NCBI GenBank assembly: GCA_027618475.1 | Contig: JAQCEJ010000058.1 | Location: 1 to 33,105, forward strand | DNA: 33,105 nucleotides | Direction of reading: 5' to 3' | Origin: Planctomycetota bacterium | Lineage (GTDB): Bacteria; Planctomycetota; Planctomycetia; Planctomycetales; Planctomycetaceae | Position numbers and translations under genes: made by a program | Notes under the pieces: generated by a model | Database searches by the model: none | Told to the model about the DNA's origin: nothing | Seen by the model: the letters and a program-made list of their open reading frames with translations, nothing else | Part shown: positions 1 to 33,105 of the stretch, one piece after another | Position numbering within the stretch: position 1 is the stretch's first letter | How the letters are laid out: each line of letters opens with the position of its first letter

Positions 1-40
1 TTGGGGGTTGGGGGTTAGGGGTTGGGGGAGTGGGGATGAG
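1..40. repeat. G-run tandem repeat (possible G-quadruplex)
   Basis: Five runs of four or five G separated by TT, TTA or AGT lie at the very start of the window, ending 7 bases before the stop codon of the minus-strand peptidase gene. Four or more closely spaced G4-5 runs meet the usual sequence rule for an intramolecular G-quadruplex. The G-rich strand is the + strand, so it would be the template strand for transcription running out of the peptidase gene. The element is cut by the window edge, so its full length is unknown. Confidence 0.6.
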
Positions 41-46
41 AGTCGG

Positions 47-736
47 TTAATCGTTCCGGCTGCCGCCGGTGAAACGCATGACGTAATACAGCAGCGTCAG
101 TAATGCTTGCAGCGTGGCGGCGACGTACGTCCAGCCGGCGGCGTTGAGGACGTTGCGAACGGCGACCGCTCCTTGCTGATCGACGATGCCGTATTCGCTG
201 AGGGCGGCTTTGGCCCGGTTACTGGCGTCGAATTCCACCGGTAGATTGATCATCTGAAAGACGACCAGTCCCCCGTAAGCAATCAGCCCCAGATAGATCA
301 GATTCGGATTTCTCAAAAACATTCCGAGGATCAATAAGACGATAAACGCCGTCGGCCCGAACTGTGCCGCAGGGACGGCAAAGTTTCTCAGCGCCAGCGG
401 CGCGTAATGTTGGGCATGTTGCAAGGCGTGCCCCGCTTCGTGGGCGGCGATGCCAACCGCCGTCGCGCTGCGGCTGTGAAAGACATCGCGACTGAGACGC
501 AGCACACGATGCCTGGGGTCGTAATGGTCCGAGAGCATGCCGTGCGTCTCTTCGATGCCGACGTCGTGGCAGCCGGCCTGATCGAGCATATGCCGGGCAG
601 CGGAAGCACCGCTGAGCGGAGTCGCGATTTTCATCCCGGCGGCGTAGGCTGATTTCACCCGAAACTGAGCCCAGAGCATCAGCACAATGGCGGGTGACAG
701 AAAGATAAAATACATGGGATCGAACCACATCATCAT
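47..736 (-). CDS. YugP-like neutral zinc metallopeptidase, membrane-bound
   Basis: The 229-residue product matches the Zn_peptidase_2 (YugP) family. A hydrophobic N-terminal segment (about residues 8-24) is followed by a soluble stretch, then the zinc-binding helix HEAGH at 99-103, with His99 and His103 as ligands and Glu100 as catalytic base. A likely third ligand is Glu168 in LPVEFDAS. Hydrophobic segments at about 128-141, 147-164 and 204-220 make it an integral membrane protein with the active site near the membrane. The length is normal for the family. The gene opens with three consecutive ATG codons; an AGAGG lies about 11 bases before the first. The physiological substrate is not known. 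It is divergent from the FAH-family gene. Confidence 0.9.
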   Translation of the reverse strand: MMMWFDPMYFIFLSPAIVLMLWAQFRVKSAYAAGMKIATPLSGASAARHMLDQAGCHDVGIEETHGMLSDHYDPRHRVLRLSRDVFHSRSATAVGIAAHEAGHALQHAQHYAPLALRNFAVPAAQFGPTAFIVLLILGMFLRNPNLIYLGLIAYGGLVVFQMINLPVEFDASNRAKAALSEYGIVDQQGAVAVRNVLNAAGWTYVAATLQALLTLLYYVMRFTGGSRND

Positions 737-1006
737 CGTCGTTTGTACCTCTCAAAAAAGTGAGGAAATTGAACCACCGTCGTCATTTGTGTCCTATCAC
801 AGATATTATTGCAGGCGTTTCGAAAGAGTACAGCCCGAATGGGTGACATTCGCGTCGGCGGAAACCATAATATCCTGTTCAATGTCTATAACGTCGAACT
901 TCAACCGGTCGTTGGATCAGGAAACGAATTCTTCGTGACGGCGGTTCACCAGAAACCGCGAGAAACGACCGCAACTTCTTCGAGTATTTCAGGTAAAGGA
1001 TCGATC

Positions 1007-1939
1007 ATGCGACTGTGCCGGTACGAACACCAGGGGGCCGTTCAAATAGGGTTTTATGACGAAGAGTTCGTCGTTTCGCTGTCGACTCTCGCGAGCCAGA
1101 CCGGTTCAACGGTCAATGTCGCCGATTCTCTTCTGCCGTTTCTTTCGCAGGGCAATGCACGGGGGGACGTCAGGGAACTCGAAAAGGGGTGGGGAAAACT
1201 CTCCGCGTCCGAACAGAATTCGCTGAAAATATCGGTCGATCAGGTGAAGCTGCTTGTCCCGGTTCCTAGTCCTACCAAGTTATTGCTGCTCGCGGGGAAT
1301 TACGCCGCCCACATCAACGAAGGGGGAGGGCACGCCGAGGAGCGGGCGAATACCTTCCCATATGTCTTCATGAAGCCGCCGCTCACCACGTTGACGCATC
1401 CGGGCGATGCGGTGAAGATTCCGGCCGTCTCGCCGAACTTTATCGACTGGGAACTCGAACTCGGCATCATCATCGGCAAACGGTGCCATTCGGTCGCCGA
1501 GAAAGATGCCTTGAATTACGTCGCCGGTTACACCGTGGTGAACGATATTTCGGACCGCAAGTTCAAACCGAATCCGGGTCGCGTGAAGCGTGAGAAAGAC
1601 GGCTTCTTCGATTGGCTGCACGGCAAATGGCACGACACATTTTGCCCGATGGGGCCTTGCGTGTTGCCCGCCGATGAAATCGCCGATCCGCAGACGCTGA
1701 AGATGACCTTGAAAGTCAACGGCGAAACCGAGCAGGATGCCTCAACCGCGCTGATGATTTTCCCGGTCGCCGCGATTGTGGAATTCATATCGAGTTACGT
1801 AACGCTCGAACCGGGAGACATCATTTCAACCGGAACGCCCGCCGGCGTCGGCAATGCCAAAGGAAAATACCTCAAAGCGGGCGACCAGATGGAAGCCTAC
1901 ATCGAGAAGATCGGCACGCTGAAAAATCCGGTGGAATAA
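1007..1939 (+). CDS. Fumarylacetoacetate hydrolase (FAH) family protein
   Basis: The 310-residue product has the C-terminal FAH fold that cleaves C-C bonds (or decarboxylates/hydrates) in 2-oxo or beta-diketo acids using a divalent metal. Visible signatures are DWELELG (148-154), whose Glu149 and Glu151 fit two metal ligands, VAGYTVVNDISDR (172-184) with Asp180 as the third, and STGTPAGVG (274-282). The N-terminal region of about 85 residues is the usual small beta domain. The reading frame is open from 809, but the ATG at 1007 follows an AAAGGA site by six bases and begins the conserved MRLCRY start, so the upstream part is excluded. Next come an SDR oxidoreductase and a cupin dioxygenase on the same strand, suggesting catabolism of a keto compound. 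The exact substrate cannot be assigned; acylpyruvate or 2-keto-3-deoxy sugar acids are possible. Confidence 0.88.
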   Translation: MRLCRYEHQGAVQIGFYDEEFVVSLSTLASQTGSTVNVADSLLPFLSQGNARGDVRELEKGWGKLSASEQNSLKISVDQVKLLVPVPSPTKLLLLAGNYAAHINEGGGHAEERANTFPYVFMKPPLTTLTHPGDAVKIPAVSPNFIDWELELGIIIGKRCHSVAEKDALNYVAGYTVVNDISDRKFKPNPGRVKREKDGFFDWLHGKWHDTFCPMGPCVLPADEIADPQTLKMTLKVNGETEQDASTALMIFPVAAIVEFISSYVTLEPGDIISTGTPAGVGNAKGKYLKAGDQMEAYIEKIGTLKNPVE

Positions 1940-1979
1940 ACGGAATCATTTCGTACGAATCGTAAAATGCCCGGTGAGA

Positions 1980-2103
1980 AAATCGGGAGGGAATAGCCGC
2001 GAAAAGACGCAAAAATCGCAAAAAAGACAAAGCAGATGAGAAGACACCATTCCCGATTTTTTTTGCGTCTTTTGCGTTGTTTCGCGGCGATTACTGCTTT
2101 CAT
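1980..2103. repeat. Imperfect inverted repeat, A/T-flanked (family 3)
   Basis: Arms at about 1996-2025 and 2057-2088 both read GCCGCGAAA followed by ACGCAAAA-type motifs when the right arm is reverse-complemented, with few mismatches and a loop of about 31 bases. A second nested pairing, AAAATCGGGA with TCCCGATTTT, lies at about 1978-1988 and 2050-2060. A-tracts and T-tracts border the stem. It sits between the FAH gene and the co-directional SDR gene. It could act as a transcription terminator, in which case the two genes are not one transcript, or be a dispersed intergenic repeat. Confidence 0.65.
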
Positions 2104-2167
2104 TTTTTCCCATTCATCTGCCGATGGTTTCAGGAATTTTTGATTCGAAAAAAGTATCGGAATTCAC

Positions 2168-2899
2168 ATGTCAGCGACCGGCGAATGGTTTGATCGCCGA
2201 ATTCTTGTCACGGGGGGGACGAGCGGAATCGGCCTCGCCGTGGCGCGGGCGTTTTCTGCCGCGGGTGGCAACGTACATGTCACCGGATTGACCGACGATG
2301 AAGTCGAACGCTGTCGCAGAGAATATCCAGAGTTTCAGGTGTCGACACTCGATGTCAGCCGCGACGACGATGTCGCGAAACGGGTCGGGGCGATGCCTTC
2401 ACTCGACGTTCTGGTGAATTGTGCCGGCATGATTTTACGTGACGGCCAGGAATTCGATCCCGAGAAATTTCAGCGGGTGGTCGACGTCAATCTCACCGGC
2501 ACGATGAGAGTCAGCACCGCCTGTCGACCGTTGCTCGCCGCGTCGCACGGTTCGATTGTGAATATCGCCTCGATGCTCAGCTTTTTCGGCAGCGGATTCG
2601 CACCGGCGTACAGTTCGAGCAAAGGAGGCATCTCGCAACTGACGAAATCGCTGGCGATCGCCTGGGCGAAGGATGGCATTCGCGTAAACGCCGTCGCGCC
2701 TGGATGGATCGAGACCCCGCTGACACAGCCTCTGACCGACGATGCCGCCAAACGTCAGGCGATTATCGACCGAACTCCACTGGCCCGGTGGGGACATCCC
2801 GACGACGTCAGCGGCGCGGTATTGTTTCTCTGCTCACCGTACGCGGCGTTTATTACCGGGGTCGTGTTACCGGTCGACGGCGGGTATTCTGTGATGTAG
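2168..2899 (+). CDS. SDR family NAD(P)-dependent oxidoreductase
   Basis: This 243-residue protein is a classical short-chain dehydrogenase/reductase with a Rossmann fold, and probably oxidises an alcohol or reduces a ketone with NAD(P). Seen in order are the cofactor loop TGGTSGIG (15-22), the NCAG motif (84-87), the catalytic Ser135 in VNIASM, the Tyr148-x3-Lys152 pair in AYSSSKGG, and the APGWIETP segment (177-184) that lines the substrate pocket. The ending LPVDGGYSVM is typical. All catalytic residues are present and the length is normal. No strong ribosome binding site precedes the ATG, but nothing better lies downstream before the motif. The cupin gene starts 46 bases after it, so the two are probably co-transcribed. 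Substrate unknown. Confidence 0.92.
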   Translation: MSATGEWFDRRILVTGGTSGIGLAVARAFSAAGGNVHVTGLTDDEVERCRREYPEFQVSTLDVSRDDDVAKRVGAMPSLDVLVNCAGMILRDGQEFDPEKFQRVVDVNLTGTMRVSTACRPLLAASHGSIVNIASMLSFFGSGFAPAYSSSKGGISQLTKSLAIAWAKDGIRVNAVAPGWIETPLTQPLTDDAAKRQAIIDRTPLARWGHPDDVSGAVLFLCSPYAAFITGVVLPVDGGYSVM

Positions 2900-2945
2900 C
2901 GAATCGAACCACGATGTTGAAGGCCGACTTGCAGGAAGGATCATC

Positions 2946-3437
2946 ATGACCAGCCATCTCACACCGCCGCCGCATCGCACCGGGGATCTGGTAATTTCCG
3001 CCATGCCCGAAGACGAGCGATTGTGGGTTCCCCAGGCGGAGAACATCTGGTTCCGGCCTCTGATGTTCAATACGGTTCAAGGAGAGTGGGTCAACCTGCT
3101 GCGCGTGCGAAAGTCGGGCGTGCTGAGCCGGCATCGGCACCCGGCTCCGGTGCATGGTTATGTCATCAAAGGTTCGTGGCGATATCTCGAACATGACTGG
3201 ATCGCGCGGCAGGGAATGTACGTTTTCGAACCGCCGGGCGAAGTGCATACGCTCGTCTGCGATCAAGGGGACGAGGAAATGATCACGCTGTTTCACGTCT
3301 GTGGCGCGCTGATCTACTGCGACGAGAACGGAGCCGCACATGGTTTTGACGACGTCCATACGAAGATCGACATGTGCCGAAAACACTTCGAGGGAGCAGG
3401 ATTGGGTTCGGACTATGTGAAGAATTTCATCCGATGA
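2946..3437 (+). CDS. Cupin, 2,4'-dihydroxyacetophenone dioxygenase family
   Basis: The 163-residue single-domain cupin resembles 2,4'-dihydroxyacetophenone dioxygenase, a non-haem iron enzyme that cleaves the C-C bond next to a ketone. The first cupin motif is HRHPAPVHGYVIKG: His63, His65 and His70 are candidate metal ligands. The second motif is PPGEVHTL, with His101. No signal peptide is seen, so it is cytoplasmic. An AGGAAGGA site lies 6-10 bases before the ATG. It follows the SDR gene by 46 bases, which suggests the SDR may make or use the keto substrate. Whether it really uses an aromatic ketone is inference; many planctomycete and proteobacterial homologues of this annotation are uncharacterised. 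A plain regulatory cupin is the alternative. Confidence 0.78.
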   Translation: MTSHLTPPPHRTGDLVISAMPEDERLWVPQAENIWFRPLMFNTVQGEWVNLLRVRKSGVLSRHRHPAPVHGYVIKGSWRYLEHDWIARQGMYVFEPPGEVHTLVCDQGDEEMITLFHVCGALIYCDENGAAHGFDDVHTKIDMCRKHFEGAGLGSDYVKNFIR

Positions 3438-3465
3438 ATGAAACCCGCCCCCGCTTGAAACGAAC

Positions 3466-3494
3466 AGACCGGACAACCAATGGTCGTCCGGTCT
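3466..3494. terminator. Candidate bidirectional terminator hairpin
   Basis: A perfect 9-bp stem, AGACCGGAC (3466-3474) with GTCCGGTCT (3486-3494), encloses an 11-base loop. It lies between the convergent cupin (+) and H1-like (-) genes, where a shared terminator is expected. There is no clear T-tract on either side, so intrinsic termination would be weak or need Rho. Confidence 0.55.
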
Positions 3495-3533
3495 ATCCTG
3501 AGTTGTAGCAATAGGTCGCGAGGCGGAGGCAGA

Positions 3534-3692
3534 CTACTTTTTGGTAGTCGTGCGGGCCTTCTTTGTCGCTGTCGTCTTTTTGGCAGCGCCGGTGCGTGCC
3601 TTCGGCGACTTGGTCGCCGTGCGACCTTTGGTCGTCTTGGTGGTGGTTTTCTTGGCGGTGGTGGTCTTTTTGCCGGTGGTCTTTGTCGCCAT
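3534..3692 (-). CDS. Histone H1-like Lys/Thr/Ala-rich small protein
   Basis: The 52-residue product is built almost only of Lys, Thr, Ala, Arg and Gly, with repeated TTKKTT/AKKTT-type units and no Asp or Glu. This is the composition of bacterial histone H1-like and AlgP-like C-terminal domains that bind and compact DNA without a folded core. The ORF is open to 3740, but the ATG at 3692 follows an AGGAG by 9 bases and begins MATKTT, so the shorter form is preferred. A sigma70-like promoter lies at 3925-3953, giving a leader of about 225 bases. A nucleoid role is inferred from composition only. Because repeats of this kind arise easily, a non-coding alternative was considered, but the SD, promoter and clean stop support a real gene. 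Confidence 0.7.
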   Translation of the reverse strand: MATKTTGKKTTTAKKTTTKTTKGRTATKSPKARTGAAKKTTATKKARTTTKK

Positions 3693-3924
3693 ATCCGTTG
3701 GCTCCTGTGACTGTGTGAGTACCATTTGTCTGTAAGGCAAACACCGCTCCGGTACCCAAATCAGCGATGATGCAGTTCGACGTCACAAACGGAGCACAAC
3801 TCCGTGTTGCTTGTACATTTTCCCGTCGACGGTGTGAGTTCCTTCTCACAGTGAAGACGAGGATCGGTGGTGACATCAATCGAATGCCGACTTGCAAACA
3901 CTTCCGTCACGACCGATGCGCGAA

Positions 3925-3953
3925 TTTATAGTGAGTTTCGAAAAGGCCGTCAA
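3925..3953 (-). promoter_or_regulatory. Sigma70-type promoter of the H1-like gene
   Basis: On the minus strand TTGACG (3953-3948) and TATAAA (3930-3925) are separated by exactly 17 bases, near the sigma70 consensus and optimal spacing. Transcription would start near 3918, about 225 bases before the ATG at 3692. Confidence 0.65.
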
Positions 3954-4186
3954 GCGGAAATCCAAGTGTGATAAGTTTTTGGTGAGACCACCGACGTCGC
4001 AAGTCAAAAATCGGCTGCATCACAAATCGACGTAAAGTCGAATCTTGGTCTGCAACGGTGTGCTGACTTTGGCGATCGAAACGGTTATAACCCGTCGACG
4101 GTGCCGATCACTCGTTTGTGAGTTTCTTCCGGGTCGATTCGAGCGAGGGTTCTTTCAGAAAAACGTCGAATCAACCTGATAGCATG

Positions 4187-4214
4187 TTTCATTCAACTCA
4201 GAACGCGATATAAT
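4187..4214 (+). promoter_or_regulatory. Possible promoter of the FHA gene
   Basis: A perfect -10 box TATAAT lies at 4209-4214, 44 bases before the start codon of the FHA gene. The -35 region is weak (TTTCAT at 4187-4192, 16-base spacer), so the call rests on the -10 box. Confidence 0.4.
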
Positions 4215-4257
4215 CCAAGAATGGGCTGCAAATCATCTCTCATGGGAGTGCGAGCGC

Positions 4258-4908
4258 ATGCCATTGTGCCTTGAATCGGTAAAAAGCAGGCAAATTATCC
4301 CGCTGGACAAAGCCGTCCTGCTCTTCGGTCGCCATCCCGATTGCGACGTCGTCCTCTCTCAAAGCGCCAAAATCTCTCGCAAACATTGCTGCATTATGAA
4401 CGTTAATGCGTCGTGCGTCCTCCGCGATCTGGGGAGCACGAACGGCGTCCACCTGAACGGCCAACGGGTGAAGCGATTAGCCTTGCTCAAGAACGGCGAT
4501 CAATTGGCCATCGGCGATATCCTGTTCAAAATCAACACGTACACCAAGCCTCAGGGAGGGAACGGCACCCCTGCCCACGGGTTATCGAAGAAACCGGTGC
4601 CCGACAATTCCGAGCAACCCGAGGTGCCGATCGTCGGCGGGAAGGGAGCGGTCGCAGAAGAAAAAATTTCGGACGAGCCGCAGGTCACTCGCCGCTTTCC
4701 GCTCGATATCAGTCAGGAACTCCCGATTGCGATACCCGAAGAGGATGCCGAGTTCGGCGTCGCCCGTTCGGATCCCGCGTTTCGTGCCGTGGCCGATCAT
4801 GGCATGCCGCTTCTCGATGAAGACGACGACGGCATCGTCGCTGCCTCGGACGACAGTCAGGTCGATGTGATTCTGCTCGAACCGTTGGATGACGACGACG
4901 ATGAGTAA
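4258..4908 (+). CDS. FHA domain protein with acidic C-terminus
   Basis: The 216-residue cytoplasmic protein has an N-terminal forkhead-associated domain (about residues 5-95), which binds phosphothreonine peptides. The hallmark residues are present: GRHPDCDVVL (24-33), SRKHCCI with the phosphate-contacting Ser-Arg and the His, and DLGSTNGVHLNG with the Asn-Gly of the recognition loop. The remaining 120 residues are low in complexity, rich in Pro, Glu and Asp, and end in a run of Asp. A GGGAG lies about 11 bases before the ATG. Such proteins usually act as phospho-dependent adaptors for Ser/Thr kinases; the large kinase gene at 29293 shows the organism has such kinases, but no direct link is visible. 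The acidic tail could contact basic partners such as the neighbouring H1-like protein, which is speculation. Confidence 0.9.
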   Translation: MPLCLESVKSRQIIPLDKAVLLFGRHPDCDVVLSQSAKISRKHCCIMNVNASCVLRDLGSTNGVHLNGQRVKRLALLKNGDQLAIGDILFKINTYTKPQGGNGTPAHGLSKKPVPDNSEQPEVPIVGGKGAVAEEKISDEPQVTRRFPLDISQELPIAIPEEDAEFGVARSDPAFRAVADHGMPLLDEDDDGIVAASDDSQVDVILLEPLDDDDDE

Positions 4909-5021
4909 ACCGTACCGTCCGTCGTGATGCCCCCCTTCCCGATCGACGAAATAACGTTCTCACCAAACTCACCCGTAAGTGCTGCCACTCGTGATAGCCG
5001 ATGACGTCGATGAATCACTGC

Positions 5022-5050
5022 TTGCATGAATGAATATTGATCGATAGAAT
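5022..5050 (+). promoter_or_regulatory. Sigma70-type promoter of the DUF1501 gene
   Basis: TTGCAT (5022-5027) and TAGAAT (5045-5050) are spaced by 17 bases. The start of transcription would be near 5057, leaving a short leader that holds the AAGGAG ribosome binding site at about 5066-5071 upstream of the ATG at 5083. Confidence 0.5.
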
Positions 5051-5082
5051 GGTTTTCCTGTGATTAAGGAGCAAAGCCGTCG

Positions 5083-6591
5083 ATGTTGCGAATTCTGAGT
5101 TCCCCCAAAACCCTGTGTAACGGACTCACCCGCCGCGATTTACTCGAAGCGGGTGGAACGGGCATGATGGGTCTCGGACTCGCCGACCTGCTTGCCGCTC
5201 CCTCGGCGAATGCCGGATCACTTTCCAGTGGGGGACTGGCGGAAGCTTTCGGCCGCGCCAAGAATTGCATCGTTCTGTTTCTGTACGGCTCACCCAGCCA
5301 GTTGGAAACGTTCGACATGAAGCCCGAGGCACCGGCGGAAATTCGGGGGACGATGAAACCGATTCCGTCATCGCTTCCCGGACTCGACGTCTGCGAATTG
5401 CTGCCGGAAACGGCGAAAATCATGCACAAAACGACGGTCGTCCGCTCGTTGACGCACCCGTACCCGATTCACGGTGTCGCCTTTGCCATGACCGGCATTC
5501 CTGCGATCGACGTCGGGATGGAACTTCGTCCCGACGATCCGAAACATCATCCGTATTTTGGTTCGGTGGTTGAATTCGTCGATCGTCAGCGGCGAGGCTC
5601 GATGGGAGACTTTCCGCAGAATGTAGCGTTGCCCTTTCCGTTCAGTTCTCAACGCGTCGGAGAAGTACCTCGGGCCGGCCCTTACGCCGCCTATCTTGGC
5701 AAACCCTATAATCCACTCTGGACCGAATTCGTCGGTGAATCGTCGCGCACGGTTTACAAAACACTCGGCGAAAAGAAGCTCGATTGTCACGACCCGTATG
5801 TCGGTTGTGTTCCCGAGAGTTTTTTTCGCATGTCGTCGACCGATATTCTTCCCGAGATGTCGCTCGATCGACTGAATCGACGGCGTTCGCTGCTCGAACA
5901 GTTCGACATTTCGCGTCACGATCTGGAATCGACCGTGCCGGGTAAGACGTTGTCGTCGGTCCAGCAAATGGCCTTCTCGTTATTGACGTCGTCGAAAGTT
6001 GCCGAAGCACTCGACGTGCGGCGTGAATCGCCCGAAACGCGCGACCTGTACGGGATGACGCTGTTTGGACAATCGTGTCTCGCCGCCCGCAGAATGATCG
6101 AAGCGGGAACGCGGCTGGTCAACGTCTTTTGGGACGAATACGGGTTGGCCGGCGATGCGTGGGATACGCACTGGAACCATTTCGAACGGATGAACGACCA
6201 GCTGATGCCTCCGTTCGATAAGGCGTTTTCGGGTCTGATCACCGATCTCGATCAACGGGGCATGCTCGACGATACGCTGGTGATGGTGATGAGCGAACAT
6301 GGCCGCACGCCGAAGATCAACGGCGCCCAGGGGGGAGGCCGCGATCACTGGTCGCAGGCTTATTCAGCGATCTTCGCCGGGGGGGGAATTGCCCGCGGGA
6401 ATGTCGTCGGTTCGACCGATGCCTCGGCAGGTGAGGTCACGAACCGCCCCGTCTCGCCGAAGGATATTCACGCGACGATGTACCACCTGCTGGGGATCGA
6501 CCCGCATATGTTCCTGCCCGACCGGGCAACCGGACGCCCCATGCCTCTGCTCGCCGAAGACACCTCGGTGATTCCCGAGATGCTGGCGTAA
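5083..6591 (+). CDS. DUF1501 domain protein, Tat-exported
   Basis: This 502-residue protein belongs to the DUF1501 family, abundant in planctomycetes and related to the alkaline phosphatase/sulfatase superfamily. It starts with a twin-arginine signal, LTRRDLLEAGG (Arg17-Arg18), followed by a hydrophobic stretch and an AxA-like site (SANA, about 41-44), so it is likely exported folded. Later motifs typical of the family are FLYGSPSQLETFDMKP (the variant of the usual GGPSQ/DxFDPKP block), THPYPIHG, WDTHWNHF, MSEHGRTPKING and GRDHWSQAYS, containing His and Asp candidates for metal binding. An AAGGAG precedes the ATG by 11 bases and a promoter lies at 5022-5050. The biochemical activity of the family is unproven. 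It often pairs with DUF1553/DUF1549 genes, but none is adjacent here. Confidence 0.92.
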   Translation: MLRILSSPKTLCNGLTRRDLLEAGGTGMMGLGLADLLAAPSANAGSLSSGGLAEAFGRAKNCIVLFLYGSPSQLETFDMKPEAPAEIRGTMKPIPSSLPGLDVCELLPETAKIMHKTTVVRSLTHPYPIHGVAFAMTGIPAIDVGMELRPDDPKHHPYFGSVVEFVDRQRRGSMGDFPQNVALPFPFSSQRVGEVPRAGPYAAYLGKPYNPLWTEFVGESSRTVYKTLGEKKLDCHDPYVGCVPESFFRMSSTDILPEMSLDRLNRRRSLLEQFDISRHDLESTVPGKTLSSVQQMAFSLLTSSKVAEALDVRRESPETRDLYGMTLFGQSCLAARRMIEAGTRLVNVFWDEYGLAGDAWDTHWNHFERMNDQLMPPFDKAFSGLITDLDQRGMLDDTLVMVMSEHGRTPKINGAQGGGRDHWSQAYSAIFAGGGIARGNVVGSTDASAGEVTNRPVSPKDIHATMYHLLGIDPHMFLPDRATGRPMPLLAEDTSVIPEMLA

Positions 6592-6594
6592 AGA

Positions 6595-6706
6595 AATGAC
6601 GAATGTCGAAATCCGAATGTCGAATCAATGACGAAGTCCCAATGCTCAAATGACGAAGCGGTCTTTCATCCCTTCGTTATTCGGATTTGATTCGACATTC
6701 GTCATG
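6595..6706. repeat. Inverted repeat, ATGACGAATGTCGAA family, copy A
   Basis: The left arm (from 6596) reads ATGACGAATGTCGAA and the right arm (to 6705) TTCGACATTCGTCAT. Internal units with CCGAAT, CGAATCAA and TGACGAAG recur inside. The stretch fills the gap between the convergent DUF1501 and DUF1080 stop codons almost completely. A second copy with the same units lies at 16433-16577. It may double as a bidirectional terminator. Confidence 0.8.
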
Positions 6707-6711
6707 AAAGC

Positions 6712-7593
6712 TCAGTCCTGCGTTGCCGGTGCCGGTTTCGGACCTTTGCCGATGGGCCAGAGTTCCCATTTACGCACGAACATTTCGGCCCCTTCGGTTT
6801 GCACGATGATTTTTCCCGCCGTCGGGGTCAACGCGGTCGCTTCGTTCACCTGAGTACCGTTGACAAAAATCTTAATCGTGTCTTTCTCGCAAATGACGTC
6901 CATGCGGGTCCATTCGCCAAACGGGCTCTCGACGTCTTCCTTGCCGCGGAATCCGAGAACGTCCTTCCAATCGGGGTCGCGGCCGTACCAGTTGATGCGT
7001 CCTCCTTCGATCGTCTTCTTCTCCCCCCCTTTTTTCCAGACCATTTCGCCATCGCGATCCAAAGCGATTTCCGCCGTCAACTGGCACGGCATCGGAGTGC
7101 CGTCAGGATACTTACCGCGGACGGCAAGGATATCGCCGACTCCCCCTTCGATGATCTGGGCTTCGATCGAATTCATCCAGGTTCCGCTGTAAGAACCATC
7201 TTCACCCGTGCAATGCACGAGGACGCCGGAGTCGCGGGTGTTTTCTTTTCGCGGTTCCCAGGTCGTTTCACCCCATTTGAACTCGATGACGAGATGATAG
7301 TGCGTGTATTCGTTTTTGGTCGTGACGCCGCCGAACCCGTCGCCGGAAATGTGCAACAGTCCGTCATGCACCGTAAAGACATTGCGCGGATCTTCATATT
7401 TCGTGTCGCGAATCCATGTGTATAAGCCGTCAAGCGACTGGCCGTCGAAAACCTTGATGACTTCCTTTTTCGGGCTGATCGCCTTCGAGTCGTCGTCTTT
7501 GGCATTCGCCGAGAAGGTCTGAACGGAGAGACCGAGTCCGGCGACCACGGCCAGTATCAGAGAACAGCATTTCGTCGTTCGAGAAAAAAACAT
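6712..7593 (-). CDS. DUF1080 (3-keto-disaccharide hydrolase-like) exported protein
   Basis: The 293-residue product has an N-terminal signal peptide (about 1-30, hydrophobic core LILAVVAGLGL, site near SANA) and then a single DUF1080 domain, a concanavalin-like beta sandwich found very often in planctomycetes and Bacteroidetes. The block KVFDGQSLDGLYTW opens the domain; WMNSIEAQIIEGGVGD, WTRMDVICEKDTIKIFVNG and a C-terminal WPIGKGPK follow. Some members hydrolyse 3-keto-glycosides; the substrate here is unknown. A GTG at 7608 could start the frame, but that GTG is itself part of GTGAGGAG, the ribosome binding site of the ATG at 7593, so 7593 is used. It is convergent with the DUF1501 gene. 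The role is probably extracytoplasmic glycan breakdown. Confidence 0.9.
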   Translation of the reverse strand: MFFSRTTKCCSLILAVVAGLGLSVQTFSANAKDDDSKAISPKKEVIKVFDGQSLDGLYTWIRDTKYEDPRNVFTVHDGLLHISGDGFGGVTTKNEYTHYHLVIEFKWGETTWEPRKENTRDSGVLVHCTGEDGSYSGTWMNSIEAQIIEGGVGDILAVRGKYPDGTPMPCQLTAEIALDRDGEMVWKKGGEKKTIEGGRINWYGRDPDWKDVLGFRGKEDVESPFGEWTRMDVICEKDTIKIFVNGTQVNEATALTPTAGKIIVQTEGAEMFVRKWELWPIGKGPKPAPATQD

Positions 7594-7932
7594 CAAGTGG
7601 CTCCTCACGTTCGGTTATTTTTTGTCGCTGGAAACGTACACAACGGATATCGCGATCCTCCGATGGATCGTCGGGAAGGCGTACAGGACGCGATCGCATC
7701 GGGCTTCGAGTCTCTCCCATCCGTTTCATAACCCTCTGGACGGTGGAGTTCTCGCTGTCATTTGAACGATCATTCCCTCGCCATCCGGTTATGAAACCAG
7801 TTCTCTCGTCAATCGGGCCCATAAAACCCGCTCGAGGAATTCAGTATGGGCAAAATTCTCGGCGACGTCAAATCAGTCGAAAAAGTTGCGAGAGGGCTCC
7901 GACGGGCATCAATGATCGGCGACAACGTCTCG
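7594..7932. other. Intergenic region with a spaced inverted repeat
   Basis: About 340 bases separate the DUF1080 start from the LRR gene stop, both on the minus strand. No gene is supported. The region contains the exact inverted pair GTTTCATAACC (7723-7733) and GGTTATGAAAC (7787-7797), 53 bases apart, upstream of the DUF1080 gene. No convincing promoter with good spacing was found. Confidence 0.5.
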
Positions 7933-8442
7933 TCAGCGCACGATCAGACAATTCGGCCGCTTCTTCTTGAATTCCTCGAAACCGGCATCGGAAATCGCCG
8001 TATCGTAGATAAAGACCTTCTTCAGCGCCGGCAGTTCGGCCAACTTGCGCAAGGCTTCGTCGGTAATTGGCGTGTACGACAATTCGATTTCCTGAAGATT
8101 CTTGAAATCCTTGATAAAATCGAGACCGACGTCGGTGACGTAGGTGCTGTGCAGCCCCAGGTAAGTCACCGTCGTCAAACCCTCCAGCGATTTGAGATGA
8201 TTATCGGTGACTTCCGTCTGATTGAGATCGACCGAACCGATAATGAAACTCTCCTCCGGAAGTTCATCCATCGAAGTCAGTTTCAAATCGCTATCCAGAA
8301 GTTTGACCGTGCCGCCGACTCCAAAAATGAGTTCGGCCGCCTCTTTCTGTCGGGCGGCATCGATGCGGGCTCCGCATCCCGATGCAGCGAATGACAGTAT
8401 CAGGCCTGTTGAGACAACATAGAATGGAATGCGCCCCTGCAT
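7933..8442 (-). CDS. Small leucine-rich-repeat lipoprotein
   Basis: The 169-residue product begins MQGRIPFYVVSTGLILSFAA and has a lipobox-like ASGC, so it is probably a lipoprotein anchored by Cys26. The rest holds about three to four leucine-rich repeats of roughly 24 residues with the pattern LxxLxxLxLxxTxITDxGL, as in VTYLGLHSTYVTDVGLDFI, NLQEIELSYTPITDEALRKL and KKVFIYDTAISDAGFEEF. These belong to the cysteine-free bacterial LRR type common in planctomycetes, usually a protein-binding surface. The frame is open to 8523, but the ATG at 8442 follows AAGGGAAG by a good distance and gives the signal sequence, so it is chosen. It is shorter than most LRR proteins. Partner unknown. Confidence 0.82.
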   Translation of the reverse strand: MQGRIPFYVVSTGLILSFAASGCGARIDAARQKEAAELIFGVGGTVKLLDSDLKLTSMDELPEESFIIGSVDLNQTEVTDNHLKSLEGLTTVTYLGLHSTYVTDVGLDFIKDFKNLQEIELSYTPITDEALRKLAELPALKKVFIYDTAISDAGFEEFKKKRPNCLIVR

Positions 8443-8905
8443 CGTACTTCCCTTCGGAATGGCTGGTCTACAAAACCGGTTGAAGCAAGACGTGTGCGGA
8501 ATATTCGAAATTGCGTTGTGCAACGTTTCACTTGCGAATTGAATCGCGATTATAGACGATCGGTCGTCGAAACTCCATCTTACGCCACGGTCTGCAGAGA
8601 AGAAGGGTGCATCCGTTAAAGGGTGCAGTTCTAACGGCCCGTAGGGCCAGCCGTTTCTATAGCCAGGTCCGCAAGGGCCTGGTCAATGCCGTGTGAAGCA
8701 ATGTATTGAAGGCCCAACGGGCCGGTAGTTCGTCAATATTTTTACAAGCAAAGGGAATGGCCAGCCCTTTGGGCCGGAAAACAGAGGCCTACCATGTAAC
8801 CGATGCCCCCAGAAAAGAAGAGCCCGTCTGTGCCAATATTCGTATTTCAACACGCCGGCGAAAAAATTGTTCCTGTTGGCGATTCGAACTCCGATTGATT
8901 CTCTT
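8443..8905. other. Divergent intergenic region holding a REP-like element
   Basis: About 460 bases lie between the LRR lipoprotein and the GGQ protein genes. The middle is the palindrome-rich REP-like element at 8634-8777. The outer parts show no gene; a direct repeat AGGGTGCA occurs twice (about 8604 and 8620). Promoters for either gene could not be placed. Confidence 0.5.
8634..8777. repeat. REP-like element, solitary copy
   Basis: Successive palindromes ACGGCCC-GTA-GGGCC (from 8634), CCAGGTCC-GCA-AGGGCCTGG (8663-8682) and AGGCCC-AAC-GGGCCGG (8710-8725) have the same order, sequence and approximate spacing as those flanking the RAYT gene at 23677-24330. A fourth, CAGCCC-TTT-GGGCCGG, ends at 8777. 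The first two are separated by GCCGTTT-like sequence, as in the RAYT flanks. No transposase is nearby. Confidence 0.85.
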
Positions 8906-9430
8906 ATGACGACGTCTCCACAACCGATTGACCATCCCGCATGCTCCGGCGACGATGAATTGCTGGCAGCCTGTGCCGTCGAGCGAATTCGCCGGTCCGG
9001 TCCGGGGGGACAACATCGCAACAAGGTCGAAACGGGGATTCGGCTGCGACATCATCCGACCGGATTGACCTCCCAGGCGACCGAACGTCGGAGTCAGGCC
9101 GAAAATCTGAAGTCGGCTGTCGTTCGCCTGCGCTGGGAACTGGTTTTGTCGATTCGCCAGCCGGTTGATGATGGTACGGGTGTCAGTCCGCTGTGGAAAT
9201 CGCGGTGCCGAAACGGTTCGGTGAAGGTGAACCCCCGGCATGACGATTATCCCCTGCTGATCGCCGAAGCGCTCGACGTACTGGCACATTACGGGTGGGA
9301 TGCCAAGCGTGCGGCAGAGCAACTCGATTGCACGACGTCGCAGCTAGTTCGATTGTTGGGGGACGAACCGCGCGTGTTCGCTTACGTCAACGCCCAACGG
9401 AAATCGGCGGGGTTGCGTATATTGCACTGA
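8906..9430 (+). CDS. Peptide chain release factor-like protein (GGQ domain)
   Basis: The 174-residue protein has a class-I release factor catalytic domain: RRSGPGGQHRNKVET places the GGQ at residues 34-36, the loop that triggers peptidyl-tRNA hydrolysis in the ribosome. The codon-recognition domains of RF1/RF2 (PxT/SPF motifs) are absent, so it is like ArfB/YaeJ, ICT1 or PrfH-type rescue factors rather than a stop-codon decoder. The C-terminal part (about 110-174) is predicted helical, with YGWDAKRAAEQLDCTTSQLVRLL resembling a helix-turn-helix, instead of the short basic tail of ArfB. The frame is open from a TTG at 8867; the ATG at 8906 is preferred because it precedes the conserved part closely, though its ribosome binding site is poor. 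It probably recycles stalled ribosomes. Confidence 0.8.
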   Translation: MTTSPQPIDHPACSGDDELLAACAVERIRRSGPGGQHRNKVETGIRLRHHPTGLTSQATERRSQAENLKSAVVRLRWELVLSIRQPVDDGTGVSPLWKSRCRNGSVKVNPRHDDYPLLIAEALDVLAHYGWDAKRAAEQLDCTTSQLVRLLGDEPRVFAYVNAQRKSAGLRILH

Positions 9431-9560
9431 GGCTCCACATTCGCGCCAACTTTGTTAGACTATCGATCGAACGGCGGCGGACGGAGTTGCGTCACAAAGC
9501 CATCGAAAGCGGAACCCCTTTCCCATCGGAACCGTTTCTCCACCAGTCAGAAAAATCATC

Positions 9561-10973
9561 ATGTCGAATCGTGAGACGTTGGATACTCCCGCGCGCATGA
9601 TTTCGCTCGGCGGATTCCTGTCGGTTCTGATCGGCATCGGCTGCCTGATTGCCGATGCCAGGCTGAGCGTCTTGCTCGAAGAATATCTACGCGGCTCTCA
9701 CTTCGCGCTGTTTGTGGCAGGGATGCTGCTGATTCTGCACGGCGGCCAACTGATGTGGAGGGCATTTTTCTTCGCGGCCCGGCCGAATCGAAGCGCGCCG
9801 GCCACTCAGCATCGCATTTCTTTACCGCGTGAAGGAATGATCTACCTGATGATTATGGTCGTCCTGTTTACGGGAGCGATGCTGGGACGGTCGAACCTGC
9901 TGCTGCTGGTGTTCGCGATGATGGTCGGGCCGTTTGTCCTCAACGGCTGGCTCACTTTTTCGATGTTGACGAATAATCGCGTATTTCGCCGGCTTCCTCG
10001 TCGCGCACTTGCCGGTGAGGTGACGTCGGTGGAAATCGATCTGACGAACCAGAAGAGGTATCTGGCCTCGTGGCTGATGGCCGTACAAGACCACATCGAA
10101 AATGGAAACGAATGCCTCGACGCAACCGTGATGTTTACCCGCGTGCCGCCGAAAGATTCGCGCACGAGTTATTACCGTATGAGACTGATGCAGCGCGGCC
10201 GGTATGTCTTCGGTCCGCTCGATCTGTCGACACGATTTCCTCTGGGAATGGTCGAACGGGGACTGATCATACGCCACGACGATGAATTGCTGGTTCATCC
10301 CCGCATCGGCCGTTTGACGCCTCAATGGAAGCGGGAACACCTGGCCGCATCCGAGATCATCACCCGTCAACAAATGCGTCGCGGCATCTTCGAAGATGAA
10401 ATCAGCCGCATTCGCGAATTTCGGAACGGCGACAACCCGCGGGCGATTCACTGGCGAAGTTCGGCGCGTAAAAATGAACTGATGGTTCGCGAGTATCAGC
10501 AAAGCCGAAATTACGATCTGGCGGTCTACCTCGATCTCTGGCAACCCGGTTCGCCGTCCGACGCAGACCGCGAGCGGGTCGAACTCGCCGTGAGTTTTTG
10601 TGCTACGGTGTGCGTGGAGTTCATGAAACAAAGTCGATCCGCCAGTCTGCGGCTGATGGCTGCCGGAGAAAAACCGGCAGACTGGTCGGGAGAGGCCTCG
10701 TCGGCGTTGGTCGAACCGGTGCTCGATATTCTGGCGCTGATTCAACCTTCGAATACACCCGCCATCGAACCGATGCTGCAGGATGGACATGGCCAACTGC
10801 ACGATCGCACGCGATGCCTGTGGATTACGACCCGCCCTCCCAGCAAGCCCTTGCCCAAAGCGGCCCGACGCGAATTGCACGATTTCGGACTGTCAGATGA
10901 GCGGCTCGGCTATTTCGACGTCATTGAGGCCGATCCCGAATCGCTCGTTCATTTCTTTATCTGGGATACATAA
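9561..10973 (+). CDS. DUF58 domain membrane protein
   Basis: The 470-residue protein has hydrophobic segments at about 13-31, 47-66, 93-109 and 111-133 and then a large soluble part carrying the DUF58 signature IREFRNGDNPRAIHWRSSAR (about 283-302), followed by a von Willebrand A-like fold (DLAVYLDLW has a MIDAS-like start). DUF58 proteins usually stand in a cluster with a MoxR AAA+ ATPase and a transglutaminase-like membrane protein, thought to help mature or assemble envelope complexes. The transglutaminase gene follows after 59 bases, but no MoxR gene is seen upstream; the preceding gene is the GGQ protein. The ribosome binding site is weak. Function is inferred from context. Confidence 0.88.
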   Translation: MSNRETLDTPARMISLGGFLSVLIGIGCLIADARLSVLLEEYLRGSHFALFVAGMLLILHGGQLMWRAFFFAARPNRSAPATQHRISLPREGMIYLMIMVVLFTGAMLGRSNLLLLVFAMMVGPFVLNGWLTFSMLTNNRVFRRLPRRALAGEVTSVEIDLTNQKRYLASWLMAVQDHIENGNECLDATVMFTRVPPKDSRTSYYRMRLMQRGRYVFGPLDLSTRFPLGMVERGLIIRHDDELLVHPRIGRLTPQWKREHLAASEIITRQQMRRGIFEDEISRIREFRNGDNPRAIHWRSSARKNELMVREYQQSRNYDLAVYLDLWQPGSPSDADRERVELAVSFCATVCVEFMKQSRSASLRLMAAGEKPADWSGEASSALVEPVLDILALIQPSNTPAIEPMLQDGHGQLHDRTRCLWITTRPPSKPLPKAARRELHDFGLSDERLGYFDVIEADPESLVHFFIWDT

Positions 10974-11032
10974 CCCGATGAACTATTTCTACGATTGATC
11001 GGCCGATGCCGCTTGTGTGAAAGGTCGTTGTC

Positions 11033-13510
11033 TTGAAGCTTTCGCAAGTCTTTCAATACAGCATTTATTTTCTGGTGTTATTGTCGAGTCTGATTTACGG
11101 ACTCGCCGAAGAGGCGTTTCTTCCGCCGGGACTGACCGTTCCCATTGCGTTGTTCTGCCTGTACGTGATCGACATCCGGAGAAAATTGCGGATCCCTCAA
11201 TGGCTGGCCGACAGTCTGGGGATCGTCGCCTTCTTTTTTGCGGGACTGGAGTTCTTCAGCGATCGCCCCGCTGCGAAACTTCTGGCGGGATCTCACCTCT
11301 TGATCTATCTCACCTGGGTCGTGCTCATTCAGGTCAAGTCGGTCGCACAATATTGGCGATTGATCGCCTTGGCAACGTTGCAGGTCGCGGTCGCCGCCGT
11401 TCTCACCAGCGCACCGCAGTTCGGGCTGCTGCTCGTGCTGTATGTGTTTTTCTCGTTATGGACGCTTTCGGTCTATTCGATGTATCGGGCCGAATTGCGC
11501 TTCACTCAGGCCGACCATTCGGCCTCGAATCAGAATGCCATCTTCAGCCCCGTACTGTCGACGACCAGCAGGGGGGCTCGTTCCCCCGACGGTTCCGGCG
11601 CGGTCACTCGGTCGCGCCATGCCTCGCGCGCCGTCTCGGGCATTTTTGCCCCAAGCGCCGCGCGGGGAACCATTCAACACGACCCCGACCAGCGATGGAT
11701 CAACTCTCGGTTCGTCCTCGGCACGTTTGCCACGGCCAACGTTTCGATCGTCATCGGCACGATTTTCTTTATGCTGATTCCACGGCTGTGGTTCGGCCGT
11801 TTTTCGGTTTTGGGAGACACGACACTCGACGGACGAAATCCAACGACCGGTTATCGACCGGACGTCGAACTGAAATCATCGGGCGAGATCCAGGAAAACA
11901 AGCAGCCCGCCCTTCGCGTCCGCCTGATGCGCGTCGACAATCATACGCCCGTCGAGGTCGAAGAATTTACCGAGCGGCTTGGTTATTCCGAACCGATGTT
12001 TCGTGGATCGGTCTTGATCGACTACGAAGATTCGCGGTGGACGACACGTGTCGGAGCCCGCTTCAGCCGCAGCATTGAAAGCTCTTCGGCACCGCTTCAA
12101 ATTGTTCAAGACTACCAACTCGAACCGATCGGAACGTCGGTTCTGTTTAACATTCCTCCGATCGTTTCGGGAACGCTCGAACCGGGGAGTGGTCGAATTG
12201 GTAAGCACCGGCGGACGGGAGTCCTCAGCATAATGGACGGGCAACCGCCCAACGACGTACTGCGGTACACGTTGTTTTCCTCCTGGCCGGACGAACCCGT
12301 TCGCGGACGTCCCGCCGAAGTGGTTACCGATGAATTCGCCGAGTTCTTTTTGAGCCAATTCAACACGCGATCGGTACGCGATACGCGGGCGATGTATCTG
12401 CAGTTTCCGGGTACGCTGAATCGGCTGTCGGAACTGGCGCACCGCATTGCCTATCGAGGGAGTTCCATCGACGACGTGCCGCCGCGCGTGCGTGCCGATC
12501 GCATCGAACAATTTTTGCGTAACTCGGGCGAATATACGTATTCGCTCAAATCGGAGACCGTCAACGACAAACTCGACCCCGTCGAAGATTTTCTGTTCGA
12601 GCGTAAGCAGGGGGATTGTAAATATTTTGCTTCGTCGCTGGCGTTAATGCTCCGCACGGTCGGAGTTCCCACCCGCATTATCAATGGTTTTAAGGGGGGA
12701 GAGACCAGCAACGTCCCCGGAGAACTCCTGGTGCAGCAACGTCACGCCCACACCTGGGTCGAAGCGCTGATCGCCGACGATGCGACAGAATCGTCTCCGC
12801 CACGTCTCTCCTGGGTTGTCTACGATCCCACCCCTGCCGCACGCGACGAAGGACTCATCGACGTCGAAGCGGGAACCAGCCTCTGGGAAACGATGACCAA
12901 GGCGTCACAAGAACTCTGGTCGAATTATATCGTGCAAATGTCGCTGAACCGCCAGACTCAAGATATCTATGCCCCGATTCAAAACTCCGCCCGCGAATGG
13001 TGGACAGGCTCAGGGGGAGCGCGAGGCGTTCTGGCGCAGACCGCCGCCGGACTGTTGAACTTCCTCAAACACCCCGATCAGTGGGTCAGTTGGAAAGGAG
13101 GACTCATCACCTTCTCGCTGATGGCAGGTCTCGCGGGCTCGTTATGGATCAGCCGGCGAATATGGAACCTCATGAAGCGATGGAAGCGTCGTTCGGACAA
13201 CCGCCGGAATGCACAGACGATTCGCATCGAATTCTACGAAAGATTTCTTGCCCTGCTGTCGCGTTACGGCTGGAAACGAAACCCCTCGCAAACGCAACGT
13301 GAGTTCGCGGAAGAATTCATCGGTGAATTTCACCGTCGGTTTCCCGAGAAGTCGCTCGGCGATCTGCCGCGGTCGATCACGACGAATTTTTATCAATGCC
13401 GGTTCGGACTGCAGCCATTATCCGACGACGAAATTCAAACGATGCAACAAAACCTGACCCGGCTGGAAGCCGTGCTGACCCAGCCGGCGAATGGCAACGG
13501 GCAACGCTGA
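11033..13510 (+). CDS. TgpA-type transglutaminase-like membrane protein (DUF3488)
   Basis: The 825-residue protein has the TgpA layout: several N-terminal membrane segments (within about residues 8-150 plus one near 233-251), a periplasmic transglutaminase-like domain, and a last membrane helix near 690-705 followed by a cytoplasmic DUF4129-like tail (about 720-820). The catalytic triad is visible: Cys529 in GDCKYFASSLALMLR, His573 in HAHTWVEAL and Asp598 in VVYDPTP. It starts with TTG, supported by an AAAGG about 9 bases upstream; no ATG start fits. A Ser/Arg-rich insert lies at about 155-225 between membrane segments. It forms a pair with the DUF58 gene and ends 12 bases from the convergent OppC-like gene. 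It may crosslink or cleave envelope peptides or proteins; the substrate is unknown. Confidence 0.9.
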   Translation: MKLSQVFQYSIYFLVLLSSLIYGLAEEAFLPPGLTVPIALFCLYVIDIRRKLRIPQWLADSLGIVAFFFAGLEFFSDRPAAKLLAGSHLLIYLTWVVLIQVKSVAQYWRLIALATLQVAVAAVLTSAPQFGLLLVLYVFFSLWTLSVYSMYRAELRFTQADHSASNQNAIFSPVLSTTSRGARSPDGSGAVTRSRHASRAVSGIFAPSAARGTIQHDPDQRWINSRFVLGTFATANVSIVIGTIFFMLIPRLWFGRFSVLGDTTLDGRNPTTGYRPDVELKSSGEIQENKQPALRVRLMRVDNHTPVEVEEFTERLGYSEPMFRGSVLIDYEDSRWTTRVGARFSRSIESSSAPLQIVQDYQLEPIGTSVLFNIPPIVSGTLEPGSGRIGKHRRTGVLSIMDGQPPNDVLRYTLFSSWPDEPVRGRPAEVVTDEFAEFFLSQFNTRSVRDTRAMYLQFPGTLNRLSELAHRIAYRGSSIDDVPPRVRADRIEQFLRNSGEYTYSLKSETVNDKLDPVEDFLFERKQGDCKYFASSLALMLRTVGVPTRIINGFKGGETSNVPGELLVQQRHAHTWVEALIADDATESSPPRLSWVVYDPTPAARDEGLIDVEAGTSLWETMTKASQELWSNYIVQMSLNRQTQDIYAPIQNSAREWWTGSGGARGVLAQTAAGLLNFLKHPDQWVSWKGGLITFSLMAGLAGSLWISRRIWNLMKRWKRRSDNRRNAQTIRIEFYERFLALLSRYGWKRNPSQTQREFAEEFIGEFHRRFPEKSLGDLPRSITTNFYQCRFGLQPLSDDEIQTMQQNLTRLEAVLTQPANGNGQR

Positions 13511-13522
13511 GGGACAAGGATT

Positions 13523-15268
13523 TCAGTTCCGCAGTCGCGGGTCGGCGGCATCGCGTAACGCTTCTCCGACGAGGTTGTACGCCGTAATCGTCACAAAGAT
13601 CGCCGTACCGGGAAAGTAGATTAACCACGGCGCCCTGAAAATCGCTTCGCGTCCTGACGACAGAATCCCTCCCCACGACGGCGTCGGCACTGTAATGCCG
13701 AATCCCAGAAACGACAGGCCGCTCTCGGTCAAGATCGCCCCCGCGATGCCGAACGTGGCCGAGACCATCACCGGTGCCATCGCATTGGGGAGCACATGTT
13801 TGAAGATGATTCGCCACGGGGAATACCCGAGCGCGCGACCGGCGAGCACGAACTCCTGTTCGGCCAGCCGCAGAAATTCTGCACGCACCAGCCGGGCAAT
13901 GCCGGTCCACCCGGTCACGCCGATCACGATCATGATGTTGAAAATGCTCGGTCCGAGGAAGGCGACGATCGTCAGAATTAAAAAGAAGCTCGGAAAACAG
14001 ATCACGACTTCAATGATCCGCGAGATGACCATGTCCGATGCACCGCGAAAATATCCTGCGACCGCCCCGACGATGATGCCGATGGTCACGTAAATTCCCA
14101 CAGCGACAATACCGACCGTCAGGCTGACGCGCCCTCCCCAGATCATCCGTGTGAGAATATCGCGACCGATGTCGTCGGTGCCGAGCCAGTTGGGGCTGTC
14201 CCATCGCCCCATCTCTTCGTTTTTCGTCGGCCCTTGCTTCGCAGGCGACGGGGAGTCCGTCGATTCCTCCTCGGTTGCTTCTTTCTGGCCCAGCAACAGA
14301 GGACGCGCAAACTTGCGGCTCAGATGGTCTTCATCGAGTCCGTAGTGAATCGGCGGCCAGACGACGCCTTCGAACACAACCAGCGCATTCGTCGCCAGAT
14401 CGGTTTGATTGGACAGTACGGCCTCTTTGTAATTCGTGCGGTCGAGCCGTTGAGGAACCACAAGCGACCAGATGACGCTGGCGAACACGGGAAGCCCCAC
14501 GATCATCAAGGCGCGCAGCGCGGCCGGCGTCGGCCGTTTGTCTCCTTTGAACAACACCAGATTGAACAGCTTCGCCCAGACCGGCCAAAGCCAGATGCTG
14601 AGATTCCACAAGAGAAAGCTGACTTCGATCGCCGACAACGATCGAAACACCGGCCAGAATTGTCGGTACTGAAACGAAACCTTGCGAGCGTCGAATGTTT
14701 GCCGCAGATCGGTTCGCTGTTGTTTCAGAACGGCTAGATCGACCCCTTCCGGATCGTCGACCCCGACCGCTTCATAAAACTGCCGGCGGAATTGTTCCAG
14801 TTGTTCGAATTCCTGATCGGCGAGTTGTGCCCCCATCAAATCGAGTTGCAGCGACATCACTTCGACCTGCGTCCGTCGCCAGTCGAACCACGGCTCGTCC
14901 GAGGTTTTCCACTTCTGCTCGATAAACTGATTGAGCATGATGCGGGCCGTCCGCGACGATTCCTGGTACTCCTGCCGATTGAAGCCGATAAACATCAACG
15001 GCCGGTCGTTCGCGATGAACGGCGCCCAGATGCTGACACTGATCAACACCCAGATCGCCGCCGCCGAAAACACTGCCAGTTTCCGTTTGCGAAACTGACG
15101 CCAGATGATTCCCCACTGGCTTTCGCCGCGCGGAATCTTCAGCGGCAAAACCGAAATCGCCGCCCCTTCCGACTCGGTGCCGATGTTCTGGCCGATTATT
15201 TGCGACGTGTCCAGCGTCGCCGCCGGTTCGACAGGCTCGGAGAATTGATCATTCGGCGGCTGGTTCAC
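13523..15268 (-). CDS. OppC/DppC-like ABC permease with large inserted domain
   Basis: This 581-residue inner-membrane subunit forms half of the translocation channel of a peptide/opine/nickel-class importer. The conserved C-terminal core begins at NWLGTDDIGRDILTRMIWGGR (360-380) and holds the EAA loop EFVLAGRALGYSPWR (472-486), the part that couples to the ATPase, and the usual ending NLVGEALRDAADPRLRN. The first helix is at about 66-84. Normal OppC is about 300 residues; here about 270 extra residues lie between the first helix and the core, with charged helical sequence (100-205) and two further hydrophobic helices (about 215-240 and 250-271). The start is GTG, with GGGAG about 7 bases before it. 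It follows the OppB-like gene by 98 bases. Confidence 0.9.
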   Translation of the reverse strand: MNQPPNDQFSEPVEPAATLDTSQIIGQNIGTESEGAAISVLPLKIPRGESQWGIIWRQFRKRKLAVFSAAAIWVLISVSIWAPFIANDRPLMFIGFNRQEYQESSRTARIMLNQFIEQKWKTSDEPWFDWRRTQVEVMSLQLDLMGAQLADQEFEQLEQFRRQFYEAVGVDDPEGVDLAVLKQQRTDLRQTFDARKVSFQYRQFWPVFRSLSAIEVSFLLWNLSIWLWPVWAKLFNLVLFKGDKRPTPAALRALMIVGLPVFASVIWSLVVPQRLDRTNYKEAVLSNQTDLATNALVVFEGVVWPPIHYGLDEDHLSRKFARPLLLGQKEATEEESTDSPSPAKQGPTKNEEMGRWDSPNWLGTDDIGRDILTRMIWGGRVSLTVGIVAVGIYVTIGIIVGAVAGYFRGASDMVISRIIEVVICFPSFFLILTIVAFLGPSIFNIMIVIGVTGWTGIARLVRAEFLRLAEQEFVLAGRALGYSPWRIIFKHVLPNAMAPVMVSATFGIAGAILTESGLSFLGFGITVPTPSWGGILSSGREAIFRAPWLIYFPGTAIFVTITAYNLVGEALRDAADPRLRN

Positions 15269-15366
15269 TCAAAACTCCCGCAGAAACAGAGGAACGGTGC
15301 CGACGCGCGACGACGGCCGAAAATCTCGAATCAAATTCCCGTTGGTAACGAGACAACATGGCATCC

Positions 15367-16377
15367 TCAACTGCGGTTATCGTAAGAAACCTGCGGATTG
15401 ACGATCACGTACAAAATGTCGGAGATCAAGATGCCGAACAACGTCAACACCGCCGACATCAGCAGTGTCGTCATCACGACATCGTATTCTCTCCGCAACA
15501 CTCCCTCGAAGGCCATGCGGCCCATTCCCGGGATATTGAAAATCGTTTCGATGATCACGCTTCCGCTGACGAGAAACGGCAGCAGCGAAGCGAACAGTGT
15601 AATGATCGGAAACAGACTGTTTCGCAGCGCGTGTACGAGGATCACACGCATTGTGCCGGCTCCCTTTGCCTCGGCGGTACGGATGTAATCCTGCCGAATT
15701 ACTTCCAGCATCCCGACCCGCATTTGCCGGCTGATGTAAGCCAACCCTCCGTACGTCATGCAGAAGATCGGCAACACGATATGATGCACGTAATCTTTCA
15801 CCCACGGCCAGAGCGACAATTGGTCGGCCCCCGAGCCGTGAAGCCCCATGATCGGAAACCAGATCGTCTGCGTCCGATCGCCAAACCAGATGCGCAGCAT
15901 CTCGGCCGCCCAGAACGACGGCAGCGAATACAAGACGAACAGGCAGATCGTCACCCCGCGATCGGTGGGAGAATGCGCCGCCGCCGCGCTGAAAATTCCC
16001 AGCGGAACGGCGATGGCGTAAATCAATACAAAGACGATGACGTTCAGAACGATCGTCACCTGCAGCGCGTCGATCAGGTCGGGCCAGATCGGTTTTTCCT
16101 GCTGGAAGTAAATCATGTCGAACGTCGCGAGACGTTTCAGGAAATAGCCGAATTGCACATAGAGCGGCTTATCGAGGTGAAATTTTTTGCGAAATCTCGC
16201 TTCGGCCTGTTCGGTGCCCCGTTCGGCGTTCAGACCCGACGAGGCCTGTCCCACGCCGCCGAATTTTTGCGACGCGGGATCGCCGGGCGCCATTTTCACG
16301 ACGAGAAAAGAGATGATCAGAATTCCGATCATCGTCGGGATCATGAACAGCAATCGCTTGACGATATATTGCCACAC
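15367..16377 (-). CDS. OppB/DppB-like ABC permease
   Basis: The 336-residue protein is the second permease half. It opens with the family's typical MWQYIVKRLLFMIPTMIGIL and MAPGDPAS (29-36) segments, has about six membrane helices, and carries the EAA loop RTAEAKGAGTMRVILVHALRN (233-253) and IETIFNIPGMGRM (276-288). Length and motifs are ordinary, in contrast to the enlarged OppC-like partner. The start codon is GTG at 16377 with AGGTGA about 7 bases upstream; there is no ATG in a better place. It is the middle gene of the minus-strand block (binding protein, OppB, OppC). A repeat and a small hairpin separate it from the binding-protein gene. Confidence 0.93.
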   Translation of the reverse strand: MWQYIVKRLLFMIPTMIGILIISFLVVKMAPGDPASQKFGGVGQASSGLNAERGTEQAEARFRKKFHLDKPLYVQFGYFLKRLATFDMIYFQQEKPIWPDLIDALQVTIVLNVIVFVLIYAIAVPLGIFSAAAAHSPTDRGVTICLFVLYSLPSFWAAEMLRIWFGDRTQTIWFPIMGLHGSGADQLSLWPWVKDYVHHIVLPIFCMTYGGLAYISRQMRVGMLEVIRQDYIRTAEAKGAGTMRVILVHALRNSLFPIITLFASLLPFLVSGSVIIETIFNIPGMGRMAFEGVLRREYDVVMTTLLMSAVLTLFGILISDILYVIVNPQVSYDNRS

Positions 16378-16398
16378 GAGTTTTCACCTGAATTTGTT

Positions 16399-16417
16399 CC
16401 TCTCGCATGAAGAGAGG
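16399..16417. other. Small hairpin upstream of the OppB-like gene
   Basis: CCTCTC (16399-16404) pairs with GAGAGG (16412-16417) around a 7-base loop. It lies in the leader between the binding-protein gene and the OppB-like start. It could set relative expression of the two genes or mark an mRNA processing point; no T-tract is present. Confidence 0.35.
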
Positions 16418-16432
16418 GTTATTCGCTCTTAA

Positions 16433-16577
16433 TAATGACCCATGTCGAAGCCCGAATGTCGAATCAAATCCGAATGACCAAATGCCGAATGAATTCCCAT
16501 AAACCATCTGCACGAAGTCGTTTTGTCATTCGGGCTTCGTCCTTGATTCGTCATTAGGATTTCGACATTCGTCATTC
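16433..16577. repeat. Inverted repeat, ATGACGAATGTCGAA family, copy B
   Basis: It contains the same units as 6595-6706: AATGACC-CATGTCGAAGCCCGAATGTCGAATCAA on the left and TTCGACATTCGTCATT on the right, with TTGATTCGTCATT, CATTCGGGCTTCGTC and CACGAAGTCG in between. The right end abuts the binding-protein stop codon by ten bases. It separates genes of one probable operon, so it must be passed by transcription or lower the yield of the downstream permeases. Confidence 0.8.
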
Positions 16578-16586
16578 ACATTTCAA

Positions 16587-19046
16587 CTATTTATGGATCT
16601 GCTGATCCTTCGGGACGTACCATTCGGTGAGGTCGAAACCGGGTCGCAGGCGATACCATTTCACCCCTTGAAACCGGTGATGATAGGCACCGAAGTCTTT
16701 CGACGTATACAGGAACATATAAGGCTGTTCCCGATCGAGAATATGATGTATCGCGTGGTGCAGCTTCATTCGTTTCGGTTCATCGAGCGTCAAACGTAAC
16801 GTTTCGATGAGATCGTCGACCTGGGCATCTTTGAACGACACGTGATTGCTTCCCCGCTTGTCTTTTCCCGCACCGGAACCGTGCCAGATCTGGAAGGGAT
16901 CCCCCTCCAGACTCGTTGCCCATCCCAGATTGATCGCGTCGTAGTCTTTCGCTTTCACCTTATCGATAAACGAAGCCCATTCGTAAAGGCGAATATTCAT
17001 GACGATGCCGACATCTTTATAACTCTTCTGGATAATAGCCGCCCGTGCTTCAGCAGACGGGCTTCCCGGTGGAAACAGCAATTCGAACTCGAACTTCTTG
17101 CCCTCTTTGTCCAGAATTCCATCGTTATCGGTATCGGCCCAGCCGGCATCGGCGAGCAGTTCCTTGGCGATTTCCACATCGTAGGCCAACGGTTTCACAT
17201 TGTGATCGTACGCGGGACCGAAGTAATACTGGCTCCCTGAAACAACCACACCGGCGTTATGCAACTTCTCTCGCAGAAAAGTCTCTTTATCGAACAACAT
17301 GCTGAGGGCAATGCGAACGCGGCGATCCTTGAATAAAGGCCGCAATTGGTTCCAGCCGTAATAACTGTATCCGGGGCTGTACCAGTTCGCCTTGACGTAT
17401 TTGCTCGTGAACCATTCCGGATTGTCGGCGAGATCTTCGTAATACTGTTCGGGAGACATATTCCACAAGAAATCAATCTCACCGGCTTTCAACGCTTGAA
17501 ACGCCGTCGTGCTGTCGGGAATGAATTTGAAGATCAGCCGGTCGAGATAACCCCGGCGTTCGGCGTTCCAGTAGTCGGGATTTCGTTTGAGCGTAATGCT
17601 GACCGACCGATCCCAATTGTCGACCGTGTAAGGGCCTGTTCCGATGGGAGCGTTGTTGTAGCGATCGTCGGTGTTGAAGAACTTTCCGAACGCCAGACCA
17701 TGTACGCTCACTTTTTTCTGGGCGTTTTCTTCCTCTTCGGTCAAACGCTCCATCGTCAGCGTCTTGCCGTCGGCCTTGAAGTACGAAGAAAACACATGCC
17801 ACGGCGGGCTATAAGCCGAAAGACCCGCCGTGAATTCGAACGCCATGAAATACTGTTGACGATATTTCATACGAATCGTGTGCTGATCGAGAGCCTGGCA
17901 GTCGATGATGTCTTGATAATAGGTGCGAATCGATTCGCCGTCGACGTTGGAGTTGTTGATGATCGAATAACCGAAGAGCATGTCGTCGGTACTGAAGGGG
18001 GTGCCATCCGACCATTTGACATCATCTCTAAGGAAGTACGTGTAAATCGTCTGACGTTGCACGTCGACCCATTCTCCCTTAGCGAGAGTCAGTGACTTGG
18101 ATTCGGTCGACTTCAATTGTTCAGCCAACGGATTTCCCGGCGTTAACGGGGCAACGACGAGCGAACCGTCGGATGATTCCTTAGCCTCGCCGAAGATCTC
18201 GGCCCCGACATCCATTCGATACTTACCGGTCGCCAGACCGGCGACTTTCAGTTCCCCTTTGTCATTGCTCCAGAAGTGGTAACCGTTGCGCGGTGCTCCG
18301 GAGACATCGCCGAGGGGAAACAGACCGACCCAGACGCCGCCGACGTTCTTGCCATCTTTGTCGGTCGTCTGATACGAAAGAATCGGGTCGTCCTCCCCTT
18401 CTTTCGTTGCCGCCGTATATTCGATTTCGAGCTTTTCGACCGGCGGTTTGTCGCCCGATTTGATGCGACGCTCTTTACCCTCGTAGTTCGCCGAGAGTTT
18501 GACGGCATCTTCGGCGACCCATTTTTTGGCGAGATGCGGTTTCCATTCGAGCGTCTCGGGATCGCGGCGGACCAGCGCTTCGTGCACATATTCGCCGATG
18601 TAAGTCTGCACGGCTGACGTCTCGATCACGGGGTTCAGCGACTTCGGCTCGGCACTGAAGCGGATCGTTAACTGATCGCCGGTGGCCGGTTCACCGGGAT
18701 GCGATTTGGCGTAGTCGTTACCGACATTTGCGGGAACTTCCCCCTTAATGGTGATCGACTCCGCCTTCACTTTGAGGCGAGGAATGACGATTCCATCGAC
18801 GTCTTCCATAATCGGTACGAGCGGTCCCTCGGATTCATCTGCGACACCGTCTAACGAGAGGGACTTTGGATCGTCCACTTTAGCAACGGTGGTATCGGAC
18901 TTGGTGTCTCCGGCAGCAGCCGGTCCTCCTCCCGAACGGGGGCTGGTTCCGGCCGATTCGTAGCAGCCCGCCAGACCCGCGATTGCCAGACAGACCGCAA
19001 CGCTCGATACCATCCAACCGACACAACGCGGGTGATGCAGCGGCAT
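16587..19046 (-). CDS. Peptide-type ABC substrate-binding lipoprotein with inserted domain
   Basis: The 819-residue product is an SBP_bac_5 (OppA/DppA-like) binding protein. A signal ending IAGLAGC is a perfect lipobox, so Cys28 is lipidated. A 95-residue Gly/Ser/Asp-rich linker leads to the binding domain, starting at DQLTIRFSAEPKSLNPV (124-140) and EYVHEALVRRDPETLEWKPHLAKKW (152-176). Normally this last motif runs directly into the YTYFLRDDVKWSDGTPF motif; here the latter is at 335-351, so about 155 residues are inserted. The insert contains a Gly-rich beta pattern, GVWVGLFPLGDVSG and GELKVAGLATGKYRMDVG, like a carboxypeptidase-regulatory or SpaA-type sandwich. The ATG at 19046 follows AAGGAG by about 9 bases; the upstream ATG at 19082 has no such site. 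Ligand unknown. Confidence 0.9.
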   Translation of the reverse strand: MPLHHPRCVGWMVSSVAVCLAIAGLAGCYESAGTSPRSGGGPAAAGDTKSDTTVAKVDDPKSLSLDGVADESEGPLVPIMEDVDGIVIPRLKVKAESITIKGEVPANVGNDYAKSHPGEPATGDQLTIRFSAEPKSLNPVIETSAVQTYIGEYVHEALVRRDPETLEWKPHLAKKWVAEDAVKLSANYEGKERRIKSGDKPPVEKLEIEYTAATKEGEDDPILSYQTTDKDGKNVGGVWVGLFPLGDVSGAPRNGYHFWSNDKGELKVAGLATGKYRMDVGAEIFGEAKESSDGSLVVAPLTPGNPLAEQLKSTESKSLTLAKGEWVDVQRQTIYTYFLRDDVKWSDGTPFSTDDMLFGYSIINNSNVDGESIRTYYQDIIDCQALDQHTIRMKYRQQYFMAFEFTAGLSAYSPPWHVFSSYFKADGKTLTMERLTEEEENAQKKVSVHGLAFGKFFNTDDRYNNAPIGTGPYTVDNWDRSVSITLKRNPDYWNAERRGYLDRLIFKFIPDSTTAFQALKAGEIDFLWNMSPEQYYEDLADNPEWFTSKYVKANWYSPGYSYYGWNQLRPLFKDRRVRIALSMLFDKETFLREKLHNAGVVVSGSQYYFGPAYDHNVKPLAYDVEIAKELLADAGWADTDNDGILDKEGKKFEFELLFPPGSPSAEARAAIIQKSYKDVGIVMNIRLYEWASFIDKVKAKDYDAINLGWATSLEGDPFQIWHGSGAGKDKRGSNHVSFKDAQVDDLIETLRLTLDEPKRMKLHHAIHHILDREQPYMFLYTSKDFGAYHHRFQGVKWYRLRPGFDLTEWYVPKDQQIHK

Positions 19047-19158
19047 GAGCAAAACTCCTTGATAGCTCACTGAGGTGGTCAATTGATATTCGTTACGGCT
19101 GGGCTTTCCTGAAGAACTCCCCCCTGCCGTTGCGCTGAATTCTTGCAGACGGGTGACA

Positions 19159-19179
19159 ATCTATCAACCCCTGATAGAT
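19159..19179. promoter_or_regulatory. Candidate operator, perfect 8-bp dyad
   Basis: ATCTATCA (19159-19166) is exactly inverted as TGATAGAT (19172-19179) around a 5-base centre. It lies in the 263-base region between the divergent importer binding-protein gene (-) and the Gfo/Idh gene (+), where a shared operator would sit. The symmetry also allows a hairpin. Confidence 0.45.
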
Positions 19180-19254
19180 CGGGGCGAGTTGAGGGGGACG
19201 GCTGGGCGTGGGATTCCTTATTCGCTCCAAATCGATGCGTCGATCGATTACAAT

Positions 19255-19268
19255 TTGATTTACATCAA
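19255..19268. promoter_or_regulatory. FNR/CRP-type box (TTGAT-N4-ATCAA)
   Basis: The stretch TTGATTTACATCAA matches the FNR consensus TTGAT-N4-ATCAA at all ten fixed positions. It is 41 bases upstream of the Gfo/Idh start codon and follows directly a -10-like TACAAT (19249-19254), so a bound regulator would cover the likely transcription start and could repress. The regulator is not in the window. Confidence 0.45.
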
Positions 19269-19309
19269 TTCATGCACTTCGTCACGCAACACGTAACGGG
19301 AGTTCCATC

Positions 19310-20416
19310 ATGGACAAGCAGTATCGTGTCGGAATTATCGGACGGACCGGAAAGGGGAACTACGGCCACGGCATCGATACCGTCTGGGCCGATGTCCCGG
19401 CGACCACCGTTGTTGCCGTCGCCGACGAAAACGACAACGGACGTGCTGAAGCTGCCAAGCGGACCGGGGCGGCGAATGCCTACGCCGACTATCGCGAAAT
19501 GCTCGAGAAGGAAAAACTCGACATTGTCGGCGTCGGACCGCGCTGGCTGGATATGCATCACGAACTGGTTCTGGCGTGTGCCGAACATGGCTGCCACATG
19601 TATATGGAAAAGCCGTTCTGCCGCACGCTCACCGAAGCCGACGAAATGGTCCGTGCACTGGAAATGCGGCACCTGAAACTGGCGATCGCGCATCAGACGC
19701 GTTGGACGCCGTTGCTTCCTGTTGTCAAAGAACTGATCTCCGCCGGCGAAATCGGGCAACTGATCGAAATTCGCGGGCGAGGAAAGGAAGACGGGCGCGG
19801 CGGCGGCGAAGATTTATGGGTGCTCGGTTCGCACGTTCTCGATTTGATGCGGGCCTTTGGCGGCGACCCGCTCGAATGCAGCGCCACCGTCTGGAACAAC
19901 GGACATCCCGCCACATCGGAAGATGTCGCCGAAGGAAATGAAGGAATCGGCCTGCTCACCGGCGATGCCATCAACGGACGTTATCAACTTCCGAATGGAG
20001 TCACCGGATACATCGCTTCGACGCGCGGCATGGCGGGGAGTCCGTCGCGATTCGGACTGCAGATTTTCGGCTCGAAGGGAATTATCGAATTCTTTACCGG
20101 TTATCTGACCCCCGCCTTCATCCTGCGTGATTCGTCGTGGTCGCCCGGACGTTCTGGGAAGGGGTGGGAGAGAATCTCCTCGCAGGGGATCGGCAAGCCC
20201 GAAACCGAATCGGGGGCCGGTCTCGGCGGCGGAAACATCGCTGCCGTCCACGATCTCATCGACTGCATCGAAAACGACGGTACGCCGAAGTGCAGCATGT
20301 ACGATGCCCGAGCGACCGTGGAAATGATTGCCGCTGTCTTCGAGTCGCATCGACAGCAAAAACCAGTGGCGTTTCCGCTCGAGAATCGAGAGAATCCACT
20401 CGCGTCACTGGCGTGA
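19310..20416 (+). CDS. Gfo/Idh/MocA family oxidoreductase
   Basis: The 368-residue cytoplasmic protein has an N-terminal NAD(P)-binding Rossmann domain (about 1-125) and a C-terminal alpha/beta domain that binds a sugar or inositol-like substrate. The nucleotide loop is GIIGRTGKGNYGHG (8-21), a variant of the usual GxGxxG. The EKP motif is at 100-102 in MYMEKPFCRTLTEA, and the Lys normally contacts substrate and cofactor. An HQTRWTP segment lies near 127-133. GGGAG lies about 9 bases before the ATG. It is divergent from the importer's binding-protein gene and 234 bases upstream of the fused importer ATPase, so it may use the imported compound. A sugar or cyclitol rather than peptide substrate is inference. 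Confidence 0.9.
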   Translation: MDKQYRVGIIGRTGKGNYGHGIDTVWADVPATTVVAVADENDNGRAEAAKRTGAANAYADYREMLEKEKLDIVGVGPRWLDMHHELVLACAEHGCHMYMEKPFCRTLTEADEMVRALEMRHLKLAIAHQTRWTPLLPVVKELISAGEIGQLIEIRGRGKEDGRGGGEDLWVLGSHVLDLMRAFGGDPLECSATVWNNGHPATSEDVAEGNEGIGLLTGDAINGRYQLPNGVTGYIASTRGMAGSPSRFGLQIFGSKGIIEFFTGYLTPAFILRDSSWSPGRSGKGWERISSQGIGKPETESGAGLGGGNIAAVHDLIDCIENDGTPKCSMYDARATVEMIAAVFESHRQQKPVAFPLENRENPLASLA

Positions 20417-20453
20417 CATAAAAGACGAGTGGGAAAATGAAGCCAGTGTTTTC

Positions 20454-20563
20454 GGTTAGCCGCGACGCGAAGGGTTTCCGTAGCGGAGCGCTAGCCTTGT
20501 GCCAAATCACATTCGAGCCTCACAACAATATTGCTAGCGCTCCGCGTTGCGTCGCGGCTAACC
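20454..20563. repeat. Inverted repeat, GGTTAGCCGCGACGC family
   Basis: The left arm (20454-20494) and the reverse complement of the right arm (20533-20563) share GGTTAGCCGCGACGC at the outer end and GCGGAGCGCTAGC at the inner end; the left arm has eleven more bases between these blocks. The loop is 38 bases. It lies between the Gfo/Idh gene and the ATPase gene. It is a dispersed-repeat type that I associate with planctomycete intergenic regions. Confidence 0.8.
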
Positions 20564-20650
20564 AGAAGAACTCTCTCTACAAAATCACCAGACAAAGCTA
20601 CAATTCTCCCACCAGCGTACAATAACCAACACCCCCCACGGAGGGCCTGC

Positions 20651-22522
20651 ATGCCAGCGGATGCAATTCTTGAAATCGACGGCCTGAAAACCTACTTCCG
20701 CACCGAAGCCGGCGTCGTCAAAGCGGTCGACGGTATCTCTCTCAAGCTCAAACCGGGACAGACGCTCGGGCTCGTCGGCGAATCGGGATCGGGAAAGTCG
20801 GTAACGTCGTACACGATATTAAGGCTGCTCCCCGAACTGACAGCCCGCATCGAAGCCGGGCGGATTTCGTTTCTCGGCCGCGATCTCGTCCGCATACCGA
20901 AAAGCGAAATGTGCGATATCCGCGGGAAAGACATCAGCATGATCTTTCAAGAACCGGGGACGTCTCTCAACCCGGTGTATCGCGTCGGCTGGCAGGTGAT
21001 GGAAGCGATTCTGCTGCATCAGAACGTCTCGAAAGAAGAAGCCCGCCAGCGCACGATTCAATTGTTCGACGAAGTCGGCATCCCCGAACCCGAACGCCGG
21101 ATCGACAGTTTTCCGCATGAAATGTCCGGCGGTCAAAAACAGCGTGTGATGATCGCGATGGCATTGAGCTGCAATCCCCGGATCCTCATCGCCGATGAAC
21201 CGACGACGGCGCTCGACGTCACGATTCAGGCGCAGATTCTCGATCTCATCCGCAAGCTGCGCGACGAGCGGGGCATGTCGGTGCTATTCATCACGCACGA
21301 TCTGGGCGTGATCGCCGAACTCGCCGACGACGTCGCCGTGATGTTTCACGGCAAGATTGTGGAATACGGCGATGCGGTGTCGATCTTCAAGAATCCCAAG
21401 CACCCCTATACAAAGGGGCTGATCGCTTGCCGTCCCAAACTGGCGTCGTCGTTTCGCCGTTTGCCGACCGTTGCCGACTTTATGGACGTCAAAAAAGAGC
21501 CGAACGGCGAAGAACAAATCATCGAGAAATCGCTGAGCGATGCCGAAATGCAAACGCTGATCCGCCGCGGTCGCGGACGGTTGCTCTCGCCGATACCCGA
21601 GATCGAACAGCAAGGTTACGAGTGGAAGGCCGGCGATTACCCTGAAGGAACGACAACGATCGCTCCCGAAACGAAGCCGCTGCTCGACGTACGCGACCTC
21701 AAAGTCTATTACCCGATTCGCAAAGGACTCTTGCGAAAAACCATCGGCCATGTCAAGGCGGTCGACGGCATCAGTTTTCGCGTTTACAAAGGGCAAACAC
21801 TGGGACTCGTCGGAGAATCGGGTTGCGGTAAAACGACAACCGGTCGGGCGCTTATCCGTCTGATACCGGTCACCGAAGGCGACGTGGTTTACGATAGCCG
21901 CAACGTCGGCGAGGCATCGGGCGAGGCGCTGCAGAAACTCCGCCGCAAGATGCAGATCATTTTTCAGGATCCGTACAACTCGCTCAATCCCCGCTTGACC
22001 GTCGAAGCGATGCTCACCGAAGCGATGAGCGTGCATCGACTGGGAATATCGCGACGCGATCGGCAAGAACGAGCGGCCCATCTGCTTGAAGAAGTCGGTT
22101 TGAAGGTCGAACATCTTCGGCGGTATCCACACGAATTTTCGGGAGGACAGCGTCAACGCCTCGGCGTAGCCCGCGCACTCGCCGTCGAACCCGAGTTCAT
22201 CATCTGCGACGAATCGGTCTCGGCACTCGATGTTTCGGTTCAGGCGCAGGTGCTCAATTTGCTGAAAGATCTGCAGGAACAGTATCAGCTGACGTACATT
22301 TTTATCAGCCACGATCTCAGCGTCGTGAAATTCATGTCGGACATGATGGCGGTCATGAACGCGGGGAAGATCGTCGAATACGGTCCGGCCGACGAGATTT
22401 ACGCCAACCCGCGTGAAGAGTACACGAAACGGCTGATCTCGGCGATTCCCGAAGTCGACATCGAGAAAATCGAATCGCGACGCGAACAGCGTCAGGAACA
22501 ACTAACAGCCCGTGACAAATGA
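20651..22522 (+). CDS. Fused DppD-DppF ABC transporter ATPase
   Basis: The 623-residue protein carries two complete nucleotide-binding domains that power a peptide-class importer. Domain 1 (about 5-262) has Walker A GESGSGKS (43-50), Q-loop IFQEPGTS, signature SGGQK (159-163), Walker B ILIADEP (178-184) and the His of FITHD. Domain 2 (about 343-605) has GESGCGKT (388-395), IFQDPYNS, SGGQR (497-501), FIICDES (516-522) and FISHD. After each domain follows the family's oligopeptide C-terminal extension (HPYTKGL; EEYTKRLI). A 70-residue linker (270-340) joins them. An open frame reaches back to 20531 but overlaps the inverted repeat; the ATG at 20651 follows GGAGG by 6 bases. In most bacteria these are two genes, DppD and DppF. 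It presumably serves the divergent permease/binding-protein block. Confidence 0.93.
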   Translation: MPADAILEIDGLKTYFRTEAGVVKAVDGISLKLKPGQTLGLVGESGSGKSVTSYTILRLLPELTARIEAGRISFLGRDLVRIPKSEMCDIRGKDISMIFQEPGTSLNPVYRVGWQVMEAILLHQNVSKEEARQRTIQLFDEVGIPEPERRIDSFPHEMSGGQKQRVMIAMALSCNPRILIADEPTTALDVTIQAQILDLIRKLRDERGMSVLFITHDLGVIAELADDVAVMFHGKIVEYGDAVSIFKNPKHPYTKGLIACRPKLASSFRRLPTVADFMDVKKEPNGEEQIIEKSLSDAEMQTLIRRGRGRLLSPIPEIEQQGYEWKAGDYPEGTTTIAPETKPLLDVRDLKVYYPIRKGLLRKTIGHVKAVDGISFRVYKGQTLGLVGESGCGKTTTGRALIRLIPVTEGDVVYDSRNVGEASGEALQKLRRKMQIIFQDPYNSLNPRLTVEAMLTEAMSVHRLGISRRDRQERAAHLLEEVGLKVEHLRRYPHEFSGGQRQRLGVARALAVEPEFIICDESVSALDVSVQAQVLNLLKDLQEQYQLTYIFISHDLSVVKFMSDMMAVMNAGKIVEYGPADEIYANPREEYTKRLISAIPEVDIEKIESRREQRQEQLTARDK

Positions 22523-22540
22523 TCGATCACCAAACGATGT

Positions 22541-22627
22541 AAGTGCCACGGGTGGCTTGTCCACCCGTGTTTTTCCGACGCCAGACAAGCAGACTGCCGG
22601 GCAAGCCGGCAGTGCCACCCATTTTTT
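22541..22627. repeat. Tandem hairpin repeat, GTGCCACGGGTGG family
   Basis: Two hairpins, CACGGGTGG-N5-CCACCCGTG and CTGCCGG-N5-CCGGCAG, each stand next to a GTGCCAC heptamer and to a T-tract. The arrangement is typical of a dispersed repeat recruited as terminator between the ATPase gene and the glycosidase-like gene. Confidence 0.65.
22547..22574 (+). terminator. Rho-independent terminator after the ATPase gene
   Basis: CACGGGTGG (22547-22555) and CCACCCGTG (22561-22569) form a perfect 9-bp GC-rich stem with loop CTTGT, followed at once by five T (22570-22574). It is 24 bases after the stop codon. A second hairpin, CTGCCGG-N5-CCGGCAG (22594-22612), followed by six T, lies just downstream, and both belong to the repeat listed as 22541-22627. 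Confidence 0.8.
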
Positions 22628-22661
22628 AATGGATGGCTCAATCAACAATTAAGGTCACCCG

Positions 22662-23615
22662 ATGCACAACGAAAGACATTTGCTGACTCGAAACGTTCGA
22701 CGACTGGCGTTCTTCGCCGGCTGTCTTTCGGTCGTGTGCAGCGTCCCTTTGGTCTTTGCGGCCGACAACGATTTTCCCGCCGAACTGGTGACATTTGAAC
22801 CGATCGATGAGAATCCGATTTTTGTCGCCGAGGGAGAAGGACATTGGGATGTGAAAATCCGCGAACGCGGGTTTATTCTCAAAGACGACGAGTGTTACAT
22901 GATGTGGTACACCGGATACGACGGTACGCGCGAGGGACAAAAAATGCTGGGGCTCGCGACCTCCGGCGACGGCATCCACTGGACACAGTCCGTCGACAAC
23001 CCGATCTACGACGACCATTGGGTGGAAGATATGATGGTCGTCAAAGTCGACGATGTTTTCTACATGTTCGCCGAAGGGGAGAAGGATCAGGCTCAACTCT
23101 TGACGTCTGACGACGGCGTGAACTGGCAACGACAAGGGACGCTCGACGTTCGCCTGAAAAACGGCGAACCGATTCCCCCCGGCCCATACGGTACGCCGAC
23201 GGCGTGGCACGAAGAGGGGACCTGGTATCTGTTTTACGAACGCCGCGACGCCGGAGTCTGGCTGGCAACGTCGAGCGACATGAAGGTCTGGACGAACCGG
23301 CAGGATGAACCGGTTCTACTTCCCGGCCCCGATGATTACGATCGTGATCTGATCGCCTTGAATCAGATCGTGAAATATAATGGACGATATTACGCGTATT
23401 ATCACGGTGCCTCGAACGCGCAGAAACCGAATTTGTGGACGACGAATGTCGCCGTCTCAGACGATTTGATTCACTGGAAAAAGTACGCCGGCAATCCGTT
23501 GTTCCCCATCAGTGCGAACAAATCGAGCGGCATCGTTGTTCCCGATGGAGACCGATTTCGACTCTACACAATGCACAACGAAGTGCACGTCCATTTTCCG
23601 GTGAGAGAAAAATAG
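22662..23615 (+). CDS. Exported glycoside hydrolase 43-like beta-propeller protein
   Basis: The 317-residue product begins with a signal peptide (about 1-34; basic NVRRLAFF, hydrophobic core, site after VFA). The mature part consists of repeated blades with the pattern YxxYYTG...GLATSxDGxxW: MMWYTGYDG...LATSGDGIHWTQ, LLTSDDGVNWQRQG, LATSSDMKVWTNRQ and VAVSDDLIHWKKYAGNP. This is the five-bladed beta propeller of the GH43/GH32/GH130 superfamily. Acidic residues in VEDMMVV (Glu/Asp) and DRDLIALNQ could be catalytic, but I cannot assign the family with certainty. An AAGGT lies about 8 bases before the ATG. It likely acts on polysaccharide outside the cytoplasm. It stands after the terminated ATPase gene, so it is probably transcribed separately. 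Confidence 0.78.
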   Translation: MHNERHLLTRNVRRLAFFAGCLSVVCSVPLVFAADNDFPAELVTFEPIDENPIFVAEGEGHWDVKIRERGFILKDDECYMMWYTGYDGTREGQKMLGLATSGDGIHWTQSVDNPIYDDHWVEDMMVVKVDDVFYMFAEGEKDQAQLLTSDDGVNWQRQGTLDVRLKNGEPIPPGPYGTPTAWHEEGTWYLFYERRDAGVWLATSSDMKVWTNRQDEPVLLPGPDDYDRDLIALNQIVKYNGRYYAYYHGASNAQKPNLWTTNVAVSDDLIHWKKYAGNPLFPISANKSSGIVVPDGDRFRLYTMHNEVHVHFPVREK

Positions 23616-23676
23616 CCATCGCGACGATTCGTGCCCGAGGATTTGATTTGCTAAATACATTTCCGTAGTTTATCTG

Positions 23677-23764
23677 CCGGCCCAAAGGGCCGACGGTTTA
23701 CCCAGCCAGGGCCGCAGGCACTGGAAAATCGTGGATCATCATTTTAAGAGGCCCAACGGGCCGG
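23677..23764. repeat. REP element upstream of the RAYT gene
   Basis: The palindromes are CCGGCCC-AA-AGGGCCG (23677-23692), CCAGGGCC-GCA-GGCACTGG (23706-23724) and AGGCCC-AAC-GGGCCGG (23749-23764). The order is the exact mirror of the element at 24244-24330. It ends 20 bases before the transposase start codon. Confidence 0.9.
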
Positions 23765-23784
23765 CCATTGAGCAAGAAGCGATC

Positions 23785-24240
23785 ATGCCACAATCTCTGG
23801 CACGCGTGTGGTTGCATGTGACGTTCAGCACCAAAGATCGTCGTCCGTATTTACAGCATGACGATTTTCGAACGGCAATGTTCAAAATACTCGCTCACCA
23901 CGTCGAGGCAATCGGTTGTGTTTCCGTCATTGTGGGAGGTTGGCACGATCATATCCATATCGTCTGCGGATTATCTCGCACGGTCACGATCTCGTCGCTT
24001 GTCGAACACATCAAAACCGAAACTTCGAAATGGGCCAAACATGTGCCTCATGGTGTTGCCACGTTCGCGTGGCAGGCCGGATACGCCGTGTTTTCGGTGA
24101 GTCAATCCAATCTTCAACGGGTGATTGACTATGTCGAACACCAGGCAACTCATCACGCCACGAAAGCGTTTCAAGACGAACTTCGGGAACTCTGCCATAA
24201 ACATGGTATCGAAATCGACGAGCAATATATGTGGGATTAA
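23785..24240 (+). CDS. REP-associated tyrosine transposase (RAYT, IS200-like)
   Basis: The 151-residue protein is a Y1 HUH endonuclease of the TnpA/REP type, which cuts single-stranded DNA at palindromic sites through a 5' phosphotyrosine link. The metal-binding HUH is HIH at 56-58 (in GWHDHIH); the catalytic Tyr is Tyr116 in RVIDYVEHQATHH. FAWQAGYAVFSVSQSNL (94-110) is the conserved block of this subgroup. All key residues are intact and the length is complete, so it looks functional. A frame is open to 23731, but that part overlaps the REP element; the ATG at 23785 gives the standard start MPQSLARVWLHVTFSTK. It is bracketed by inverted REP copies, a typical RAYT setting, and is not part of a recognisable full insertion sequence with a second gene. 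It probably mobilises or maintains the REP copies. Confidence 0.9.
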   Translation: MPQSLARVWLHVTFSTKDRRPYLQHDDFRTAMFKILAHHVEAIGCVSVIVGGWHDHIHIVCGLSRTVTISSLVEHIKTETSKWAKHVPHGVATFAWQAGYAVFSVSQSNLQRVIDYVEHQATHHATKAFQDELRELCHKHGIEIDEQYMWD

Positions 24241-24243
24241 ACT

Positions 24244-24330
24244 GACGGCCCGTTGGGCCTGATGAATTTCATTGGGACGATTCCAGGGCCTTCGGCCCTG
24301 GCTGGGTAAACGGTTGGCCCTTTGGGCCGG
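24244..24330. repeat. REP element downstream of the RAYT gene
   Basis: Read in reverse complement it repeats the upstream element: CCGGCCC-AA-AGGGCC, then GTTTACCCAGCCAGGGCC with GAAGGCCCTGG, then AGGCCC-AAC-GGGCCGTC. It begins three bases after the transposase stop codon. Together with 23677-23764 it makes imperfect terminal inverted repeats of about 88 bases. Confidence 0.9.
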
Positions 24331-24401
24331 AAGACAGCGTCGTCGACGTTGAAAACTGACGAAAACCTGACACTTGGTTCCTTTTCTTTTTTCCGCCCAA
24401 C

Positions 24402-26897
24402 ATGAACTACGCGAATGAACCATCTGCGTCATCCCCGCAGCGTCAGCCCTGTCCGGCGGTGACGGTGTGTGCGGCGTTTGCTACCGGTATCGTTGCCGAT
24501 CGCGTGCTGGACGGCACGTTGTGGATGTGGTTGATTCTCGCCGCTTTGTTGTGGACCTTCTGGCTGGTGATGTTTCTCCGTCGACAGTCGGTATTCGCCG
24601 CGGTCGCGCTGTTGTTGTGCTCGTCGGCTTTGGGAGCGGCACATCATCATGCCTTCTGGTCGCTCGGAGAGGCCGACGATATCAGCCTGTTCGCCGATGA
24701 CGAGCGTCGTCTGATTCTTCTCTCGGGAATCATTCGAGACGAGCCCGAACGCATTCCGGCACCACCGGTCAACTCGATGTCGGTGTTTCCGCCGCAGGAA
24801 CGGACCATCGGCAAGCTGCAATGCCGAGAGATCGCAACCGATCGCGGGCCTGTTACGGTGACGGGGCTCATTCGTTTCGAAGTGTCAGGAACGGCTCCCC
24901 CACTGACGGTCGGGGACGAAGTCCGTATCCTCGGTTGGATTTCGAAGCCGACATCACTTCGCAATCCCGGGGGGTTCGATTATTCCCGTTATTTACGAAG
25001 CCGGCGGATCCGTGCGATCGTGAGTACCGATCATCCCGAATCGATCGAGGTGGTCGCTTCACCGAGCCCCATTGTTTCGCCCGGCCGTCTTCGCAGCCGG
25101 TTGCGTCAAACGTATCGCGAACTGTTTCGTAAGACACTTTCGCCGGAAGCGGTTCCCGTCGCGCAGTCGCTATTTCTGGGAGACAGAACCTCGTTGCCAT
25201 ACGACGTGCAGCAGGCGTTTCGCGTCACAGGATCGATGCACGTTCTGGCGATTTCGGGTCTGCATCTCGGTATCCTCGCGTTATTGATCTGGTGCGTCGC
25301 CCGCCTTCTCAAAGTATCGTCGGCGAACACAGCATTGATTCTGCTCGTTGTTGTGTGGAGTTACGCCTTTTTGACCAACGGACAGGCATCGGTGATCCGT
25401 GCGTGTATTCTGGCCACCGTATTCGCCGGTAGTTTGTGGAAGGGCAAACAAGCGAATTCATTCAATTCGTGGGGATTGTCGGCGCTGGTGGTGTTGACGA
25501 GAAATCCGCTCGATCTCTTTGATGTCGGCGCTCAACTTTCGTTTCTCGCGGTCGCGGGAATCCTCTGGTGCAGCCCGCTGACGTCACGTTTGCTCGAACC
25601 GTCCGATCCGCTGTTCGCCCGTTTCGATCGCAACACGACCCACTCTGTTCCGTGGCGAAATATTCTGCGGTTAGTGCTCGCCGGGTATTTGATTTCGATC
25701 GTCGTCTGGACGGTGACGACACCGTTGATTCTGGGGACGTTTCATGTGATCTCGCCGGTCGGCTTGTTGTTGGGGACGCCGCTGAATCCGCTGGTGGTCG
25801 TCACTCTCTGGGCGGGATATCTGCTGATGTGGCTGGGTTTGCTGCTTCCGTTTACGGCGGTCGTTTTCGGCACGGTACTCAACTGGGGTATCATGGGGCT
25901 GTTATCGATCGTCGAGGGGGCCAGCCAGGTTACAGCTGGTCACTTTTTTGCACATGGACCGGGATTGTGCTGGCAGTTGGTGTTTTATGGATTGTTGATT
26001 CAATGTATCTGGTCGCCAATTACGACGATCAAACGCCGGTGGTGCGGCTACGCCGGCGGACTCTGGTTGATCGCCGGATTGACCACCGGTCTCTGGACTC
26101 AACACGACGCCAACCTGCGTTGCACGTTTTTGTCGGTCGGGCATGGGTGTGCGATTCTGATCGAACTGCCGAACGGCGGTCGCGTGTTGTACGATGCCGG
26201 CTCGCTGCACGACGGACGCCGGGCGGCACACGCCGTGCAATCGGCGTTATGGCAAGCAAGCCATCCGCGACTCGACCTGGTTCTGCTGTCGCATACCGAC
26301 GTCGATCATTACAACGCGCTGCCGGAGATTTTCAGAACGACACCGGTCGGCACGCTCGCCTGTCCGCGGGCATTTGTCGATTTTTCTCAAGCCGGGGTCG
26401 AAGATCTCTGCCGTGTCGCGCGCGAATTGGGAATTCCGATTCGATTTCTCGAACGAGGCGACCGGCTACAGATCGATCCGAAGGTCGCGATCGATGTCAT
26501 TCATCCCGACGGTCAAACGAACTACGCTTCGGACAACGAAAGCAGTCTGGTGCTGGCGATCGAATATGCCGGTCGGAAGATTCTGCTGACCGGCGACGTC
26601 GCCGATGAAGGACTGGGCGATCTGCTGGCAACGTCCCCTCAGCGCTGCGACGTAATGTTATCACCCCATCACGGGAGTCCGGCCGCCAATCCGCCCGGTC
26701 TGGCCACCTGGGCGCAGCCGCGCTGGGTGGTTGTCAGTCACGGGCATTCGAAGATCCTGCAACAGTTGAGCGAAGTTTACGGGCCGCAAACCGAAATCGT
26801 CTCGACGTTTCATCATGGTGCCGTCGTTGTTGAAATCGACCGACACGGAGAGATCGCCGTCAATCGCACGCTGAACCCGTCACCGGAACAGCGGTAG
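24402..26897 (+). CDS. ComEC/Rec2-family DNA-uptake channel protein
   Basis: The 831-residue protein has the three-part ComEC layout. An N-terminal region (helices near 20-80) leads to a DUF4131/OB-like soluble part (about 85-230, with GDEVRILGWIS and NPGGFDYSRYLRSRRI). Next is the Competence domain of many membrane helices (about 245-565, with HVLAISGLHLGILALLIW and NGQASVIRACI). It ends in a metallo-beta-lactamase-like domain (about 572-820) with HTDVDH (630-635), LLTGDV and SPHHGS metal motifs. Such proteins transport single-stranded DNA across the inner membrane in natural transformation, and the nuclease-like domain may degrade the second strand. The ribosome binding site is unclear and a later start is possible. 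No other com genes are adjacent. It ends 24 bases from the convergent oxidoreductase gene. Confidence 0.92.
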   Translation: MNYANEPSASSPQRQPCPAVTVCAAFATGIVADRVLDGTLWMWLILAALLWTFWLVMFLRRQSVFAAVALLLCSSALGAAHHHAFWSLGEADDISLFADDERRLILLSGIIRDEPERIPAPPVNSMSVFPPQERTIGKLQCREIATDRGPVTVTGLIRFEVSGTAPPLTVGDEVRILGWISKPTSLRNPGGFDYSRYLRSRRIRAIVSTDHPESIEVVASPSPIVSPGRLRSRLRQTYRELFRKTLSPEAVPVAQSLFLGDRTSLPYDVQQAFRVTGSMHVLAISGLHLGILALLIWCVARLLKVSSANTALILLVVVWSYAFLTNGQASVIRACILATVFAGSLWKGKQANSFNSWGLSALVVLTRNPLDLFDVGAQLSFLAVAGILWCSPLTSRLLEPSDPLFARFDRNTTHSVPWRNILRLVLAGYLISIVVWTVTTPLILGTFHVISPVGLLLGTPLNPLVVVTLWAGYLLMWLGLLLPFTAVVFGTVLNWGIMGLLSIVEGASQVTAGHFFAHGPGLCWQLVFYGLLIQCIWSPITTIKRRWCGYAGGLWLIAGLTTGLWTQHDANLRCTFLSVGHGCAILIELPNGGRVLYDAGSLHDGRRAAHAVQSALWQASHPRLDLVLLSHTDVDHYNALPEIFRTTPVGTLACPRAFVDFSQAGVEDLCRVARELGIPIRFLERGDRLQIDPKVAIDVIHPDGQTNYASDNESSLVLAIEYAGRKILLTGDVADEGLGDLLATSPQRCDVMLSPHHGSPAANPPGLATWAQPRWVVVSHGHSKILQQLSEVYGPQTEIVSTFHHGAVVVEIDRHGEIAVNRTLNPSPEQR

Positions 26898-26921
26898 ACC
26901 GCACTGAAGTATTTTTCGTGG

Positions 26922-29021
26922 TCAGACTTTGGCGACTTCGACGAGATTGTCAAAAAATGTCGCACCGCCGCCGAGGTCGGTTAATGCGGTCGACGTCGTC
27001 AGGTTCGCATTCCCTTTACCGCCGGTCATTTTGTGCCACCAGATTCCTTCGGCGACGACCAATCCTTCATGCACCGTATCGCTTACGACGACAATCGCTT
27101 CAAAGGCCCCGCGGTCGTTGAAAATTCTGACGCCGTCGCCATCCTTCAGCGATCGCGATTCGGCATCGACGGCGGAGATCAGCAGTACGGGGACTTCCCC
27201 CGGCGAACGCAACGCAGGAATATTCACAAACGACGAATTCAGAAACTGCGGTCGCGGAGGACTGAGCAACTGCAACGGATATTTCGTCGCGAGTTCGGGT
27301 TTCGACTGCCGCGATTCCTTCGGCGGAAGATACGTCGGCAGCGGGTCGAAGCCCATTTTTTTGAGGCGTTCGCAGTAAAACTCGCATTTGCCGCTGGGGG
27401 TTGCAAAGTTGCCATGAGCGTAGGGAGTCAGTTCGCGCGGCAGATTGAGTTTCGCCGAGCCTTCGGCCTTAAGACGTTCGAGCGTGATCCCGCGTAACGC
27501 TTCGGGGACGTGACGATCGTTCTCGCACAGTGCGACGCGGGCGAGGTCTTCATCCGAGACCTGAAACAACTCTGGTTCGAAGCCAAGTCGTGCCGCGAGC
27601 TGCCGGAAAACTTCGGTATTGGGTCGCGCTTCGGCGAGCGGGGGAATCGCCGGTTGATTGGCAAGCACGTAATGATGTCCATACGATGTGTGCAGATCGA
27701 AATGTTCGAGCTGCGTCGTCGCGGGGAGCACGATATCGGCGTAATCGACCGTGTCGGTCGGAAATTGTTCGTGTACGACGGTGAATAAGTCGTCGCGACG
27801 GAGTCCCTGCAAGACCCGGTTTTGATCGGGTGCCACCGCCGCCGGATTGCTGTTGTAAACGTACAACGCCAGAACCGGCGGACCGGGGAGTTCTCCCGCA
27901 AGGGCTTCGGCGAGTTGCACCATGTTGATCGTTCTCGTTCCCGGTGGAATGAGATCGGGACGCTGCAAAGCTTGAGTATTGAGCGGATAATATCCGCTGG
28001 TCGAGAGCAGGATCCCCCCTGCTCTGTGCCGCCAGGCGCCGACAGTTGCGGGGAGACACGCAATGGTGCGAACCGCCATCCCGCCGCCGTAATGTCGTTG
28101 CATGCCATAGTTGATACGAATCGCCGCCGGTGACGTTGTTGCATACTCGCGCGCGAGCTGTTCGATGTCGGCGACCTTCAGACCGGTGATCGCGCTGACC
28201 TGTTCGGGGCTGTACTCGCGCAGCACGCGGTCGCGGAGTTCATCGGTCCCGAGACAATAGTGTTCGAGATAGTCGCGGTCGTGAAGTTCGTCGCGAAAGA
28301 TGACATGCATCAACCCCAGTGCCAGAGCGGCGTCGGTCCCGACACGTATCGGAAGATGCCAGTCGCTGCGGGCGGCGGTGAGCGACTTATACGGGTCGAT
28401 CGTGACGATCTTCGCGCCCCGCTTACGGGCCTTGAGCATCCGCACCCAGAGATGCATGTTCGTAACAGCCGTGTTCGAACCCCAGTTGATGATATACCGG
28501 CTGTCGTTGAACGCTTCGGGATCGGTCCCCCGGCGAGAACCAATCGTATAGGTAAAACCTTCTCCTCCGGCGGTCGCACAGATCGTGCGATCGAGCAGCG
28601 ACGCCCCGAGCCGATGAAAAAACCGCCGGTCGAGACTCTCGTTTTGAATTTTCCCCATCGTTCCCGCGTAACTGTACGGCAAGATGGATTGAGGTCCATG
28701 AGGTCCGTCGGCGACGGCACGGAAGCGAACGGCGATTTCGTCGAGAGCCGCTTCCCACGAGACCGGGGTGAACTCTCCGCTCCCCTTCGGACCGGTTCGT
28801 TTGAGCGGAACCGTCAACCGCTCGGGATGATAAACGCGATCGAGATATCGCGAGACTTTGTGACATAAAAACCCCTGTGTGAAGGGATGCTCGCGGTCAC
28901 CGGCAATTTTCACGGCCCGTCCGTCGGCGACGGTAATTTGCATCGCACAGGTATCGGGACAGTCGTGCGGACAAACCGCCCGAATCTGCGATGTTTCGTT
29001 AAGAGCGACGAGCGACGACAT
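26922..29021 (-). CDS. Molybdopterin-dependent oxidoreductase (DMSO reductase superfamily)
   Basis: The 699-residue protein binds one [4Fe-4S] cluster and a bis-molybdopterin guanine dinucleotide. The cluster motif is C-x3-C-x3-C-x27-C: Cys17, Cys21, Cys25 and Cys53 (CPHDCPDTC ... GFLCHK). Then follow PVSWEAALDEI (86-96), the substrate-site region DRTICATAGGEG, where Cys148 is near the position of the Mo ligand, INWGSNTAVTNMH, and the C-terminal dinucleotide-binding domain (about 580-690, RSLKDGDGVRIFNDRG). No Tat signal is seen, so it is cytoplasmic. No iron-sulphur, membrane-anchor or chaperone gene is next to it. The substrate cannot be told: formate, nitrate or sulphur compounds are all found in this superfamily. 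Confidence 0.9.
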   Translation of the reverse strand: MSSLVALNETSQIRAVCPHDCPDTCAMQITVADGRAVKIAGDREHPFTQGFLCHKVSRYLDRVYHPERLTVPLKRTGPKGSGEFTPVSWEAALDEIAVRFRAVADGPHGPQSILPYSYAGTMGKIQNESLDRRFFHRLGASLLDRTICATAGGEGFTYTIGSRRGTDPEAFNDSRYIINWGSNTAVTNMHLWVRMLKARKRGAKIVTIDPYKSLTAARSDWHLPIRVGTDAALALGLMHVIFRDELHDRDYLEHYCLGTDELRDRVLREYSPEQVSAITGLKVADIEQLAREYATTSPAAIRINYGMQRHYGGGMAVRTIACLPATVGAWRHRAGGILLSTSGYYPLNTQALQRPDLIPPGTRTINMVQLAEALAGELPGPPVLALYVYNSNPAAVAPDQNRVLQGLRRDDLFTVVHEQFPTDTVDYADIVLPATTQLEHFDLHTSYGHHYVLANQPAIPPLAEARPNTEVFRQLAARLGFEPELFQVSDEDLARVALCENDRHVPEALRGITLERLKAEGSAKLNLPRELTPYAHGNFATPSGKCEFYCERLKKMGFDPLPTYLPPKESRQSKPELATKYPLQLLSPPRPQFLNSSFVNIPALRSPGEVPVLLISAVDAESRSLKDGDGVRIFNDRGAFEAIVVVSDTVHEGLVVAEGIWWHKMTGGKGNANLTTSTALTDLGGGATFFDNLVEVAKV

Positions 29022-29292
29022 TTCAGATTCTCACATCGAGGCCAGAGTTTGAATCATTGTTAGACGACGGAGACATCGATCGAAAGATGATGACACAGGC
29101 ACGCTCGACATGATACCGTGTTACCATCGGCGTGTCTGTCTCGATCCGACACTCGCGAGGCGAACGGGTTCGGTGCAGGTGATGGGGAGCGGATACACGA
29201 TCGACCTGCCGCCGCCCGAGTCTGGGTGGAAACGGCGTTCACAGGATGTTAAGGTAACGTCAGCGAAACAGTGCGCTTCCAGGACAGGATCG

Positions 29293-32200
29293 ATGCCCAT
29301 CAAATTCACATCCGACGTGCTCATCAATCTCATCAAGCAGAGCGGCTTGATCGAACCCGAGCAACTGAAACGTCTGGTTTCGACGTTAAAGAACGACGGA
29401 ATCTCGTTCGACAACGCCCGCTCGCTTGCCGACGAACTGGTCAAACGCAAATCGCTGACGCAATGGCAGGCCGACAAACTATTGCAGGGAAAACACAAGG
29501 GATTTTTCCTGGGGAAATACCGGCTGCTGTCGCTGCTGGGAAAAGGGGGCATGAGTTCGGTTTACCTCGCCGAACACGTCTTAATGCGTCGGCGTTGTGC
29601 GATCAAGGTTCTTCCCACGAAGCGCGTCCACGACGCATCGTATCTGGGACGTTTTCACCGCGAGGCCCAGGCGGTCGCTTCGTTCGATCATCCGAACATC
29701 GTACGGGCCTACGACGTCGACAAAGAGGAAGATAAAGACACCGACATCCACTTCCTCGTAATGGAATACGTCGAGGGAAAAAGCCTGCAGGAACTGGTCG
29801 TGAAAGAGGGAGTGCTCGACTACGCTCCCGCCGCCGAATATATCCGACAGGCGGCGGAAGGTCTCTCTCATGCCCATCAATCGGGGCTGGTACACCGCGA
29901 CGTCAAACCGGGGAACCTGCTGCTCGATCAAACCGGCGTCGTCAAGATTCTCGATCTCGGTCTGGCCCGTTTCTTCGATGTCGAAGATGAAGATCCGCTG
30001 ACGATTCGCCACGATGAAAAAGTTCTCGGAACCGCCGATTACCTGGCCCCCGAACAAGCCCTCGACAGCCATACGGTCGATGCCCGCGCCGATATCTACA
30101 GTCTCGGCTGCACGTTTTACTACCTCTTGTCGGGACATCCTCCCTTCACTGAAGGAACGCTGGCGCAACGACTGATGGCACACCAGACGAAAAGTCCCCC
30201 CCCGCTCGAAAACGAACGGACCGACATCCCGACTGATCTTCTCAAAATCATCCGAAAAATGATGGTCAGAGATGTGGCCGATCGCTACCAGACCGCAGGC
30301 GAAGTCGAACGCGATCTGCGAACCTGGCTGCAACGGCACTCATCGTTCAAATCGCTCAACTCCCCCTCGGGAATATCCGGCTCGGTACTCGGGTCGGGCT
30401 CGTCGGTCGACAACATGCCGGTCGTCGACTCGCCGTCGAATTCGTCACTCGTCTCGGCGGGGGTCGACCAGGGGGGACACGATCAGGAACTGGCATCGTT
30501 CATGTCGCAGATGTCGACGGGAAGCAAGGGGTCTACTTCCACCGCGAAGAACGCACCACCGCCGAAATCACCCAAAGCGGCTCCCCCAGCATCACCGCCG
30601 CCGAAATCGTCACCTCGACCGTTGGAAACACCACCTCCAGCCTCGAGTCCGGCCGAGCCGGCGGTCCCGGTCGCCAAAGACGTTGCTCCCTCCCCCTTTT
30701 CGTTCATACCGGCCGACTTGCCCTCTGATTCCAAGCCGTTCATCAAGACGGATGGCCCTTCGTCGGGGACGTCGAAGACGCCATCCCCCAGTGCGCCACC
30801 GGCGTTGGACCAGGCACCACCAGCCTCTCCCCCCGCACCGAACGCAGACGTGCCGGTGAGTGCTCCGTCGCCTAAACCAACGACTCCACCTCCCGGTCTT
30901 TTAGAAACTCCGGCCCCGGTCCCCGAACCGCCGGCAGCGGTTCCCGCTCCCACATCGGGCGACCCCATGTTTTCGTTTCTTTCGGGATTACAAGAAAACG
31001 AGCCGAAGAATCCCCCTGTGGTGAAAACCGAGGAAGTTCCAGAGGCCGAAACTCCGGCGGCAGAACAATCGATCGTCGAACTCGAAGCGGCAGACCCCAT
31101 CGAATCGTCGAGTGAGAGCGAGAGTGAGACACCCCTCTCGTCGTCGACTCCGCCAGTCGACTCCGGCATTCCAACCGCACAACCGGTTGCCGAATCCAAA
31201 CCTCCGGCGGAAGAAATCCCGACGCTGCAGATACCCCGTGAAGAACCGAGCCCGACCGGTGAGAATTTCCCGACGATCATCACCGCCGACAAGTCCCAAC
31301 CGGCGGAGACAACCGACGCCGATCAAACAATTGTCCCCCAACCGGCGAAGAGTGATTCCGAACCGGTGAAAGTCGCTGCTCCGGTCGGAGTTCCGGTCGC
31401 CCGACCGGTCACACCGACGGCTGGTCCCGCCTGGCCGAAACAAGAAAATTCCGCGCCGGTGATGTCCGTGCCCGTGGCACCCCCAACCGCTCACCCGGTC
31501 TCGGCATCGGTTCCCCCGCAGGCCGTTCCCCCCGCTCCCTCCTTTTCGCCCCCCTCGTCGTCGTTCGATTTCACCGGACTGTCGAAAGGTCCGAGTTCCG
31601 CCGCCGGAACAAGTTCTCCCTCACCTGGAATGGCAGAACTCGCTGCCACTCCGAAGACCGGAGGCCCCACCCCGCCGACTTCGGGTTCAAAATCCAAACG
31701 TAACATCGTTCTCGCCGCCGCTGGTCTCGTCGTCGTCTCAATCGTCGCCGCACTCTTTCTGCTCAGCGCAGACAAGGCCGATCCTCCATCGAAGAAATCA
31801 ACATCGACAAAAAAAACGACGAAGAAGACCTCCACCACAAAATCGTCGATGCCGAAAGCCGACACCGGCGGAACGGCCAGTGGTATCGGAGACAAACGCG
31901 AATACACCGTCGGGCCGTCGGGCGACTTTACGACAATCGACGCGGCGATCAAGCACGTGCAGAAGACCTTTGTTCCACGACGTCGCTCCGACCGACGTAC
32001 GATCACCGTTCAGCCGGGGACATACGCCGAACGAATCGTCATCGATAATTCGGTGGCCGGTGCCGAATTTCCCCGTGGCGTGATTCTGGCCCCCGCCGTC
32101 GAAGGAGGCCGCATCGTCCTGGCTCCGTCGGGGACCGAGCCGGCACTCGTCGTCAAAGATGCCGAAGCGATCTCGCTGGAAGGATTCGACATTCAAGCCG

Positions 32201-32982
32201 GCGGAAAAGATATCGCCATCTCGCTGGAAGGGTATCTCCCCAGCTTCGTTCTGCGAAACTGTTCGGTAACAGGCTTCAACAAACTGGGCATTCAGGCTGA
32301 TGCGGTCACCGGATCCCCCAACGAAGATGTGGTGCTCGAAATGGTGACCGTGCAAGCGGGGAACCCCGCAGCGGACGGCCTGTTGCTCACGTCGGTCGGT
32401 GCGCCGCTTTCCGAATTCGCGGTGACCGGTTGCCGTTTTCTCGGTCCGATGAATTGCGGAATCCGCCTCGCCGCCGATATCAGTTATTTCAACGTGAAAG
32501 AAACGATCTTCGCCGAGACAAAAACCGGCCTCCGTGTCGAAGGGGCACGGACGCTGCGCACCGTCGTGCTGAATAACAATACATTTTATCGCATCGACCG
32601 CGGGATCGTGTTTTCCGAAATGCCGAAGTCCGACAGCAACGGACTCGGCTTTTACCGTAATCTCTTCGCCGAAGTCACGACCGCCGAAGCGATCGTCGAG
32701 AAAGGATACGACGCGAAGGCCTTCATCGGCACGCTCCAGACGCTCGATCCCGAAGGGGGTTGGCGTCATAATTGGACAAGCCGCGCCGTATCAGCGACAC
32801 CCGCTGCCGGTGAAATCACAGAACTGATCGGCACCGAGGGAACACAGGGGATCGATTTTCAATTCGCATCGACCGACCCCGCCACCCCGAAATTTCTCGC
32901 ACCCTCAGACCAGAGTCCCCATCGCTTTATCGGTTCTCCCCCCGCAGGTCGGCAGGGATACATTGGCGCCGTTGCCCCCTGA
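29293..32982 (+). CDS. Giant Ser/Thr protein kinase with beta-helix C-terminal domain
   Basis: The 1229-residue protein starts with a helical planctomycete-type region (1-70), then a PknB-like kinase (about 75-347): Gly loop LGKGGMSSVYLAE, Lys105 in AIK, HRDVKPGN (201-208), DLGLA (221-225, in place of the usual DFG), and APEQ (252-255). Residues about 350-800 are a Pro/Ser/Ala/Glu-rich linker without clear fold. A single membrane helix lies at about 805-825 (NIVLAAAGLVVVSIVAALFLL). After a Lys/Thr-rich juxtamembrane segment a right-handed parallel beta-helix domain (about 870-1229) begins at YTVGPSGDFTTIDAAIKHV, resembling pectate-lyase-like DUF1565 repeats. The ATG at 29293 follows AGGACAGGA; an open frame extends to 29110 but lacks a good start. 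It probably senses an envelope ligand and phosphorylates cytoplasmic proteins. Confidence 0.93.
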   Translation: MPIKFTSDVLINLIKQSGLIEPEQLKRLVSTLKNDGISFDNARSLADELVKRKSLTQWQADKLLQGKHKGFFLGKYRLLSLLGKGGMSSVYLAEHVLMRRRCAIKVLPTKRVHDASYLGRFHREAQAVASFDHPNIVRAYDVDKEEDKDTDIHFLVMEYVEGKSLQELVVKEGVLDYAPAAEYIRQAAEGLSHAHQSGLVHRDVKPGNLLLDQTGVVKILDLGLARFFDVEDEDPLTIRHDEKVLGTADYLAPEQALDSHTVDARADIYSLGCTFYYLLSGHPPFTEGTLAQRLMAHQTKSPPPLENERTDIPTDLLKIIRKMMVRDVADRYQTAGEVERDLRTWLQRHSSFKSLNSPSGISGSVLGSGSSVDNMPVVDSPSNSSLVSAGVDQGGHDQELASFMSQMSTGSKGSTSTAKNAPPPKSPKAAPPASPPPKSSPRPLETPPPASSPAEPAVPVAKDVAPSPFSFIPADLPSDSKPFIKTDGPSSGTSKTPSPSAPPALDQAPPASPPAPNADVPVSAPSPKPTTPPPGLLETPAPVPEPPAAVPAPTSGDPMFSFLSGLQENEPKNPPVVKTEEVPEAETPAAEQSIVELEAADPIESSSESESETPLSSSTPPVDSGIPTAQPVAESKPPAEEIPTLQIPREEPSPTGENFPTIITADKSQPAETTDADQTIVPQPAKSDSEPVKVAAPVGVPVARPVTPTAGPAWPKQENSAPVMSVPVAPPTAHPVSASVPPQAVPPAPSFSPPSSSFDFTGLSKGPSSAAGTSSPSPGMAELAATPKTGGPTPPTSGSKSKRNIVLAAAGLVVVSIVAALFLLSADKADPPSKKSTSTKKTTKKTSTTKSSMPKADTGGTASGIGDKREYTVGPSGDFTTIDAAIKHVQKTFVPRRRSDRRTITVQPGTYAERIVIDNSVAGAEFPRGVILAPAVEGGRIVLAPSGTEPALVVKDAEAISLEGFDIQAGGKDIAISLEGYLPSFVLRNCSVTGFNKLGIQADAVTGSPNEDVVLEMVTVQAGNPAADGLLLTSVGAPLSEFAVTGCRFLGPMNCGIRLAADISYFNVKETIFAETKTGLRVEGARTLRTVVLNNNTFYRIDRGIVFSEMPKSDSNGLGFYRNLFAEVTTAEAIVEKGYDAKAFIGTLQTLDPEGGWRHNWTSRAVSATPAAGEITELIGTEGTQGIDFQFASTDPATPKFLAPSDQSPHRFIGSPPAGRQGYIGAVAP

Positions 32983-33036
32983 TACCCCGAGGGCGATCAC
33001 CTTTTTCACAATATCCCATCCACTCAGGGTGACGGA

Positions 33037-33104
33037 GGCGCACCGCGCAGCGGAAGCCCCCGGATCGACAGCGGTTCCAGAACGGGGGCTTCCTGCGGTG
33101 CGCC
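33037..33104. repeat. Long inverted repeat at the window end, GGCGCACCG family
   Basis: The left arm (33037-33062, GGCGCACCG through AAGCCCCCG) and right arm (33083-33104, CGGGGGCTTCC then CGGTGCGCC) are complementary except for a four-base difference in the middle. The loop is about 20 bases. It follows the kinase stop codon by 54 bases and could serve as its terminator. It may continue beyond the window. Confidence 0.7.
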
Positions 33105-33105
33105 C

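Follow-up and report, generated by a model that had tools for sequence, protein, structure and literature searches.

What kind of genetic element is formed by a small Y1 transposase gene and the mirrored hairpins that enclose it in a planctomycete contig? Within the window (the whole 33,105-nt stretch of DNA that was analysed), the original prediction placed a compact RAYT unit at positions 23677–24330, with mirrored REP-like elements on either side of an intact gene, and these limits proved right to within a few bases. The window sequence contains an intact Y1 gene lying between two mirror-image elements of ~90 nt, whose arms are complementary over two separate blocks (Table 1). Three hairpins are displayed on each side and, as had been proposed, they follow the same order in both elements: outer GGCCC/GGGCC, central CCAGG.../...CCTGG and inner GGCCC/GGGCC. 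The ATG lies 19 nt past the 5′ element and the TAA ends 3 nt ahead of the mirrored element as set by the covariance model (24244–24331). Among 17 aligned units from the host genome, 99.0% of pairs over the three helices are standard, as against 57–64% with the pairing partners shifted by one base, and the central helix shows compensatory changes at three pairs. An Rfam search returned chance-level matches only. The catalytic residues anticipated for the enzyme are intact (H56-I57-H58 and Y116), and all 36 relatives compared keep H56, H58 and Y116.

Table 1. Positions in the window of the gene unit and of a MITE that carries REP units of the same family.
Feature	Position	Strand	Evidence or detail
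Gene-less ISKra4-type MITE, ~204 bp, TIR GGGTGCATCCGTTAA...	8605–8810		Covariance model, TIR
Full REP unit in this MITE	8633–8726	+	
Partial inverted REP unit in this MITE	8708–8778	−	
5′ three-hairpin REP unit	23673–23765	+	Covariance model, 85.7 bits, E 3e-17
Mirrored arms, first pair	23673–23726 / 24281–24334		54 nt, 91% complementary
5′ unit, outer hairpin GGCCC-AAA-GGGCC	23679–23691	+	Pairs invariant in 17 units
5′ unit, foot CCAG	23702–23705	+	Central hairpin CCAGGGCCGCAGGCACTGG follows at 23706–23724
5′ unit, central hairpin, CCAG foot ahead	23706–23724	+	Compensatory changes; foot conservation
Mirrored arms, second pair	23749–23763 / 24246–24260		15 nt, 100% complementary
5′ unit, inner hairpin GGCCC-AAC-GGGCC	23750–23762	+	Window sequence, 17-unit alignment
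tnpA_Y1 gene, 151 aa (fits subclass 1.2)	23785–24240	+	Pfam Y1_Tnp, 64.5 bits
3′ three-hairpin REP unit, mirror copy	24244–24334	−	Covariance model, 89.6 bits
3′ unit, inner hairpin	24247–24259	−	Mirrored
3′ unit, central hairpin	24283–24301	−	Foot 24302–24305 is CCAG on the minus strand
3′ unit, outer hairpin	24316–24328	−	Mirrored

To which transposases does the enzyme belong? The protein carries DHIH at residues 55–58, WQ at 96–97, the catalytic Tyr116 and the motif Y---Q--HH (YVEHQATHH). TnpA_Y1 subclass 1.2 is defined by DH[IV]H, WQ and Y---Q--HH motifs and a conserved C-terminal extension, about 148 aa (PMC6006769). All three motifs are present in 75 of 75 intact relatives, WQ.GY having been part of the search pattern used to gather them, and in the C-terminal extension of the 151-aa protein D145, E146 and W150 are invariant in 36 sequences. 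The scores against the NCBIfam models for IS200 (47 bits) and REP_Tyr_transpos (24.1 bits) fall below the cut-offs of 55 and 80, respectively. In a tree made by a quick method, with some long branches and free of published subclass 1.2 sequences, 81 such proteins form one group (SH-aLRT 94) that adjoins IS200 and stands apart from the class 2 RAYTs. The AlphaFold model (pLDDT 91.5) best matches the TnpA proteins of ISDra2 and IS608, with a weaker match to the E. coli RAYT (4er8). On the basis of the motifs, the tree and the sub-cut-off scores, we place the window protein on the IS200 side rather than among RAYTs proper, and the name RAYT, used in the original prediction, has to be given up for a protein so far under the REP_Tyr_transpos cut-off. 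By its sequence it fits subclass 1.2, a branch beside IS200, as judged against published members by motifs only.

Three other assignments were considered, and those to class 2 and class 3 were rejected. Class 2, the RAYTs proper, is disfavoured by the REP_Tyr_transpos score and by a foot that reads CCAG (YYAG in general) and not GT[AG]G. Subclass 1.1 (IS200/IS605) is disfavoured by the sub-cut-off score, by WQ in place of W[TS] and by within-genome copies that all differ in score. Class 3 occurs in Planctomycetes and Acidobacteria and thus shares the host phylum, as well as several atypical hairpins around the gene, but its own features are NHVH, W[TA], Y----Q and a CnGA foot, and the window differs at each of them (DHIH, WQ, Y---Q, CCAG).

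Is the mirrored arrangement a property of this locus or of the branch? We took 80 relatives from named genomes, 78 of them with enough flank; being best matches to proteins of the window genome, these loci sample the near part of the branch. When the upstream flank was compared with the reverse-complemented downstream flank of the same gene, the median score was 58.5, versus 18 for shifted gene-sized intervals on the same contigs. Repeats in either orientation flank 68 of the 78 loci versus 1.9% of 259 control intervals, and each 170-nt flank holds 2.80 hairpins (1.24 in controls) with a mode of 3. Repeat-flanked genes make up 31/36 of the loci in Planctomycetota and 25/27 in Verrucomicrobiota, plus single members of other phyla, in counts that include several loci from possibly misnamed metagenome bins. 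The three-palindrome element, presented in the original prediction as a planctomycete version, is not peculiar to planctomycetes: branch-wide, three hairpins are found most often, mainly in these two phyla. The accompanying notion that REP/RAYT systems are known mainly from Gammaproteobacteria is out of date, since work from 2013 already described planctomycete GTAG repeats and, in R. baltica, many tyrosine transposases accompanied by repeats (PMC3733652).

The strongest hairpin in these flanks has a YYAG foot: of 122 cases, 91 have A at position −2 and 81 have G at position −1. No comparable conservation was found on the 3′ side of the same 122 hairpins. A mirrored triplet like that of the window is also present on a Bacteroidota plasmid (Persicobacter, L308); in a second Bacteroidota member (Bernardetia, L309) no clear mirrored triplet was apparent by eye. 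Direct repeats also occur at 30 of the 78 loci. At L160, L133, L147, L125 and L162 the flanking elements are direct and not mirrored, or both, and may be unit arrays. Quentin et al. 2018 gave REP as 'no' for subclass 1.2, which they found mainly in Cyanobacteria and Bacteroidetes (PMC6006769). The genes collected here share with that subclass its motifs, a length of about 150 aa, the extra conserved C-terminal stretch and a low copy number, but they are REP-flanked and come mostly from Planctomycetota and Verrucomicrobiota.

We assign the host to class Planctomycetia, as G051, a genome listed in the same class, matches a named Fimbriiglobus record with full identity over 3.4 kb. We searched the host genome (5.93 Mb in 218 contigs) with a covariance model of the unit and obtained 57 matches at E values up to 0.01, 55 places being classified. 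The many dispersed copies that had been foreseen are thus present, at ~55 units instead of only the two beside the window gene. Four units flank two subclass 1.2 genes, the window gene (C95) and a second gene (C57) with a product 68% identical to the window protein, while one more flanks a third Y1 gene (C84); the four other host proteins that were aligned are 37–68% identical to that of the window. TIR-capped elements, with the cap GGGTGCATCCGTTAAATGGTGG, contain 35 of the units, and 15 have no cap, including four mirrored gene-less pairs (C195, C149, C206 and C90), a split that is approximate, with some looser caps assigned by eye. Two host genes have one REP family in common; for TnpAREP there is usually one gene per REP family.

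Several other tyrosine transposase loci were noted in the host. A further subclass 1.2 gene (C25, L033) contains an in-frame TGA but retains its mirrored hairpins and is probably decaying. Another, at about 10.1 kb on C21 (L034), is devoid of its first ~20 residues and has at its 5′ end the repeat ACTGGTTTCATAACCCGGTTGGC ... GGGTTATGAAACTRCTTGT, which also lies inside a REP-bearing MITE on C210 (L012). Three class 2 tyrosine transposases (L037, L038 and L042, on C109, C44 and C172) each lie between mirrored hairpin repeats of their own, examples being CCGGTTGCTTGCAACCGG and CCCGGACAGCTTTGTGTCCGGG.

What, then, has spread the copies that lie away from the genes? The TIR-capped elements take two forms, a ~290-bp palindromic form with mirrored REP units and a 168-bp form. 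Among 19 complete TIR elements, with and without a window-family REP, 8–9 of 9 target-duplication bases match in 14 (0.3% in mismatched controls), and the MITE in the window is edged by the direct repeat CAGAGAAGA/CAGAAAAGA, which agrees at 8/9 bases. In the relatives G024 and G029 the same TIR ends bound ~1.4-kb elements encoding an ISKra4-like transposase; that of G024 reaches 121.8 bits against a curated cut-off of 205, and the G029 element has a ~8-bp direct repeat at its edges. No autonomous transposase for these TIRs was found in the host assembly, either beside single TIRs or by protein search. Internally, the 168-bp form corresponds to the REPs beside two class 2 genes (C44, with 44/46 bases, and C172) and not the window REP. 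We observed 168-bp MITEs with C44/C172 REPs at L071, L079, L080, L088, L094, L097 and L099 (C24, C78, C84, C14, C60, C77), and one terminal repeat family has acquired the REPs of three transposase families.

The capped elements are DDE-type MITEs with REPs as cargo, and it is because the 168-bp MITEs hold REPs of other tyrosine transposases that the REPs look like cargo. With 35 of 55 units in MITEs that have matching ends and 9-bp duplications, most copies have therefore been spread by another transposase, and the idea that the dispersed copies are products of the window enzyme fails for the majority of them. One might go further and suppose that the repeats are solely a component of the ISKra4-type MITE and that the Y1 gene just happens to lie among them, with no effect on them. 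The proportion of capped units, the target duplications and the TIR match to elements encoding an ISKra4-like transposase all point that way, and TIR caps with 9-bp target duplications are just what these host units share with ISKra4-family MITEs. However, the window-type gene units do not have such ends, both gene-flanking pairs being without TIR. Moreover, in two relatives (G049 and G008) copies are numerous and the TIR is entirely absent, and G049 indicates, though it does not prove, that doublets move without MITE ends. Since, in addition, unrelated subclass 1.2 genes in many genomes have their own mirrored triplets and the 168-bp form carries REPs from elsewhere, we regard this explanation as very improbable.

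The relatives also show what is found away from the genes. G049 gave 46 matches, mostly gene-less mirrored doublets of ~200 bp plus one gene unit, and in a Schlesneria-like genome (G065) that genome's own element occurs 59 times, with many copies in mirrored pairs. Dispersal is not universal, since in the complete genome of Adhaeretor mobilis no copies were found beyond the two at the gene. Many of the G049 doublets (L288–L307) also have the sequence around them in common, GAAACGCCTCATGCCAACGAACGCGGCCCGCC... to one side and ...CATTATGGCAACGCCATG to the other, which may represent a further composite element. Several have additional flanking repeats in common, so that these doublets, too, may be carried by larger elements. 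At the orthologous places in G057 the doublets are absent, in intergenic DNA too diverged for the junctions to be read, and one site may retain a remnant hairpin.

Whole units have been copied as well. In the same Schlesneria-like genome (L102) a second unit lies ~1.1 kb away in inverted orientation, with 599 of 663 bases identical; at either end the homology does not extend past the outer hairpins, and the second gene is frameshifted. L171 and L167, from different genomes, are alike exactly from −129 to +556 around the start codon (84% identity) with no neighbouring ORF in common, whereas other locus pairs share their context and are plain orthologues. The inverted 90% copy at L102 and the unit-only homology of L171 and L167 indicate that copying can, on rare occasions, take in the entire unit, and give comparative backing to this part of the original prediction. 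The same exact boundaries, together with the dispersed copies, bear on the view that the hairpins around this small gene do no more than terminate transcription or stabilise mRNA. GC-rich hairpins do stand directly past the stop codon, and such structures can have these side effects. Simple terminator hairpins were nevertheless rejected, as the hairpins also occur upstream in mirrored form, are present in many copies away from the gene and have a conserved unpaired foot on one side only; we find this account scarcely credible.

Copying with sharp edges would also be expected of an ordinary insertion sequence of the IS200/IS605 type, in which the hairpins on either side would be the left and right ends and the whole would excise and insert as a single-strand circle. 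The fold, the catalytic residues and the nearest solved structures are indeed those of IS608 and ISDra2, and the protein itself is closest to IS200/IS608/ISDra2 TnpA. On the other hand, the ends are mirrored, unlike the same-orientation ends of IS608, with three hairpins in each; there is no tnpB neighbour; gene copies within genomes are few, diverged and all different in score; and gene-less doublets greatly exceed genes in G049 and G065. An ordinary insertion sequence therefore seems an unlikely explanation.

We think it probable instead that the unit is a REPtron-like element of subclass 1.2, in which an HUH/Y1 transposase is accompanied by its cognate three-hairpin REP, mirrored on both sides. 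Its resemblance to REP/RAYT REPtrons and to REPINs/BIMEs lies in a Y1 gene between inverted REPs, in dispersed gene-less mirrored doublets and in an unpaired 5′ tetranucleotide foot ending in AG. It departs from them in having three hairpins per element, YYAG and not GTAG, and an IS200-side protein. The REP/RAYT reading thus holds in form, as a separate IS200-side system.

IS608-style excision needs both ends on one strand. Mirrored units offer one element in readable orientation per strand, an arrangement that suits the joining or copying of doublets better than such excision. We propose that the enzyme most likely binds one hairpin in exposed single-stranded DNA, in one orientation only; the probable target is the central hairpin, whose 5′ YYAG foot is unpaired. 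The DNA would be cut near the foot via Tyr116 and the ends then joined. Gene-less mirrored doublets, similar to REPINs, would be copied to new sites in a replication step, and now and then the whole unit. In E. coli, TnpAREP cuts a REP next to its foot and leaves the inverted REP uncut (PMC8266576). A second engine in the host, an ISKra4-type transposase acting on REP-carrying MITEs, would have made most of the copies.

In the open-licence literature that was searched, we found no REP for subclass 1.2, no three-hairpin form, no YYAG foot and no REPs in ISKra4-type MITEs. Subclass 1.2, listed as having no REP, had been left without a known substrate, and the mirrored three-hairpin element is a testable candidate for one, with a conserved foot that predicts the choice of strand. 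We lean towards the view that in subclass 1.2 IS200-type transposases gave rise, independently and for a second time, to the REP/RAYT lifestyle. The resulting REP system would be widespread in both Planctomycetota and Verrucomicrobiota and scattered elsewhere, with a three-hairpin module, a YYAG foot and mirrored gene-less doublets, its REPs being carried in turn by DDE-type MITEs. As REPs ride in DDE MITEs, a count of REP copies is not by itself a measure of RAYT activity. As the branch is nearer to IS200 than the RAYTs are, it would offer a second case for how insertion sequences become REP systems.
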